Assembly: GCA_018606805.1 (NCBI GenBank)
Contig: JAGYWI010000001.1
Coordinates: forward strand, 62,001 to 126,000
From: Candidatus Magnetomicrobium cryptolimnococcus
Lineage (GTDB): Bacteria > Nitrospirota > Thermodesulfovibrionia > Thermodesulfovibrionales > Magnetobacteriaceae
Length of the DNA stretch: 64,000 nucleotides
Reading direction: 5' to 3'
Part shown: piece by piece, positions 1 through 64,000 of the stretch
Layout: every line of letters starts with the position of its first letter
How positions within the stretch are numbered: the stretch's first letter is position 1
The notes under the pieces: model-generated
The model's database searches: none
The model's input: only the letters and a program-made list of their open reading frames with translations
What the model was told of the DNA's origin: nothing
Made by a program: the position numbers and the translations under genes

Positions 1-232
1 GCTTTGCAATTTTATACCTTGGCCACGGCCACTGCCCATATTTCGATAAACTCTCTTCATCTATATCAACAATAACAGGAAACCCCCGCCCACTATCATC
101 CATCGCCATTAACAACACATCATAAATCTTGTTATCCATAAGCGTTAGAAACAGCGGCTTATAAACCACAAACACCGCCAAGACTATTGTTATAAATAGC
201 CCGGTAAATACTATATACCTACCATGCCGCAT
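1..232 (-). CDS. CHASE2-domain sensor protein, N-terminal part (cut by window edge)
   Basis: An open minus-strand frame starts at an ATG at 232-230 and runs off the left edge without a stop, giving about 77 residues. It begins with a short basic stretch and one hydrophobic segment (about residues 8-27), followed by VIVDIDEESLSKYGQWPWPR. That pattern is the hallmark start of the extracytoplasmic CHASE2 sensor domain, with a conserved D-I-D-E-x-S motif and a Q-W-P-W-x-R motif. CHASE2 is usually joined to an adenylate/guanylate cyclase, a kinase or a GGDEF output, and the output part here lies outside the window. The frame stays open upstream of the ATG, so an earlier TTG start is possible. Family assignment is fairly secure; the output is unknown. 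Confidence 0.75.
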   Translation of the reverse strand, partial: MRHGRYIVFTGLFITIVLAVFVVYKPLFLTLMDNKIYDVLLMAMDDSGRGFPVIVDIDEESLSKYGQWPWPRYKIAK

Positions 233-260
233 AATTTTAACCAACCAAATAGGGGATAAA

Positions 261-470
261 AGAACGGGGGGAAACTTAAGCTAAGGAAAAAAGATAACGG
301 GGGAAAAACCTTTTCGAAAAAAACGGTTCTTCCCCCACACCCCTTACGGGAGTGCGCCTACGCACTTCCTAAAACTTCTGGCCTGCTACCTCTTTATTTA
401 TTCTTCTACAAGTAAACCTTTATGACCACTACACTGATACACCTTCTCTATAGATAGATAGTTTTTATAA
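261..470. repeat. Dispersed palindromic intergenic repeat, block 1
   Basis: This noncoding block between the CHASE2 gene and the Rpn-like gene has a hairpin of the GGGGGAAAA...TTCCCCC type near 299-336, then ACGGGAGTGCGCCTACGCACTTCCT and a CCTAAAACTTCTGG tail near 346-381. The same modules recur at about 9.5, 17.8, 23.9, 28.7, 40.6, 50.6, 52.6, 58.7 and 59.4 kb. The rest of the 241-541 gap shows no gene. Confidence 0.75.
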
Positions 471-541
471 AAGTAGATGCTCGGATTGGACTATTTTTCA
501 GGACATCAACATTAATTACTACAGGTCAATAAAACATGGTG

Positions 542-1045
542 TCACAAAACTTGGGCGTTTATAAGCTCACTAAATTCCGACACGGTAGATGCCTTTTTAA
601 TGCTTTCTTTTATCAATTCTATTTTAGTTAAATCATCTACGGCTTTTATATTTTCTATTACAGTAAGCCCATTTGGTCCAAACTTAACCTCTATGGCTAA
701 TTTTATACCTTCCATCAGACCTTTATTAAACAATCTCTTGTACATTTCTTCCTTTCCATCTCCAAGCCCCAGTTTTAATCCTTCTTCAAAACCCTGCCTA
801 TACCTATAGTCTTTTTTTATGTCAAAAACTAAAGCCATGTCATCTACCTCCTTACAAAATTCGTCTTGTACACCCTTTAATATAGATAATGCTTCTGCTA
901 TTTTTAGATATTTACTCAAAAGGATATCTTCATCTGTTTGTGGTGAAGTAGTTGTTGGCTCATCAATACCACAAACCTCAACTACCAAAGCATCTGCCGC
1001 TTCGTTAATGGTCTCTTCGATTATCTTATCGTATTCGTCTATCAT
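542..1045 (-). CDS. Rpn/transposase-like C-terminal region protein (hypothetical)
   Basis: A 167-residue protein, acidic at the N-terminus, with FEEGLKLGLGDGKEEMYKRL followed by a segment of the LKLALEVKFG...IENIKAVDDL type and a closing ESIKKASTVSEFSELI helix. This is the usual C-terminal tail of Rpn-family / putative PD-(D/E)XK transposase-like proteins. The catalytic N-terminal domain is absent, so it is either a stand-alone regulator-like remnant or a truncated gene. It lies 140 bp downstream of cmr6 on the same strand and could be co-transcribed, but nothing ties it to CRISPR function. Family resemblance is by eye and only moderately certain. Confidence 0.5.
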   Translation of the reverse strand: MIDEYDKIIEETINEAADALVVEVCGIDEPTTTSPQTDEDILLSKYLKIAEALSILKGVQDEFCKEVDDMALVFDIKKDYRYRQGFEEGLKLGLGDGKEEMYKRLFNKGLMEGIKLAIEVKFGPNGLTVIENIKAVDDLTKIELIKESIKKASTVSEFSELINAQVL

Positions 1046-1185
1046 CTTTATTTTATAATTATACCATAATTATAAATGCCTGCATAAAATAATTATATGT
1101 AATTATGGATGGGTAGATGCAAATTTTACGTAACATATTTATGTTATTGCAAGACCTGACCAGTCATAGCACTAAATAATAATCA

Positions 1186-2148
1186 CTAACAACAATCAGC
1201 ACTATCAAAACCGTTGAAATAGCCGTAACCAACGTTTCGCTTAGCCCCTATCCCAAAACACCCAATAATGCGCTTAAAAAGACAGCACTTTTGTTCAGCA
1301 GTAATCTTCTTACCCCCAAGCAGTATACTGTCATGCAACTTAAACTGAAAAGTAAATTGTACGTTAGGGGCAATCTTTAGAAACCGTATAGGTGTTGGAT
1401 TTTTAAGAGGGTTTTTCCCGTGTGGCGTGATGTAGTCTTCCGCAAATATTTTTCCATCGGGTACATGTGATATAAAGGCATCGTAAAAGACATCGTTTTT
1501 ACAAAATAAATCCTCCCAGTTATCCTCACCAATTCTAACATCTTTAATATCTTCTTTTTCACATAATTTATTAATTGTACAAAACATATCATACATTCTT
1601 AATATGGCAAGCTCTTGCTCCTCAGGCTTTTCAGGCTTTGCATAGCTATCTAAGCTTTTTTTAGGAAACCGTGCCTTTAATATTCCTTTTACTGTAGAGC
1701 CCGGAATAACAGGCATTCCAGACGTGTGATCAAAGTAAAAACCAAGCTGAAAATCACTACTATCTACTTTAGTAGCTTCTTTGTCATCATCTTTTCTGGA
1801 CGGATGATTATAACCTATTCCAATGATTAGGCCCGGATATGTGGTAGTTAGGGTAAATTTATGGTCAGTTTTAATCTCAAAAAAACTGTCTGCATCACCG
1901 CAACAAATCATGTATGGTATACCATTAATTTTAGCACTACTATCTATATTACCTTGTACATTAAGAAGTTCCTGAACACCCTTTTCCTGAAGACACTTTC
2001 CATAATTATTATTTATATTGTTTATATCTTTATATTTATAATATATAAAAGAAGCGTTTGTTAATTTAGTACCCATATCACAATCATTTTGTTTATAACC
2101 TTGCTTTTCTTTATTTTTTTTCATTTTTTGAGATTTATTTTTCTTCAT
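1186..2148 (-). CDS. cmr6: Type III-B CRISPR RAMP protein Cmr6
   Basis: A 320-residue RAMP-family subunit, the last cmr gene of the operon. The diagnostic stretch is GMPVIPGSTVKGILKARF (about residues 138-155), the Cmr6 glycine-rich RAMP loop, preceded by LIIGIGYNHPS. The C-terminus has a further glycine-rich motif (FGIGAKRNVGYGYF), also typical of Cmr6. In the Cmr complex Cmr6 caps the target-distal end of the backbone with Cmr1. The N-terminus is unusually lysine-rich (first 20 residues), which may indicate a later start, but the ATG at 2148 lies 3 bp after the cmr5 stop and fits tight operon packing. Confidence 0.88.
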   Translation of the reverse strand: MKKNKSQKMKKNKEKQGYKQNDCDMGTKLTNASFIYYKYKDINNINNNYGKCLQEKGVQELLNVQGNIDSSAKINGIPYMICCGDADSFFEIKTDHKFTLTTTYPGLIIGIGYNHPSRKDDDKEATKVDSSDFQLGFYFDHTSGMPVIPGSTVKGILKARFPKKSLDSYAKPEKPEEQELAILRMYDMFCTINKLCEKEDIKDVRIGEDNWEDLFCKNDVFYDAFISHVPDGKIFAEDYITPHGKNPLKNPTPIRFLKIAPNVQFTFQFKLHDSILLGGKKITAEQKCCLFKRIIGCFGIGAKRNVGYGYFNGFDSADCC

Positions 2149-2151
2149 CTT

Positions 2152-2529
2152 TTATATAAACGTTCTCATAGCCAACTTGCATGCAGTTACTGCTTCAAGA
2201 ACAAAATCTTTTTCTAATTGAATTGTCTCTGTTAGATAGCCTTTAATAAATCCGTCATATTCTTCTTGAGAATTAATTGCATGAATTTCTTTGTCTTTCA
2301 AAATCTCAAATAACAGTTTATTGATTTTCTTTTTATTTTCATCTCCATTATTAAACGCCATAGTCCTCAGAAGACCAGCTTGAATTACAGTAGGACCAAA
2401 AGATGCTACATAACCCCTATATTTTGAAGCAATTTTATTACCATCTTCTACTATACCTATACTCTGACCTTTCTCAGTAAGTATTCTCATAGCTATAGGT
2501 ATCATCTTTTCAACTCTTTTTTTATTCAC
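2152..2529 (-). CDS. cmr5: Type III-B CRISPR small subunit Cmr5
   Basis: A 125-residue, mostly helical protein at the canonical place between cmr4 and cmr6. The pattern KIASKYRGYVASFGPTVIQA followed by GLLRTMAF matches the conserved core of Cmr5, the small subunit that forms the inner filament along the target RNA. It overlaps the end of cmr4 by 4 nt (shared ATGA), which suggests translational coupling. Its length matches the family. The assignment rests on both the motif and gene order. Confidence 0.88.
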   Translation of the reverse strand: MNKKRVEKMIPIAMRILTEKGQSIGIVEDGNKIASKYRGYVASFGPTVIQAGLLRTMAFNNGDENKKKINKLLFEILKDKEIHAINSQEEYDGFIKGYLTETIQLEKDFVLEAVTACKLAMRTFI

Positions 2530-3398
2530 TGGTAGCTTCCTTGATATATGCTTGATATTCTTGTAACACCGTAGCCAATTGAAGCATTTGCCCCAATTTG
2601 AATTAAGTCGTTTATTAATTTATTTTCAAAGTTTTCATAGCATTGCTCATCAACATATTTTTTATTGCGTCCTAACATAAACCACAAAGTTGTTTGTCTC
2701 GGCAAAACCTCTTCATAAAAAAGATTTTGACTAATACCTTGTTCATCCAAAGAATTACGAGCTATAACAGGAATAGATGATTCACAAATTTGCTTAAATA
2801 AGTCATCTTTGAATACAGCTAAATTATCAAACTGAAGATTGCATAAAGCTTTAATAGACTCTCCTAAACTTTCAATGCGTCCATTACATACACAACTCTT
2901 TTCAAAGTCCTCAATTATAGGTCTATTATTCTCACCAAATACACAAAAATCAGAGCTATCTTTTTTCTCAAACTTATTCTTTATATCTTTAAATAGAGTC
3001 TTAAGTCCGTTAGTATCATCACCAGTTATACCAAAAGTACTCAAAGTTTCCAAAAAATCTAAAAACACAAAAGGAGCAGTTGCATTATGATACACTAAAG
3101 TTGAAGAACGAAGGGGAAGCGCCAAAAGTCTTGCCTCATAGAACTTAACTTCTCCAGCACTTAAATTTTCACTTTTAGTTTTATTTCCAAAGATGAGTTT
3201 CAAACAATCTTTGTCTAAAAATGGTTCAGCCTCCATATGCTCTCTCAACGCTCCTTTAAGGCTTGAGGAATGGAAAACCGGCAACCTTCTAACTGGATCA
3301 CGTTGTATTAAGTTATCAACAATGCCAAACTCCGTATCACCCGCCCCAACATGCGTATTAGTTAATGTTTTAATTATATATGCTTTGTGGGTAAACAT
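2526..3398 (-). CDS. cmr4: Type III-B CRISPR backbone RAMP/RNase subunit Cmr4
   Basis: A 290-residue RAMP protein forming the repeated backbone of the Cmr complex and cutting target RNA at 6-nt intervals. The N-terminus reads THVGAGDTEFGIVDNLIQRD; D28 in the IVDNLIQRD motif corresponds to the catalytic aspartate of characterised Cmr4 proteins, so target RNA cleavage is probably intact. The RAMP loop follows as FHSSSLKGALREHME (about residues 43-57). The C-terminus has IGANASIGYGVTRI, the second glycine-rich RAMP motif. It lies 9 bp after cmr3 and overlaps cmr5 by 4 nt. Confidence 0.93.
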   Translation of the reverse strand: MFTHKAYIIKTLTNTHVGAGDTEFGIVDNLIQRDPVRRLPVFHSSSLKGALREHMEAEPFLDKDCLKLIFGNKTKSENLSAGEVKFYEARLLALPLRSSTLVYHNATAPFVFLDFLETLSTFGITGDDTNGLKTLFKDIKNKFEKKDSSDFCVFGENNRPIIEDFEKSCVCNGRIESLGESIKALCNLQFDNLAVFKDDLFKQICESSIPVIARNSLDEQGISQNLFYEEVLPRQTTLWFMLGRNKKYVDEQCYENFENKLINDLIQIGANASIGYGVTRISSIYQGSYQ

Positions 3399-3407
3399 TT
3401 TTACTCC

Positions 3408-4589
3408 CTAAGTATCTATTTTAATAACTTGATTATAGCCTATCTTTTCTAAGACTTTATAATTAGCATCTTCAGAGTCATACCCATTTATTTTTTCTGA
3501 TGCGTATAAAACAGAACCAGCAGGCAACATACAATATGCCTCTGACTGCCTAAATTTATTAACGTCAGTTCCATCTTTACAATTACCAAACATACTCTTT
3601 AAACTTATTGACTGTATTGAACCTATTCTTGCAAACTCAAAACGGTCAAGCAGCCATTTATCAAGCATGAGAGGTGATAGAGCAATAATTTTACAATTTT
3701 TTTCTATATTATTAACAATACTGCTGAAATTTGTGCAATTGTCATAGATGTTTTTTGCCACAGGATGTATTCCTACAAATATCTCAGGAATATCTTCTTC
3801 TATTTTTGCTTTTTCAAGTCTAAATACTGACCGCTCACCACCAAGAATGACAGTTTCACTAAATTCCGGCATATCATTATCATCAAAGCAAACAACTACA
3901 CCAAAAGAAAATCCCTTCTGTAATTTATAATCAAACTTCGTATAGTACATCTCATCTTCGGTTATTCTATTTTTTCTAGCAATTCCGACATTTAAAGCTT
4001 TTTCAAATATTGTATCTTCTTTATAATCACATGAGAGCGGTTTTAACTCCTCTGACTTATAATAACTATTCCAAAACTCTTTTCCAGCCCAAAACGAAGG
4101 GACTTGTTTTTTTGGATCTTTTTCAGAACAAATAGCATAATCTTTTTTTACACCAGAATAACAAGATATTGCATTTTCATGTTTTTCATATGTGAGATAC
4201 TTAACTTTCTTTTCTTTTTCAATATCCATTTCAATATCTATAGGCAATTTAAAGAGTATATCCTCTATTTTATTACTACTACCATCAACACACCTTTTTA
4301 CTAAAAAAACAGGAGAAATACGTTTAATAACTCCAAAATCTTCATCTTCTTCATTGAGACACTCCATTTTAGAAGTACCTGTTAATTTCTTAACTGTATC
4401 ATCAATGTTAAATGGCTTTTTTATGTATATCTCTTTGCTTGCGAGAATAATATACCTAAGACATCCCAAAATGGTAGTTTGTTGGGGATATTTCATTGAT
4501 TCCACATAAAACCCCTCATGAAAAGAAAAAGATGAACCCAAAAAATATCTATCAACAGGAGTAAAACATAAAAGATATTTGTTAATCAC
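3408..4589 (-). CDS. cmr3: Type III-B CRISPR RAMP protein Cmr3
   Basis: A 393-residue protein at the cmr3 position. The N-terminus (CFTPVDRYFLGSSFSFHEG, then MKYPQQTTILGCLRYIIL) matches the Cmr3 pattern in which a PxDxxFF-like motif is followed by PxxxTxxGxLR. The central segment carries the conserved KNRITEDEMYYT-type motif (R-x-T-x-x-x-x-L/M-Y) around residue 205. Cmr3 binds the 5' tag of the crRNA and contacts Cas10. It overlaps cas10 by 4 nt (ATGA) and is followed 9 bp later by cmr4. Confidence 0.9.
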   Translation of the reverse strand: MINKYLLCFTPVDRYFLGSSFSFHEGFYVESMKYPQQTTILGCLRYIILASKEIYIKKPFNIDDTVKKLTGTSKMECLNEEDEDFGVIKRISPVFLVKRCVDGSSNKIEDILFKLPIDIEMDIEKEKKVKYLTYEKHENAISCYSGVKKDYAICSEKDPKKQVPSFWAGKEFWNSYYKSEELKPLSCDYKEDTIFEKALNVGIARKNRITEDEMYYTKFDYKLQKGFSFGVVVCFDDNDMPEFSETVILGGERSVFRLEKAKIEEDIPEIFVGIHPVAKNIYDNCTNFSSIVNNIEKNCKIIALSPLMLDKWLLDRFEFARIGSIQSISLKSMFGNCKDGTDVNKFRQSEAYCMLPAGSVLYASEKINGYDSEDANYKVLEKIGYNQVIKIDT

Positions 4590-6316
4590 TCTGTCTCTCC
4601 CCGTAAGAAATTAACAAAATAGAGCTTATTTAAAAAGTTATCTATTTTGCCATCCTTCTCATCATGCTCATAAACCAAGACTGATTTTTCAAAAATCTCT
4701 CTCACAAATTTAATACCTTCATAGAATTTACTGTGCACAGACTCATTAAAATTATTATCAAAAAACGCCTTTAATCTTTGGTTATCGTCTTTTGTTATTT
4801 GGTTATCATCTTGTGGTATATTCTTAAGAACAGTTTTAGACCTGCTAAGGTTATGGTATATTGTACTTGGTATATCTACAACGCCAGAATATAATTTTCC
4901 CATTAATTCACTAAAAAGCCTTAAATCTGAATCATTAAAACCAAAATCTATATTTATTTGAAAACCTGAATGCTTTGTTAGACTTATTGCAAGACAATTT
5001 TTCCCTTCCTTTTTCTTTGCCTTGTCAAAAAGCTGCCCTCGTGCATTTTTAAGAGCAGTTGAAAGCGGAAATTTATTGTATGCTATATTAATTCCAACAG
5101 ATAAAGTTGCATCTAAACTTCCATTACCGACAATCTTTATATATTCTTCAGAAAGCTCACAGGCTAAATCCATAATTGTCTTTAAACAAACCTCACTTAT
5201 ATTTGATATAACAGGCACAAAGGCAAGCACATCATCACCGCCTATAAAAATCGGTTCACCTCTATAAGCTTTAATTATCTTTTCAGAAACACTTGCAAAT
5301 TCAAACAATCTTTTTGAAAGCTCGTTTGAAAGCTCGTCGGGTTTTGTATCACCCGATATTAATTTACCAAGACTATCACCATCAGCCTGTAACACTGCAT
5401 AATATTTATAATAATTTTGTATATGTACTTTTTCATTCTTCTGTTTGCCTTTGTTGTAATAAGAAACAAGAGCTTCAAGGTCTTTAAATTCAAATTCTTC
5501 ATCCTCTATATCTTTCCAGTTAACTTCTTCCTTTTTTAACCTTTTTGACCATGCACTTATTTTAGGAATATCATAAAAACCTCGACAAGCTATGGCAACA
5601 ACAGAAGGGAATCTGATTTCTTTTTCTTGCGGAGCAACCTTAGTCTGTAAAGAAGTACTTTCATTACAAAAAATTTTCAAATAACACAATGGACAAAAAC
5701 ACCTTTCTTTATCTTGTTCTTTATGACTTTCAACTTGCGTTAACTTTCTTTCAGCAACACCCGTCAACATTTTACACCTAAAGCACGTATTATCAACAGC
5801 TCCAAGATTAAAAATACGTCTTTCTTCCATAGCATCAATATAACGTTCAACAGATTTAACTTCATTCTTATCATCAATGCAAGAAGCATCAAGTACTACA
5901 AAGTTCCTTTGTATATAATCTTCCAGAATTTCTTTTACATTATTTTTACCTAATATATACATATTCTGTTTTATAATTTCGTCTATTAGATTAACAAAAC
6001 ATTGCATAGTTTTTTCAGACGCATTTTTTATTCTCGTAAAAAGCTCCTCTTTGACTAAGCTTGATTTAAGTATAAACCTGTCATGATATTTCCCAACCAT
6101 ATCATGGCTTTCTTTTATGGGTTTTTCTATATAAGGCACAATAAACTCTATCTCACATTCTGAAAGTGCAATAATCATTTTCTCCATATACCAAGAAAAA
6201 AAGTACGAACCCAACCACACTTCCCGTGTCTTTTTTACATGAGTCAACACTTCATAAATAGGTCCTATAGTAAACCCCGCATATGATATATATTTATCAT
6301 TATTCATAAAACACAA
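4586..6316 (-). CDS. cas10: Type III-B CRISPR large subunit Cas10/Cmr2, HD-less, GGDD intact
   Basis: A 576-residue protein. It opens directly with the first palm segment (IGPIYEVLTHVKKTREVWLG, about residues 17-36), which in full-length Cmr2 follows the N-terminal HD nuclease domain; no HD domain is present. A zinc finger is formed by C178/C181 and C208/C211. The cyclase palm is intact: QADGDSLGK near 310-318 and FIGGDDVLAF with GGDD at 359-362. The complex should therefore make a nucleotide second messenger on target RNA binding, but should not degrade DNA through an HD site. The ATG at 6316 overlaps cmr1 by 13 nt; M4 (6307) is an alternative start. Confidence 0.93.
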   Translation of the reverse strand: MCFMNNDKYISYAGFTIGPIYEVLTHVKKTREVWLGSYFFSWYMEKMIIALSECEIEFIVPYIEKPIKESHDMVGKYHDRFILKSSLVKEELFTRIKNASEKTMQCFVNLIDEIIKQNMYILGKNNVKEILEDYIQRNFVVLDASCIDDKNEVKSVERYIDAMEERRIFNLGAVDNTCFRCKMLTGVAERKLTQVESHKEQDKERCFCPLCYLKIFCNESTSLQTKVAPQEKEIRFPSVVAIACRGFYDIPKISAWSKRLKKEEVNWKDIEDEEFEFKDLEALVSYYNKGKQKNEKVHIQNYYKYYAVLQADGDSLGKLISGDTKPDELSNELSKRLFEFASVSEKIIKAYRGEPIFIGGDDVLAFVPVISNISEVCLKTIMDLACELSEEYIKIVGNGSLDATLSVGINIAYNKFPLSTALKNARGQLFDKAKKKEGKNCLAISLTKHSGFQINIDFGFNDSDLRLFSELMGKLYSGVVDIPSTIYHNLSRSKTVLKNIPQDDNQITKDDNQRLKAFFDNNFNESVHSKFYEGIKFVREIFEKSVLVYEHDEKDGKIDNFLNKLYFVNFLRGETE

Positions 6317-7731
6317 CTTATTTTAAATTTATCAGAAACTTTCAATTCTTTATAAATTCGTTCAATTACCTTATAGTTCTCATGTGTCCTATAACGAGAT
6401 TCAACTTGTTCATTTATACCAACTCTTATAGCCCAGCGTAAATAAGCTTCAATATCAAATTCACTTGGGGTTATTATTTTAAAACACTCAGGTTCACTAT
6501 CTGTTCTCTGGTTATCATTTTTAACTATTTTACTAACCTGAAATATTTGATTAAACATTCCTTTTTCGATAGGATTAATTATTAAATAAACATCAAATTC
6601 TCCGTTCTTAACCTCTATAGGCTTAAATATAATTGGAGATTTATACCGTTCAATACAACATTCTTCTGTAGAATCTTCAGCACAATAATGCTCAATCCTA
6701 ACTGTAAATGGTTCTCCTAATTCATTATATCTTTTACTGTTATTTATATTAACTTCTTTTCTGGATATTGATGGTACTGTCTCTTTATATCCTATATTTT
6801 TTAAACCTTCTTTTAATGAGTTAAATCCACTCCCTTTTTCTTGTTTTTTTTGCTTTTTTCTATCTTCTGTATTTATATTTTTATTAATTTTATATTCTTG
6901 TAATGAGGCATGGCCTAATAAACTACGAATTAAATATTCTTCTTGACCCTTGTTTACTGTATCAATATCTGAATACTTTTTTCTTTCTTGCTCTAATATT
7001 TTTTCATGCACAAAGTTAGATTTAATAACCTTCTTATCCCACATCCATTTTTTTTCACTCTTTGCGTAAGAAAACAAAAACGACTTAAAATAAAACACTG
7101 TATATCCATCTCTATTAACTTCATTAATACCACTTCTTAATGTTCGATAAAACAAATCAATTACAGAAAACAACCTTTCATATTTATTTTTATCTTTGTA
7201 TTTTTTTATTCCCTCAAACAATCCATCATTAACTGTATACTTATAATATTTTTTGAGCCAATCTATATTATTTCTTAAATCGTTATTATATAGATAAAAA
7301 GAGCCAAACCCTTTGGACTGTCTTGCTCCAAAATTATTACTAAGTAAGAACTTGCCAATATTAGATTCTATAAGAGTCTTAATGGCTTCGTAATAAAAAT
7401 CAAAAATCAGGATTATATGGCTTTCAACAAACTGAGCTTTCTCTTTATATTTGTTTTCTTCGCTCCTCATATTTCCAAAAAAACACGGAAAGTTATCATT
7501 GATTGGAGCTACGGTAGATTTTCCATCTATTTTTATCTTTAAACTGTATGGTAGGCTTTCACCGTTACTTGCCTTTATAACATACATTCCTTTCAACTCA
7601 TCGCTCATTATTTTAATCAAAAAGGCGTCAAATCTCGGTTTAAACTCACTAGCCCTAAGAGTTGCGCCATTTTGATTAGGCTGAAAGTGAATCATTGGCG
7701 TATGTTGTTTTAGTTTTATTTCTAATCGCAA
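6304..7731 (-). CDS. cmr1: Type III-B CRISPR RAMP protein Cmr1
   Basis: A 475-residue RAMP protein, longer than the better-known archaeal Cmr1. The N-terminus IKLKQHTPMIHFQPNQNGAT followed by LRASEFKPRFDAFLI resembles the divergent Cmr1 group in which the TPL...G..LRATEIK motif has become HTPMIHF...LRASEFK. LSNNFGARQSKGFGSFYLY (about residues 129-147) is the glycine-rich RAMP loop (GxRxxxGFGS). A lysine-rich linker occupies the middle, near residues 290-310. Cmr1 caps the 3' end of the crRNA. It lies 33 bp after corA and overlaps cas10. Confidence 0.82.
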   Translation of the reverse strand: MRLEIKLKQHTPMIHFQPNQNGATLRASEFKPRFDAFLIKIMSDELKGMYVIKASNGESLPYSLKIKIDGKSTVAPINDNFPCFFGNMRSEENKYKEKAQFVESHIILIFDFYYEAIKTLIESNIGKFLLSNNFGARQSKGFGSFYLYNNDLRNNIDWLKKYYKYTVNDGLFEGIKKYKDKNKYERLFSVIDLFYRTLRSGINEVNRDGYTVFYFKSFLFSYAKSEKKWMWDKKVIKSNFVHEKILEQERKKYSDIDTVNKGQEEYLIRSLLGHASLQEYKINKNINTEDRKKQKKQEKGSGFNSLKEGLKNIGYKETVPSISRKEVNINNSKRYNELGEPFTVRIEHYCAEDSTEECCIERYKSPIIFKPIEVKNGEFDVYLIINPIEKGMFNQIFQVSKIVKNDNQRTDSEPECFKIITPSEFDIEAYLRWAIRVGINEQVESRYRTHENYKVIERIYKELKVSDKFKISCVL

Positions 7732-7764
7732 ATCATTTTACCTTCATATTCATTATTGTAATAA

Positions 7765-9441
7765 TTATACACAAACAATAAATATAAATGCAACAACTAA
7801 AAATAAAATCCACCAAATTATATTATTTTCTAACATTATATATTTTAAATTTTTACATTTTAAAAGCCCTTCAATTGCAAATTTATCATCATTTTTCATA
7901 GTATTGTTAAGGTTTATAGCAATTCTATAGGATATTATAACAGATATAGCAAAAAGCCCCAAAGTGAGTATCAAAATACATAATTCTTTACAAATATGTC
8001 CATTTTGTTCATTCAACTCAGGTGCAAATAAATTAATAAAAAATAAATTCATCCCCCATAAACCTGTTACAACCGTTATTGGTAAGAACATGAAGACAAT
8101 TTTGTTTAGTTTTTCCATTTGATTATTTCTAAATTTGGCATAATTTAGTTCTACAAATTCATAAAGTTCTTTCATTTCTTCTTTTACGGTAGCTACTTGT
8201 TGCTTCAAACCCATCACATCCACTGCCATATTGTACATCTCAATGCCTTGCTCCTGCGGCGTTACCTCAGTAAAACAAAGCCTGTTTGTAAATCGAATGA
8301 ATCTTTTGTTAAGTTCTTTGATTTCTTGGACTATCTCATCAAAGTTATTTTCCTTATTGTCAGATGCCTTATCTATTTCTTCAAGCCTTTCTGTGATTTT
8401 TGATATATCTGAAGAAAATTTTAATATTGAAGCACGCTGGGCAAGCGTAATAATGGCTATCTGATAATATTGTTTCAACATGTGTTTTCGAGATACAAGA
8501 AATCCACTATTTGTCAAGCACATAAGACTATACCTAGTTATTCCATAAAATGTTCCCCATTCTACCCACCTTGCATATGTATTTTTCTTTATTAATTCCC
8601 TCTTCATTGTATTATTTGCTACACCAATAGAATTACCATCTATAAAAATAAATTTATACCATTCATCACAAGATTTATAAGCATTTTTTTCTGAAAATTC
8701 TTTACTCCAACTATCATTACTATACCAACAAACTGTATACATTCTATCATCTATAGAAGGAATAAGTTTAAAATTAGTGTACAATTCATCACCTATTAAA
8801 TGTCTAATATACTTTGCAATTTGCAGTTTGCTATCATGAAACCTACTTTCAGCAAAATCTTCTATTATTTCATGTCCATTACAATTAAGTATAATTTTAT
8901 CAGCTAAAAAAACACCTTTTGTTGAATCTACCGGTAGAAACTGAGGGTATATTCTTCTGCCAAAATCGTTTATCTTTAATATATCATCAATGCTGTCTTT
9001 TTCATGATTAAAGAGAACTATTGTTAAAATGCCAACACCGGTTTCAAAAATACGTAAAGATATATTTTCAATATCTAAATCGTATCGTATACTATCATTT
9101 TCTATTTTTACAAAAATGCTCATTTTATATGTCTGACATTTATCTTTTTCAAAATAATATGAAACCACGCTTTCCTGCTTATCTTTAATATCTTCATATT
9201 CTCTAATATCAAAAATAGCCTTTTGAACATAATCATGAAAATAAAAATATTCATTATAGTAGCAAGTGCTTTCTTTAGGATTATAAGCTTTGTATATCCA
9301 ATCAGGTGATTTTATTGTATCAAGGATAGCCTTTACAAAATCTGTATGCTTAGTGCTCTTAGCCTTTTTTTCATCTAAAAAATCAATCCTAAATGGAAAT
9401 AAAAAGATATGCTGCGATTTAACTATTTTTTCATCAGTCAT
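7765..9441 (-). CDS. CorA-family membrane protein, putative type III CRISPR effector
   Basis: A 558-residue protein and the first gene of the cmr operon. The last ~117 residues carry a CorA-like membrane module: TM1 (about 448-470) with the signature GMN tripeptide at 463-465 inside TGLWGMNLFF, TM2 (about 488-510), plus an extra hydrophobic C-terminal segment (541-558) that ordinary two-TM CorA lacks. Residues 330-445 are predicted helical, as in the CorA stalk; the N-terminal ~300 residues are not recognisable by eye and may be the ligand-sensing domain. In Bacteroides fragilis a CorA-like protein encoded with an HD-less Cmr complex is activated by SAM-AMP; this gene is placed the same way. 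A housekeeping Mg2+ channel is less likely given the operon. No partner phosphodiesterase or lyase is adjacent. Confidence 0.85.
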   Translation of the reverse strand: MTDEKIVKSQHIFLFPFRIDFLDEKKAKSTKHTDFVKAILDTIKSPDWIYKAYNPKESTCYYNEYFYFHDYVQKAIFDIREYEDIKDKQESVVSYYFEKDKCQTYKMSIFVKIENDSIRYDLDIENISLRIFETGVGILTIVLFNHEKDSIDDILKINDFGRRIYPQFLPVDSTKGVFLADKIILNCNGHEIIEDFAESRFHDSKLQIAKYIRHLIGDELYTNFKLIPSIDDRMYTVCWYSNDSWSKEFSEKNAYKSCDEWYKFIFIDGNSIGVANNTMKRELIKKNTYARWVEWGTFYGITRYSLMCLTNSGFLVSRKHMLKQYYQIAIITLAQRASILKFSSDISKITERLEEIDKASDNKENNFDEIVQEIKELNKRFIRFTNRLCFTEVTPQEQGIEMYNMAVDVMGLKQQVATVKEEMKELYEFVELNYAKFRNNQMEKLNKIVFMFLPITVVTGLWGMNLFFINLFAPELNEQNGHICKELCILILTLGLFAISVIISYRIAINLNNTMKNDDKFAIEGLLKCKNLKYIMLENNIIWWILFLVVAFIFIVCV

Positions 9442-9481
9442 TTGTTTTCTCCGTTATTTTAGGTGGGGGTACTATTGCGGT

Positions 9482-9511
9482 TTTATACTTCTAAACTAGT
9501 ATACAAGTCAA
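9482..9511 (-). promoter_or_regulatory. Candidate sigma-70-type promoter for the corA-cmr operon
   Basis: On the minus strand TTGACT (9511-9506) and TATAAA (9487-9482) are separated by 18 bp. The predicted start is about 34 nt upstream of the corA ATG at 9441, which is preceded by GGAGAAAACAA as ribosome binding site. The -35 hexamer falls at the edge of a dispersed repeat block, so the repeat may contribute to transcription. Confidence 0.5.
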
Positions 9512-9594
9512 AAGTTTTAGGAAAGGACGTGTAGGCACGCCTTCCTGGGGTGCGGGGGAAAACCCCTTTTGCCTAAAAGGGTTTTCCCCCCCAA
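9500..9594. repeat. Dispersed palindromic intergenic repeat, block 2
   Basis: This block between rpoC and corA has a CAAAAGTTTTAGGAAAGG end (about 9510-9527) and a strong hairpin at 9554-9592 with arms GGGGGAAAACCCCTTTT and AAAAGGGTTTTCCCCC around a GCCT loop. No U-tract follows on the rpoC strand, so it is not a classical intrinsic terminator, though it could impede polymerase after rpoC. Confidence 0.8.
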
Positions 9595-9628
9595 ATCTTT
9601 ATCTGTTAATCTTTTAATCTTTTAATCT

Positions 9629-12600
9629 TTACTTTTCAAAGAGTTCTTCTGCTTCTAAAAGGCTTTTATTAACACCAAATATTGACTCATCCGAATCTCT
9701 TTTTACATAGGTATTTTTAAATTTATCCATACCCGTACCACATGGTATTATTTTCCCCATTATGACGTTTTCCTTAAGTCCTCTAAGCTCATCCACATTA
9801 CCAATAATAGCGGCATCCGTAAGCACTCTTGTGGTTTCTTGGAAACTTGCTGCCGATACCCAACTGTAGGTTGTTAGAGATGCCTTAGTTATACCCAAAA
9901 GAAGCGGCTTACCCTGAGCTGGTCGTTTTCCTTCCGTTATCAACTCTCTGTTTCTTTCTTGGAAAATAATACGGTCTACCTGTTCACCTATCATAAATTC
10001 ACTATCGCCTGAGTCCTCTATCCTAACCTTTCTCATCATCTGGCGAATGATTATCTCTATGTGCTTATCATTGATAGTAACACCCTGGAGCCTATATACC
10101 TTCTGCACTTCATCAACGAGATAGCGTTGAAGCTCAGTGGGCCCCAATATATCCAAAATACTGTGTGGATTAACCGCCCCATCCATAAGCGCCTCACCGG
10201 CTCGCACCCAATCGCCCTCGTGTACGGTAACGTGCTTACCTTTTGGAATGGAGTATTCCTTAGTAATATCCCCGCCTTTAACACGCACAACGCGTAAGCC
10301 CTTTTGCGTTGAGACAAAATCCACCACACCATCTATTTCAGACACAACGGTAGGCTCTTTCGGTTTACGTGCCTCAAAAAGCTCAGCAACCCGTGGCAAA
10401 CCACCCGTAATATCCTTCGTTTTAATAGTCTCTCTTGGTATCTTTGCTAGTATATCACCTGGGGCTACTATATCATTTTTTTCAACTAACACGTTAGCTC
10501 CAGCAGGCAGTATATAACGAGCAGGGGCCTCCGATGACAGTTTTAAAGTTGCCTTACCGTGCTCATCCTTAATAGATATTCTTGGACGCATATGGGCTGG
10601 GTAGTCTATTATAATCTTATGGGAAAGACCGGTCATTTCATCAACTTGCTCTTTAACCGTAACCCCTTCTTCAATATCTCCAAATGCTATACGTCCGCCA
10701 ATTTCCGTCAGTATTGGCGTTGAGTACGGGTCCCATTCAGCTATCTTTTGTCCCAACTGTACCTTATCGCCTTCCTTTAAAAGGAGCTTTGCGCCATATA
10801 CGATAGTATGCTTTTCCCTCTCACGGCCTGTCTCATCAACAACCGTAATAATGGCATTACGATTAAGTACAACCGGAAACCCTTCACGGTTTAACACATA
10901 GTTAAGGTCACTAAACTTAAGAACCCCCGAATGCTTTGTCGTTAAAACCGCCTGTTCGATTATCTTAGTAGCCGCCCCTCCTATGTGGAAGGTTCTCATC
11001 GTAAGCTGCGTACCCGGCTCACCGATAGACTGGGCTGCTATAATACCTACCGCCTCACCAATTTCAACCGGTTCGTTTCTTCCAAGGTCGCTTCCATAAC
11101 AGTTAGCACAAAGCCCAAATCGCGTCCGACATGTAAGCACCGAGCGTATCTTAACCCTATCCACACCCGCCTCTACTATCTTTGACACCGTTTCCGTATC
11201 AAGGGATTCGTTACGCTTTACTATGATTTCATCAGTCATCGGGTCTCGTATATCTTCGGCGTTTAGCCGTCCAAGAAGCCTTTCTTCAAGTGGTTGAATC
11301 ACCTCACCACCTTCAATAAGTGCTGTTATGATTATCCCATCGGTAGTGCCGCAGTCTATTTCGTTTACAATAACGTCTTGGGCAACATCCACAAGCCTTC
11401 TTGTAAGATAACCGGAATTAGCCGTTTTTAATGCAGTATCGGCAAGACCTTTTCTTGCCCCATGGGTTGATATAAAGTACTGAAGCGGTGAAAGTCCTTC
11501 GCGGAAATTAGCCGTTATGGGGGTTTCTATTATCTCACCGGAGGGTTTTGCCATCAAGCCTCTCATACCGGCAAGCTGTCTTATCTGAGCAGCCGAGCCT
11601 CTGGCGCCTGAGTCTGCCATCATAAAAACACTATTAAACTCCCGACTGCGCGCTATAGCCTCCGGCGTTTGCTCCGTGCTATCATCAGCACCAAGCTCAT
11701 TCATCATCTCCTCTGCTACCTTTTCCGTAACGTTTGCCCAAATATCTATAACCTTATTGTATCGCTCCCCTTGGGTTATCAAACCATCCGAATACTGTTT
11801 ATAAACCTCAATAACCTCTTGCTCAGCGTTTTTCAATATATCCGGTTTCTTCGATGGTATGTGCATATCCGATATACAAATGGAGATACCGGACTTTGTA
11901 GCATAGTCAAAGCCAAGTTTTTTTAAGGCATCCAAAAAGATAACCGTCTTTCTCTTACCAGCATGTCTATAGGCATAGTCTATAACCCGTTGGACCTCTT
12001 TTTTAGTCATTACCTTATTAAAGATATGAAAAGGCACTTCCTGCGGCACGATTTCCTTAAATATGACTCTGCCCACAGTAGTATCCAAAAAAGACCCATC
12101 TTCCTGCCGCACCTTTACCCGCGCATGTTCACCAACTACGTCATTATCATAGGCAATCCGTACTTCTTCAAATGAACCAAAGAGTTTCCCTTCACCAACT
12201 ACACCGGCACTTTCCTTTGTCAAATAATATATGCCAAGAACCATATCCTGCGTAGGCAGCACAATAGGTTTACCGCTAGCGGGTGAGAGCAGATTATTTA
12301 CAGACATCATGAGCACCCTTGCCTCCACCTGAGCCTCTATGGAAAGAGGCACGTGCACTGCCATTTGGTCACCATCAAAATCAGCATTATAGGCAGTGCA
12401 AACGAGCGGGTGCAGTTTTATAGCCTTACCTTCAATTAAAACCGGATCAAAGGCTTGAATACCAAGTCTGTGCAGAGTCGGCGCCCTGTTTAAAAGCACT
12501 GGGTGTTCCTTGATAACGTCTTCAAGGGCATCCCATACCTCTGAGCGTTCGGATTCTACAAATTTCTTCGCCTGTTTTATTGTAGTAACGTATCCATTTT

Positions 12601-13768
12601 CCTCAAGTTTATTAAAAATAAACGGCTTAAATAGCTCAAGCGCCATAAGCTTTGGCAGTCCGCACTGATGGAGCTTAAGCTCCGGTCCCACAACAATAAC
12701 CGATCTACCGGAATAATCCACGCGCTTACCAAGTAGGTTTTGCCTAAACCTACCCTGCTTACCCTTAATCATATCACTTAATGATTTAAGCGAACGCTTG
12801 GTTGAGCTTTTTGGCACCTTCGTCCCCTTTGTGTTATCAAAAAGCGAATCTACAGCCTCTTGAAGCATCCGCTTTTCATTTTTAATGATAACACTTGGTG
12901 CTTTTAAATCAATAAGCCGCTTAAGCCTATTATTTCTGTTAATTACCCTTCGATACAGGTCGTTTAAATCCGAGGTAGCAAAACGCCCACCTTGTAAAGG
13001 CACAAGCGGTCTCAAATCCGGCGGCAGCACCGGCACTACATCTAAAATCATCCAATCCGGCTTATTATTGGAAAGCTTAAACGCCTCTACTATCTTTAAG
13101 CGCTTCGTAAGCTTCTTTTTAATGCCAACCGAATTAGCCTCCTCAATACCGTTTTTCAAGTCATAACTTAACGTGTCAATGTCCACCTTACGCAAAAGCT
13201 CACGAATAGCCTCAGCCCCCATCCCGGCTTTAAACTTACTGCCATACTCTATGTTATATTTCTTAAACTCATCCTCACTTAAAACCTGCTTTTCCTTTAA
13301 AACCGTGCCAAACCCCGGGTCTATTACCACATAACTTTCAAAATACAAGACCTTTTCGAGGTTTTTCATGGTCATGTCTAATATCATACCAATCCGACTA
13401 GGCACTCCCTTTAAAAACCATATGTGAGCCACAGGCGTACACAACTCTATGTGCGCAAGACGCTCCCTACGTACCTTTGCCTGAATAACCTCAACACCGC
13501 ATTTATCACAAACAACCCCTCTGTGCTTCATCCGCTTATACTTTCCACAGATACATTCCCAGTCCTTTACAGGTCCAAAAATCTTCGCACAAAAAAGGCC
13601 ATCCTTTTCAGGTCTAAACGTCCGGTAGTTTATCGTCTCCGGCTTTTTGACCTCTCCAAAAGACCACTCACGTATCTTCTCCGGCGAGGCTAACTTAATA
13701 CGAATAGCCTCAAACTCCTTAGCAGCCTTTTGTTTTTGAAACATATTATACACAATGCTTGTAGACAA
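9629..13768 (-). CDS. rpoC: DNA-directed RNA polymerase beta' subunit
   Basis: A 1379-residue protein, normal bacterial length. The N-terminal zinc ribbon is visible ([20 protein letters not shown], about residues 58-77). The catalytic Mg-binding motif [12 protein letters not shown] lies near residue 460, the bridge-helix/trigger-loop region includes [17 protein letters not shown], and the second zinc site is [13 protein letters not shown]. It lies 12 bp downstream of rpoB on the same strand and ends the rplJL-rpoBC transcription unit. Confidence 0.98.
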
Positions 13769-13780
13769 ATTAGCTCCTCC

Positions 13781-16700
13781 CTATGCTTTTTTCTCAAGAA
13801 GCTCTACATCTAAACATAAACTCTGCAACTCTTTAATTAACACCCGAAAAGACTCCGGTACCCCCGGCTCAAGTGTGGCATCCCCTTTAACGATAGCCTC
13901 ATACATCTTAGCACGCCCAGCAACATCATCACTTTTAACCGTTAAAAACTCCTGCAACGAATACGCTGCCCCATAGGCCTCAAGCGCCCACACTTCCATT
14001 TCTCCAAGCCTCTGACCACCAAACTGCGCCTTACCACCCAACGGCTGCTGCGTTACAAGCGAATATGGGCCTATTGAGCGGGCATGCAATTTATCATCAA
14101 CCAGATGGTGCAATTTTAATATATACATACAACCAACCGTTACTGGTCTATCGAAAGGCTCACCAGTCCTACCATCATATAATATAGTCTGTCCACGTTC
14201 AGAGACACCGGATTGCGTCAATAGCTCCTTTAAGCTATCCTCCTGCACGCCTTCAAACACCGGCGTTGCCACATGTATCTTCAACATCTTAGCAGCCAGC
14301 CCCAAGTGCGTTTCAAGTATCTGCCCTACATTCATTCTCGATGGTACACCAAGTGGGTTTAACACCACCTCAACTGGCGTTCCATCTGGCAAATACGGCA
14401 TATCCTCCTCTGGCATAACCATAGCAACAACTCCCTTATTGCCATGGCGACCTGCCATCTTATCTCCCACTTGAATCTTTCTCTTCATTGCTATATATAC
14501 TTTAACAAGCTTATTGACCCCCGGTGGCAGCTCATCACCTTTTTTCAAGCGCTCTATGCGCTCATCATACTTAAACTGCAACTCTCGCAAATAGCCTTTT
14601 ACCTTACTGTGCCTTTGCTCAATTTCAAGCATCACGTTTTCATCTTCAATACGTATCTTATTGAGTCTCTTATCATTAATCAGCTCAAGCTTTTCTTTAT
14701 CCAAGACCTCGCCAGCCTTACATATAATAGCACGGGTTTCGTGGTCTCTTATTTCCTCCTCTGCCACATGTCCATTTAATAGAAAACGCAAAGAGGCATA
14801 CATCTCCCTATATATTATGCGAGTTTCCTCTTCAAGGTCCCTTTGCAGCCCGCGTACCTCTGCATCTTCCAGATACTTAGCCCTTGCATCTTTCTTAATC
14901 CCACGCCTCGTAAACACCTTAACATCCACAACCGTACCTTTAATCCCCGGCGGCACGTACAAGCAGCTTTCTTTAACCTCCTCAGCCTTTTCACCAAAAA
15001 TAGCCCGTAAGAGCTTTTCCTCCGGCGTCAACTGGGTCTCCCCCTTTGGCGTAATCTTACCAACCAGTATATCCCCGGGTTTAACCTCTGCTCCAATATA
15101 TATAATACCGCTTTCATCCAGATTAGCCAGAGCTTCTTCCCCGACATTTGGTATATCCCGGGTTATCTCCTCCGGTCCAAGCTTCGTATCCCTTGCTTCA
15201 ACTTCAAACTCCTCTATATGTATTGATGTAAACACATCGTCTTTCACTAATGCTTCACTTAAAAGTATGGCATCTTCAAAATTATAACCACACCACGGCA
15301 TAAATGCCACAAACACATTGCGCCCTAAAGATAGCTCCCCTAAATCAGTCGAAGGCCCATCGGCAATAACCTGCCCCTTTTCAACCCTCATATTGCGATT
15401 TACAATAGGCCGCTGATTAATACATGTTGCTTGATTTGAGCGTGAAAACTTCACAAGTGAGTATATATCAACACTGCCATTATCTGCCTTAACAACTATC
15501 CTATTAGCATCAACGCTTTCAACAACCCCGGAGTTTCTGGCCATAATAATAGCCCCTGAGTCCCGAGCTGCCACCATCTCCATACCCGTACCCACTATCG
15601 GTGCTTGTGTCTTTATCAAAGGCACTGCCTGCCTTTGCATATTAGACCCCATAAGCGCACGGTTAGCATCATCATTTTCAAGAAACGGTATCAACGATGC
15701 CGACACACCAACTATCTGCTTTGGAGACACATCCATGTACTGTATCTCCTCTGGCGCAAATATCTTTAAATCACCCCCAATTCTTGCCGATATGGCCTCC
15801 CCTATAAGGTATCCATCCTCATCATAAGGTGTTGTTGCCTCTGCTATGATTCCCTTTTCACCTTCTATCGCTGAAAGTATCTCAACTTCAGCTGTAACGC
15901 GTCCCTCTACTACCTTTCTATAAGGAGCTACCATAAAACCATACTCATTAACCCGCGCATAGGTTGCCAAGGACGTAATAAGCCCGATGTTAGGTCCTTC
16001 AGGGGTTTCTATAGGGCAAATACGACCGTAGTGAGTGGGGTGCACGTCTCGTACTTCAAAGCCTACCCTTTCACGGGTAAGACCCCCAGGACCTAGGGCT
16101 GAGAGCCTTCTTTTGTGCGTAATCTCTGAAAGTGGATTCGTCTGGTCCATAAACTGACTCAACTGACTTGAGCCAAAAAACTCCTTAACAGCCGCCATAA
16201 CAGGTTTAGCATTTATTATATCGTGAGGCATTATATCGGTCATGTCCGTTATCATCATCTTTTCTTTAATAGCGCGCTCCATTCTAACAAGACCTATCCT
16301 AAACTGATTTTCTAAAAGTTCTCCGACACTTCTAACACGGCGATTCCCCAAATGGTCTATGTCATCCACCTCACCAACGCCAGTTCTTAAGGAAAACAAG
16401 TACTTAATTATTTCAATAATATCTTCATCTGTTAAAACGGTTTTATTTAAGTCTATGTTAAGCCCAAGACGTTTATTTGTCTTAAGGCGTCCAACAACCG
16501 ACAAATCGTAACGCTTTTCATCAAAGAAGAGACCATCAAAAAGCATCTTTGAAGCTTCAAGCGTGGGTGGTTCACCTGGCCTTAATTTCTTATAAATTTC
16601 AAGAAGAGCCTCTTCCTTTGTCGTTATCTTATCCATTAAAAGCGTGTCCCGCAACGATGGCAGATAGCGCACATTATCTATAAATAAAAGCTCCAGATGT

Positions 16701-17701
16701 TTAATCTTTAATGCTATTATTTTTTCAAAGTTTTCAGGGGTTATTATCTCATTGCCCTCTATTATAATTTCACCAGTATCTGGGTCTACTATATCGCTTA
16801 AGCTAATCCTGCCGATAATCTCTGCCTTAGTTATCGGTATTTCAGTAATGTTAGCATTCATAAGCTTACGCAGGGCAACCTTTGTTATCTTACCGCCTTC
16901 CCTTACAATAATATCACCAGTTGCTGGGTCAGTTATTGCTAAAGATGCCTTAACACTAGCTAGCACGTTTGACACCTTACGTGTGTGTGTGTCTTCGTCT
17001 TTAATATCTATGTGTTCAACCGGATAAAATATCTTTAAAAGGTCCTCATTGGAATACCCCAGTGCCTTCAACACAATAGTAGCAGGCAGTTTTTTTCTCC
17101 GGTCTATTCTCACATAAAGAATATCCTTCGTATCAAACTCAAAATCAAGCCACGAGCCGCGCGACGGTATTACCCGAGCCGTATACAGCAGACGACCACT
17201 TGTATGAGTCTTTGTCTTATCAGTATTAAAAAACACCCCGGGTGAGCGGTGCAGCTGGCTCACAATTACCCTTTCTATCCCATTTACGATAAAAGAGCCA
17301 GTTTCATTCATTAACGGTATTTCCCCTATGTATACCTCTTCCTCTCTGGCTTCTTTTAGTTTTTTATCACCATCCTCAGTGGTATCCCACAGATTCAGCT
17401 TGACCTTTATCTTCACTGGAGATGAATAGGTCAACCCTTTATGAATACACTCCCTATCCTTGTACTTCGGCTCAAGAAGGACATACCCCAAGTACTCTAT
17501 AGATGCGGTTTCATTATAATCTACAATGGGGAATACACTTTTGAAGGCAGATTCAAGACCAACATTTTTTCTTTCTAATCTATCAACGTTTTTCTGCAAA
17601 AAGGTCTCGTACGATCTAAGCTGTATTTCCGTTAAAGGTGGTACATCCTGCACATGTGGTACTTTGCCAAGGTTCATCCTCTCTCTTAACGGTTTAACCA
17701 T
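13781..17701 (-). CDS. rpoB: DNA-directed RNA polymerase beta subunit
   Basis: A 1306-residue protein with the expected landmarks: the rifampicin-pocket region [20 protein letters not shown] followed by [39 protein letters not shown], and the C-terminal [20 protein letters not shown]. The residues usually linked to rifampicin sensitivity (S-Q-F-M-D-Q, H-K-R-R-L-S) look wild-type. The gene is separated from rplL by 548 bp containing two repeat elements, much longer than in most bacteria, so a promoter of its own may exist there; none was identified clearly. Confidence 0.98.
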
Positions 17702-17741
17702 GATTCTCCCTTATTTGAAAAAGTAAAGGCACCGAGCGCAG

Positions 17742-17950
17742 CGAGTGCCATTAAGTTAAGGAAAAAGAGGCGTGGGGGAAAACCTTTTTTGACAAAAAGG
17801 GTGCAAAGGCGCACCTCCCTGTTTTTCCCCGCACCCCCTTACGGGAGTGCGCCTACGCACTTCCTAAAACTTTTGGCTTGTTATTTCTTTACTTATCATT
17901 GATACGTTTGCTATACCCTAACTCAATCTTTCTTAACTTAATGACATTGC
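17742..17950. mobile_element. MITE-like repeat with terminal inverted repeats, block 3
   Basis: A ~209-bp noncoding element in the rpoB-rplL gap. Its ends are inverted repeats: GTGCCATTAAGTTAAGGAA at the left (about 17745-17763) and TTCTTAACTTAATGACATTGC at the right (17930-17950). Inside are a GGGGGAAAACC hairpin arm, an AAAGGCGCACC module, ACGGGAGTGCGCCTACGCAC and CCTAAAACTTTTGGC. There is no coding capacity. It is the most complete copy of the dispersed family in this window and resembles a non-autonomous transposable element; target-site duplications were not clear by eye. Confidence 0.6.
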
Positions 17951-18140
17951 CAGAGGCAAACCTCCATATTATCCCACCGTACCCCAGACAGACATGTACA
18001 CGTCTTTTCCTAAAACTTCTATCTCGCTGGCTATTCATAAGTACTTAATAGTACCTCTACATTTTACTATATTTTTAATGTAATTTTTCTTAACTTAAAT
18101 GACTATCAATAAATCCACTATAACGGAACTAAAGTTTTTA

Positions 18141-18198
18141 AAGGGGAAACCATAGGTATGTGCGCATTCACACAGTTTCACCCAAAAGGTTTCCCCTT
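18141..18198. repeat. Inverted repeat (11-bp arms) upstream of rpoB
   Basis: AAGGGGAAACC at 18141-18151 is exactly complementary to GGTTTCCCCTT at 18188-18198, with a 36-nt loop containing TGTGCGCATTCACACA. The arms resemble the hairpin arms of the dispersed repeat family. It sits just 3' of rplL and could act as an attenuator or RNA processing site between rplL and rpoB; that role is inferred. The rest of the 17702-18249 gap shows no gene. Confidence 0.6.
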
Positions 18199-18249
18199 CA
18201 ATACTTCTCTTTTGAACTTAAACTTACTAATCAACATAAAAAAAGAGCA

Positions 18250-18639
18250 CTATTTAATTTCAACAGTAGCCCCTTGTTCTTCAAGTTTGGCTTTAATAGC
18301 TTGAGCCTCTTCCTTTGTAACACCAGTTTTAATCTCTTTAGGTGCATTATCAACAAGGTCTTTTGCCTCTTTAAGACCAAGTGCGGTTATTTCTCTAACT
18401 ACCTTAATAACCTGTATCTTTTTATCACCAACAGAGGCTAATATAGCATCAAAACTAGTCTTTTCTTCTTCCTTGGGCTTTTCATCCTGTCCACTATCCA
18501 TAGGTACAACTGCTGCCACTGCCGTAGCTGCTGCCGTTACCCCGTATCTTTCCTCAAACTCTTTTATAAACTCCGACATCTGCACAATTGTCATATTGTC
18601 TATAAACTCAAAAACCTGTTCCTTTGTTATTCCAGCCAT
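18250..18639 (-). CDS. rplL: 50S ribosomal protein L7/L12
   Basis: A 129-residue stalk protein. The N-terminal dimerisation helix ([20 protein letters not shown]) is followed by an Ala/Val-rich hinge ([11 protein letters not shown]) and the C-terminal factor-binding domain with [20 protein letters not shown] and the [14 protein letters not shown] end. Length and domain order match the family. It lies 53 bp after rplJ; a purine-rich AAGGAGGTTTT site precedes the ATG. Confidence 0.97.
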
Positions 18640-18692
18640 GAATAAAACCTCCTTAAAATCAATATAGAAAGAATTCTTTCTCTATAAAATTA

Positions 18693-19229
18693 TCAAGCAG
18701 CAGTCTGCGCTGCTGATTTTTTCTCTTTTAAAGCATTCAACGCATATCCAAAGCGAGCCACGGTCGCATTTAAGACAGTTGCCAATTTAGTAGCAGGAGC
18801 CTTCATAACGCCACCTAACTGTGCCAACAGTACCTCTCTGCCAGGTAACTTGGAAATTTTTACTAAATCATCCTTCGAATATAAATGCCCCTCTATAACA
18901 CCGCATAAAACCTTTAGTTTATCATTCCCCTTTGCAAGTACAAAGGTTTGTTTGGGAACTGCCACTGGGTCATCAAAGCCAATAATCAAACCAATCGGTC
19001 CTTTAAATACATCCTTGGCTACTGCTATAGAGGTACCTTCCGTAGCTCTTTTGGCGAGGGTATTTTTAACAACCTTATATTCTATATTGGACTGTCTAAG
19101 GGTTAGTCGTATCGTCGTTAATTCAGCAACACTCATCCCCTTATAATCCGTAAAAAGAACAGCCTTTGCACCTTTAAGCTTATTATTAAGCTCGTTTATC
19201 AACTCTTCCTTACGTGCTTTATCAAGCAT
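18693..19229 (-). CDS. rplJ: 50S ribosomal protein L10
   Basis: A 178-residue protein with the L10 landmarks KAVLFTDYKGMSVAELT, YKVVKNTLAKRA and GPIGLIIGFDDPV. The C-terminal helix (about residues 135-165) anchors L7/L12 dimers. The gene starts the rplJ-rplL-rpoB-rpoC unit, preceded by a structured leader typical of L10 autoregulation. Confidence 0.97.
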   Translation of the reverse strand: MLDKARKEELINELNNKLKGAKAVLFTDYKGMSVAELTTIRLTLRQSNIEYKVVKNTLAKRATEGTSIAVAKDVFKGPIGLIIGFDDPVAVPKQTFVLAKGNDKLKVLCGVIEGHLYSKDDLVKISKLPGREVLLAQLGGVMKAPATKLATVLNATVARFGYALNALKEKKSAAQTAA

Positions 19230-19239
19230 CTACATCTCC

Positions 19240-19440
19240 TTCAAAATAAATCGTATTACAATGAAGACAAGCGCCGCCACAATGCCTGAAAAAAACACCC
19301 TTTTCCTTAGAAGAGGTATTTTTTATATATCTGATTCTCAAGAATGCTCAAAAAATCTTTAAAAGTCTCGAGAAGCCTCGGCAGGCCGGCCTTCACCGTT
19401 TAATTAATGATAAACCTGAGTCTTTGACTTAAAAACCACC
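19240..19440 (-). promoter_or_regulatory. Putative ribosomal protein L10 leader (autoregulatory RNA) with attenuator-like hairpin
   Basis: The 325-bp gap between rplA and rplJ carries no ORF but on the minus strand reads GGCCTGCCGAGGCTTC near 19396-19381, resembling the conserved CUGCCGAGG core of the L10 leader that binds the L10(L12)4 complex. About 70 nt further on, ACCTCTTCTAAGG-AAAAGGGT can fold into a short hairpin followed by a run of seven T (about 19318-19290), an attenuator-like arrangement. Assignment rests on position and the core motif; a covariance-model search was not possible. Confidence 0.6.
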
Positions 19441-19554
19441 AACATTACTATATAATCTATTTTTATCTTTGCATTTTTATATAACTCTAAAACACACCTC
19501 TAAATACAAGTAAATAAATAAAGCCTTAATATATCTAAAGCTATCTTACACAAC

Positions 19555-20250
19555 TTAAATCTTTGTGGATATAACCGAACCCAAGTCAATCTGTAATCCG
19601 GGTCCCATTGTTGAAGAAATAGTTATTTTTCTTAAATATCTACCTTTGCTGGCTACAGGCTTGGACCTAACAATAGAATCAACGGCGGTCTTTATATTAT
19701 CAATAAGCTTTCCCTCATCAAATGAAAGCTTCCCAACAGGCAAATGCACAATACCGGCCTTTTCAACTTTATAGTCCACCTTACCAGCCTTGATTTCCTT
19801 AACCGCCTTTGTTATGTCAAATGTTACGGTGCCTGTCTTTGGGTTTGGCATAAGTCCCCTTGGCCCTAAAATCTTACCAAGCTTTCCCACAAGCCCCATC
19901 ATATCAGGAGTTGCCACAGCCTTGTCAAAATCAAGCCATCCTTTCTGTATCTTCTCTACATATTCATCAGCACCAAAATAATCAGCCCCAGCCATCTGAG
20001 CCTCTTTTTCCTTCTCACCCTTTGCAAACACTAAGACACGTACCACCTTGCCTGTCCCATGCGGTAAAACAACAAAACCCCTTACCATCTGATCGCTCTT
20101 TCTTGGGTCCACACCTAAATTGACCGCTATGTCAACGGTTTCATCAAACTTAACGTACTTTTTCTCTTTAAGCAACCGTATGGCATCATCAAGGGAATAC
20201 TCCTTTAGTTTATCCAAGGACTCTATGACGTTATCATATTTTTTACCCAT
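19555..20250 (-). CDS. rplA: 50S ribosomal protein L1
   Basis: A 231-residue protein with the L1 signature [12 protein letters not shown] in the form [14 protein letters not shown] near residues 129-142, preceded by [20 protein letters not shown] and followed by the second RNA-binding half ending in [15 protein letters not shown]. It lies 41 bp after rplK in the standard order. Confidence 0.97.
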
Positions 20251-20291
20251 TTATATAAGTACCTCCATAACTACCGAGCTAATTTAGCAAC

Positions 20292-20717
20292 CTATCCAAC
20301 AATATCAATCCCCATACTCCTAGCAGTACCAGCGATTATCTTAATGCTTTCTTCAAGGGTATAGGAATTTAAATCCGTCATCTTTGTCTTTGCTATTTCT
20401 CTCACCTGCTCTGCCGTAAGCTGTCCAACCTTATTCTTATTAGGCTCACTCGAACCCTTAACAATACCAGCAGCCTTTTTTATCAACTCCGAGGCAGGCG
20501 GTGTCTTTGTAATAAAAGTAAAACTCCTATCTTTATATATGGTTAAAACAACCGGTACAATAGTGTCGCCCATGGCCTCAGTTCGTGCATTAAACTGCTT
20601 ACAAAACTCCATAATATTGATACCATGTGGACCCAATGCCGGCCCGACAGGAGGAGCAGGGTTAGCCTTACCTGCTGTTATTTGAATCTTAACCTGCGCA
20701 GTAACTTCTTTTGCCAT
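20292..20717 (-). CDS. rplK: 50S ribosomal protein L11
   Basis: A 141-residue protein. The N-terminus reads [36 protein letters not shown], the invariant thiostrepton-region sequence of L11, and the C-terminal rRNA-binding domain ends [14 protein letters not shown]. It lies 24 bp after nusG. Confidence 0.98.
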
Positions 20718-20741
20718 TGTATGTTTACCCTACCTTCAAAA

Positions 20742-21266
20742 TTAAGTTTTTTCAACTTGATAGAAGCTCAACTCTACCGGGGTTTGACGCCCAAATATAC
20801 TAACCATAACCTTAAGCCGTCCGTGGTCTATATCTACTTCATCCACATAGCCATTGAAATTCAAAAAAGGCCCATCCGTTATATGCACACTTTCACCTTT
20901 TTCATACTGCATTTTAATTTCCTGCGTGGGTCCTTTTTCATACTGTTGCAGTATAATCTCAACTTCCTCTTCCGGTAGGGCAAAGGGTTTAGTCCCTCCT
21001 ACAAATCCAGTAACCCGCGGTACACTTTTAACAATGTGCCATATTTCATCCGACAATTCCATCTCAACTAATATGTATCCCGGATAAAATTTCTTATCAC
21101 TTTCCGTCTTTTTTCCTCGCTTGAGCTCAACAACCCGCTCCGTAGGAATCAGTATTCGTGAAATCCTATCCTCAAGACCATACAATTTCACTTTATCCTC
21201 GACTGAAGATTTCACCTTCTCTTCATATCCAGAATAGGTGTGAACAACATACCACTTCTTTTCCAT
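20742..21266 (-). CDS. nusG: Transcription termination/antitermination factor NusG
   Basis: A 174-residue protein. The NGN domain opens KKWYVVHTYSGYEEKVKSSV and contains KKFYPGYILVEMELSDEIWH and RVTGFVGG; the C-terminal KOW domain has GESVHITDGPFLNFNGYVDE and KVMVSIFGRQTPVELSF. Length is normal and no inserted domain is seen. It lies between secE and rplK as in most bacteria. Confidence 0.98.
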   Translation of the reverse strand: MEKKWYVVHTYSGYEEKVKSSVEDKVKLYGLEDRISRILIPTERVVELKRGKKTESDKKFYPGYILVEMELSDEIWHIVKSVPRVTGFVGGTKPFALPEEEVEIILQQYEKGPTQEIKMQYEKGESVHITDGPFLNFNGYVDEVDIDHGRLKVMVSIFGRQTPVELSFYQVEKT

Positions 21267-21299
21267 TACGGCTTCACCATTTAATTACTTCACCTTAAA

Positions 21300-21482
21300 T
21301 CACTTCACCAAGTTTTGTACTATCTTGGAAAGGCCAAAATCCACAACTCCCAAGAACACCGCAAAAACAACTACAAATAATATTACAATTTTTGTAGAGT
21401 CTATCAATTCACCCTTCCCCGGAAACACAACCTTTTTTGTCTCAATTTTAACTTCTCTAAAAAAAGCCTTTATTTTATTCAT
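21300..21482 (-). CDS. secE: Preprotein translocase subunit SecE
   Basis: A 60-residue single-TM protein using the ATG at 21482 (an upstream in-frame GTG at 21494 is possible but less likely). It has the SecE pattern: an amphipathic N-terminal helix (KIKAFFREVKIETKKVVFPG) followed by one membrane segment (IVILFVVVFAVFLGVVDFGL). Conserved V-x-x-P precedes the membrane helix. SecE clamps SecY in the Sec translocon. It sits between tRNA-Trp and nusG. Confidence 0.93.
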   Translation of the reverse strand: MNKIKAFFREVKIETKKVVFPGKGELIDSTKIVILFVVVFAVFLGVVDFGLSKIVQNLVK

Positions 21483-21516
21483 AATATGATTCACCTACCC
21501 ATAACAAACAAAAAAA

Positions 21517-21592
21517 TGGCAGGCTAGGAGGGATTTGAACCCCCAGCCCTCGGATTTGGAGTCCGGCGCTCTGCCGTTAGAGCTACTAGCCT
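21517..21592 (-). tRNA. trnW: tRNA-Trp (CCA anticodon)
   Basis: The acceptor arms AGGCTAG (5', at 21592-21586) and CTAGCCT (21527-21521) pair perfectly. The anticodon loop ACTCCAAAT carries CCA, the T-arm has GGTTCAAATCC and the CCA 3' end is encoded at 21519-21517. It lies between rpmG and secE, a classical bacterial arrangement. Confidence 0.96.
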
Positions 21593-21614
21593 ACTTTACT
21601 TATGTTAGAGTCTT

Positions 21615-21767
21615 TTAAGCCTTTGTTTCTTTATGTTCTGTATGCCGTCTGTCGAATTTGCAGTATTTCTTTATTGTAATCTTACCTGTAGTATTTTTTT
21701 TATTCTTCATTGTGGCATAATTCTTATTTTTACACTCAGTACACTGAAGCAGAATTATATCCCTCAT
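21615..21767 (-). CDS. rpmG: 50S ribosomal protein L33
   Basis: A 50-residue ORF reading [20 protein letters not shown] then [20 protein letters not shown] and [10 protein letters not shown], a clear L33. The zinc-ribbon pair C9/C12 is present, but of the second pair only C36 remains (KYCKFD instead of KYCPxC), so it looks intermediate between zinc-binding and zinc-free L33. An extra ATG directly upstream (21770) could also start it. Position tuf-rpmG-trnW-secE is canonical. Confidence 0.93.
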
Positions 21768-21818
21768 CATAGCCTCTCTTTCTCTATACTTCTCTCATAC
21801 AATATTTTAGTTATCTAT

Positions 21819-21869
21819 TGCAAAATCTCTGTTACTGCAAAATCTCTGTTACTGCAAAATCTCTGTTAC
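21819..21869. repeat. 3 x 17-bp tandem repeat covering the tuf stop codon
   Basis: TGCAAAATCTCTGTTAC is repeated three times without gaps at 21819-21835, 21836-21852 and 21853-21869. The third unit encodes the last codons of tuf and contains its TAA stop; the other two extend into the 3' untranslated region, so the tuf end appears locally duplicated. Confidence 0.9.
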
Positions 21870-23048
21870 AACACCAGCACCAACGGTTCTACCACCTTCT
21901 CTAATTGCAAATCTCAACTCTTTTTCCATTGCTATAGGCGATATTAATTCTATTGTAACACTAATATTATCCCCAGGCATTACCATCTCTACCCCTTCAG
22001 GCAGCTCCACTATCCCTGTAACATCTGTCGTACGGAAGTAAAACTGCGGTCTATAGCCTTTGAAAAACGGAGTATGCCTTCCACCTTCTTCCTTTGTAAG
22101 TACATATGCCTCTGCCTTAAACTTCGTATGCGGCGTTATACTACCCGGTTTTGCAAGTACCTGCCCTCTTTCTACTTCCTCCTTTCCTACACCTCTTAAA
22201 AGCGCTCCTATATTATCCCCCGCTCTACCTTCATCAAGTATCTTTCTGAACATCTCAACACCGGTAACAACCGTCTTTCTCGTATCTTTTAGCCCTACGA
22301 TTTCCACTTCCTCACTGGTCTTCACTATTCCACGCTCTACCCTGCCAGTAACAACCGTACCCCTTCCACTTATAGAAAACACATCCTCTATTGGCATCAA
22401 AAACGGTTTATCTAACGGTCTTTGCGGTTCAGGTACATAACCGTCTATGGCATCCATAAGCTCTAATATGCACTTATACTCTGCTGCATCTATGGCGCTA
22501 CTAGCACTTTCAAGCGCCTTAAGCCCACTACCTTTCACTATTGGAATATCATCACCCGGGAAACCATACTTACCCAAAAGTTCCCTTACCTCAAGCTCCA
22601 CCAAGTCCAAAAGCTCCACATCATCAACCATATCCACCTTATTCATAAACACAACAATGTAAGGCACACCCACCTGCCTTGCAAGTAGTATATGCTCTCT
22701 TGTTTGAGGCATAGGACCATCTGCCGCACTTACCACAAGTATTGCGCCATCCATCTGTGCGGCACCAGTTATCATATTCTTAACGTAGTCTGCATGCCCC
22801 GGACAATCCACATGTGCGTAATGGCGCTTAGCCGTCTCATACTCAACATGAGCTGTAGCTATCGTTATACCTCTTGCCTTTTCCTCTGGCGCATTATCTA
22901 TCTGATCGTATGCAGTGAACTTAGCCTGTCCACGCAGGGCAAGCACCTTCGTTATAGCCGCCGTCAGAGTAGTCTTTCCGTGGTCTACATGGCCTATGGT
23001 ACCCACATTTACATGCGGTTTCGTTCTTTCAAATTTTGCCTTTGCCAT
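21849..23048 (-). CDS. tuf: Translation elongation factor Tu
   Basis: A 399-residue GTPase. The P-loop [10 protein letters not shown], the switch region with [27 protein letters not shown], and NKVDMVDD are all present, as are domain 2/3 landmarks ([20 protein letters not shown] and the C-terminal [15 protein letters not shown]). It follows a four-tRNA cluster, the same layout as the tufB locus of enterobacteria. Confidence 0.98.
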
Positions 23049-23190
23049 TTACCCTCCTTAATTTTTCCTTAACATGAGAAATATAGATCATCCGGATTTA
23101 ACTTCTATACTAACTACCACTACACTCAATAACCCAATATCTAATTTCTTAAATCACAACAAGCATTGCTCATACTTTAGTTATCTACAA

Positions 23191-23263
23191 AGCCCATGAC
23201 CGGAATCGAACCGGTGACCTCATCCTTACCAAGGATGTGCTCTGCCGACTGAGCTACATGGGC
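23191..23263 (-). tRNA. trnT: tRNA-Thr (GGT anticodon)
   Basis: Acceptor arms GCCCATG and CATGGGC pair fully; the D-arm reads GCTCAGTCGGCAGAGC, the anticodon loop CTTGGTAAG carries GGT, and the T-arm has GGTTCGATTCC. It is the last tRNA before tuf; CCA is not encoded. Confidence 0.97.
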
Positions 23264-23328
23264 ACAATTTCTACCCTAATAAACTAAAAAGCCTATCATA
23301 TTTTCTAAAACCCAGCCTTCTAAAACTA

Positions 23329-23403
23329 TGGAGCGGGAAACGGGATTCGAACCCGCGACCCTCAGCTTGGAAGGCTGACGCTCTACCCCTGAGCTACTCC
23401 CGC
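23329..23403 (-). tRNA. trnG: tRNA-Gly (TCC anticodon)
   Basis: Acceptor arms GCGGGAG and the 3' TTCCCGC pair, the anticodon loop CTTCCAAG carries TCC, the T-arm has GGTTCGAATCC, and the CCA end is encoded (23331-23329). It is third in the Thr-Tyr-Gly-Thr-tuf series. Confidence 0.97.
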
Positions 23404-23481
23404 ATTACACACTCTCTTCCTCACCAGGCTTCCTTAACCAACACACATAACATCAATACACACACCGACAAGCACACAAAA

Positions 23482-23563
23482 TGGAGAGGGGAGGATTCGA
23501 ACCTCCGAAGGCTTCGCCAACGGGTTTACAGCCCGTCCCCTTTGGCCGCTTGGGAACCTCTCC
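23482..23563 (-). tRNA. trnY: tRNA-Tyr (GTA anticodon)
   Basis: Acceptor arms GGAGAGG and CCTCTCC pair perfectly. The anticodon loop CTGTAAAC carries GTA. A long variable arm (GGCGAAGCCTTC) marks a class II tRNA, as expected for bacterial tRNA-Tyr, and the T-arm has GGTTCGAATCC. CCA is not encoded. Confidence 0.97.
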
Positions 23564-23611
23564 ATACTAAACATCCTACATTACCGGCACAAAATCTATA
23601 ATACTACTTAA

Positions 23612-23684
23612 AGCCACCGAAGGGATTCGAACCCCCGACCAGCTGATTACAAATCAGCTGCTCTACCTGCTGAGCTACGGTGGC
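23612..23684 (-). tRNA. trnT: tRNA-Thr (TGT anticodon)
   Basis: Acceptor arms GCCACCG and CGGTGGC pair fully. The anticodon stem GCTGATT/AATCAGC encloses TGT, and the T-arm has GGTTCGAATCC. It is the first gene of the tRNA-tuf transcript and lies about 20 nt after the predicted transcription start. Confidence 0.97.
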
Positions 23685-23710
23685 ACTAAAATCTATCATA
23701 TTGAGATAGT

Positions 23711-23740
23711 ATAATAATCAATTTAATATATATTTGTCAA
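23711..23740 (-). promoter_or_regulatory. Sigma-70 promoter of the tRNA-tuf operon
   Basis: On the minus strand a consensus TTGACA (23740-23735) is followed after 18 bp by TATTAT (23716-23711), with further TATACT just downstream. The predicted start lies about 20 nt before the first tRNA. This is the best consensus promoter in the window, as expected for stable RNA genes. Confidence 0.75.
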
Positions 23741-23819
23741 GAAAAATTTCAACATTCTGTAAATTTACAGAGTTGTGAAGAAAACACTCTTGAAAGCAGG
23801 TAAAAGTATATAAAAAAAC

Positions 23820-24006
23820 AGGGAGGTGCACTTCAATGCCATTAAGTTAAGGAATTTTTAGTTAGAGTATAGCAAACGTAGAAGTATAACTAAAGAGATA
23901 ACAGGCCAAAAGTTTTGGAGTGCGTAGGCGCACTCCCGTAAGGGGTGCGGGGTTGGGGAGTGCGCCTACGCACCTTTTGTCTAAAAGGGTTTCCCCCCGC
24001 TCCTCT
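23820..24006. repeat. Dispersed palindromic intergenic repeat, block 4
   Basis: This block lies between the FGE-like gene and the tRNA promoter. It begins with CAATGCCATTAAGTTAAGGA (23834-23853), matching the inverted terminal sequence of block 3, then runs through GAGATAACAGGCCAAAAGTTTTGG, GTGCGTAGGCGCACTCCCGT, a second GGAGTGCGCCTACGCACC and a CTAAAAGGGTTTCCCCCCGC end. The opposite terminal repeat is not found. The rest of the 23685-24023 gap holds the promoter and nothing else recognised. Confidence 0.8.
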
Positions 24007-24023
24007 ATTTCCTTCCCTCTTTT

Positions 24024-24863
24024 TCACTTTGCAGGACTTACAAGTCTAAAGCCAAAGAAATTATCCTTATAATCATTAGCAACATCAAAACGTGCCAAAC
24101 AACGTAGCTGCTTTGAAAAACCCTCCAAGCTACCACCTCTTATTACTCTATCAGCACTAGCACTTTGTTTAACAATCGGATTTTGCTGCCCATAGCTAGC
24201 ATAAGCATCATACACGTAGTCATCTAAGACAAACTCGCTGACGTTTCCACTCATATCATAAAGCCCAAGACTATTTGGATTTTTAGTACCGACCGGCTGG
24301 GTTTCATAGCCTGAATTTTTAACATACCACGCAACCTCCCCCAATAAGTTTTCGGATTTAACACCAGACCACACATTATCCTTACCACCTTCACGACAGG
24401 CGTATTCCCACTGGGCCTCAGATGGCAGGGTGTATTTATTATTAGTTTTTTCGTTTAAAAGTGCTATAAACTTAGTAACTTCACTAAATGTTACAGTTTC
24501 TACCGGGTGATTAGCAGAGCCTTGAAAATATGCGGGATTTTCCCCCATAATCTTTTTCCACTGCCCTTGCGTTACCTCATACTTACTCATATAAAAATCA
24601 TCAATACAAACTTTATGAAGCGGTTTTTCATTCTCCTCACAACTAATAGCCCAATCACCACACCCCATATCAAAACATCCACCCTTTACTAACACAAAAT
24701 ATAGCCCTATTTCATTATCTTTTATGTTTTCAACAAGCCGCTCAGGCACCGTTTGCACACTACTCATGCAAGATGTAAAAAAATATGCTGCCACCAGTGA
24801 TGCAAATATCAGACGTCTCATTACACTAAATCTACCCGGCAAAGAAGCTCTCCTTCTATTCAT
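24024..24863 (-). CDS. Lipoprotein with formylglycine-generating-enzyme/sulfatase-modifying-factor fold
   Basis: A 279-residue protein. The N-terminus ends in a lipobox-like LVAAYFFTSC (cleavage before C32), so it is probably a lipoprotein on the outer face of the inner membrane or in the outer membrane. The FGE-sulfatase domain follows: FVLVKGGCFDMGC, HKVCIDDFYMSKYEVTQGQW, NHPVETVTF, YTLPSEAQWEYACREG, LYDMSGNVSEFVLD, RVIRGGSLEGF and NFFGFRLV. This fold occurs in the enzyme that makes formylglycine and in many non-catalytic binding proteins; no sulfatase is nearby, so a structural or ligand-binding role is as likely. The start at 24863 is supported by AAGGAGGCG upstream. Confidence 0.82.
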   Translation of the reverse strand: MNRRRASLPGRFSVMRRLIFASLVAAYFFTSCMSSVQTVPERLVENIKDNEIGLYFVLVKGGCFDMGCGDWAISCEENEKPLHKVCIDDFYMSKYEVTQGQWKKIMGENPAYFQGSANHPVETVTFSEVTKFIALLNEKTNNKYTLPSEAQWEYACREGGKDNVWSGVKSENLLGEVAWYVKNSGYETQPVGTKNPNSLGLYDMSGNVSEFVLDDYVYDAYASYGQQNPIVKQSASADRVIRGGSLEGFSKQLRCLARFDVANDYKDNFFGFRLVSPAK

Positions 24864-24888
24864 ATATAAATAATCGCCTCCTTAATAT

Positions 24889-25704
24889 TTAAGCTTTTTT
24901 ATATCTTGCAGCCATTTCCCGTTGGCGCTTACATTCAAATAAAAACACACCACAAGCCACCGATACATTCAATGACTCCACCTTCCCATACATAGGCACA
25001 TGTATAAGTTCATCACACATTTCCTTTATAATGCGCCTCATACCACTTGCCTCAGAACCAAATACAAAGGCAACCGGCACAGTCAAATCCACATCCCACA
25101 AGACACGCTCCCCACCTTCATATGCACCATATACAAAAACCCCACGTCCTTGTAAAAACCGTATCGCATGCTTTACATTAGATACCTCACAGGAAGTTAC
25201 TAAAGCAGAAGCCCCAGCCGACGTCTTTCCAACAACATCCGACATACCGGCTTGCCTTACCGATTGGTACACCACAGCACTTACCGCAGCACATTCAGCT
25301 ACACGCAGTATAGCACCAAAATTCCTCGGATCTTCTATCTCATCCAAAATAACAAATAACGGCTGCCTCCCCTTTCCACTGACTACAGCCCTTTCATATA
25401 CCTCAGCCACCGTAATCGCCCGCACACCTTCAACCAACACACATACACCTTGATGCACATCACCTTCAAAGGTATTAAAAAACTCAGCATCAACCTCCTT
25501 AATCAATAAATTCCGCCTCCTTGCTATGGCTGCAATCTCCGTTAGACGCTTATTCTTACTACCTTTAAGCACATACACACCTTTTACCGTGTTTGACGCA
25601 TAAGTCAACACCTCTTTCACTGGATTTATACCATAAACCCAGTTTAAATGTGAGGCATCATCGCCTTTACGCCATGGCCTTTTAATGATTTCTTTATTAC
25701 TCAA
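24889..25704 (-). CDS. rlmB: 23S rRNA (guanosine-2'-O-)-methyltransferase, RlmB type
   Basis: A 271-residue SPOUT (SpoU-class) methyltransferase. The N-terminal substrate-binding part has WVYGINPVKEVL and a lysine-rich KGSKNKRLTEIAAIARRRNL. The catalytic knot has the three SpoU motifs: LDEIEDPRNFGAILRVAECA, VAFVFGSEASGM and VPMYGKVESLNVSVACGVFL. RlmB-type enzymes methylate G2251 (E. coli numbering) in 23S rRNA; related TrmH enzymes act on tRNA, so the substrate is inferred from the N-terminal domain. It overlaps the upstream 110-residue gene by 4 nt. Confidence 0.88.
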   Translation of the reverse strand: MSNKEIIKRPWRKGDDASHLNWVYGINPVKEVLTYASNTVKGVYVLKGSKNKRLTEIAAIARRRNLLIKEVDAEFFNTFEGDVHQGVCVLVEGVRAITVAEVYERAVVSGKGRQPLFVILDEIEDPRNFGAILRVAECAAVSAVVYQSVRQAGMSDVVGKTSAGASALVTSCEVSNVKHAIRFLQGRGVFVYGAYEGGERVLWDVDLTVPVAFVFGSEASGMRRIIKEMCDELIHVPMYGKVESLNVSVACGVFLFECKRQREMAARYKKA

Positions 25705-26033
25705 AATCCGGGAAACACTTTTATAAATAGTTTTTGTCCATTTTCAAGCTTACACTGGGCTGATAAAATCCCGCCATCAACATAACTAAGCTCAAAACAC
25801 CCATAGCCTCTGTACACAAGCCCCTTTGCATCAGCCGGGCAACCATGCTCACAACCAGCCACCCCCTTTATCATACTTTGAATAAGACCACCGACATCCA
25901 GCTCTTTAATATTCACGCCACAACTTTTACCAAACCCATCTATATCTCCCATAATCTTCTTCATATCAATAGTATAAGGGTTTTCAATATCTAAAGCCAT
26001 AGAGGCATCCCCTATCGTTACGTCTATTTCCAT
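25701..26033 (-). CDS. Hypothetical protein translationally coupled to rlmB
   Basis: A 110-residue protein of unknown family. It has a cysteine pair with nearby cysteine and acidic residues (VAGCEHGCPADAKGLV, about residues 59-74) and a further CGVNIKELDVGG and a YRGYGCFELSYVDGG segment; five cysteines in such a short protein suggest metal or thiol chemistry. It is predicted soluble with no signal peptide. The ATGA overlap with rlmB implies co-translation, but no function can be named. Confidence 0.7.
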   Translation of the reverse strand: MEIDVTIGDASMALDIENPYTIDMKKIMGDIDGFGKSCGVNIKELDVGGLIQSMIKGVAGCEHGCPADAKGLVYRGYGCFELSYVDGGILSAQCKLENGQKLFIKVFPGF

Positions 26034-26204
26034 GAGTTTCTCCTATTCAAAATATTTTGCCCTTTTATATCTACGATACACACGCCAAAAATAAACCCCC
26101 ATAAATCAAGTGAAATATTTTATCATAAAAACATAGCAAAAAATGAATATCACCATTGACTTTTTTGAAGATTTTACAATATTTTTAAACAAGTTTAAAA
26201 TTGC

Positions 26205-28562
26205 ATGTCATATATATCGGAATACTTAAATAAGTTATTAAGGTCTTTGCAATATTTCACTGAAAGACAACGGCACTCTTTATCATTTTTCATTATCATT
26301 TTACTTGTTATTGTACTAATTTCAGTATCCATTAGGTATAAACAGGCCTTGGAGGTAAGAAAACATCCGGAGGCGTTTTTTGTAAACAACACCCCAATGA
26401 TGACTACACTGGATGCCTATTTGTGGTTAAGGTATGCAAAAGAATTAAAAACAGGCAACTATAAAGGTAACGATAACCTACGATTTTATCCATTTGGCAC
26501 TGAAAGATTAACACCAGCACCGCTTTTAAGCGTTATGATAGCTAAGCTATCTTATTTTTTCGATGGCAACTTACATAAAACAGGTGCATACATGGTTTTA
26601 TTACTTTCAAGCCTGTTTCTAATCCCATTTTGCGTGTTTTTCTACAAAATAGGTTATCCATCATGCGGTATTGTTGGAGGGCTTACAGGTTCGCTTAACC
26701 TCATCTACCTAGCCAGAACCTCTATTGGCAGGGTTGACACGGATGCTCTAAATTTGTTTTTTCCATTTTTAATATGCTTATTTATCATGCTCTGTGCCCT
26801 TGCAAAGACAAAGGGCAAAACATTTCTTTATAGTGCCTTAGCCGGTATTACAGTGTTTGGCTTTTCTTGGTGGTATTTTAAAAAGGAATTTATATCTATA
26901 TATTGTCTATTTTTAGCAATAACGCTCATTTGGCATAAAAAAGATGCATTAACTGTATTTTTAGCCTGTATGTTTTATACTATCACAACCGCCTTGCCAT
27001 ATAGCATAATGTTTGAAAACACAACTGCTAAGTTTATCCTATACTGTTGTTTAATATTAACTTGTATCTACTTATTATTATATAAGCTATATAAGAACAA
27101 AACCACTACATTAAAGAAGATTGTTTTTATAATTACATTAATAGTTGTCTTGCTAATAGCAGGATTTAAAAATAACATCCTACAAGAAATAAGTAATCAG
27201 ATAAACCATATCTATTCATTTATATGGGCAGGTGGCACAACTGCTAAAGCAAACGTATATTCAACAGTAACAGAACTTGGGAAAAAAGATATTAAGGATA
27301 TTTTGTCATATATAACAACTCCATATTATATTAGTATAATAGGTCTTATTATGGCATTAACATTTTTTATTTTGCATCTAAAGAATACCTTGGTATTATT
27401 ACCATTACTCACACTTGGGCTATTATCGTTTTACGGATCTAGCCGATATGTTATCTATTTAGCACCGTTTATTGGCATAGGATATGGCTATATAATAACA
27501 ATTATTGCACATATTATTGTACTAAAACAAATTAGCCGTTATGTCTTAGGAATGCTTGGCTTAGTTTTTGCTCATATCATAAGCAGCGAATTATTTGATA
27601 AAAACATCATTATTTTTTCACTATCAGTCATAGGATTTTTCATGGGTATTATCTTAAACTATAAACTTACAAAGTTTAAAGATAAGCCACTATTTTACGA
27701 TATTTTTGTATATAGTCTAAGCATAATCTTTTGCGTATTTGCACTACACATACCACAGTTAATAAACCTAACTCCAACAGCTGCCATCCAGCCTGAGGTA
27801 TACTCAAACTTCAAAACAATTAAATCCAAACTACCACCAAACTCTGCTATATTTACTTGGTGGGACTTGGGCTACGCCATACAAGATACGCTCGAAGCTG
27901 CCACTTTTAATGATGGCGGCCTACAAGATAGCTACATAACCAACTTCACAGGCAGGGCATTAATATCCCACAGTCAAGAGGAACTATATAATATTGTAAA
28001 TTATCTCTGTGGTAACACTTCAGTCATCAATAACATAATGATAGAAAACAACGAGGCATCACAAACAATACTTGGCAATATTAATCGTGAAAATATTTAT
28101 ATACTATTTACAAACGATATGATTGACAAATATTCAACTATATACTATGCAGCATATCCTAAAAAAGATAAAAAACCATGGCATATTATGAAACAATCGG
28201 GATTACTAGAAAACTTTGCAAAACTTGACTGCTCATCATTTACAGAAGACGAGCAACTGAAATGCTCAAATGAAACGGTTACCTTGTCAGACGGCATTAT
28301 CCCCAGCATAGGCTATCTAAAGGCATCCATTATTATAAGTAATGGTACTATAATTAAAGAGAAGCATTACCCATATCAATCAGGTTATTATCTGGAAATA
28401 ATCCTTGACAATAACAAAAATTTTATAGGTGCATACTTAATAAATGAAAACATATATTTATCTAATTTTAACCAAATGTACATACTTGGCCATTATAATA
28501 ATCAACTCTTTGAAGAAATAATAAACACCTATCCATATTCAAAGGTTTTTAGAATAAAATGA
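26205..28562 (+). CDS. STT3/PglB-type oligosaccharyltransferase
   Basis: A 785-residue polytopic membrane protein with about 12-13 hydrophobic segments in the first 520 residues and a C-terminal extracytoplasmic domain. Family motifs: D70 in TTLDAYLWLRY (first metal-binding acidic residue), GRVDTDALN with D178/D180 (second DxD motif), and TWWDLGYAIQD with W552-W-D-L-G556, the WWDxG acceptor-sequon-binding motif, in the form WWDLG rather than the commoner WWDYG. TFNDGGLQ follows as in PglB. It should transfer lipid-linked glycans to asparagine in N-x-S/T sequons. No glycan-assembly cluster is adjacent. A TTGACT-18-TATTTT promoter (26156-26185) is plausible. Confidence 0.88.
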   Translation: MSYISEYLNKLLRSLQYFTERQRHSLSFFIIILLVIVLISVSIRYKQALEVRKHPEAFFVNNTPMMTTLDAYLWLRYAKELKTGNYKGNDNLRFYPFGTERLTPAPLLSVMIAKLSYFFDGNLHKTGAYMVLLLSSLFLIPFCVFFYKIGYPSCGIVGGLTGSLNLIYLARTSIGRVDTDALNLFFPFLICLFIMLCALAKTKGKTFLYSALAGITVFGFSWWYFKKEFISIYCLFLAITLIWHKKDALTVFLACMFYTITTALPYSIMFENTTAKFILYCCLILTCIYLLLYKLYKNKTTTLKKIVFIITLIVVLLIAGFKNNILQEISNQINHIYSFIWAGGTTAKANVYSTVTELGKKDIKDILSYITTPYYISIIGLIMALTFFILHLKNTLVLLPLLTLGLLSFYGSSRYVIYLAPFIGIGYGYIITIIAHIIVLKQISRYVLGMLGLVFAHIISSELFDKNIIIFSLSVIGFFMGIILNYKLTKFKDKPLFYDIFVYSLSIIFCVFALHIPQLINLTPTAAIQPEVYSNFKTIKSKLPPNSAIFTWWDLGYAIQDTLEAATFNDGGLQDSYITNFTGRALISHSQEELYNIVNYLCGNTSVINNIMIENNEASQTILGNINRENIYILFTNDMIDKYSTIYYAAYPKKDKKPWHIMKQSGLLENFAKLDCSSFTEDEQLKCSNETVTLSDGIIPSIGYLKASIIISNGTIIKEKHYPYQSGYYLEIILDNNKNFIGAYLINENIYLSNFNQMYILGHYNNQLFEEIINTYPYSKVFRIK

Positions 28563-28619
28563 TATAGCAGATTTTGGTACATTCAAATACAATTTTTAAA
28601 TTTAACCCAAATATGCGGT

Positions 28620-28830
28620 CTAAAAATTTTTAGAAGTGCGTAGGCGCACTCCCGTAATGGGTGCGTAGGCGCACTCCCGTAATGGGTGCGTAGGCGCACT
28701 CCCGTAATGGGTACGTAGGCGCACTCCCGTAATGGGTACGGGGGAAGAACAGGGAGGTGCGCCTTCGCACCCTTTTTGCCAAAAAAGGTTTTCCCCCCGC
28801 TCTTCTCTTTCCTTAACTTAATGCCATTGG
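28620..28830. repeat. Dispersed palindromic repeat, block 5, with a 4 x 25-bp tandem array
   Basis: Between the convergent STT3 and qmoC genes, the 25-bp unit TGCGTAGGCGCACTCCCGTA-ATGGG is repeated four times (28637-28661, 28662-28686, 28687-28711, 28712-28736); only the second base of the last unit differs. A GGGGGAAGAACAGGGAGGTG hairpin, GCGCCTTCGCAC and GGTTTTCCCCCCGC follow, ending with TTCCTTAACTTAATGCCATTGG (28809-28830), the terminal repeat seen inverted in blocks 3 and 4. A 94-residue reverse ORF over this block only translates the repeat. Confidence 0.88.
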
Positions 28831-28859
28831 AGCAGAGCTGCTCCCTCAAAAAAAAAGAA

Positions 28860-30026
28860 TTACTCAACCTTAGCTAATTTAGCATAGGTAATTGCAGTTG
28901 TTCTGTACACAATATGAGCAAGTTTGGAATATGGTAAATAGGCTATTATGAAAAAGACAAAAACTAAATGTAAAAAATATACTGGATATGCTAAAGCTGC
29001 AATATCTACAACCCTTAAAAACTCTGCTAAAATACCAGTTATAGCTAAAAGCAAGATTACAATAGCAAACACCCAGTCAAAAGGCGAGGAAACACTAACA
29101 AAGCCTTTCGGTTTAGTTCTATTAGTAAAAATAATAATAGCACCAGCAAGCAAAGCGAGGGCGCTTAAGTTACCAACCAATTTAAAGCCGGCATAATACA
29201 ATCCAACTAAAGCCTCTGAGCCAAAGAGTTTTAATATATGCGGATCATCAATATGATAAGGCGTATGCCACCCAAGTACATACATATTAAAAACAGCCAC
29301 ATTCGTTGTTATGAAAAGCCCTATAAACCCAAAAACCACCAATCTATGAGCAAGGGTTCTATCCTTATTAGCACCGCACTTGTCAAACTTGGTGTGCAAA
29401 ATCATTTCCTTTAGCGTTTCATAAAGATAAGGAATTACCCTTCCGTTTGCCATTAACCTGTAAGGATTGACGTTCATACCATCCCAAAAATTTTTAATAC
29501 TTACAGTAAAAAATAATAGAGAGATTATGGCAGCACTAATAAAAATAGGGTCTATAAGATGTACAGGGAAAAAGTGGTCAAAAACGACCGGTCCGTCTGG
29601 TATGTGTAAATGGCCAAAAGCCCCAAGTATTACCAGAAAAAGCATAATAGGCAAACCAAAGGCAAATACTAGATAGTTATGGTCGCTGCCAATTCTCCCC
29701 ATAAATTTCGGAAAGGCATTTTCCATAATAACAGTCTGTCTAAGAACGCCTAAGACATCACCGGGTCTTGCCCCCCTTGGACAATACTTGGTACAGTCAT
29801 TGCAGTTATGACACAACCATATGTTAGGGTCCTTTACCAGCTCCTCTTTTAAACCCCATTGGGCCATTAACATTTCCCGACGAGGAAAAGGACTTTTTTC
29901 GGTAGACAACTCACAGACAACAGAGCAGGTGGCACACTGGTAACACTTCTTCATAGTTTCAGCCCCTGCCTCTTTCAAGCTCCTTACGAACTCTACATCA
30001 GGGGTAAAGACTGTTTCATCAGCCAT
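28860..30026 (-). CDS. qmoC: Quinone-interacting membrane-bound oxidoreductase subunit QmoC
   Basis: A 388-residue fusion of an HdrC-like iron-sulfur part and a cytochrome b-type membrane part. The N-terminus has KKCYQCATCSVVCELST and WLCHNCNDCTKYCPRGARPG, binding two [4Fe-4S] clusters. From about residue 115 there are six hydrophobic helices with several histidines suited to b-type haem ligation. QmoC links the APS reductase electron circuit to the menaquinone pool. It is the last gene of the sulfur operon, 43 bp after qmoB. Confidence 0.95.
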   Translation of the reverse strand: MADETVFTPDVEFVRSLKEAGAETMKKCYQCATCSVVCELSTEKSPFPRREMLMAQWGLKEELVKDPNIWLCHNCNDCTKYCPRGARPGDVLGVLRQTVIMENAFPKFMGRIGSDHNYLVFAFGLPIMLFLVILGAFGHLHIPDGPVVFDHFFPVHLIDPIFISAAIISLLFFTVSIKNFWDGMNVNPYRLMANGRVIPYLYETLKEMILHTKFDKCGANKDRTLAHRLVVFGFIGLFITTNVAVFNMYVLGWHTPYHIDDPHILKLFGSEALVGLYYAGFKLVGNLSALALLAGAIIIFTNRTKPKGFVSVSSPFDWVFAIVILLLAITGILAEFLRVVDIAALAYPVYFLHLVFVFFIIAYLPYSKLAHIVYRTTAITYAKLAKVE

Positions 30027-30069
30027 ATCTCTAATACCTCCAGTGGATACTTTCTATTTTTAACATAAT

Positions 30070-32313
30070 TTAGAAACCTTTATATGGGTTTGGCCCAAAC
30101 TCTTTAACTTTATCTGAAAACTCCTGTAGTAATTTAGGCAACTTATCCCACTCATTTATAGCAAGCTGTATTTGAGCAACCCTGCCAGATTCAAGCATAA
30201 GCCTGCTAAGAGTTTCCTGCACCTTACCAAGTCTTTCACTAGCCATCTGACTACCCTTTACAAAGTGGCACTGGTAATCATCCCCGTACTTACAACCGAT
30301 AAGTAACACACCGTCAACTCCGCCAGATAGTGCATCAGCTATCCACACTAAATTAGTACCACCAAGACAGCGCAGTGAAATAAACCTATAATTTGGATTC
30401 AAGTTTAATTGATTAATACCAGCCATATCTATGGATGGATAGGCATCGTTTTCACATATCAGGGCTATTATAAACGGTTCATCTCCTTCTGATGGCACTT
30501 CTACGGATTTTATCATGGCAGAAATCATATCTACGCTATAATTTTTGAATGAAATAATTCTTTGTGGACAAGCCCCCATACAAACCCCACACCGTCTACA
30601 CCTGTATGGATTTTCCCTTGGCGTACCCTTTTCATCCTCATCAAGCACACCAAATGGGCACTCAACCGTACAACGCCTACACTGGGTACAGGATTCAAGC
30701 CTAAATTCCGGGAAGGTTTGATCGCCTGAGCGTGGGTGCACTGCCTTACCTTGGGCGGTCAACTCAATACACTGTATAGCCTTAAGTGCAGCACCAGCAC
30801 CGTCTGATGCCGACTGTACAGCATCCATCGGGTGTCTTACAGCACCTGCCGTATATATACCGGTCCTTCTGGTTTCATACGGAAAGCATATAAAGTGTGA
30901 GTCTGGAAAACCATATTTCAGATGTGGCAGCTCAGGTCCTTGCCGATACTTAAGGTTCAACACCAACGGCATAGGCTCAAGCTCCTCTATAGTACCGTCT
31001 GTCGTCTGTCTTCTAACAATATTGCCAATATACTCAGGGGTTAGGTTATTAACCTCCATATTTTCAGGCACAAGACTTGAAACCATACCGGTAGCCAAAA
31101 CGACAATATCTGCCTCGATTTTCATCTTTTTACCAAGTAGCTGATTATCAAATTCAACGAAAACAGAGCCATCAGGAGTACCATCTATAGATAGCACTTC
31201 GCCTTTTGTAAGGAATATCCCCTCATCATCTTGTGTTGCCTTATAAAAATTTTCATACTGTCCTTGAGTTCTCATATCCTTATAAATAATAAAAGCACCG
31301 CTTTCCGGATTTGCATCTCTAACGTATTTGGCCTGTTTTAGTGAAACATTACAACACACGCTTGAACAGTACGGTAAGTGTTCTGGGTCTCTTGAACCGG
31401 CACACTGGATAAAAACAACGTTTTTAGCAACCTTTCCATCTGATGGTCTTGTTATCGTACCACTAGCAGCCAGCGATTCCATTTCAACATTAGTTATGAC
31501 ATTTTTAAATTTTCCATAACCAAGATGGCCAAGCTTATTTGGATCATATGGGCGCCAACCAGTTGATAAAATTATAGTACCAATTTCGATTTCTTCCACA
31601 TTACCGTTTTTCTTAAGAGTAACCTTGTACCTACCCGGCTCACCTTCTACCTTATCTATCTTAGTACTTTTATGTACCGTTATATTGCCGTGATTATTAA
31701 CTGCCTCGATTTTGGCATCTATCCTTGATGGCTCAAGGTCTGTAAAAGGAGCCTTCGTTGGAAAAACCTTTGGCGACTTCATCTTTTTTGCCCAACCGCC
31801 AAGCTCGTTTTCCTTTTCAACAATAATCACCTGATTACCGGCATTTGCTGCCTCAAGTGCTGCCGTCATACCGCTGACCCCACCACCAACTACAAGTATT
31901 GTCTTTGTCAGTGTTTCATCAATCTTTGGCACCGGACAACTAGACTTTTGCGCTCTAGTAATACCCATCCGAACATAGTCTGAGGCCATAGCCTGAGTCT
32001 TTTCATCCTTTGCTGGCTGCGTCCATACAACATGTTCTCTTAAATTAACCCTCTCGGTAACATACTTTAGCGGGTCAAAATCAAAAATATCTGTATTAAC
32101 CCTGGCTGAGCAGGCAGCTATAACTACCTTATTAACCCCTTCATTATTTATATCATCTTTGATTAGCTTAACCCCGTCTTCGGAGCACAAAAATTCATGG
32201 GTTTTACATACCGGAACCCTCATACTAGTAACAGTTTTTTGAAGTCCCTCTATGTTTAAGGCGTCCCCTATACCACAATCAGTACAAATATAAACCCCTA
32301 TTTTGTCCGCCAT
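30070..32313 (-). CDS. qmoB: Quinone-interacting membrane-bound oxidoreductase subunit QmoB
   Basis: A 747-residue HdrA-like flavoprotein. It has an N-terminal domain with YICTDCGIGDALNIEGL, a FAD Rossmann motif VVGGGVSGMTAALEAANAGN (about residues 141-160), two ferredoxin-type motifs (CTQCRRCTVECPFG and CRRCGVCMGACPQR, near residues 555-600) and a C-terminal MvhD-like domain (FIALICENDAYPSIDMAG). Such proteins are flavin/Fe-S electron carriers and possible bifurcating units in the Qmo complex. It starts 1 bp after the qmoA stop. Confidence 0.95.
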   Translation of the reverse strand: MADKIGVYICTDCGIGDALNIEGLQKTVTSMRVPVCKTHEFLCSEDGVKLIKDDINNEGVNKVVIAACSARVNTDIFDFDPLKYVTERVNLREHVVWTQPAKDEKTQAMASDYVRMGITRAQKSSCPVPKIDETLTKTILVVGGGVSGMTAALEAANAGNQVIIVEKENELGGWAKKMKSPKVFPTKAPFTDLEPSRIDAKIEAVNNHGNITVHKSTKIDKVEGEPGRYKVTLKKNGNVEEIEIGTIILSTGWRPYDPNKLGHLGYGKFKNVITNVEMESLAASGTITRPSDGKVAKNVVFIQCAGSRDPEHLPYCSSVCCNVSLKQAKYVRDANPESGAFIIYKDMRTQGQYENFYKATQDDEGIFLTKGEVLSIDGTPDGSVFVEFDNQLLGKKMKIEADIVVLATGMVSSLVPENMEVNNLTPEYIGNIVRRQTTDGTIEELEPMPLVLNLKYRQGPELPHLKYGFPDSHFICFPYETRRTGIYTAGAVRHPMDAVQSASDGAGAALKAIQCIELTAQGKAVHPRSGDQTFPEFRLESCTQCRRCTVECPFGVLDEDEKGTPRENPYRCRRCGVCMGACPQRIISFKNYSVDMISAMIKSVEVPSEGDEPFIIALICENDAYPSIDMAGINQLNLNPNYRFISLRCLGGTNLVWIADALSGGVDGVLLIGCKYGDDYQCHFVKGSQMASERLGKVQETLSRLMLESGRVAQIQLAINEWDKLPKLLQEFSDKVKEFGPNPYKGF

Positions 32314-32314
32314 A

Positions 32315-33577
32315 TTATTGCCTCCTCAATATAGACTGGATGCCCTTAAGCGCTTGAGCAGTTGCATCCTGCGTTGATGTTGTTACATCATAGGGCCTCT
32401 TAGCCACACCTGTTGAATATATGCCAGAAAGCTGACCTTCTTCCATAAACCCATTATCTTGCAACGCAACAGCACTTAACACGGCCTGCCCCTTAAGAGA
32501 GGGTTCCATACCAGTAGCAAGCACTACCATATCAAATCTCTCATTAAGCTTCCCACCACCTAATATGTCTTCAACCGTAATAATAGGGTCGCCCGTTGTC
32601 TCATCTTCAACAATCTTAGCCACCTTACCCTTAACGGTCTTTACGTTTTCATCAGCCGAGATTTTATTTAAAAAGTCCTCGTACTTACCGGGAGTCCGCA
32701 GGTCTATATAATACATAACAGCTTTCGAGTCCGGCACCCGCTCACGCAAATATGTTGCCTGTTTTAAACTAGCCATGCAGCATATAGCCGAACAGTGTGC
32801 TAAATGGTTTTCATCCCTTGAGCCTGCGCACTGCACAAAAGCTACAGTTTTTACAAGCTTACCGTCCGATGGACGTTTAATCTCCCCTTTAGTTGGGCCA
32901 CTTGGGGCTGCAAGGCGCTCCATCATAACGTTTGTGATAACGTTTTTGACCTTACCAAAGCCAAGGTTATCCATCTTGGTAGCATCATAGGGCTTCCACC
33001 CTGTAGCGTATACAATACTTCCTACTGTCATATCTATAGTCTTTGACTCCATACTCAAATCTATAGCATTATATTTGCACACCTCTACACATTTATTACA
33101 GCTGTCCCCTGTGCAAACCTTCTTATCAAGAACATACTTCATAGGAAATGACATTTCATGAGGGAGATATATTGCCTTTGTTTTATCCATGCCATAATTA
33201 AATTCATTAGACCGTTCAACAGGACACACCTTAGCGCATTCACCACAAGACGTACATTTCTGGTTAACATATCTTGGATTTATGCGTATTTTAACATTAA
33301 AATTGCCTTCACTCCCACTAATGCCCTCTATCTCTGATAATGTATAATAAGATATCTTCGGATTTTGCTTGATACGTCTGAAATTTATTTCAAGACCACA
33401 ATATGGCGGGCACAATTTCGGGAAATACTTATATAACTGGGCGACCCTACCGCCCAAATAAGGGTTTTTCTCTACAATAATGGTTTCATATCCTGCTTCG
33501 GCAGCTTCTACGGCAGTTGTTAAACCGGATATCCCACCTCCTACCACAAGGATGCTACCACTTTTGCCTTCTGACAT
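32315..33577 (-). CDS. qmoA: Quinone-interacting membrane-bound oxidoreductase subunit QmoA
   Basis: A 420-residue HdrA-like flavoprotein. FAD motif VVGGGISGLTTAVEAAEAGY lies near residues 12-31, with a cysteine-rich PKLCPPYCGLEINFRRI, a ferredoxin-like QKCTSCGECAKVCPVERSNE and a further CTGDSCNKCVEVCKYNAID. QmoA interacts with QmoB and is thought to face the AprBA reductase. It follows aprA by 117 bp and is followed at once by qmoB. Confidence 0.95.
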   Translation of the reverse strand: MSEGKSGSILVVGGGISGLTTAVEAAEAGYETIIVEKNPYLGGRVAQLYKYFPKLCPPYCGLEINFRRIKQNPKISYYTLSEIEGISGSEGNFNVKIRINPRYVNQKCTSCGECAKVCPVERSNEFNYGMDKTKAIYLPHEMSFPMKYVLDKKVCTGDSCNKCVEVCKYNAIDLSMESKTIDMTVGSIVYATGWKPYDATKMDNLGFGKVKNVITNVMMERLAAPSGPTKGEIKRPSDGKLVKTVAFVQCAGSRDENHLAHCSAICCMASLKQATYLRERVPDSKAVMYYIDLRTPGKYEDFLNKISADENVKTVKGKVAKIVEDETTGDPIITVEDILGGGKLNERFDMVVLATGMEPSLKGQAVLSAVALQDNGFMEEGQLSGIYSTGVAKRPYDVTTSTQDATAQALKGIQSILRRQ

Positions 33578-33694
33578 ATATTCCCTCCGCTTTGTTATTT
33601 TAAGTGGTATAGAAATTAACGGAGTAATAGAGGCTAAGCTCCATTACTCCTTCTATTTTTAACAATAATGTAAAAGCACTTAATTTACTTAATA

Positions 33695-35659
33695 CTAATC
33701 AGGAATGAGCTGTACGTAGTCTCTCTTGGAGAAGTCCCATTCACCTTTTTCAGCGTTCCACTTAGATATGGTAAAGCACTTCCAATTAGCATCGTCAATA
33801 GCCCAGAAGTCGCCTCTATTGTAGTAGCCAGGATACCTGGACTCTTCCCTAAAGAGTATGTGTCTAGCGTGGGATTCACCAGCCCATATTCTGTGCAGAT
33901 TTTCCCAACATCTCATAAGCTCATGTAGGTCTGATGCTGCCATTCTGTTAGCATCTTCTTTTAACATTTCAAGCTGCTTTAAGCCTGAATCAAGCAATGT
34001 CCTCGAGGTAACATACCAAGTGGATACACCAGCAACGTACTCATCCATGATCTTCTGGAGTCTTGCCTGTAACATTCTTGGTCTTATGTAATGTGGGTTG
34101 GTGTTTGGATCGGTGCTGTAGTTCTTGTATTTTTCATATATCTCAAATGGTAAATAGATATCAGCTATAAGCTCGTCGGTAGTTCTGACAATTTCTGGCT
34201 TAAAGCCCTTATTGTCAAGGACAAAGGCAACCATAGCCTTAGCAGCCATTCTTCCTTCTGCATGAGAGCCAGAAGAAAACTTATGGCCTGATGCGCCAAC
34301 GCCATCGCCTGCTGTAAATAAGCCTTTAACTGTGCTCATTCTGTTATAACCCCAACACCACTCAGCAGGAGCTCCTAAATCATCCGGTCCACTTACCCAA
34401 ATACCTGCACACCCTGCATGCGAACCAAGCAAATATGGCTCTGTAGGCATAATCTCAGAAGGTGACTTATCAGGTTCAATGTTGTTGCCAGCCCAAACGC
34501 CAGCCTGACCAATACACATGTCAAGGAAGTCTTCCCATGCTTCTGCTTCAAGATGCTTAATCTGCTTAGCATCCATGGTCTTACCAAGCTCTTGCATAGC
34601 CAAGTCGGTTCTCATAAGGATTGGTCCCTTACCAGCCTTCATATCCATAATCATCATGTAGTTTCTGATAGCTGTACCGAGCTTATCTGCATACTTGCCA
34701 TACCACTTCTTAGCATCTTCAAAATTTGTTGCGCAATAGTCTTCACCAAAGGCATTAGTAGCCTTTGCTTTAAAGAATAAAAACCATGCACCAACAGGTC
34801 CATAACCATCTTTAAACCTTGCAGGTACGAATCTGTTTTCCATAAGAACCAACTCAGCACCAGCCTGAGCTGCCATTGCATATGTAGAGCCCGAGTTCCA
34901 TACTGGATACCATGCACGTCCCTGACCTTCTGCCACACTTCTTGGCCTAAATACGTTAACCGCACCACCGCAAGCCAATAACATAGCATTGGTCTTAAAC
35001 AGATATGCCTTATTCTCTCTTAAACTAAAACCAACTGCGCCATTTATTCTATTTGGTTCATTTTTATCAACTGTGAGTTTTACGATGAAAATCCTCTCAA
35101 AATGGTTCTGAGCAACCCCTGTGTACTGACGATTGTACTCAAGAGCCTTCTTAGCAGCTTCAGCAACTATAACTTTATAGGATTCACCATTTATCATTAT
35201 CTGCCATTTACCAGACCTTACCGGCTTACCACCTTCTGTAAGCTTTGGAGCAGGCTGTGCGCCATCCATTGTATGACCATCATCAGCTCTTTTCCAAACA
35301 GGAAGTCCCCATTCCTCAAAAAGATGCACTGAATCATCAACGTGCCTTCCGAGGTCATAAATAAGGTCTTCCCTTACGATACCCATAAGGTCGCCTCTTA
35401 CATAACGAACGTAATCAGCAGGATCATTTTCACCCATATAGGTGTTAATAGCACTAAGACCCATAGCAACAGCACCACTTCTGTCGGTGGCAGCCTTGTC
35501 AACCATGGTTACTCTTAGTTTATCTCTCTCAGCCCATTTAGCCGCCTCATAAGCAGCTCCACAGCAGGCCATTCCACCGCCCACTAATAATATATCTGTT
35601 TCATGAGTGATAATGTCCGGTCTCTGACAGTATGAAAATGTACAAGTTTCTAATTCCAT
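33695..35659 (-). CDS. aprA: Adenylylsulfate (APS) reductase alpha subunit
   Basis: A 654-residue FAD protein of the fumarate-reductase-like family. The FAD motif ILLVGGGMACCGAAYEAAKW occupies about residues 22-41; KAATDRSGAVAMGLSAIN is the flavin-contacting segment; GASGHKFSSGSHAEGRMAAK near residue 460 completes the FAD site; MRCWENLHRIWAGESHARHI near the C-terminus is an AprA hallmark. It interconverts APS with sulfite and AMP. It sits directly after aprB and before qmoABC, the usual APS reductase-Qmo layout of dissimilatory sulfur metabolism. Confidence 0.97.
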   Translation of the reverse strand: MELETCTFSYCQRPDIITHETDILLVGGGMACCGAAYEAAKWAERDKLRVTMVDKAATDRSGAVAMGLSAINTYMGENDPADYVRYVRGDLMGIVREDLIYDLGRHVDDSVHLFEEWGLPVWKRADDGHTMDGAQPAPKLTEGGKPVRSGKWQIMINGESYKVIVAEAAKKALEYNRQYTGVAQNHFERIFIVKLTVDKNEPNRINGAVGFSLRENKAYLFKTNAMLLACGGAVNVFRPRSVAEGQGRAWYPVWNSGSTYAMAAQAGAELVLMENRFVPARFKDGYGPVGAWFLFFKAKATNAFGEDYCATNFEDAKKWYGKYADKLGTAIRNYMMIMDMKAGKGPILMRTDLAMQELGKTMDAKQIKHLEAEAWEDFLDMCIGQAGVWAGNNIEPDKSPSEIMPTEPYLLGSHAGCAGIWVSGPDDLGAPAEWCWGYNRMSTVKGLFTAGDGVGASGHKFSSGSHAEGRMAAKAMVAFVLDNKGFKPEIVRTTDELIADIYLPFEIYEKYKNYSTDPNTNPHYIRPRMLQARLQKIMDEYVAGVSTWYVTSRTLLDSGLKQLEMLKEDANRMAASDLHELMRCWENLHRIWAGESHARHILFREESRYPGYYNRGDFWAIDDANWKCFTISKWNAEKGEWDFSKRDYVQLIPD

Positions 35660-35736
35660 GAAATCCTCCTTATAAAATTCTTATAAATTTTAAAAACAAT
35701 ACTCTTAAAAATAATCAAACAAATATAAATTATGAA

Positions 35737-36159
35737 TTATAATTTTTTAACATCCGGCTTATTAAAGAAACCTGGTTTTCTAAGATCATCAAAGTTTGGT
35801 TCCGGTTTACCTGCATATGGATTAATAGAACCTTCAGATGTCGTCCTGATGGGGAATTTAAACCGTTTTAAAGAACCGTTCCTAAACTTAACTGTCCACA
35901 TAATGGCATCTGAACCCCTTAAAGGAATAACATTTCCGCCAAGTGGTATAAAATCCTGATAGCCTCTCACTTCAATTGCCTGCTGAGGGCATATTTTTAC
36001 ACAATTGTAACATTCCCAACACTGCTCTGTCTCTTGGTTGTAAGCCTTCATCCTATCGCGATCAAGCTTCATAAGGTCATTTGGACAAATGTACATACAA
36101 GCTGTCCTTTCCTGCCCCTTACAACCATCACATTTTTCAGTAATAACAAAACTAGGCAT
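35737..36159 (-). CDS. aprB: Adenylylsulfate (APS) reductase beta subunit
   Basis: A 140-residue iron-sulfur protein. Eight cysteines form two [4Fe-4S] sites: C10, C13, C21, C25 (EKCDGCKGQERTACMYICP) and C47, C50, C53, C57 (QCWECYNCVKICPQQAI). The C-terminal tail from about residue 70 to the end, with SDAIMWTVKFRNGSLKRFKF, is the segment that wraps around AprA. It feeds electrons between Qmo and the AprA flavin. It is 78 bp upstream of aprA. Confidence 0.97.
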   Translation of the reverse strand: MPSFVITEKCDGCKGQERTACMYICPNDLMKLDRDRMKAYNQETEQCWECYNCVKICPQQAIEVRGYQDFIPLGGNVIPLRGSDAIMWTVKFRNGSLKRFKFPIRTTSEGSINPYAGKPEPNFDDLRKPGFFNKPDVKKL

Positions 36160-36263
36160 TAAAAACTACCTCCTTGCATATTTTTATATATTGGCTTAAA
36201 AAGCCTCTTATTGATTTATAAAAATCCAATTTAAAATTGGAACACGACCTCTCAAGCCTTAAA

Positions 36264-37478
36264 CTAAGCACCAGAGGCATGCGAGTGCATCTTAATCTCG
36301 ACCTTCTCAGTTAAGCCAGCATAGTACTTCTTTAATATTACCAAAACCTCTGGACGGCTAAAATGAGATGAAACCTCCTCACCCTCAGAAAGCATTTTAC
36401 GTAGTTTAGTACCACTTAAAAGCATTCTGTCTGCCTTATCGTGTGGACATGTCTTCATAGAAGCCATACCATCACATTTTCTGCAATGGAATGTCCAATC
36501 TATCTTAAGCGGCTTTGTCTCCATAGCATCGGCAGGTATTTCATCAAAAATCTTATGTGCATCAAAAGGCCCGTAGTAATCGCCAACGCCGGCGTGGTCT
36601 CTTCCAACTATCAGATGACTACAGCCATAGTTCTGCCTAAAAAGTGCATGCAATAATGCCTCTCTGGGACCAGCATATCTCATATCTAGCGGATAGCCTG
36701 CCTGTATACAGGTATCTTTCACAAAATAGTTCTCAATTAAAACATTGATACAATCCCTTCTAACCTCAGCCGGTATATCGCCCGGCTTTAACTTACCTAA
36801 AAGCTGATGCACTAAAACCCCATCACATATCTCTATGGCAATCTTGGCTAAATACTCGTGGGACCTGTGCATAGGATTTCTTGTCTGGAAGGCTGCAACA
36901 GTGCTCCAGCCCTTTTTCTCAAAAATATCCCTAGTCTGGGCAGGAGTCATATATATATCGCCGAAATCCTTTGGAAAACGCCCTTCACTTAATACCTTAA
37001 CTGGACCTGCGAGGTTTACCTCTTCTTGATTCATAACAACAGCAACGCCCGGATGTTCCTTATCATCTGTCTTAAACACCTGCTTACACTCATGCACCTT
37101 ATCAATGGTATACTTCTCCCTTACAACCATCGTACCCATGACTTCGCCTGTTTCCTCGTCAACAAGTGCCACTTCTTCATTATTGCTTAGGCTATCAGCC
37201 TGCCCCTTTGTCGTAGAGAGGGTTATTGGTATTGGCCAAAACACACCATCAGCTAACTTATACTCATCACACACACCTTTCCAGTCGTCATAACCCATAA
37301 AACCATCTAACGGTGTAAACCCACCGATACCAAGCATTATAAGGTCTCCAACCTCTCTGGATGACAATCTTATCTGAGTCAAACCCTTAGCCTTTTCCTT
37401 CTCAGCGTGCAGGGCGTCTCCTTCAAGCAACAGCTCTTTTAACACCTTTTCCTTTCCGTGGGGTTTTACTAAAGCCAT
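36264..37478 (-). CDS. sat: Sulfate adenylyltransferase (ATP sulfurylase), dissimilatory type
   Basis: A 404-residue homo-oligomeric ATP sulfurylase. Active-site motifs are [18 protein letters not shown] (RNPxHxxHE) near residue 200 and [20 protein letters not shown] (GRDHAG) near residue 290. A Cys/His cluster [20 protein letters not shown] near residue 330 matches the zinc site of dissimilatory Sat proteins. No APS-kinase domain is fused. The enzyme makes APS from sulfate and ATP or works in reverse to yield ATP. Its place between adk and aprBA shows the pathway context. Confidence 0.97.
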
Positions 37479-37506
37479 TATACTACCTCCTAATATTATA
37501 ATTATT

Positions 37507-38151
37507 TTACGATTCCAACATGGAAGTTATATTATTAAATATCGCATTAATATCGCCAATACCATTGACCCGCTTAATTATCCCCTTACCGGCATAATAA
37601 TCAATCAAAGGCTCTGTCTGGGCTTTATATACATCAAGTCGCCTTTTGATAGTTTCCTCTTTATCGTCATCACGCTGATATAATTCACCACCGCATTTAT
37701 CACAACTACTCTCTTTTGATGAAGGTGAAAAGTACACATTATACATCTGGCCACAATTTTTACAAGTACGCCTACCGGTAAGCCTCTTCATAAGCACATC
37801 AAAATCCACATCCACACTTAAGGCAACGGTTAACGGCATATTCAAATCTTTCAAAACACCATCGAGGGTTTCAGCTTGAGAGGTATTTCTCGGGAATCCA
37901 TCCAAGATAAAACCTTTCTTACAGTCATCCTGATTGAGCCTTTCTTTAACAAGACCAATAACCACACTATCAGGTACCAACTCCCCCTTATCCATGTAGC
38001 TCTTAGCTTCTTTACCAAGTGGAGTTTGATCAGTAACTGCCTTTCTTAATATATCCCCTGTAGATATTTGAGGTATCACATATTTGTCAATCAACTTCTT
38101 GGCCTGAGTACCTTTACCGGCACCAGGTGCACCAAGCAACACTATTCTCAT
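37507..38151 (-). CDS. adk: Adenylate kinase
   Basis: A 214-residue long-form adenylate kinase. The P-loop is [16 protein letters not shown] at residues 4-19; the AMP-binding segment [12 protein letters not shown] and [13 protein letters not shown] follow; the lid contains four cysteines (TCKNCGQMY and SCDKCGGEL), so it is the zinc-binding form. It is the first gene of the sulfur operon, 28 bp before sat. The AMP released by APS reductase is recycled to ADP by this enzyme, so the clustering is biochemically meaningful. Confidence 0.97.
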
Positions 38152-38240
38152 GCACTCCCTCCATTTCTCTTTATATGTGTACTGATTGGGTTCTTTATAT
38201 TCTTATTTAATTTTTATTAAAGAACCAAAAGACAAATTAT

Positions 38241-38268
38241 AGTATATAAATCAGTTGTATATTGTCAA
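38241..38268 (-). promoter_or_regulatory. Promoter of the adk-sat-apr-qmo operon
   Basis: On the minus strand TTGACA (38268-38263) and TATACT (38246-38241) are 16 bp apart, with TATAAT a few bases further on. It lies about 80 bp upstream of adk. The 38152-38383 gap contains no other recognisable element. Confidence 0.65.
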
Positions 38269-38383
38269 GATAAACAATATGTATCATTTCAAATATGCAG
38301 ACATTATCAACTATTATTTTTTATAAGTCAATAGAAAAATTTTATAACAACATTTTTTTATAATAAAATAGATTAAGGCACTA

Positions 38384-40066
38384 TTATTTTTTAATCTGAA
38401 CCGAGTAATTATCAGCACTTGAGCCAATATTGGCAGGTATTGTAGTTATAGGCAGCTTAACTGTAAAAGTAGTACCTTTATTCATTTTTGTATTAACACT
38501 GATGTGCCCGCCATGTTTTGCTATAATACCCTGCGACACAGATAATCCAAGACCAGTCCCCTTGCCCTTTGCCTTTGTAGTAAAAAACGGGTCAAATATG
38601 TGTTGCAAAATATGATCCTGTATACCTTTACCATAGTCAGTAACCTTTACAGCTACAAAATTAGGTTCATCCGTACCATACTCTACACTTATACTTATCC
38701 GACCGCCTTTAAGAGTTACATAAAGGGCATTTAGTATTAAATTTAAAAAAACCTGCTCCAACTGGTGTCTATCCCCATGGATTCTAGGTAAGTTTGGCGG
38801 TATATTTAAATCCACAAAAACACCAGATAACTTAATCTGACTGCTTGCTATTTTCATAGTTTCCTTAACAACCTGCCCTATGCAAATAGGCTCCATTATG
38901 CTTTCACTTTCCCTTGCAAAGTCTAACAGATTTCGAACTATCAACCTAGCCCTACCGGCTTCATCAATAAGGTCGCGTATCATATCCACTCTTTCTTCAT
39001 CGCATATATCAAAATAATCTTCTAATAACATGTGGGCAGTCAACATTATATTATTAATAGGATTATTCAACTCATGGGCAATACCAGCCGTTAATGTACC
39101 AACAGCACGAAGTTTCTGAGATTGGGCAAGGACACTTTGTTGTCTATCAAGCTCCTTCATCATCTGGGTTATGGAGGTCTTCAGGTCTGAAAACTCATCA
39201 CTAAATGGTCTATATGGCAAGGAAATATTAAAATTCCCAACAGCTATAGAACTTGTATAGGCATTTAACTCCTTTATTGCCCTTAATATCCGCACACTTA
39301 ACAGATGTATTAAAGCAAAGGCTAAAATAAACAAAAAAACCAACACATACACATTTATTACATAGAAAAAGAGCAAGGACTTCTCCATTGACTCATTTAT
39401 GTTTTTAACAAGGGTATCAGCAAAACTATTTATCTTAATACCGTAATAATTAAGTTTACGGCTAATTTTTTCTTTCTTAGTAAGATATTCAGAATAATTC
39501 TCAAAATCCACAGATGAGGACTTGCGCACAGAGGACCCCTCTTCGGATTCCATGTCTTTTAGTATAAAAAGCTGCCGTTCATACTCTTCCAGATTGCCTA
39601 TTTCTATACCATTTTTTACCTCACCAGCAAAGCTTGTATAGTTTTCAATTAACACCTTTTTAGCCTCACTCACCGCTAATAGAACATTATCAAGCCCCTT
39701 AGATGTTATAAAATAATCCTTTTCATACTGCCTTGCCATACTAATATTTTGAAAAAAAGCATTAGCCCCTTCCAAGTTTTTATAATTTTTACTCATTATA
39801 AACATTGTAAGGATAATAGGTAAGGTTATTACTAAAAAACCGGAAATAGAAAACACCAAAACATAAATTATATGCTTTTTAACCGTAAAACGCTTAGGCT
39901 GTGGCTTTCGTAAAATACCATCTTGTTCACCACCAACCGGTTGCTCAATACGCTTTTCTATAAACAAATACAATCGTTTAAGAAAACATCTATACCATAC
40001 ATCTAAACAACCCCGAATACCTGCTGACCTGCCCGCTGCACAATCTCTAATCTTTCTTGTATTCAC
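38384..40066 (-). CDS. Membrane sensor histidine kinase
   Basis: A 560-residue kinase. The N-terminal 60 residues are basic and probably cytoplasmic; TM1 is about 64-91 and TM2 about 231-256, leaving a ~140-residue helical periplasmic sensor region. A HAMP-like segment follows (about 257-310), then the dimerisation/phosphoacceptor domain with H331 in GTLTAGIAHELNNPINNI, and a HATPase_c domain with VFLNLILNALYVTL (N box), VTDYGKGI (G1) and GKGTGLGLSVSQGI (G2). The class resembles NtrB/ZraS-type kinases. It starts with GTG 8 bp after the response regulator stop, so the two genes form a pair. Confidence 0.92.
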   Translation of the reverse strand: MNTRKIRDCAAGRSAGIRGCLDVWYRCFLKRLYLFIEKRIEQPVGGEQDGILRKPQPKRFTVKKHIIYVLVFSISGFLVITLPIILTMFIMSKNYKNLEGANAFFQNISMARQYEKDYFITSKGLDNVLLAVSEAKKVLIENYTSFAGEVKNGIEIGNLEEYERQLFILKDMESEEGSSVRKSSSVDFENYSEYLTKKEKISRKLNYYGIKINSFADTLVKNINESMEKSLLFFYVINVYVLVFLFILAFALIHLLSVRILRAIKELNAYTSSIAVGNFNISLPYRPFSDEFSDLKTSITQMMKELDRQQSVLAQSQKLRAVGTLTAGIAHELNNPINNIMLTAHMLLEDYFDICDEERVDMIRDLIDEAGRARLIVRNLLDFARESESIMEPICIGQVVKETMKIASSQIKLSGVFVDLNIPPNLPRIHGDRHQLEQVFLNLILNALYVTLKGGRISISVEYGTDEPNFVAVKVTDYGKGIQDHILQHIFDPFFTTKAKGKGTGLGLSVSQGIIAKHGGHISVNTKMNKGTTFTVKLPITTIPANIGSSADNYSVQIKK

Positions 40067-40074
40067 AAAAACAA

Positions 40075-40464
40075 CTATGTCTCCTTAAGTTTGATATTTA
40101 AGGATTCAGCAGCCTTTCTAACAACTCCCCTTAAATCGTCAGGCTTAAACGGCTTAGCTATAAAATCAAAAGCACCTTTTTCCATAGCCTGCCTAGCTAA
40201 TTCCATCATAGCATAACCAGTTATCATAATAACCCGCGTCCTTTTCGACTTATTCATCACATGCTCAAGTATCTCCATCCCATCCACATCATCCATCCGT
40301 ATGTCAGTTATAACAACATCAAAAACCTTTTCTCCTATCCTATCAAGTGCCTTGCGCGGCTCATTAAAAACCTCAACCTCACAGCCCATTTTTACTAACG
40401 CCGGCTTCAACCTCTTACCTACTATTAACTCATCATCTATAATTAACACTTCCAAACTATACAC
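40075..40464 (-). CDS. Single-domain response regulator paired with the histidine kinase
   Basis: A 129-residue stand-alone receiver domain. The acidic pocket D10/D11, the phosphoacceptor D54 (VVITDIRMDDVDGMEIL) and K104 (DFIAKPF) are all present. No output domain follows, so it probably acts by protein contact or in a phosphorelay. It precedes and is likely co-transcribed with the kinase gene. Confidence 0.92.
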   Translation of the reverse strand: MYSLEVLIIDDELIVGKRLKPALVKMGCEVEVFNEPRKALDRIGEKVFDVVITDIRMDDVDGMEILEHVMNKSKRTRVIMITGYAMMELARQAMEKGAFDFIAKPFKPDDLRGVVRKAAESLNIKLKET

Positions 40465-40557
40465 CTCCTAAAACACAAAAAAATACCCCTTCCCCATTCA
40501 ATATAACATTATAATCCAAATCTTGTCAAAAAATTGAACTAAAATAATAAAAATATA

Positions 40558-41025
40558 GAAGAGCGGGGGAAAACCCTTTTAGGCAAAAGGTGCGTAGGCG
40601 CACCAGGGGTGCTACCCTGTACAATAGTCCACTTGGTAACTGAACATAGGTCTGCCCTTACGATATACATATTTTGTAGGGGCGAACCTATGGGCAAACC
40701 CTTATTATACAACACATAGTTAGTTGTAAAGTTTCTACGTGGCTCCAAAGTAGTGAGAGGGGGTTTTAAAGGGGGAGGTCTGTTTTCTCCCCCTTTTTGC
40801 GCCAAATCGGCGAATGGAAAGACAACCCCCGTTCTTTTTAGGGGATTGTCTTTCCATTCGCCGATTTACTCGTTATGCCTGCACAAGCTTTGGGGAAAAA
40901 AATGTCATCCTGCCACAGTGTACAACATTTAGCACTTATTGTCAGGACAAAAGTTTTAGGAAAGGGGGTGCGGGGGAAGAACCCTTTTGCCTAAAAGGGT
41001 TTTCCCCCGCTCTTCTATATTTTTT
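40558..41025. repeat. Large composite multi-hairpin repeat, copy A
   Basis: A ~470-bp noncoding region clearly related to 59030-59458 (copy B, about 18 kb away). Shared tracts in order include GGTGCGTAGGCGCACC, TAGGTCTGCCCTTACGA, GTGGCTCCAAAGTAGTGAGA, TTTTGCGCCAAATCGGCGAA, the large hairpin, TTACTCGTTATGCCTGCACA, TCATCCTGCCACAGTGTACA, ACATTTAGCACTTATTGTCA and GGGGGTGCGGGGGAA. The copies differ by many substitutions and small indels, so the duplication is not recent. ORFs inside are not conserved in frame between copies. Each end carries a GGGGGAAAACCC-type hairpin arm. Confidence 0.88.
40804..40867. repeat. Long hairpin inside copy A
   Basis: The arms AAATCGGCGAATGGAAAGAC (from 40804) and GTCTTTCCATTCGCCGATTT (to 40867) extend inward to 27 bp with one C/A mismatch at 40826/40845, which becomes a G-U wobble in a minus-strand transcript. 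The equivalent hairpin at 59246-59309 has a compensated pair: G40817-C40854 here is T-A there. Confidence 0.9.
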
Positions 41026-41035
41026 ATTTTTCTCT

Positions 41036-41749
41036 TTATTTTTTTTCTACAAAATCTATCAATTCTATAACTTTATCCACAATAATTTGTAATGCTTTGT
41101 GGCCTTTTTCAGCGGTAGCCTTTTTAGGGTTACCCCAAACCCCGCCGGGCCAGTATCGTACTTTATCTTTTACGCTAAAAGGTTTGGGCAAGGCTGGGTA
41201 TTCTTCATCGGCAAGACCGTTAACAAGTTCTGGTTTTAGCGCTAACATTAGTGATGTTTCAAGTTCGCCGGCGTGGGCGTCGTTTTTGGTTTCGCAGATT
41301 TGTGAGAGTTCTTTGCCTATGACTTCATAGGGAGATACGGCTGCTATTGATAGCTCGTCGAGTTCTTCAACAAGACGTTCGGCAACTTCCTTTAGGGCTG
41401 CCATGTGAAGACCGCCGCCGTGGCCAGACAGTAAAAGTACGTTTCTAAGTCCTTTGGCGTACACAGAGCGCACGATGTCTTCGGTTAGGAGGCGGAGGGC
41501 TTGAGGGGTTATGCTTATGGTTCCTGGGTGGTTTTTCGTTGTTGTGCAAACGCCATAGGGAATTGTTGGTGCAAGGAACACTGGGCGTTTTTTAATCACT
41601 TCCTTTAGGGCTTCATCAATAATAGCCACATCTGTATTTAATGGCAAGTGCGAGCCGTGCTCTTCTATAGCGCCATAGGGAATCAGTATGGTTTTGGTCA
41701 CATTTAAGTGTTTAATGAACTGCGGCATTGTCAGTTCTTGTAGTATCAT
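41036..41749 (-). CDS. Creatininase-family amidohydrolase
   Basis: About 237 residues from the ATG at 41749, which is preceded by AAGGAG; a longer frame reaches 41791 but lacks this site. The family motifs are IPYGAIEEHGSHLPLNTDVA (E and H metal ligands) near the N-terminus, TTKNHPGTISITPQ, VLLLSGHGG-GLHMAAL (H ligand) and AHAGELETSLMLALKPEL (E ligand). The metal-binding residues look intact. Family members include creatininase, FAPy-deformylase-like enzymes and MftE; the substrate here is unknown. It overlaps the end of the CheY-like gene upstream. Confidence 0.82.
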   Translation of the reverse strand: MILQELTMPQFIKHLNVTKTILIPYGAIEEHGSHLPLNTDVAIIDEALKEVIKKRPVFLAPTIPYGVCTTTKNHPGTISITPQALRLLTEDIVRSVYAKGLRNVLLLSGHGGGLHMAALKEVAERLVEELDELSIAAVSPYEVIGKELSQICETKNDAHAGELETSLMLALKPELVNGLADEEYPALPKPFSVKDKVRYWPGGVWGNPKKATAEKGHKALQIIVDKVIELIDFVEKK

Positions 41750-42167
41750 AAGGAGAATCTCCTTTTGTTTCAATAAGGCTATATTTTTCAAGTAATGAGT
41801 TGAATAATTGCACGCTTACAGGTTTAGTAATATATTCGTTGCACCCTGCGCGGTAGAACATTTGTATAATACTTTGCGGTGTACTTAGTGCAGATGTTAT
41901 TATTATTTTAACTTTGTTTGGTTCAGTTATATTTCGTTCCTTTTCCATGCGTCTGATATTTTTTAAAACCCTAAGACCGTCCATTTCAGGCATCATTACA
42001 TCAAGTGTTATTAGGCTATAAGGTTTATTTGCCGCAAATGCCTGAAAATAAGAATCAATAGCCTCTTTACCATTAACAGCAGTATCGCATTGGCCGTAGG
42101 GAGCCAGAAACCTCAACAGTATTGTTCTACTTAAAGAATCATCATCAACAACTAATGCCCTTATCAT
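41712..42167 (-). CDS. CheY-like single-domain response regulator
   Basis: A 151-residue receiver protein. D8-D10 form the acidic pocket, D56 in SLITLDVMMPEMDGLRVL is the phosphoacceptor, T91 lies in IIITSALS and K115 in EYITKPVS. After the receiver there is a ~25-residue polar tail with no output domain. It overlaps the start of the creatininase-family gene and lies 26 bp after the radical SAM gene, so the three may be co-transcribed. Confidence 0.9.
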   Translation of the reverse strand: MIRALVVDDDSLSRTILLRFLAPYGQCDTAVNGKEAIDSYFQAFAANKPYSLITLDVMMPEMDGLRVLKNIRRMEKERNITEPNKVKIIITSALSTPQSIIQMFYRAGCNEYITKPVSVQLFNSLLEKYSLIETKGDSPYDTTRTDNAAVH

Positions 42168-42193
42168 AAAGCGCCTCCTTGCAAGTGTAATAT

Positions 42194-43582
42194 TTAACTC
42201 TTTTTTTGCTCATAAAACAGGCCGTACAAGTAATCACGGGCTTCACGCAATGCTCTATTTAGTGAATTACGGTTGTAAACGCCAAAGGCAGCGTAGAATA
42301 GTTTAAACGATATGAGTTTGCCAAAAATATATCCCCATGAGTAGAAATTCTTCATAGCCTTAAGGGTTTCTGTGTGGAGTTCTTCCGGTTTTATGTGTGT
42401 TGGGTTAAACACCACGTGGTGAATATCGTATTTAGTCCAATCTGTATGTAAAAGCCTGCCTGCTTTGTTCATTTCGTTAAATAAAGTGGTACCTGGCAGT
42501 GGAGTTAGCACCATGAATTGAATAGAGTCAAGCTGCATATCTCGTGCAAAATCGGTTGTCTTTTTAATAGTATCAACCGTATCGGTGTCAGCACCAAAGA
42601 CAAACATGCCGTGTATTTTAACACCGTGTTCCTTAAGTGCCTTTATACAGTGGATGTTATCTTCGAGGTCTTGGCGTTTTTCATAAAACTTAAGAGCCTG
42701 CGGATTTATTGATTCAAAGCCGATTGATGCTGTAAAATCCCCCGTTTGACTTAAAAGTTCGAGTAGTTCTTTATCCTTTGCTATATTAGTTCTAACCATG
42801 GCAGACCATTTTGGGGTAATACCCTCTGCAATCATGGCTCTTATCAGTTCCTTTGCCCGTTTACGGTTGGCGGCAAAATTATCGTCTACAATAAATATAG
42901 GTGAGCGTGATTTACTTGTAATGTCCCTTAGTTCTTCCATGACTTTGGACACTGAGCGGTAACGGTAGTGTCTGCCAAACATTGGAGATACTAGGCAAAA
43001 GCTACAGTTATAGGCACAGCCTCTAGTGGTAGACACTGGGTGTATGAATGAAGAGCGCCATTTATGTACTAAGGCAAAATCTGGCGTTGGCAGCTCATCG
43101 AGGTCTTCAAGGTTTGGGCGCACACTATTATGAATACATGAGCCATCTTTTCCTTTATAGGATAACCCCTTGATTGTAGATATATCAGGGCTGCCTTTTT
43201 CAATATAATGTATAAGCTCAAGAAGTGTTTGCTCGCCTTCGCCCCTTACCACATAATCACACTGTCCGAGTGCTTCTTCTGGGACAAACGTTGGATGAGC
43301 CCCACCCATTACTATTGGTATGCCTAAGCGTTTAACCCTTTTTGCTGTTTCGTAGGCTTTATTCACTGTTGAGGTGATTGTTGATATACAAACTAAGTCG
43401 GAATTTTCTAAATAATCCCAATCAAGTGGTGCTACATCTTCAATAAAAGCCTTAACTTCATAACCATTATTTCTTAAAATAGTGGAAAGTAAGACAGCGC
43501 CCACTCGCGGAATTGGAAACTTCCGAAAAATATAAGCGTCTGTTGACCTAGTTTCAATAAAAGATATTTTTTTAATCTGCAC
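42194..43582 (-). CDS. B12-binding-domain radical SAM protein
   Basis: A 462-residue protein. The N-terminal ~150 residues form a cobalamin-binding-like domain (GAVLLSTILRNNGYEVKAFI, IVMGGAHPTFVPEEAL, VVRGEGEQTLLELI), though the DxHxxG histidine loop is not obvious. The radical SAM core carries the cluster motif C189-x3-C193-x2-C196 in TTRGCAYNCSFCLVSP, followed by FIVDDNFAANRKRAKELI and the GxFVFGADTDT segment. It resembles the BchE/HpnP/HpnJ-like class whose substrates are diverse (methylation, cyclisation, hopanoid modification). The reaction cannot be assigned from sequence alone. Confidence 0.85.
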   Translation of the reverse strand: MQIKKISFIETRSTDAYIFRKFPIPRVGAVLLSTILRNNGYEVKAFIEDVAPLDWDYLENSDLVCISTITSTVNKAYETAKRVKRLGIPIVMGGAHPTFVPEEALGQCDYVVRGEGEQTLLELIHYIEKGSPDISTIKGLSYKGKDGSCIHNSVRPNLEDLDELPTPDFALVHKWRSSFIHPVSTTRGCAYNCSFCLVSPMFGRHYRYRSVSKVMEELRDITSKSRSPIFIVDDNFAANRKRAKELIRAMIAEGITPKWSAMVRTNIAKDKELLELLSQTGDFTASIGFESINPQALKFYEKRQDLEDNIHCIKALKEHGVKIHGMFVFGADTDTVDTIKKTTDFARDMQLDSIQFMVLTPLPGTTLFNEMNKAGRLLHTDWTKYDIHHVVFNPTHIKPEELHTETLKAMKNFYSWGYIFGKLISFKLFYAAFGVYNRNSLNRALREARDYLYGLFYEQKKS

Positions 43583-43610
43583 GTTTATCCATCCAGTAAA
43601 AACAACTCCC

Positions 43611-43901
43611 TTACATTTTCTTTACGTTAAATACGCTCACTAAATTAAGAACATCCAGCAGGTTATACAACCTGTCATCTTTAACATGCATATTTAGTGT
43701 TATATTGTTTTCATATACAAGCTTAAGAAAGTACCCAATGACAGATGATGTTATGGATAGGGAATCTGGTATATATATAATTAAGAGCTTGGAGTTACCA
43801 TCAATAATACTATTCATAACTTGTTTAACCTTTTGGTAATCTTCAATGGTTTTAATTTGCCCTGATATAGTGATTTCCTCACCGCTGACCTTCACTTCCA
43901 T
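43611..43901 (-). CDS. Small STAS-like (anti-anti-sigma-type) protein
   Basis: A 96-residue protein. The alternating beta/alpha pattern, with LLIIYIPDSLSITSSVIGYF near residues 39-58, resembles the STAS motif in which a Ser/Thr at the start of a helix is reversibly phosphorylated (S-I-T-S-S). It lies 5 bp downstream of the REC-SpoIIE-HATPase gene, which has both phosphatase and kinase-like domains; a partner-switching pair is the natural reading. Similarity is weak enough that this remains an inference. Confidence 0.6.
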   Translation of the reverse strand: MEVKVSGEEITISGQIKTIEDYQKVKQVMNSIIDGNSKLLIIYIPDSLSITSSVIGYFLKLVYENNITLNMHVKDDRLYNLLDVLNLVSVFNVKKM

Positions 43902-43906
43902 GTAGA

Positions 43907-45622
43907 TTAACCCTCCTTATTAAGGTTTTTAATCAATAAAGCTTCGTTGCCACAGGCGTTGTATAGTAAAATATCAGAAAGAGTTTTAGCAATTTTCAAT
44001 CCCCTGCCACTGAACCTTCTATTATTATACACTTTTTCATTTAATATGGAAATATCAAACCCACTACCTTCATCCTTAACCGTTGCCATAATCATGACCT
44101 TGTTGTTTTCCTCATTTACAGATAAACGGGTGATAATCTTTTTATCTATACCTTTTTCAGTTTCAATGAGGTATTTTTCGTAATTGCCGCTTTCCGTGAG
44201 TTCTATCTTTTTAGCTGAATCAATGCCAAGGTTACCGTGCTCATATGCGTTCATAGCTATTTCAGTTAAAGAATTTAAAAATGGTATAGCCGCTATCTCG
44301 CCAACGCCCCTTGCTGCTAGATGTTCTTCTACCATCAAGGTTAAATTATTTACCTCTAAAAGGCGTGTACCAAGCGTAAATTCGGTGCTACTTTTTTCAT
44401 CATGATTGATTTTATTTAAAAATATAAATGTAACATCATCATCAGGGGTTTTGACCTTCTCTATTAGCTTATTGTAGAGTTCATCTTTAAACCCAGAGCT
44501 AATGAAGTCCTCCTCTACATAGTCATTGTAGATAGTGTTTGTTGACTCAACGCTTCCTTCATTAACGCCGTCGCTCATAATAAGCATCTTTCTTACATTT
44601 GATATATCAATTCTATCAATGACTGGGTTATTGTGATGCCTTATTATAGGAATATTGTTGCTCTTAATCCGTATAAGGTTGTTATTTACAGTGTATGCCA
44701 GTATTGGCGGCATGGAAAAGCTGGCATATTCCATAAATTCTTCAATAAAGTTAAGATAAATAAACGATGCACATATAATCTCTTCGCCAAGCAACTCTTT
44801 TCTTATAAAACTAGTATAAGCATTTAATAGTCCTTTAAGGGAAAAGTTATTTTTTTCAATCATCTCATCAACTGTATGGTTAATAAACGATGTAGTCAGT
44901 ATTGATGTAACGGATGCAGAAAGCCCCTTACCCATAGCGTCGGTTATAAAAAGTAGTATTTTGCCTGCCTCTGTTTCCCTTATGGAATAACTATCTCCAC
45001 TTAATATGTCTAGTGGCACGTAACATATATCCATAAACCATTGGTTTATATTCCCGTTTTTATTGACAACATCTATTTTTCTATTTAGCAAGTCGTTTTT
45101 TATTATCTGGAGCTCCTTCATAAAAGCCATTTCCTGCTGAGTGGAATGGTATTTTTCCCGATAGCGCAAAAGCTCTAATTCTTGTGTTTGCATAGTTTGA
45201 GCTAACTTTTCAAGGACTCCCTGTTGGACAGCTATTTCAATAGCCTTCATCAGGTTTTTAACCATTATGGGCTTTGTTACAAACTGAGTAACCCCTAAAT
45301 TAATGGCCTCTATTAAAAACTCTGATTCTATATACCCAGTTATCAAAATTATAGGAATCTCTCTGTCTTGTTCCCTGATTTTTTTAATAAGCTCAAGGCC
45401 GTTCATTATTGGCATTAAATAGTCGGTCAACACAATATCTATAGCATTATTTTCATCATTTAGCTTATCCCAGCCTTCCTTACCGTCGCTTGCTACAATT
45501 ACAGCCTTAAAAAGCCGCCGAAGCCTTTCTTCAAGCTTAACTGGCCTTTCATCTTCCACATATAAGACTGTCAGGTCCTTTGTTATTTCTAATAATTCTT
45601 TAAAACCGCTCATATCCTCCAT
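43907..45622 (-). CDS. Response regulator with SpoIIE/PP2C phosphatase and RsbW-like ATPase domains
   Basis: A 571-residue protein with three domains. Residues 15-135 are a receiver with phosphoacceptor D67 (IVLTDYLMPIMNGLEL) and K117. A coiled-coil linker spans about 135-185. A SpoIIE/PP2C-type serine phosphatase follows with metal-binding GD at 209-210 and DAMGKG at 228-233. From about 410 to the end there is a HATPase_c domain of RsbW type with LTEIAMNAYEHGNLG (N box) and GSGFDI and GRGLKIAKTL (G boxes). A single protein therefore holds both phosphatase and anti-sigma-kinase-like activities, controlled by phosphorylation of its receiver. Confidence 0.9.
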   Translation of the reverse strand: MEDMSGFKELLEITKDLTVLYVEDERPVKLEERLRRLFKAVIVASDGKEGWDKLNDENNAIDIVLTDYLMPIMNGLELIKKIREQDREIPIILITGYIESEFLIEAINLGVTQFVTKPIMVKNLMKAIEIAVQQGVLEKLAQTMQTQELELLRYREKYHSTQQEMAFMKELQIIKNDLLNRKIDVVNKNGNINQWFMDICYVPLDILSGDSYSIRETEAGKILLFITDAMGKGLSASVTSILTTSFINHTVDEMIEKNNFSLKGLLNAYTSFIRKELLGEEIICASFIYLNFIEEFMEYASFSMPPILAYTVNNNLIRIKSNNIPIIRHHNNPVIDRIDISNVRKMLIMSDGVNEGSVESTNTIYNDYVEEDFISSGFKDELYNKLIEKVKTPDDDVTFIFLNKINHDEKSSTEFTLGTRLLEVNNLTLMVEEHLAARGVGEIAAIPFLNSLTEIAMNAYEHGNLGIDSAKKIELTESGNYEKYLIETEKGIDKKIITRLSVNEENNKVMIMATVKDEGSGFDISILNEKVYNNRRFSGRGLKIAKTLSDILLYNACGNEALLIKNLNKEG

Positions 45623-45762
45623 ATTATAGAATATAACTACTATAAAATACCAATAATGTGATTTAAGAATTTAAGAAAACAAGTTTTAAGAGCAAAAAAA
45701 GTTAAAAAAACACTATAGCCTATAAATTATCATTTATGTTATATTGGAATTTGGAGTCGCTT

Positions 45763-46200
45763 ATGAAAGAAGTATCGTATGGTATAGTACCTATCCAAAA
45801 AGGTGTTGATGGTTATAGTTTTCTATTAATCCAGCACAATGCCGGACACTGGGCGTTTCCAAAAGGGCATGGTGAGGAGGGAGAGACTCCTGTTGAAACA
45901 GCGCAAAGGGAGTTAGCTGAAGAAACCGGTATAACTGATTTTGAGTTACTTCCGTCGGTTAGCCCGGCGGTTAATTTTGAAGAACATTATACGGTTACAA
46001 GACAAGATGGGGTTTATGAAAAAACAGTAATCTACTTTCTTGCTATTATTGCAAAAGATACCAGTGTCTCCATTCAGGAAGAGGAAATCAAGGATTATAA
46101 ATGGCTTGACTTTAAGAGTGCTATTGATATTATTACCTTTGAAGAAAGTAAAAATATACTCAGAAGATGTTATCGCTATATACAGGAACATGGTATTTAG
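45763..46200 (+). CDS. NUDIX hydrolase (diadenosine tetraphosphatase-like)
   Basis: About 145 residues from the ATG at 45763, preceded by TTGGAG at 45751. The NUDIX box is complete: GHGEEGETPVETAQRELAEE-TGI (Gx5Ex7REUxEExGU). The preceding AGHWAFPKG and following VIYFLAIIAKD are typical of bis(5'-nucleosyl)-tetraphosphatases, which remove Ap4A made as a by-product by aminoacyl-tRNA synthetases. It lies just upstream of thrS. A longer frame starting at 45736 lacks a ribosome binding site. Confidence 0.87.
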   Translation: MKEVSYGIVPIQKGVDGYSFLLIQHNAGHWAFPKGHGEEGETPVETAQRELAEETGITDFELLPSVSPAVNFEEHYTVTRQDGVYEKTVIYFLAIIAKDTSVSIQEEEIKDYKWLDFKSAIDIITFEESKNILRRCYRYIQEHGI

Positions 46201-46218
46201 TATAAATTAAAAAAAAAG

Positions 46219-46248
46219 TTGAAATATATTATCATGTTTGGTTATATT
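46219..46248 (+). promoter_or_regulatory. Candidate promoter of the thrS-infC operon
   Basis: TTGAAA (46219-46224) and TATATT (46243-46248) are 18 bp apart. The predicted start near 46255 gives a leader of about 25 nt before a GAGGGTGGT ribosome binding site at 46268-46276. No long regulatory leader (T-box or thrS operator-like region) fits into this gap. Confidence 0.5.
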
Positions 46249-46279
46249 ATAGAAAAAATCTAAGATAGAGGGTGGTAAA

Positions 46280-48196
46280 ATTAAGCTTATAAAACAAGAT
46301 TCAAGAGGTGATTTAATAGAAGAATCTTCTTTGGACGATATAGTCAAGAAGGTCAAGAAAGCCAATGCTGTGGCTTTAAAAGTAGGCAATAGTTACATAG
46401 ATATTTCGGCCATTTACGAATTGGCGTCAGATGCTGAGGTTTCCCTTATAACTGCTGATTCAAAAGAAGGGATAGAAATATACCGGCACAGTACATCCCA
46501 CATTATGGCTCATGCTGTAAAAGAGCTTTTTCCTTCTGTGAAGGTTACGATAGGCCCGGCTACAGAGGAAGGGTTTTACTATGACTTTGATTCAGAAAGA
46601 CCCTTTACACCGGAAGACCTATTGAGCATTGAAGAAAAAATGCAAGAAATTATCAAAAAGAATAATCCTTTTATCAGAAAGGTAGTCAGCAAGAAAGAAG
46701 CTATTGCATTTTTTAGTGAACAAAAGGAAGCGTATAAGGTAGAAATAATAAATGAAATAAAAGCCGAAGAGGTTAGCCTATATGAAGAAGGCGGGTTTGT
46801 TGATCTGTGTAGAGGGCCGCACATACCATCCACAGGGTACATACAAGCCTTTAAGCTTTTAAGTATAGCTGGTGCTTACTGGAGAGGCAGTGAAGAAAAC
46901 AAAATGCTCCAGCGCATATATGGAACGGCTTTTAAGGCTAAAGATGAGTTAAAAGACTATCTAAAGCTTCTTGAAGAGGTTAAAAAACGAGACCATCGGC
47001 GACTTGGTAAGGAATTAGACCTATTTAGTATGAATGATGAAATAGGGGCGGGCCTCATACTGTGGCATCCAAACGGTGCCCTTATTAGAAAAACGATAGA
47101 AGATTTCTGGCGTAATGAACATTTAAAGGCTGGCTATCAACTGTTGTATACGCCACATATTGCCAAGATAGACTTATGGAAAAAAAGCGGCCACTTAGAT
47201 TTCTACAGCGAAAACATGTACTCCCCTATGGACATAGATGGCATTGATTACGAACTAAAACCGATGAACTGCCCATTCCATATTTTTGTCTATAAAAATG
47301 CCATAAGGAGTTACCGTGAACTACCAGTTAGGTATGCGGAGCTTGGCACAGTATACAGGTACGAACGGTCAGGGGTTTTGCATGGCCTTTTGCGTGTTAG
47401 AGGGTTTACGCAAGACGATGCGCACATATTTTGTAGGGAAGACCAGATAGACAATGAGGTTTTTAATGTGCTGGAGTTTACATTATTTATACTGCAGACC
47501 TTTGGTTTTGAAAAATATGAGATATTTCTATCAACGAGACCTGAAAAATATGTGGGGACTCCGGAGGGCTGGGAGCTCTCTACAAACGCACTGAAACGAG
47601 CACTTGAGCTGAAGGGGCTTCCTTACGAAATAGACCCGGGTGAGGGGGTTTTTTATGGGCCAAAGATAGACATTAAAGTGAAGGACTCGCTTTCAAGAAA
47701 ATGGCAGTGCAGCACAATACAGGTGGATTTCAATAATCCAGAGCGCTTCGGGATTATGTACAGGGGAAAGGACGACAAAGAACATATGCCAATAATGATT
47801 CACAGGGCTTTAATGGGCTCCTTGGAGAGATTTTTTGGTATACTTATAGAGCATTACGCAGGGGCGTTTCCGCTGTGGCTGGCTCCTGTGCAGGTGTCGG
47901 TTATCACAGTGGCTGAAAGACATATGGAGTACGCCTTAAAAATAGCTGGCTTTCTACGCACTAATAACATTAGGGTGGAAACCGACCTTGGAGGTGATAA
48001 GGTTAGTTATAAAATCAGGCAGTCTACTGTTAAAAAAGTCCCCTATTCGGTTATCATTGGTGATAAAGAAACAGAAAATAACACTATTACAGCAAGAAAA
48101 AGGAGTGGTGAAAATATGGGTTTTGATAGTATGGAAAGTTTCCTTGAGTATTTAAACATTGAAGTAACAAAGAAGAGCACGAAAGAGCAGGTGTAA
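46280..48196 (+). CDS. thrS: Threonyl-tRNA synthetase, probable ATT start
   Basis: About 639 residues. Domains in order: TGS (to ~65), editing domain with YRHSTSHIMAHAV and CRGPHIPSTG, and the class II core with MNCPFHIFVYKN (zinc Cys), RVRGFTQDDAHIFC (motif 2), IMIHRALMGSLERFFG (motif 3), then the anticodon-binding domain. The first canonical-type start is TTG at 46331, but the frame is open and TGS-like sequence (KLIKQDSRGDLIEESSL) extends upstream to ATT at 46280, which has GAGGGTGGT 4-12 nt before it. No in-frame ATG or GTG exists in that stretch. The true start is therefore inferred as ATT; TTG 46331 is the fallback. Confidence 0.93.
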   Translation: MKLIKQDSRGDLIEESSLDDIVKKVKKANAVALKVGNSYIDISAIYELASDAEVSLITADSKEGIEIYRHSTSHIMAHAVKELFPSVKVTIGPATEEGFYYDFDSERPFTPEDLLSIEEKMQEIIKKNNPFIRKVVSKKEAIAFFSEQKEAYKVEIINEIKAEEVSLYEEGGFVDLCRGPHIPSTGYIQAFKLLSIAGAYWRGSEENKMLQRIYGTAFKAKDELKDYLKLLEEVKKRDHRRLGKELDLFSMNDEIGAGLILWHPNGALIRKTIEDFWRNEHLKAGYQLLYTPHIAKIDLWKKSGHLDFYSENMYSPMDIDGIDYELKPMNCPFHIFVYKNAIRSYRELPVRYAELGTVYRYERSGVLHGLLRVRGFTQDDAHIFCREDQIDNEVFNVLEFTLFILQTFGFEKYEIFLSTRPEKYVGTPEGWELSTNALKRALELKGLPYEIDPGEGVFYGPKIDIKVKDSLSRKWQCSTIQVDFNNPERFGIMYRGKDDKEHMPIMIHRALMGSLERFFGILIEHYAGAFPLWLAPVQVSVITVAERHMEYALKIAGFLRTNNIRVETDLGGDKVSYKIRQSTVKKVPYSVIIGDKETENNTITARKRSGENMGFDSMESFLEYLNIEVTKKSTKEQV

Positions 48197-48199
48197 TGT

Positions 48200-48712
48200 A
48201 TGTCTTATAACGACTCATCAGCAAAAAAGAACAGGGTTAATAATCAGATAAAGGCAGCTCAGGTGAGGCTAATAGATATGGACGGTGCACAGTTGGGTAT
48301 TGTGCCAGTGAAGGCAGCACTTGAGAAGGCGAAAGAAAGAGGGCTAGACCTTGTAGAGGTAGCACCGGGTGCGGAACCTCCAGTTTGTAGGATTTTGGAC
48401 TATGGAAAGTACAAGTATCAGATGAGTAAGAAACACACGCACAGAAAGACTATTGATGTGAAGGAGGTTAAGCTGCGTCCACGTATTTCTGAGCATGACC
48501 TAGAAAGAAAGATTAATCAGATGGTAGAGTTTTTGAGTGATGGGGATAAAACTAAAATATCAATGTTTTTTCGTGGTAGGGAGGTCGTGCGCCCTGAGCA
48601 CGGTATGGCTATCTTTGAGAAGATTGTCGAAAAACTCGAAGGGAATTTTAACATAGAAGTAAAACCCAAGCTTGACGGTAAGAGTATTACGATGGTGGTA
48701 GCACCTAAATAA
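48200..48712 (+). CDS. infC: Translation initiation factor IF-3
   Basis: A 170-residue protein with the two IF-3 lobes: NNQIKAAQVRLIDMDGAQLG, KERGLDLVEVAPGAEPPVCR and ILDYGKYKYQ in the N-lobe, and KEVKLRPRISEHDLERKINQ, VSFFRGRE-like ISMFFRGREVVRPEHG in the C-lobe. Here infC starts with ATG, unlike the AUU start in enterobacteria. It starts 3 bp after thrS stop codon. Confidence 0.97.
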   Translation: MSYNDSSAKKNRVNNQIKAAQVRLIDMDGAQLGIVPVKAALEKAKERGLDLVEVAPGAEPPVCRILDYGKYKYQMSKKHTHRKTIDVKEVKLRPRISEHDLERKINQMVEFLSDGDKTKISMFFRGREVVRPEHGMAIFEKIVEKLEGNFNIEVKPKLDGKSITMVVAPK

Positions 48713-48731
48713 AAGATTAAGAAATAAATTC

Positions 48732-48760
48732 TTGCCTGAAATGTTTTTTTATATTATAAT
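48732..48760 (+). promoter_or_regulatory. Internal promoter before rpmI-rplT-pheS
   Basis: TTGCCT (48732-48737) and a consensus TATAAT (48755-48760) with 17-bp spacing lie in the 98-bp infC-rpmI gap, about 50 bp upstream of the rpmI ATG, which has GGAGGT as ribosome binding site. It may let the two ribosomal proteins be made independently of thrS-infC. Confidence 0.55.
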
Positions 48761-48810
48761 GTCTTCTTTTGCTTATCGGTTGTTAAATATGCACTATTGA
48801 GGAGGTAGCA

Positions 48811-49008
48811 ATGCCCAAGCTTAAAACACACAGAGGGGCAGAAAAACGGTTTAGAAAAACCAGTAGCGGTAAGATTAAAAGGAATAAGGCGTATAGACGG
48901 CATATATTATCGCACAAATCTGCTAAAAGGAAACGCGGGCTTAGAAGCGCTGCTTTTGTTTCTGATTCAGAACAGAAGAATATTAGCGCCTTGATACCCT
49001 ATCTGTAA
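48811..49008 (+). CDS. rpmI: 50S ribosomal protein L35
   Basis: A 65-residue, strongly basic protein with the L35 pattern [40 protein letters not shown] and a C-terminus ending ALIPYL. Gene order infC-rpmI-rplT is conserved in most bacteria. Confidence 0.96.
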
Positions 49009-49104
49009 TCTAATATCTAAATCAGTAATAGCGTTTTAATTTGATTAATACAGGAATTTGAAACCTGCTACGAGCGTTGAAGGGAAATAATAAGGAGGTT
49101 AGCA

Positions 49105-49461
49105 ATGCCAAGAGCCAAAGGTGGCTTTAAGACAAATAGAAGAAGGAAAAGGCTGTTAAAAAAAGCCAAAGGGTATTATGGTGGCAGGAGCAGGCTTTTT
49201 AGAGTAGCTAGTGAAGCTGTAGACCACGCCTTAAAACATGCCTATGCTCACCGGAAAACTAAAAAGCGTGAGTTTAGAGCACTGTGGATTGCAAGGATTA
49301 ATGCTGCGGCGAGAAGCCTTGAGTTAACATACAGCCAATTGATAAATGGTTTAAAAAAGGCTAATATACTTCTAAACAGAAAGGCACTAGCCCAGCTTGC
49401 TAGTGAAGAGCCAGAGGCATTTGCTAAAATGGCTGCTATTGCAAAAGAACAATTAGCATAG
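49105..49461 (+). CDS. rplT: 50S ribosomal protein L20
   Basis: A 118-residue protein. The N-terminus ([20 protein letters not shown]) and the core [20 protein letters not shown] match the L20 signature; the C-terminus [20 protein letters not shown] is typical. GGAGGT precedes the ATG. Confidence 0.97.
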
Positions 49462-49480
49462 GATATTTTTATACTATAGA

Positions 49481-50527
49481 ATGGACACCATATCTTTTTC
49501 AAAAGAGACTTTTTTACATGAACTGAGCCAAGTTACCTCCACCGTGGAGCTTAACCAGTTTAAGGCCAGCTATATTGGTAAAAAAGGTATCATTACAAAT
49601 AAACTGAAAGAACTTGGCAAGCTGGCCAACGAAGAAAGAGCTGCTCAGGGGAAATCACTTAACGAGGCGAGGGCATTTATAGACGAACACATTAGAGCAC
49701 AAGAGACGGTGCTTTATAAAAACGAACTAAAAAAGAAACTTGCCCATAAGAAATTGGATATTACACTGCCTGGCGCCTACTTAAGTAAAAAACCGGGCGG
49801 CCGTCACCCAGTTACTTTGGTTATGACCGAAATATCAGAAATATTTATATACATGGGCTTTACAATTGAAGAGGGACCGGAAATTGAAACTGATTATTAT
49901 AATTTTGAAGCCCTCAATATATTAAAAAATCACCCAGCAAGAGACATGCAAGATACGTTTTATGCGGAAAACACAACTACCACCGACACACTAGTACTAA
50001 GAACCCATACTTCTCCAGTGCAAATTCGTACCATGCAAAGGCGTAAACCACCACTTAGGTTCATAGCCCCCGGTAAGGTTTATCGCTGCGATTCTGATAT
50101 ATCCCACACACCAGTTTTTCACCAGATAGAGGGCTTAATGGTGGATAAAGGGATTTCGTTTTCTAACCTGAAGGCTGTCCTTGAGGCATTTATACACAGA
50201 GTGTTTAGCCCCCAAACCCCCGTACGATTTAGGCCGAGCTTTTTCCCATTTACAGAACCATCATCGGAGGTTGATATTGGCTGTATCCTGTGTGCTGGTA
50301 AAGGCTGTAGGGTTTGTAAGGGTACTGGATGGATAGAAGTACTCGGTGCCGGTATGGTTAACCCACAGGTGTTTAAAAACGTGGGCTATATTACTGATTT
50401 GGGGGATTTTAACTATAGCGGCTTTGCCTTCGGACTTGGTATGGAACGTATTGCCATGCTTAAGTATGGTATTGACGATATACGACTTTTTTATGAAAGC
50501 GATATGCGGTTTTTAAAACAATTTTAA
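49481..50527 (+). CDS. pheS: Phenylalanyl-tRNA synthetase alpha subunit
   Basis: A 348-residue class II synthetase subunit. An N-terminal coiled coil for tRNA binding (about residues 1-90) is followed by GGRHPVTLVM, GFTIEEGPEIETDYYNFEAL, RTHTSPVQIRTM (motif 2 region), FRPSFFPFTEPSSEVDIGC and FGLGMERIAMLKYGIDDIR (motif 3). It is 20 bp after rplT. The usual downstream partner pheT is not present; the next gene is convergent, so the beta subunit must be encoded elsewhere. Confidence 0.97.
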   Translation: MDTISFSKETFLHELSQVTSTVELNQFKASYIGKKGIITNKLKELGKLANEERAAQGKSLNEARAFIDEHIRAQETVLYKNELKKKLAHKKLDITLPGAYLSKKPGGRHPVTLVMTEISEIFIYMGFTIEEGPEIETDYYNFEALNILKNHPARDMQDTFYAENTTTTDTLVLRTHTSPVQIRTMQRRKPPLRFIAPGKVYRCDSDISHTPVFHQIEGLMVDKGISFSNLKAVLEAFIHRVFSPQTPVRFRPSFFPFTEPSSEVDIGCILCAGKGCRVCKGTGWIEVLGAGMVNPQVFKNVGYITDLGDFNYSGFAFGLGMERIAMLKYGIDDIRLFYESDMRFLKQF

Positions 50528-50569
50528 AGTAAAAGAATAGGCAAAAGAAAAAAATGCACTAAACAAAAA

Positions 50570-50690
50570 GAGGCAGGGGAGAACGCTTTTAGACAAACAG
50601 GTGCGAAGGCGCACCTCCCCTAGCCCTTCCCCCGCACACCTTACAGGAGTGCGCCTCCGCCTTCCTAAAACTTTTGACCGTTATCTCCCA
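50570..50690. repeat. Dispersed palindromic intergenic repeat, block 6
   Basis: The block contains GGCAGGGGAGAACGCTTTTA, AGGTGCGAAGGCGCACCTCC (stem-loop), CACACCTTACAGGAGTGCGC and CTTCCTAAAACTTTTGACCG. Its right end overlaps the 3' end of the convergent 158-residue gene and supplies that gene's last seven codons and stop. Confidence 0.8.
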
Positions 50691-51141
50691 TATGCCTTAT
50701 ATGTTTTACTAGTGCGTCTGTAGTGCTACGAACATATAACTCTCTATTATTACTTTTATTATTACGTTTACTATTACTATGAGAAGATACGTTCCCAAGA
50801 GCAAGACGATATATTTTGTTATTCTTCGGAATGATCTTGAATTCCTGCAAGCGCTTAATAGCATCTTTTATTTGTTTATCAGCACCTTCAGTACTGCCCT
50901 TTTTAAGCTCAATGAAGCATATAACTTTCTCTTTATTTTTCTTAATATATACTACCATTAAGTCACATCTTTTTCCATCATTACTGCTTAAAAATGTATT
51001 TTTTTTGCATCCATCTAAAGCAAAAAATATTATTTTTTCATCTTTTTCTAGTTCCATATTAAATGTAACGTCCACATCTGTATAAGAAGTTCCATATAGT
51101 ATAGTATCAAATAGACACTCACATAGCTTTTTTTTACTCAT
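50665..51141 (-). CDS. Small PD-(D/E)XK nuclease-like protein, partner of the ATPase
   Basis: A 158-residue soluble protein. A candidate PD-(D/E)XK core is visible: D60 in GKRCDLMVVYIKKN, then a beta strand ending in E78-L-K80 (KVICFIELKKG), followed by a helix ADKQIKDAIKRLQEF. This D...ExK arrangement is found in Holliday-junction-resolvase- and restriction-enzyme-like folds. The C-terminal third is asparagine/serine-rich and lower in complexity. The start overlaps the ATPase gene by 8 nt, so they are translationally coupled. The last residues (GDNGQKF) are encoded by a dispersed repeat. Nuclease activity is inferred; a non-catalytic role cannot be excluded. Confidence 0.6.
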   Translation of the reverse strand: MSKKKLCECLFDTILYGTSYTDVDVTFNMELEKDEKIIFFALDGCKKNTFLSSNDGKRCDLMVVYIKKNKEKVICFIELKKGSTEGADKQIKDAIKRLQEFKIIPKNNKIYRLALGNVSSHSNSKRNNKSNNRELYVRSTTDALVKHIRHMGDNGQKF

Positions 51142-52549
51142 GTTCGTAAACTACCTCATCAAAATCATATGAAATATCAGACAACTCATCTGCTACTATA
51201 GCAAGACTTTTCCAATCAATAAAATTGTGTTCTCTATTTACAATGTCAACCGTGTTGCCTTTCTCATCAAAATAATATGCTGAAACCATATCTGGGTGGA
51301 TAAGTGCTTGTTCAGGGATTGTATACTTTTCTAATAAATCTTTGGTTACCTTTTCATCCCTTTCTATACATATTTTAGCATTCATCAAATTATTAACGTG
51401 GTCTATAAAATATGGGCTATGAGTGGTAATTAATACATAAAGTCCCTTATTAACAGCCATAGTTACAACTTCTAAAAGCCGCATTTGAGCTTTCGGGTGA
51501 AGATTAATTTCAGGTTCATCCATAATGAGAAGCTCTCCCGGCACTGCCCGCTCAAGATATAACTGAAGGGCTGTAAGGGATTTAATACTAGATGAAGCAG
51601 TATGAATAGGTATACGCATTTTATTATTAGTTGAATCATTAAAATCATAATATATTGACGGCATTCCTATATCATGCAATTTCTCTATCGTAATTTTACC
51701 CTTCATAACTGTACTATTAAGGTATGTAATTACTTCTTCAAATATTGAAGTAAGTCTGGCCATATCGAAATTATACATAAAATCAAGAAAATCAATAATC
51801 GGTTTAGAATATAAAGCTACTTGTTCCTTTTGGTCTTTAAAAGACATATCAGCTCTCTTTTTATATATATCACGATAAGCTAATGTTAGAGCTGTTCTTT
51901 CACCAGGTATAACGAAAGATGAGCCATAAGTAAATAGCAGGTTTATAAAAAAATCATAAATCAATTTTGGTATCATTGAATCAATCAATCTAATATCGTT
52001 TTTACTGATACTAATATCTTTATAAGAGGCATATATATATTCGGAGCTAGTTTTTTTCTCTATCTTTACTTTTCCAATAAAATCAATGTTAAATGTACTG
52101 TTTTTCAAATCATTTATGAATCTTTGTTTTTTTACTTTTAATACTGTCTTGATATTATTAAGTTCTTCACTAGTATTAAGGACATGTCTATTAAATAACA
52201 CTGCTATATCACTTAGATTAATTCGAAAGAACTCATCATTCTCATCTTGTGGCTCATCTTGTGGCTCATCTTGTGGATATAAATCGAAAAAATAATCAAA
52301 TAAAGAAAGAGTACTTTCTTTTTGCTCATGTAAATGGCGTAAAAACTTATTTTCTGCAATAAGCAGATTAGGTGTTAAAAACTGCTGTGTAATTTTTGAA
52401 TCTCTCAAAAATTGTAGCAAATAAGCTAAATATGTTTTACCGGTGTTATTTGGTCCAATGAAAATAGTAAGAGGGTTTAAACAAATTTCTGCTTTTTGAA
52501 TATGATAGAAATTTTCAACGGTTAATTCAAACAAGCTTTTTTCAGTCAA
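51134..52549 (-). CDS. AAA/SMC-like ATPase (OLD/RecF-like), candidate defence ATPase
   Basis: A 471-residue ATPase with TTG start preceded by TTTGGAGGC. The Walker A motif is IFIGPNNTGKTYLAYLL (about residues 30-46) and Walker B is ELLIMDEPEINLHPKAQMRL (about 345-364) with the H-loop ITTHSPYFIDHV; a signature-like SSSIKSLTALQLYLE lies just before it. The middle is a long helical insert. No TOPRIM domain is fused, unlike OLD and GajA. Such ATPases are common sensors in phage defence, paired with small toxins or nucleases; here the partner is the coupled PD-(D/E)XK-like gene. A triple DEPQ repeat occurs near residues 84-98. Confidence 0.85.
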   Translation of the reverse strand: MTEKSLFELTVENFYHIQKAEICLNPLTIFIGPNNTGKTYLAYLLQFLRDSKITQQFLTPNLLIAENKFLRHLHEQKESTLSLFDYFFDLYPQDEPQDEPQDENDEFFRINLSDIAVLFNRHVLNTSEELNNIKTVLKVKKQRFINDLKNSTFNIDFIGKVKIEKKTSSEYIYASYKDISISKNDIRLIDSMIPKLIYDFFINLLFTYGSSFVIPGERTALTLAYRDIYKKRADMSFKDQKEQVALYSKPIIDFLDFMYNFDMARLTSIFEEVITYLNSTVMKGKITIEKLHDIGMPSIYYDFNDSTNNKMRIPIHTASSSIKSLTALQLYLERAVPGELLIMDEPEINLHPKAQMRLLEVVTMAVNKGLYVLITTHSPYFIDHVNNLMNAKICIERDEKVTKDLLEKYTIPEQALIHPDMVSAYYFDEKGNTVDIVNREHNFIDWKSLAIVADELSDISYDFDEVVYEHE

Positions 52550-52606
52550 TTTTTGCCTCCAAACCTATCGTAATAAAATATTATAGCACTTTTTAAATAA
52601 ACTTTG

Positions 52607-52690
52607 GTTAAAGTATAGTAAATGTACAAAGATAATATAGAGAGATAACAAGTCAAAAATTTTAGGAAAAGTGTTTTCCCCCGCTCTTTT
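52607..52690. repeat. Dispersed repeat fragment, block 7
   Basis: A partial copy lies upstream of the ATPase gene. AAAGTATAGTAAATGTACAA and GAGATAACAAGTCAAAAATT-TTAGGAAAAG match the AGAGTATAGCAAACGTAGAA and GAGATAACAGGCCAAAAGTT tracts of block 4, and TTTTCCCCCGCTCTTTT is the right hairpin arm. The central GTGCG module is missing. Confidence 0.7.
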
Positions 52691-52701
52691 TTTCAGGATT
52701 T

Positions 52702-55700
52702 TTATCTTTTATTTTTTTCTAATAATTGGATAATTTCATCAAGTGGCACTGGTTTACTAAACAAAAATCCTTGTGCCTTCATGCAATTCATTGAGCGAAG
52801 CAAGTCAAGCTGGGCAGTTGTTTCCACACCTTCGGCTATAATGTCTATATCAAGATTTTTAGCCATTGCTATGATTGTATTTACAATTGCCATATCATCT
52901 CTGTCTTCTGGTAGGTCTTTTACGAAAGACCTGTCTATTTTCAGTTTATCTATAGGGAGGTGTTTTAGATAGGTCAAAGAAGAATAGCCAGTACCAAAAT
53001 CATCAACTGAGATACAAATGCCCATGTTTTTTAGTTGGTGCATGGTTTCAATAACTATTTCTTGGTTTTTCATAAATATGCTTTCAGTAATTTCAAGTTC
53101 AAGAAACCTTGCATTAAAACCAGTTTGCTTTAGTATAGTGCGAATGGTTTCAACGATTGATAAATTAAACTGATGCATGGATATATTAACAGCCACCTGT
53201 AGGTTTGTAAAGCCACGCCTATTTAGCTCAAGGGTGTCAAGGCAAGCCCGTTTAAGCACCCATTGGCTTATGGTGTTGATAAAACCTGATTCCTCAGCTA
53301 TAGGTATAAACTTTGCTGGCATAACCATCTCTTTTACCGGGTGCTTCCATCTAAGTAGTGCTTCCATTCCACAGTAAGAATTATTTAGCAAGTTGATTTG
53401 CGGCTGGTAATAAATTATAAACTCATCCTCTATAACAGCATTTCTCATATCCTTTAATAACTCCATCCGCTCAAGGGCTATTTCGTTCATTGAATAAGTA
53501 AAGAACTTGTAGTTATTTCTACCACTTGCCTTTGCCTCATACATGGCAATTTCCGCATTTTTAACTAACTCTGTCACATCTTTACCATCCGATGGATACA
53601 TACAGATGCCCATACTTACTGTTACATAAAGCTCATGGCTATCTATAATAAAGACATCGCTTACCCTTTTAAATATCCTATCCGACACGGTTATAATGTC
53701 ATTAATACTGTTTACGTTGGTAACTAGAAGTACAAATTCATCACCACTTATGCGGGCTACTGTGTCCTCTTCACGAATGCACTCTTTTAGTCTGATGGAT
53801 ACCTGACTTAAGACGTTATCGCCAACATTATGTCCAACCGTATCGTTTATGTCTTTGAAATTATCCACATCTATTAGTATGATAGCTAAACTGATGTTTT
53901 GGCGCTGGGCGTGTGAAAGCGCTATTGATAGTCGGTCGTATAGTAGCACGCGGTTTGGTAGACCTGTAAGTGAATCGTGCAAGGACATGTATCGTAAACG
54001 TTTTTCAGCCTCTCGTTTTTCTGTAATATCCTTAACCGTCGTTAATAGTTTTTCTACTTGGCCTTCTATGTTAAATACTGGGCTTATCGTATATTCATAA
54101 TACTTAATAATCCCCTCGCCAGCCAAAAACTCTGTTTCTTCCGTAATAGGCAAACCGTTTTTAAAAACAATCTCCCTTTGAATGTCAAAACGCCGCATAG
54201 CCTTTTTGTACAGGTCTAGCTCTTGCCAAGTTTTGCCAATAATGTCTCCTACTTCTCGTCCTATAGCCTTTGCATACACATTATTTACGTAGATAAACTT
54301 CCCTTGTTTATCAAGCATAAATATCTGATCCGGCGTATTTGATAGCACATCATCAAGCAGTGCATTTTGCTGTTCTATCTTTAATAAAAGCGTTTCTTTT
54401 TCCTTTTCTACTGCCTTCCAATGGGTTATATTTTCCGTCATCTCTATAAAATATAATGCCCTATCCGTTTCATCCTGAATAGTAGATACGGTCAATCGTC
54501 CCCAAAACTCCTCACCGTTTTTCGTTATATAGCGTTTATCTATCTGATAGTATGGAATTTGTCCTGCTTTTAGTAATTCCGAAAGCTCCACATATTGCCT
54601 GATATCCTGTTCATTAGTTATATCCAATTTATTACAAGCTTGCAGGCCGCTTTCTGTGTACCCAAGCATCTGACACAGCATGTTATTAGCACTAAGTATA
54701 TTAAAATCCAGATCAACTATGGCCATTCCGATAGAGCTTTCTTTAAAAATTTTACTAAAGCGATGTTCACTACTTTGGAGGTTTTTTTCAAATCGTATGC
54801 GGTCGGCTATCTCTTCTTCCAATTCTTTGTTAATCTTTACAAGCGCCTCTGTGCGTCTTTTAACCATTTGTTCTAAATTTTGTCGGTAATCCTGAAGGGC
54901 TTCTTCATTTTTGGCTGCCAATATTACTATTGAATAAAAAGAAGCCAACCGTTTCATATCTTCAATATCTTTTCTACTATAAGGTTTAGCAGGATTTGCT
55001 AGTAATATCCATCCAACAAGACACTCATCGCCATAGGCTGGGTATACCAGTATAGATTTAATGTCTATAAATGCCTCATTTAAGAGCACTACTTCATCTG
55101 GGGCATTAATATAAAAACCACCCCCTTTTTTCATACAACTGCAACTGACTTGATTCATTGAAAGTACTGGTAAAAGTGTCTCTTCAAGCATACGTAAGCG
55201 ATGCCTAAATACTTGCGTGTATGAAAGCGTTTTAATTTGACCTCTTTGTGTGTCAGTTTCACACACGTACCCGTCTCTACTTTTGGTTATTTGCAGGGCG
55301 TGTTTTAAAACCTTTTCACCTATGCTTTCAATGGATATGGTATTGGAGATGATCGTTTCTGCTAGCTCAAGGAGCGCTGTATGAATCATTAATTCACGGT
55401 TTTTGGATGTATCTATTACACTTATAATTAAACCTCTTTGTGTTTGGCTATCATCTAAAAGCGGCGCTATCGTGGCTGCTGCATACAAGATGGAGCCGTC
55501 TTGGCATAATAAGTGAAAATCGTTTTCTTGTTTTAGACCATTTTTAAAATCAGGGAGTTGCGCCCCCGTACCAGGAAAGTGCGCCCCCGTACCAGGAAAG
55601 TGCGCCCCCGCACCAGGGAGGTGCGCCCCCGCACCTTTGAAGTGTTGCATACAACATAGAGCAGTATTTTGGTCTATAAATGAAAAAACCTTCCTCCCAA

Positions 55701-55854
55701 GCATAAAACCGACACTGTATCCAATCATGTCAGCCATTTTAGGGTTTGCGTATATTAGCCTGTAGTTATTGTCTACTACCCATACGCCTGTATAAGAACA
55801 CTCTACGAACTGGCGACAGTTCCTTTCACTAAAAATCAAAATATTTAAATCCAT
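52702..55854 (-). CDS. Multi-PAS/GAF GGDEF-EAL c-di-GMP signalling protein
   Basis: A 1050-residue cytoplasmic protein. PAS1 spans about residues 8-125 and is interrupted by a 4 x 7-residue tandem (74-101); a GAF-like domain covers ~170-310; a coiled coil ~315-355; PAS2 ~360-480; PAS3 ~505-625; GGDEF ~640-800; EAL ~810-1045. The GGDEF motif is ARISGDEFVLLV (SGDEF, a variant compatible with activity in some proteins). The EAL domain is complete: GMEALLRWKHP, LEITESIFMKN, SVDDFGTGYSSL, IDKLKIDRSFV and IIAEGVET, so phosphodiesterase activity is likely. No membrane segments are seen. Confidence 0.93.
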   Translation of the reverse strand: MDLNILIFSERNCRQFVECSYTGVWVVDNNYRLIYANPKMADMIGYSVGFMLGRKVFSFIDQNTALCCMQHFKGAGAHLPGAGAHFPGTGAHFPGTGAQLPDFKNGLKQENDFHLLCQDGSILYAAATIAPLLDDSQTQRGLIISVIDTSKNRELMIHTALLELAETIISNTISIESIGEKVLKHALQITKSRDGYVCETDTQRGQIKTLSYTQVFRHRLRMLEETLLPVLSMNQVSCSCMKKGGGFYINAPDEVVLLNEAFIDIKSILVYPAYGDECLVGWILLANPAKPYSRKDIEDMKRLASFYSIVILAAKNEEALQDYRQNLEQMVKRRTEALVKINKELEEEIADRIRFEKNLQSSEHRFSKIFKESSIGMAIVDLDFNILSANNMLCQMLGYTESGLQACNKLDITNEQDIRQYVELSELLKAGQIPYYQIDKRYITKNGEEFWGRLTVSTIQDETDRALYFIEMTENITHWKAVEKEKETLLLKIEQQNALLDDVLSNTPDQIFMLDKQGKFIYVNNVYAKAIGREVGDIIGKTWQELDLYKKAMRRFDIQREIVFKNGLPITEETEFLAGEGIIKYYEYTISPVFNIEGQVEKLLTTVKDITEKREAEKRLRYMSLHDSLTGLPNRVLLYDRLSIALSHAQRQNISLAIILIDVDNFKDINDTVGHNVGDNVLSQVSIRLKECIREEDTVARISGDEFVLLVTNVNSINDIITVSDRIFKRVSDVFIIDSHELYVTVSMGICMYPSDGKDVTELVKNAEIAMYEAKASGRNNYKFFTYSMNEIALERMELLKDMRNAVIEDEFIIYYQPQINLLNNSYCGMEALLRWKHPVKEMVMPAKFIPIAEESGFINTISQWVLKRACLDTLELNRRGFTNLQVAVNISMHQFNLSIVETIRTILKQTGFNARFLELEITESIFMKNQEIVIETMHQLKNMGICISVDDFGTGYSSLTYLKHLPIDKLKIDRSFVKDLPEDRDDMAIVNTIIAMAKNLDIDIIAEGVETTAQLDLLRSMNCMKAQGFLFSKPVPLDEIIQLLEKNKR
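55552..55635 (-). repeat. In-frame 4 x 21-bp tandem repeat inside the PAS1 domain
   Basis: Four tandem 21-bp units encode GAGAHLP, GAGAHFP, GTGAHFP and GTGAQLP (residues 74-101). The DNA unit (GGTGCGGGGGCGCACCTCCC-like) resembles the GTGCG...CGCAC and GTGCGGGGG modules of the intergenic repeats. It lies in a predicted loop of PAS1, and the reading frame continues on both sides. Confidence 0.85.
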
Positions 55855-55935
55855 GTTTTATATATTATAGTTAATTTTTAGTAATAGGGGTATATTTATT
55901 ACAAAATTGTTTGCCTACCCTGCCATTTGCTATTA

Positions 55936-57834
55936 TTATTCGTTGCTTTTATTATTATTAAAGGCATAGGCTCTGTTCCTGCCGTCTTCTTTTGCCTTAT
56001 AGAGTACCGTATCTGCAAATTTCAGGCACTGCCAAAACTTCCCCGTATGCGTAGGAAACTCGGCAGCACCTATGCTGACTGTCTTTTTCAAAACCCCGCC
56101 CGGTATTTCAATTGTTTCGTTTTCTATTTTTTGTCTGATTTTTTCCGCTATTCCTATCGCACTATTTTTTTCAATATCTATCAGTAGCGCTAAGATTTCT
56201 TCGCCACCATAACGTATGACTATATCAGACGTACGCAGCGTGTTCTTTATTATCTGACTTATCCGCTGCAACACCTTATCGCCAACGTCATGTCCGTAGG
56301 TGTCGTTTACCTGTTTGAAGAAGTCTATATCTATCATAAGGACACCGAGCGTTGTACTTCTGCGTGTAATTTGAGCACACAGGTTAGAGTAGGTCTCCTC
56401 TAAGTATCTCCTATTATAGAGTCCTGTTAGTTGATCTACTAATGATTGCTCTTTTAACATTTCCATAAAAGTCTTGGCTTCAAGTACCGGCTCTCCTTCT
56501 TGCAGATAACTTAACACATATGGAATGTTTAAAAACGTACTTTGCATGGTTTCCTTATCAAACACTAATTGTACAATTAAGCCAACATGCCCACCTATGT
56601 AGACCGGTATACAGTAGTAGTAGAATTGCATTATATCGTTATACTGAAAAACAAAGTTTGGACATATGTTTGGAAAATCAAAGCAGTTGACAATAACACC
56701 AGTGCGCATGGCACGACACTCATTAGCATTAGTCATTATGGTATCACAACACCATGGTTTATTCGTGCAGGCTTGATTATTGGTTAATTTTTCAACAATA
56801 TCGTTTGACATTGACTGAGACACTGTTAATAGGGAATTATTGTGTTTTTTTACCTCGTAGATAGAATAGTTGTGTATATTCATATCTTCAAGGATTTGTT
56901 CAAACCGTGTGTATATATCAAGTTTTTTGGTATCTTTTTCAATAGTCCTTTTAAATTTGTAGATTTTAACCAAAATATCCACGTTAGAGGCTGTGTCTTT
57001 TATGTCGTTGCCGGTTTTAGCCATTTCATGCCCTATCAGCAGAGATACTTTATTACTTATACTGTGTAGGGTTTTTGATAGGTTGTCAACCATATTATTA
57101 TAACTATTGGCAACATCACCAGCCTCATCTTTTAATTTAATGTCTATTTTACAGCTAAACACCCCATCTTCTACCTTAGCAAAGCTTTTACGCAGTTTTT
57201 GAAATAGTTCCGTATACGGTCTAAAAAACACATATATTATGTATAGCGTACTTAAAGAAAATATTAGTGAAACTGCTACCATATAGGAAAGAGAAGACAT
57301 GCCCTGCCTTCTTTGCTTAGTTAAGTCCATAACTAGTGAAATAGCCCCAAGCACCTCATCTTCCTTAGCCTTGTGGCACGACAGGCAGTTAACATGCCCA
57401 CTGCTTGTTGCCTTATAAGGAATAACCAACTCAAAGTCTACGTTTTGTATGTTTTCGGTTAATACGCTTTTAACTTCCCCTGTTCTTAACACTTCATACT
57501 CTAATGCGTTTGGCATACTGTGCTTGCTATCATCAGTCAAATTATCTTGAAACTGTTCTAAGACGGGTTTACCTTTTAATATTTTAATGCTTTTAAGACC
57601 ATACGTATGCTTTATTTGATTAAGAAACACATCTTGCTTTTCCACAACTTGCAAGACCATTAGCGACGTTATAGCGTCGCGCACAAGCCCAGCTATCGTA
57701 AAAGCCTTTTCCTTGGAGTTTTCTATAGTTAACATTCTAAAACTGTAAAACGCAATCCCTTGGAAGGTTATAGACAGTAATATGAAGGATATAACTATTC
57801 TTATGATAAGTTTTGTTTTTATTGAGCTTATCAT
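55936..57834 (-). CDS. Diguanylate cyclase with periplasmic c-type haem sensor domain
   Basis: A 632-residue protein. TM1 (about 9-31) and TM2 (about 182-205) bracket a periplasmic domain that ends in a c-type haem motif, CLSCH at residues 150-154, resembling DUF3365/Tll0287-like haem sensors. A HAMP-like region follows, then a cysteine-rich cytoplasmic segment with PWCCDTIMTNANECRAM and FDFPNICPNF, and a C-terminal GGDEF domain with QSLVDQLTGLYNRRYLEETY and DIVIRYGGEEILALL (GGEEI, active form). It is expected to make c-di-GMP in response to a redox or gas signal. It lies next to the GGDEF-EAL gene. Confidence 0.88.
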   Translation of the reverse strand: MISSIKTKLIIRIVISFILLSITFQGIAFYSFRMLTIENSKEKAFTIAGLVRDAITSLMVLQVVEKQDVFLNQIKHTYGLKSIKILKGKPVLEQFQDNLTDDSKHSMPNALEYEVLRTGEVKSVLTENIQNVDFELVIPYKATSSGHVNCLSCHKAKEDEVLGAISLVMDLTKQRRQGMSSLSYMVAVSLIFSLSTLYIIYVFFRPYTELFQKLRKSFAKVEDGVFSCKIDIKLKDEAGDVANSYNNMVDNLSKTLHSISNKVSLLIGHEMAKTGNDIKDTASNVDILVKIYKFKRTIEKDTKKLDIYTRFEQILEDMNIHNYSIYEVKKHNNSLLTVSQSMSNDIVEKLTNNQACTNKPWCCDTIMTNANECRAMRTGVIVNCFDFPNICPNFVFQYNDIMQFYYYCIPVYIGGHVGLIVQLVFDKETMQSTFLNIPYVLSYLQEGEPVLEAKTFMEMLKEQSLVDQLTGLYNRRYLEETYSNLCAQITRRSTTLGVLMIDIDFFKQVNDTYGHDVGDKVLQRISQIIKNTLRTSDIVIRYGGEEILALLIDIEKNSAIGIAEKIRQKIENETIEIPGGVLKKTVSIGAAEFPTHTGKFWQCLKFADTVLYKAKEDGRNRAYAFNNNKSNE

Positions 57835-57913
57835 TTTTTTAATGTTGTTTTATTTAGAAGAAAAAACACCACACACCTTAAGTTCCTCCAAACAATAAAT
57901 CAGCCATATACTT

Positions 57914-58609
57914 CTACATAAGGCCGTATAAAAATTTTGGTATATAATATTTCCTTTTATTAAGGATAGATGAAAAAATAGTCCCACCTGCACTTTCAAG
58001 CTTTGTTTTAGCCGTCTGTACAACCTCCCATTTTACCTTTTCACACTCAATAACCATAAGAATACCATCAAAGTGCTTTGCTATTATAGTAGTATCCGAT
58101 GAATCCAGTATAGACCTGCCATCATATATTATGTAATCATATTCATTTCTTAATGTGCCAAAAATACCCTCTAAATTTTTGTAATTAGTATTGATAACAG
58201 TGTTGGCACTTTTACTACCAAATGGCATTATATACAGATTATCTACATCCGTACTATTAATAGCAGAGCTATAATTTATATTACCTGCTATTATATCCGA
58301 AAGTCCCGGATCCGGTTCAAGCCCAAAAAGCTTATGTATTAACGGCGATTTAAGACTCCCATCAACAAGCAAAACCTTGTCTTTTGAAAGGTTAGCAAGC
58401 GTATAAGCTAAACTTAACGACGACATGGTCTTTCCCTCTCCTTGTGTGCTACTTGTTACCATAATAACCTTCATATCTGCCTTTGGAGTCGTGCTTAACA
58501 GGTTGCCTTTTATGTTAGAAAACTCGGCAGTATTTTTGCTTACAAACTTCTTAAGTACAGGCAAAAGCTTGCCCTCTTTTGCCTGTACTGCTTTTTTTTC
58601 TCCTATCAT
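57914..58609 (-). CDS. BY-kinase/CpsD-like ATPase
   Basis: A 231-residue P-loop ATPase. Walker A is VTSSTQGEGKTMSSLSLAYT, Walker A' is DKVLLVDGSLKSPLIHKLFG, and Walker B-like YDYIIYDGRSILDSSD follows, the order seen in bacterial tyrosine kinases that control polysaccharide export. The transmembrane co-activator domain is not fused, as in Gram-positive CapB-type proteins. The C-terminus has three tyrosines in the last dozen residues (RKYYIPKFLYGLM), a possible minimal autophosphorylation cluster. No polysaccharide cluster is adjacent. A MinD/ParA-like role is less likely because Walker A follows the CpsD pattern. Confidence 0.82.
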   Translation of the reverse strand: MIGEKKAVQAKEGKLLPVLKKFVSKNTAEFSNIKGNLLSTTPKADMKVIMVTSSTQGEGKTMSSLSLAYTLANLSKDKVLLVDGSLKSPLIHKLFGLEPDPGLSDIIAGNINYSSAINSTDVDNLYIMPFGSKSANTVINTNYKNLEGIFGTLRNEYDYIIYDGRSILDSSDTTIIAKHFDGILMVIECEKVKWEVVQTAKTKLESAGGTIFSSILNKRKYYIPKFLYGLM

Positions 58610-58714
58610 CTGTTGTATACCACCTTTTTAATAAATATATAAAATATCTTTACGAATTATCAACATAATGATATAATTTTGTCAATCATTTTATTACTTA
58701 TTACTGTTATAAAA

Positions 58715-58843
58715 GGATAGAAGAACAGGGGGAAACCCTTTTAGATAAAAGGGTTGTCCCCCCGCACCCCTTTCCTAAAACTTTTAGCCTGCAACCCATT
58801 TAGTTCCTCTATACTTCTGCTACATTAACTTAATGATATTGAA
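58715..58843. repeat. Dispersed palindromic intergenic repeat, block 8
   Basis: A hairpin with arms GGGGGAAACCCTTTTA and TAAAAGGGTTGTCCCCCC (58729-58763) is followed by GCACCCCTTTCCTAAAACTT-TTAGCCTGC and ends with ATTAACTTAATGATATTGAA (58824-58843), the terminal sequence of blocks 3-5. The left end lacks the terminal repeat. Confidence 0.78.
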
Positions 58844-58874
58844 CTATGTTTACATTTGTACTTACATAACAACT

Positions 58875-59458
58875 AAAGCGTCTATTGGGGAAAGCACACT
58901 GACCTCAAAGAAAGCCGAAAAGATGGCTTTCTTTTACGGCAGCGCCATTTCCCCATAGACGCTTTGGTGTAATCAGGGGGAGCATGAAGCCTCCCCCTGA
59001 GAAAAACCCCCTCTGAGTCTTTTTTCTACTGGTGCGCAAGCGCACCAGATGTGCTACCACTGTGCAACACCATATCCACTCAGTAGCTGAACACAGGGCA
59101 GACACACAGGTCTGCCCCTACGAATTTTTGCTAGGGGCAAGCCCTTTGTTACACATAACTTTTATCATGTGGAGTCTCTGTGTGGCTCCAAAGTAGTGAG
59201 AGGGGGATTTAAAGGGGGAGATATTTTTCTCCCCTTTTTTGCGCCAAATCGGCGAATGTAAAGACAACCCCCGTTCCTTTTGGGGGGTTGTCTTTACATT
59301 CGCCGATTTACTCGTTATGCCTGCACAAGCTTTGGGAAAAAAAGTGTCATCCTGCCACAGTGTACAACATTTAGCACTTATTGTCAGGCTAAAAGTTTTA
59401 GGAAAGGGGGTGCGGGGGGAAACCCTTTTGCCTAAAAGGGTTTCCCCCCGCTCTTCTA
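58875..59458. repeat. Large composite multi-hairpin repeat, copy B
   Basis: A ~580-bp noncoding region with four strong hairpins. The first (58875-58965) pairs AAAGCGTCTATTGGGGAAA with TTTCCCCATAGACGCTTT and has an inner AAAGAAAGCC/GGCTTTCTTT stem. The second (58973-59000) pairs TCAGGGGGAG with CTCCCCCTGA. The third (59246-59309) is a perfect 27-bp-arm hairpin also found in copy A. The fourth (about 59413-59448) pairs GGGGGGAAACCCTTTT with AAAAGGGTTTCCCCCC. From 59030 onward it is related to copy A at 40558-41025; the first two hairpins are unique to this copy. Nothing coding is supported in 58610-59544. Confidence 0.88.
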
Positions 59459-59544
59459 TCCTTTTTCTTCTATCTTCTATCTTCTATCTTTTTTCTTTTA
59501 TATCAATTACCTGTGATTGAGTCCTCTTCTATTAATATAGATTG

Positions 59545-59712
59545 CTACCAAGTTATAACCTTATCGCTTGACACTACTAAATCAATTATTTTATCGTAAT
59601 CTTTATCTACGTTTAAATCTATAACTGTAACGTCTGCTATCTGTTTTTGTCCTTCTATCAGTTTTGTAGCAGTTTCATTTGGTGTTTCTTTCAAAAGATA
59701 TACAACCTTCAT
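59545..59712 (-). CDS. Small DsrH/TusB-like protein (third member of a DsrE/F/H-like trio)
   Basis: A 55-residue ORF reading MKVVYLLKETPNETATKLIE and ending VVSSDKVITW, preceded by TTAGGAGG, a very strong ribosome binding site. Size and position after two DsrE/F-family genes suggest a DsrH/TusB-like subunit, but it lacks the conserved cysteine of sulfur-relay DsrH. It lies 8 bp after the 90-residue gene. Family assignment is by context and beta-alpha-beta pattern. Confidence 0.6.
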   Translation of the reverse strand: MKVVYLLKETPNETATKLIEGQKQIADVTVIDLNVDKDYDKIIDLVVSSDKVITW

Positions 59713-59720
59713 TTTTCCTC

Positions 59721-59993
59721 CTAATAGGCTAAAATATTATCGTACTCAAGGAGCTTTTTAGAAATCTCTTCAGTAGACAAATAGGTCATTCCGTCAATAC
59801 CTTGTACGTTAGTGTACACTTTTAAGTCCATATCTTGTAGCATTTCCAAGTTCATGTCGTTTTCTTCATTAGATGCTATAGCCTTATCAAGTACAAATAC
59901 TTCAATAATATCATCCATAACAGTGATACCAATGCTCATGCGCAGCGGCTCGCCCTGTCTGTCCCTTACAAGAACTGCTATTTTTTTAGCCAT
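59721..59993 (-). CDS. DsrE/F-family small protein (DsrF-like)
   Basis: A 90-residue protein with the DsrE/F alpha/beta pattern: IAVLVRDRQGEPLRMSIGIT, DDIIEVFVLDKAIA and a later VYTNVQGIDGMTYLSTEEIS. It has no cysteine, so it cannot act as a sulfur carrier by itself. It lies between the DsrE-like and DsrH-like genes and probably forms a hetero-oligomer with them. Confidence 0.7.
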   Translation of the reverse strand: MAKKIAVLVRDRQGEPLRMSIGITVMDDIIEVFVLDKAIASNEENDMNLEMLQDMDLKVYTNVQGIDGMTYLSTEEISKKLLEYDNILAY

Positions 59994-60014
59994 TTGTTTG
60001 TGCCTCCTAATTAT

Positions 60015-60317
60015 TTATATTAATATAACCCTATCAGCATCCTGATTAAGCACTGCATTTTGGTACTGGCTGCCGGCTGTAATACCCTTTGGTATCATAT
60101 CTTCCGTTATCTTTCTCAATTTAGCGCTGTGGTCGCATAGACTCATCTCCACATCTTTAAGCTCCTTTAATGCAACAACGTCCTTATCCTGTGAGTGTCT
60201 TGTGCCATCGTCCATCATGAAGATGATTACCTTATGGCCCTTCTTCAGTGCTGCGTTTGTTAAACCAATAATGTGTTCCTTGTACTTATCTCTTGTTACA
60301 AGTAAACCTATGGTCAT
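60015..60317 (-). CDS. DsrE-family small protein with a single candidate thiol
   Basis: A 100-residue protein of the DsrE fold: MTIGLLVTRDKYKEHIIGLT, KKGHKVIIFMMDDGTRHS and VEMSLCDHSAKLRKITEDMI, ending SQYQNAVLNQDADRVILI. C61 sits in the strand-helix position (SLCDHSAKLR) where DsrE/TusD carry their persulfide-forming cysteine. It is the first gene of the trio and the only one with a cysteine. The genes lie downstream of an ArsR regulator and a glycosyltransferase on the same strand. Confidence 0.78.
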   Translation of the reverse strand: MTIGLLVTRDKYKEHIIGLTNAALKKGHKVIIFMMDDGTRHSQDKDVVALKELKDVEMSLCDHSAKLRKITEDMIPKGITAGSQYQNAVLNQDADRVILI

Positions 60318-60330
60318 TTCATATCCTCCT

Positions 60331-61338
60331 TCAATTATTTATTTTATGGATGTATTGTCCTTTACTTGATATTATTTCATAAACGTGTGTAAAAGATAAA
60401 TTTCTCAGGCAGTGTAAGTCGTGGCAGGTTTTTAAAAAGCATGGGGAGCACTTGGCGTTCGTTGTAAGTACCCAGGAGTGTTGCCCGTAGGGACCGGTTT
60501 TAAAGGCGGCGGTTGGACCGAAGATGGCAAAAACGGGTACGCCGAGGGCGGCGCCTATGTGCATTGGGCCTGTGTCGTTTGTAACCATAAATTTAGCTCC
60601 CTCTATTAATTTAATAAGTTCTTTCAGTGTAGTTTTACCGACCAAATCTACTGCGTTACCGTGTGCGTACGTCATAGCCTCATTTGCTATATCTTGCTCA
60701 GCGGCACTACCTACGAATATGGTTTTATCGTTAAACATTGCAGCAAGGCGTCCAAAATTCCAAGCAGGCCATCGTTTACTTTGCCATCTAGCCCCTGGTA
60801 CCATCACTATGTACTGTCCCTTTGTAAAGTGTTGGGTTAGTGGGGTAGGTGGTATGGCCGGTAGTGGAAAACTTACATTTTCCGTGTTACAACCAAGCGC
60901 TTGTACCAATTGTAGATACCTATCAACGGCGTGTATATCGTTTTTTGTCTTAACCTTATGGGTGTAAAATAGCGTGCTTGCCTCGCGAGCATTAGCAAAC
61001 CCTATTCGCACAGGAGCCCCTGTTATTTTACTGATAATGCCACTTCTTAAAAGCCCCTGTAGGTCTATTACCACATCAAAGCGCTCAGTTTTAAGTGCTG
61101 TTGATAGACTTTTTATTTCATGTATGGTATTTTTCAGTTTACTTAGTTGTTTCCACTTGTCCTTATCAATAACCCATGTGTGTTGAACTATGGTGTTATC
61201 GTTTATTATATCTTCAAGTCCTTTTGCTATGACCCAGTGGATTTGGCTATCTGGAAACTTGTCCTGAAGCGGTTTTAGGACACAAAGGCCATGAACGACG
61301 TCTCCCAATGAGCTAGGTTTTACTATTAGTATCTTCAA
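60331..61338 (-). CDS. ADP-heptose:LPS heptosyltransferase (GT9 family)
   Basis: About 335 residues starting at TTG 61338 (KILIVKPSSLGDVVHGLCVL follows at once), with AAAAAGGTAAGC as ribosome binding site; an earlier in-frame TTG at 61365 would overlap arsR. The GT9 motifs are VKPSSLGDVVH near the N-terminus, FDVVIDLQGLLRSGIISKIT, PGARWQSKRWPAWNFGRLA and TNDTGPMHIGAALGVPVFAI near the C-terminus. It resembles WaaC, which adds the first heptose to Kdo in the LPS core. It implies an LPS-bearing outer membrane. It starts 2 bp after the arsR stop. Confidence 0.88.
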   Translation of the reverse strand: MKILIVKPSSLGDVVHGLCVLKPLQDKFPDSQIHWVIAKGLEDIINDNTIVQHTWVIDKDKWKQLSKLKNTIHEIKSLSTALKTERFDVVIDLQGLLRSGIISKITGAPVRIGFANAREASTLFYTHKVKTKNDIHAVDRYLQLVQALGCNTENVSFPLPAIPPTPLTQHFTKGQYIVMVPGARWQSKRWPAWNFGRLAAMFNDKTIFVGSAAEQDIANEAMTYAHGNAVDLVGKTTLKELIKLIEGAKFMVTNDTGPMHIGAALGVPVFAIFGPTAAFKTGPYGQHSWVLTTNAKCSPCFLKTCHDLHCLRNLSFTHVYEIISSKGQYIHKINN

Positions 61339-61340
61339 GC

Positions 61341-61655
61341 TTACCTTTTTGATACCGGACAGCAAGTTGGTAACGGCAGTGTTTCTTCATATTGTTTTTC
61401 AAGTATTTGAAGAATATCAGGCACCATTGGTTCTACCAAAAAATAACAACGGAGCTTTCCGTCTATATAAAAATCAACAATATTATGGTTTCTAAGTAGT
61501 GTAAGATGTTGAGATATGTTTGGTTGGCGTTTGCCCAAAAATTTCTCAAAATCGCTTACACATTTAACCCCTTCCATTAGCTCGTACAGTATCTTAATCC
61601 GTGTCGGGTGTGCTATAACTTTTAATAACTCTATTTTGTCATCAAGAGGTCTCAT
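61341..61655 (-). CDS. ArsR/SmtB-family transcriptional regulator with candidate redox cysteines
   Basis: A 104-residue winged-helix regulator: KVIAHPTRIKILYELMEG, then GKRQPNISQHLTLLRNHNIV (recognition helix), followed by the wing IDGKLRCYFL. C32 (VKCVSDFEKFL) and C98/C99 near the C-terminus (LPTCCPVSKR) are placed like the two thiols of persulfide-sensing SqrR/BigR regulators, rather than the CxC metal site of classical ArsR. It heads a unit with the GT9 and DsrE-like genes and may control them. Confidence 0.85.
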   Translation of the reverse strand: MRPLDDKIELLKVIAHPTRIKILYELMEGVKCVSDFEKFLGKRQPNISQHLTLLRNHNIVDFYIDGKLRCYFLVEPMVPDILQILEKQYEETLPLPTCCPVSKR

Positions 61656-61770
61656 TTGTGCTAACGGTATTTTAATATAAAGCTATTGTTTTTTTCATCT
61701 TTTTTGAATAGTTGATGTTTTTTTCTTTCTGTTGTTTTTCTTATAATATGTAAAGGAGGATGGATATAAA

Positions 61771-62220
61771 ATGGTAAGAATGGTTTTGACAGTTATGTTA
61801 TTAATTAGTATTATGATAATAAACGATGATAGCGCTTTAGGATTATGTGTAGAGGCAAGTGAGGCAAATCTCCGAAGTGGTCCAAGTGAAGACAGTGCTA
61901 AGACGTGGGTGGTGTATCAGTATATGCCGTTTGAAAATATTGAAAAAAAGGGGAAGTGGTTTCGGGTTAGGGATGTAGATGGTGATGAGCATTGGATATT
62001 GAGTGCCCTTGTTACTTCACGTATGAAGTGTGCTGTTGTTAAGGTTAATAAGGCAAACGTACGAGTGAGGCCGGCCGACAATGCTGATATGACTAATATA
62101 AGTCCTGTAAATAAATATTATGCCTTTAAGGTATTAAGAATAAGTAATAATTGGGTACAGGTTAAGGATGAAAATAATAATGCAGGGTGGATAAATAAAG
62201 AGCTTATCTGGATTAATTAA
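61771..62220 (+). CDS. Exported protein with two SH3b domains
   Basis: A 149-residue protein. An N-terminal hydrophobic stretch (VRMVLTVMLLISIMIINDDS) probably serves as a signal peptide. Two SH3-like repeats follow: EASEANLRSGPSEDSAKTWV ... WFRVRDVDGDEHWILSALV, and VNKANVRVRPADNADMTN ... WVQVKDENNNAGWINKELI. SH3b domains usually bind peptidoglycan or other wall components. The start is supported by AAAGGAGGA. It is divergent from arsR. Confidence 0.88.
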   Translation: MVRMVLTVMLLISIMIINDDSALGLCVEASEANLRSGPSEDSAKTWVVYQYMPFENIEKKGKWFRVRDVDGDEHWILSALVTSRMKCAVVKVNKANVRVRPADNADMTNISPVNKYYAFKVLRISNNWVQVKDENNNAGWINKELIWIN

Positions 62221-62272
62221 TGTTATAATACGGATAAATAAATTACTGTTTAGTTGGTTTGTATTCATTATT

Positions 62273-64000
62273 ATGATAAAAAAGAACTCATTGGCCGAAA
62301 GCGTATTTTCAAGTTCACCTGATATAATAGTTATAGTGGATGAAAGACGCAGGATTATTGGTTACAATAAAAGTGCTGAAAATGCCTTTGGCTATACCAC
62401 GGATGAAGTGTTTGGCAAGCATGTGGATATATTATACGCCAATGTAGCTGATGGTGAGAAAATCAATAGCACAATTAAAACTCTTGGATACTTCTACGGA
62501 GAGGTTACAAATAGGCGCAAAAATGGTCAAACCTTTGTTGCCTCTTTGTCGTCATCAAAGTTGCTGGCAGATGATGGCTCTTTAATTGGATATATGGGGA
62601 TATCAAGGGATATTACCCACTATAAAGAGGCAGAGGCTCTTTTAAAAACATCGCAGGAAAGACTTAAGGAAAGTGAGGAAAAGTATCACAATCTATTTAA
62701 GATAGAGTCTGCTTCTATTGTCATATTTGATACGCTAACAGGCCTTTTTCTTGATGCTAACGATGCGGCATTTATGCTTTATGGTTATGATAAAGAGGAG
62801 TTTTTACAGCTAAATTATACAGATATAATATACCAAAAAGAAGACATACTAAAAGACATTGAAAGTGTTGTTACTGGTATGTGCGTACATGTACCTTTTT
62901 GTAGACACATAAGAAAAGATGGTACTGTATTTCCAGCAGATATGGTAGCTGGTTCATATGTTTACAAAGGCAAGAAGGTCGTTTGTGCTATCATTAGGGA
63001 TATTACACTTAGAAAACGTACGGAAGAGCGCCTTCAAAAACTCAATAAAGTGTTTTTAAAACTTGGGACAGATTACGATAAGAATATAAATCTATTTACT
63101 GAAACGTGTGGGGAGCTGCTTCGTGCCATAGAGAGTTTTTATTGTAGGTGTGATGATAATACCGTTAATATCATCGGACAGTGGAGTTGTACACGTGATA
63201 GACAGCAGATGGACACTATTCACCAAGCCATTTGCCAAGAAGCACTTAATAATGAAACGCAGACGATGAAAATTCTTCGTAGAAGGCAGTGTAGAAAGAG
63301 GCTTGAAGCTTATACGCATGAGAAACTGGAGTATGATACGATTGTAACCTATCCGGTACGGTGTTATGGTTCAGTTGTTGGGGCTATCTGTGTATTGTAC
63401 GAGGTGGATTATGAACTTGACGAAAAAGACAAGGAAATACTTGAAATAACGGCAATAGCCATTAAAATAGAGGAAGAGCGTAAGATTACCCATGATATTC
63501 TTAAAGAAAAAACGCAGTTGCTTGGGTTAATCAATAAAAACCTTGAAGAAGAAAGAGGGATTTTCTACGGCGGGCCAGTTGTTGTTTTTAAAAGAAAAAA
63601 TGAAGAGGGACTTCCCGTTGAGTATGTTTCATCCAATGTGGAAGAAATACTTGGCTATACGGTAGATGATTTTCTGTCCGGAAGGTTACTTTTTTTGTCC
63701 ATTATCTTTGTTAATGATATAAAACACGTAAAAAAAGAAATAGAACGTGCTATAAATATTGGGACATCGCAACTGGATATAGAATATAGGATGGTTAGTA
63801 GGGATAATAGAACCTTATGGTTTCGGGATATTATTACGCTTATAAAAGATAAGGATGGGCGGGTTACACATATCTTTGGATATATTATAGATATAACAAA
63901 GACAAAAGAAATAGAGTTGCTGTTTACCTCAATTTTTAAAAACGCAGCGGAAGGCATATGGGTAACCAATAATTATTATGAGTTAATTGACCTAAATAGT
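62273..64000 (+). CDS. Multi-PAS sensor protein (cut by window edge)
   Basis: An open plus-strand frame from ATG 62273 runs to the right edge without a stop (576 codons). PAS1 is about residues 8-125 (SSPDIIVIVDERRRIIGYNK, then GYMGISRDITHYKEAE), PAS2 about 135-250 (SIVIFDTLTGLFLDANDAAF, AIIRDITLRKRTEER), a GAF-like domain about 260-415, PAS3 about 430-545 (EYVSSNVEEILGYTVDDFLS, GYIIDITKTKEIE) and a fourth PAS begins near 552. The output domain (histidine kinase or GGDEF) is beyond the window. No membrane segments are seen, so it is likely cytosolic. Confidence 0.9.
   Translation, partial: MIKKNSLAESVFSSSPDIIVIVDERRRIIGYNKSAENAFGYTTDEVFGKHVDILYANVADGEKINSTIKTLGYFYGEVTNRRKNGQTFVASLSSSKLLADDGSLIGYMGISRDITHYKEAEALLKTSQERLKESEEKYHNLFKIESASIVIFDTLTGLFLDANDAAFMLYGYDKEEFLQLNYTDIIYQKEDILKDIESVVTGMCVHVPFCRHIRKDGTVFPADMVAGSYVYKGKKVVCAIIRDITLRKRTEERLQKLNKVFLKLGTDYDKNINLFTETCGELLRAIESFYCRCDDNTVNIIGQWSCTRDRQQMDTIHQAICQEALNNETQTMKILRRRQCRKRLEAYTHEKLEYDTIVTYPVRCYGSVVGAICVLYEVDYELDEKDKEILEITAIAIKIEEERKITHDILKEKTQLLGLINKNLEEERGIFYGGPVVVFKRKNEEGLPVEYVSSNVEEILGYTVDDFLSGRLLFLSIIFVNDIKHVKKEIERAINIGTSQLDIEYRMVSRDNRTLWFRDIITLIKDKDGRVTHIFGYIIDITKTKEIELLFTSIFKNAAEGIWVTNNYYELIDLNS

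What the first reader, a model, noticed from the sequence alone, without database searches (positions are those of the whole stretch)
17742..17950. Dispersed MITE-like family with ~20-bp inverted ends, about ten copies or fragments in 64 kb
Seen: block 3 has both inverted ends (CCATTAAGTTAAGG / CTTAACTTAATG). Single ends occur at 23834-23853, 28809-28830 and 58824-58843. Shared internal modules (GTGCGTAGGCGCAC, GGGGGAAAACCC hairpins, CCTAAAACTTTTGG) recur at 0.3, 9.5, 23.9, 28.7, 40.6, 50.6, 52.6, 58.7 and 59.4 kb. Nearly all are intergenic and 3' of genes. No transposase is in the window. This density is unusual and could be a lineage-specific non-autonomous element or a REP-like family with a role in RNA ends.
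Basis: partly seen in the sequence, partly recalled or inferred. Interest (0 to 1): 0.62.

Follow-up and report, generated by a model that had tools for sequence, protein, structure and literature searches.

The report
IS4-type miniature transposon family with hairpins
Short DNA repeats scattered between this bacterium's genes are mostly decayed miniature transposons whose ends match a widespread transposase group (IS4) and the same kind of element described in the giant bacterium Thiomargarita; they are real but belong to a known kind.

Summary
The repeat family is real, at the stated coordinates and far above chance. [quoted passage not shown] The end is 19 bp, CAATGCCATTAAGTTAAGG. About 101 such ends (two or fewer mismatches) and 166 hairpin-arm copies lie in the 3.6-Mb genome; 39 relatives have no match to the whole block. 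The ends fit the published IS4-subgroup rule (-AATR--------WTW----, 10-13 bp target duplication). Some copies keep 10-11 bp duplications, and one has an empty-site paralogue; the flagged block itself has lost its duplication. The same ends border MITEs in Thiotrichaceae, Gracilibacteria, Desulfobacterota and others (32 of 75 pairs with perfect 10-12 bp duplications), including a MITE inside hupL of Thiomargarita nelsonii that fits a published one whose parent IS was unknown. IS4-family transposases sit inside near-identical ends in T. nelsonii (frameshifted) and a Gracilibacteria genome. The host keeps only a decayed remnant, on a contig that may be foreign. The internal GTGCG..CGCAC modules are a second, REP-like hairpin family (about 361 units) nested in the MITE arms. 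A transcription-end role is not supported: the T-tract shows no orientation bias. Verdict: new member of a known kind.

The parts
17743..17949 (+). Only copy in the window with both inverted ends (207 bp), just upstream of the minus-strand gene 13781-17701; element boundaries
   Evidence: both ends, 2 mismatches each; pair; flanking 11-mers match at only 5/11, so no target duplication survives; folds as one long hairpin, z -3.7 DNA and -4.8 RNA
17743..17761 (+). left terminal inverted repeat (GAGTGCCATTAAGTTAAGG)
17931..17949 (-). right terminal inverted repeat (CAATGTCATTAAGTTAAGA)
17847..17860 (+). REP-like hairpin unit GTGCGCCTACGCAC inside the element
23834..24006 (+). copy with left end (23834-23852, exact) and hairpin arm 23983-24006; right terminal repeat lost
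   Evidence: 81% to block 3
28613..28829 (-). copy with one terminal repeat (28811-28829), hairpin arm 28783-28806 and four tandem 25-bp hairpin units
   Evidence: outer left limit approximate
28636..28737 (+). tandem array, 4.1 copies of GTGCGTAGGCGCACTCCCGTAATGG
58719..58841 (-). copy with one terminal repeat (58823-58841, 3 mismatches) and hairpin arm 58719-58742
281..404 (+). decayed copy without recognisable terminal repeats
   Evidence: families D4, D8, D10; 86% over 76 nt to block 3
9504..9606 (+). decayed copy (hairpin core) just downstream of the minus-strand gene 9629-13768
40528..41045 (.). long fold-back element: inverted arms 40528-40590 / 40983-41045 (87% complementary) made of the same hairpin arm, with other hairpins in the loop
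   Evidence: (I4, D2)
50557..50690 (+). decayed copy without terminal repeats
   Evidence: D4, D8
52649..52718 (+). fragment (CCTAAAA module plus right hairpin arm)
58711..59465 (.). second long fold-back arrangement: inverted arms 58711-58791 / 59385-59465 (88% complementary)
   Evidence: I2
55551..55638 (-). array of four 21-bp hairpin units in frame inside the PAS-GGDEF-EAL gene 52702-55854 (adds 4 x 7 residues, GAGAHLP type)
   Evidence: (D9)

Best explanation
This is an old, largely decayed population of MITEs of the IS4 group. The ends CAATGCCATTAAGTTAAGG/CCTTAACTTAATGGCATTG are the binding and cutting sites of an IS4-family DDE transposase supplied in trans. It cuts the element out and pastes it into preferred 11-bp semi-palindromic targets (such as GGRC-N3-GYCC), often the hairpins of other repeats, leaving a 10-12 bp duplication. 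Shown: ends, copy number, duplications at some copies, one paralogous empty site, palindromic target preference, identical ends on MITEs in other phyla, and IS4 transposases lying inside near-identical ends elsewhere. Inferred: that such a transposase moved these copies. The host now holds only a truncated IS4 remnant (on a low-GC contig that may not belong to it), so the swarm is probably immobile. The arms form a strong fold-back hairpin into which a second family of REP-like GTGCG-N4-CGCAC units has been inserted and tandemly amplified. No host function is needed to explain the pattern.
For: Ends against the IS4-subgroup rule '-AATR--------WTW----, DR 10-13 bp' (PMC2266710 Table 1): every listed position fits. 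Own genome: 13 end pairs; 11-bp flank match mean 5.6 vs 2.8 in re-paired flanks (largest of 1000 shuffles 4.6); L039 11/11, L098 10/11, L073 10-bp duplication. Empty site of L098 found at L060:18960-19013 (96% over 54 bp across the junction). Palindromic target: 23 of 80 flanks with 3 or more of 4 pairs vs about 5 of 80 at shifted positions. Other phyla: 75 pairs, perfect duplications of 10/11/12 bp in 6/17/9. L267: MITE with exact end inside a NiFe hydrogenase large-subunit match of T. nelsonii, TSD ACTGTTTGGAT. L277: same end (1 mismatch), then a frameshifted IS4 transposase (NF033592, E 1.6e-26). L251: 500-aa open frame, IS4 transposase (NF033592, 147 bits over cut-off 115) between CAATACCATTAACTTAAGG ends. 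L234/L235: IS4 elements with CAATGCTGTTGACTTAAG ends and visible 11-bp duplications. Own remnant L273: end CAATGTCATTAACTTAAGC plus IS4 N-part. Arm covariation p = 2e-4.
Against: Block 3 itself has no surviving duplication. Only 13 pairs under 450 bp were found among the 80 ends in hand. No intact transposase with exactly these ends was found in the host or elsewhere: the best are an intact frame with 2 mismatches in the ends (Gracilibacteria) and a frameshifted one with 1 mismatch (T. nelsonii). The remnant in the host is on a 26.6%-GC contig that may be foreign. Many hairpin cores occur without any terminal repeat, so part of the spread may be due to something other than this transposase.
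Confidence: 0.86

Rival explanations
1. The family is in essence a REP/BIME family: the GTGCG-N4-CGCAC hairpins are the mobile unit, spread by a RAYT-type tyrosine transposase, and the outer ends are incidental.
For: 361 units GTGYG-N4-CRCAC-TCCC in the genome, in both orientations and in 21/23-25 bp tandems, with compensatory stem changes (127 of 144 paired at the variable position); also present outside the MITEs and inside a gene. One RAYT-like gene exists (L266; NF047646, 57 bits, below cut-off 80).
Against: No GTAG or CGTC tag was seen on these units (tags as in PMC3733652). The RAYT gene carries a different, GTAG-headed repeat. Outer ends are conserved far more than a passenger needs, and show target duplications.
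Confidence: 0.1
2. The repeats are retained as RNA elements, such as bidirectional terminators or transcript stabilisers at gene ends.
For: Strong RNA hairpin (z -4.8), T-rich tract after the arm, intergenic placement, modest excess between convergent genes (16 of 62 vs 15.6% expected), arm covariation.
Against: T-tract points with the neighbouring genes in 21 and against in 16 tandem cases. Avoidance of coding and promoter regions alone explains the placement. Copies are decayed and lineage-restricted.
Confidence: 0.03
3. Chance or assembly artefact.
For: The genome is a fragmented assembly (91 contigs).
Against: Controls of 0 to 1 against 101, 166 and 361 matches; copies lie in the middle of long contigs with different flanks.
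Confidence: 0.01

Closest known systems
hupL MITE family of Candidatus Thiomargarita nelsonii (Flood et al. 2016, PMC4853749)
   Same: The element found inside a T. nelsonii NiFe hydrogenase large-subunit match (L267) has exactly this 19-bp end at one side and 1 mismatch at the other, and a perfect 11-bp duplication. The paper reports a 19-bp IR and 10-bp DR sharing one base.
   Different: Bodies are unrelated. The paper found no parent IS and suggested a PD-(D/E)XK element; the IS4 transposases found here next to these ends point to IS4. That L267 is the paper's own copy is inferred from gene, host, IR length and duplication, not from its supplement.
IS4 family, subgroup IS4 (PMC2266710)
   Same: End consensus, duplication length, cut-and-paste DDE transposase with YREK motif in the autonomous relatives.
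   Different: The window elements carry no transposase; the host has only a remnant.
BrickBuilt MITE of Porphyromonas gingivalis (PMC4596501)
   Same: MITE carrying a 23-bp tandem minisatellite, intergenic, species-limited.
   Different: Different repeat unit; here the unit is a hairpin and also occurs outside the MITE. Ends were not compared.
REP / BIME elements (PMC3733652, PMC2817692)
   Same: Short palindromic units in high copy, both orientations, sometimes inside genes.
   Different: No GTAG/CGTC tag and no cognate RAYT shown for the GTGCG units.

Membership tests
MITE | short, no transposase gene, terminal inverted repeats | tested here: met
   93-267 bp pairs with 19-bp inverted ends; no PF01609/PF01797 match in the window
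MITE | target-site duplication | tested here: met
   Family level; not at block 3 itself (5/11)
MITE | empty site | tested here: met
   one paralogous empty site, L060:18960-19013; no orthologous one tested
IS4 family, IS4 subgroup (mobilising system) | ends -AATR--------WTW---- | tested here: met
   CAATGCCATTAAGTTAAGG fits every listed position
IS4 family, IS4 subgroup (mobilising system) | 10-13 bp duplication | tested here: met
   10-12 bp in 32 of 75 foreign pairs; 10-11 bp in own L039, L073, L098
IS4 family, IS4 subgroup (mobilising system) | transposase with YREK motif inside matching ends | tested here: inconclusive
   Found in other genomes with 1-2 end mismatches (L251, L277); in the host only a remnant with 3 mismatches (L273)
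REP (GTAG/CGTC) for the internal hairpins | tetranucleotide tag GTAG or CGTC at one end | tested here: not met
   units read GGGA-GTGCG-N4-CGCAC; tags defined
REP (GTAG/CGTC) for the internal hairpins | cognate RAYT gene flanked by the units | tested here: not met
   one RAYT-like gene, carrying a different repeat; a RAYT missing from the assembly is possible

The most novel reading that the evidence does not exclude
The GTGCG-N4-CGCAC units are a new class of independently mobile hairpin, without GTAG/CGTC tag or RAYT, that colonises MITE arms and even protein-coding frames, so that the MITEs serve as its carriers.
Probability: 0.2. Interest if true: 0.6.

Novelty: new member of a known kind. 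Interest (0 to 1): 0.4.

Why it matters
It links a published MITE family without a known parent (hupL MITE of Thiomargarita) to IS4-type transposases, and shows that MITEs with the same 19-bp ends but different bodies live in many bacterial phyla, so the ends rather than the bodies should be used to trace them. It also gives a clear case of REP-like hairpins nested in MITEs and extending a signalling protein in frame.

Tried and rejected
The five PF01609 hits in the host as parents: none has these ends. Nterm_IS4 (PF13006) as a marker of the parents: no match over cut-off in 17 genomes. ORFs just inside the ends in the 117 foreign stretches as transposases: they did not cluster, and those listed looked like ordinary neighbouring genes. 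IS630 as parent because one end (L079:5359) abuts a stretch that reads like an IS630-type transposase tail: set aside, since the duplications are 10-12 bp rather than TA. Viral vectors: no exact end or hairpin unit in viral contigs. Rfam: only tRNAs in the window. End sequence in the open literature: no hit.

Full report
Observation. The refined end is 19 bp, CAATGCCATTAAGTTAAGG. Block 3 is 17743-17949. In the window there are 5 ends against 0.05 expected, 7 hairpin arms against 0, and 14 hairpin units against 0.03. In the whole genome (3,585,487 bases, 91 contigs) there are 101 ends (2 or fewer mismatches; control 1), 166 hairpin arms (control 0) and 361 hairpin units (control 0).

Anatomy. 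In complete copies (for example L078:15292-15384, 93 bp) the end is followed by an A-rich stretch and the arm GCGGGGGAAAACCC-TTTT, a short loop, and the complementary arm, so the minimal element is a nearly perfect fold-back. Longer bodies add an AT-rich segment (..GAGTATAGCAAACGTAGAAGGATAACTAAAGAGATAACAAGCC..), the CCAAAAGTTTTAGGAA module and one or more hairpin units. Block 3 folds far better than shuffles as DNA and as RNA. Arms covary: A:T and G:C at one pair occur 11 and 5 times with no mixed case (p = 2e-4), and the outer pair is matched in 13 and unmatched in 3 (p = 0.036) (16 distinct cores).

How it moves. Among 13 own pairs (12 scorable) the 11-bp flanks match much better than re-paired flanks (5.6 against 2.8; largest of 1000 shuffles 4.6). 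L039 is perfect (GGTTAAAGGGG), L098 is 10/11, L073 has a 10-bp duplication. Joining the L098 flanks with a single 11-mer finds an unoccupied paralogue at L060:18960-19013. The 11-bp target is itself a semi-palindrome: 23 of 80 flanks have 3 or more of 4 pairs against about 5 at shifted positions. Block 3 has no surviving duplication. Most ends are unpaired, so the swarm is probably old.

Which transposase. Ends and duplication length fit the IS4 subgroup of the IS4 family as tabulated in PMC2266710. The same exact 18-mer occurs in at least 117 stretches of other genomes: mostly Thiotrichaceae, but also Gracilibacteria, Desulfobacterota, Campylobacterota and Bacteroidota. There they border MITEs of about 50-350 bp, 32 of 75 pairs with perfect 10-12 bp duplications. 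One lies in a NiFe hydrogenase large-subunit match of Thiomargarita nelsonii (L267), fitting the 'hupL MITE' of Flood et al. 2016, whose parent was unknown. In the same genome a contig carries the end (1 mismatch) followed by a frameshifted IS4 transposase (L277). In a Gracilibacteria genome a 500-codon frame scoring as IS4 transposase lies between CAATACCATTAACTTAAGG ends (L251). In Methylomicrobium, IS4 elements with CAATGCTGTTGACTTAAG ends show 11-bp duplications (L234, L235). The host has only an N-terminal IS4 piece next to CAATGTCATTAACTTAAGC, on a 4.4-kb, 26.6%-GC contig (L273).

Distribution. The 209-bp block matches nothing in 39 relatives. The end (1 or fewer mismatches) occurs in 3 of 176 genomes of the order including the host; G006 of the same family has MITEs with a variant end and a 10-bp duplication (L222). 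The hairpin arm is absent from the six other same-family genomes sampled. No same-genus genome was seen among those searched, and the host could not be named.

Second family. GTGCG-N4-CGCAC units (144 in 862 kb against 1 for a scrambled control, 127 paired at the variable stem position) occur in both orientations and in tandems of 21 and 23-25 bp, in MITE arms and elsewhere. Four sit in frame near the first PAS region of a PAS-GGDEF-EAL protein. They lack REP tags and a shown RAYT.

Function. In 862 kb with ORF-based gene calls, 65 of 77 hairpin cores lie outside ORF calls, against 12% expected, and several of the 12 others fall in short ORFs that the repeats themselves may create. There is a modest convergent excess and no directional bias of the T-tract, so a terminator role is not supported. 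The gene calls are longest-ORF calls, not a trained gene finder.

Noticed in passing
window 55551-55638 (gene 52702-55854, -): Four tandem 21-bp hairpin units in frame add 28 residues (GAGAHLP/GTGAHFP repeats) near the first PAS region of a PAS-GGDEF-EAL protein.
   Followed up: partly
L266 1468-2082 (own genome C68, about 134345): A RAYT-like gene (REP-associated tyrosine transposase, NF047646 below cut-off) contains an inverted pair of GTAG-headed repeats (GTAGGGGCGAACC.. / ..GGTCTGCCCCTAC) in frame inside its own coding sequence; the same pair recurs just beside the gene.
   Followed up: partly
window 40760-41007 and 59202-59449: A further 248-nt repeat (87% identical) with a TCGGCGAATG..CATTCGCCGA hairpin, joined to the same hairpin core; boundaries not worked out.
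   Followed up: no
L069, L070, L085, L091 after the right hairpin arm: Many copies have a long (CTTTTTTT)n tract where the right terminal repeat should be; unclear whether slippage or another insertion process.
   Followed up: no
L273 (own genome C84, 4388 bp): Small low-GC contig with a truncated IS4 transposase and a 529-aa ORF without an NCBIfam or Pfam match; may be a plasmid or foreign contig.
   Followed up: partly
L079:5359: One MITE end directly abuts a stretch that reads like the C-terminal part of an IS630-type transposase.
   Followed up: no
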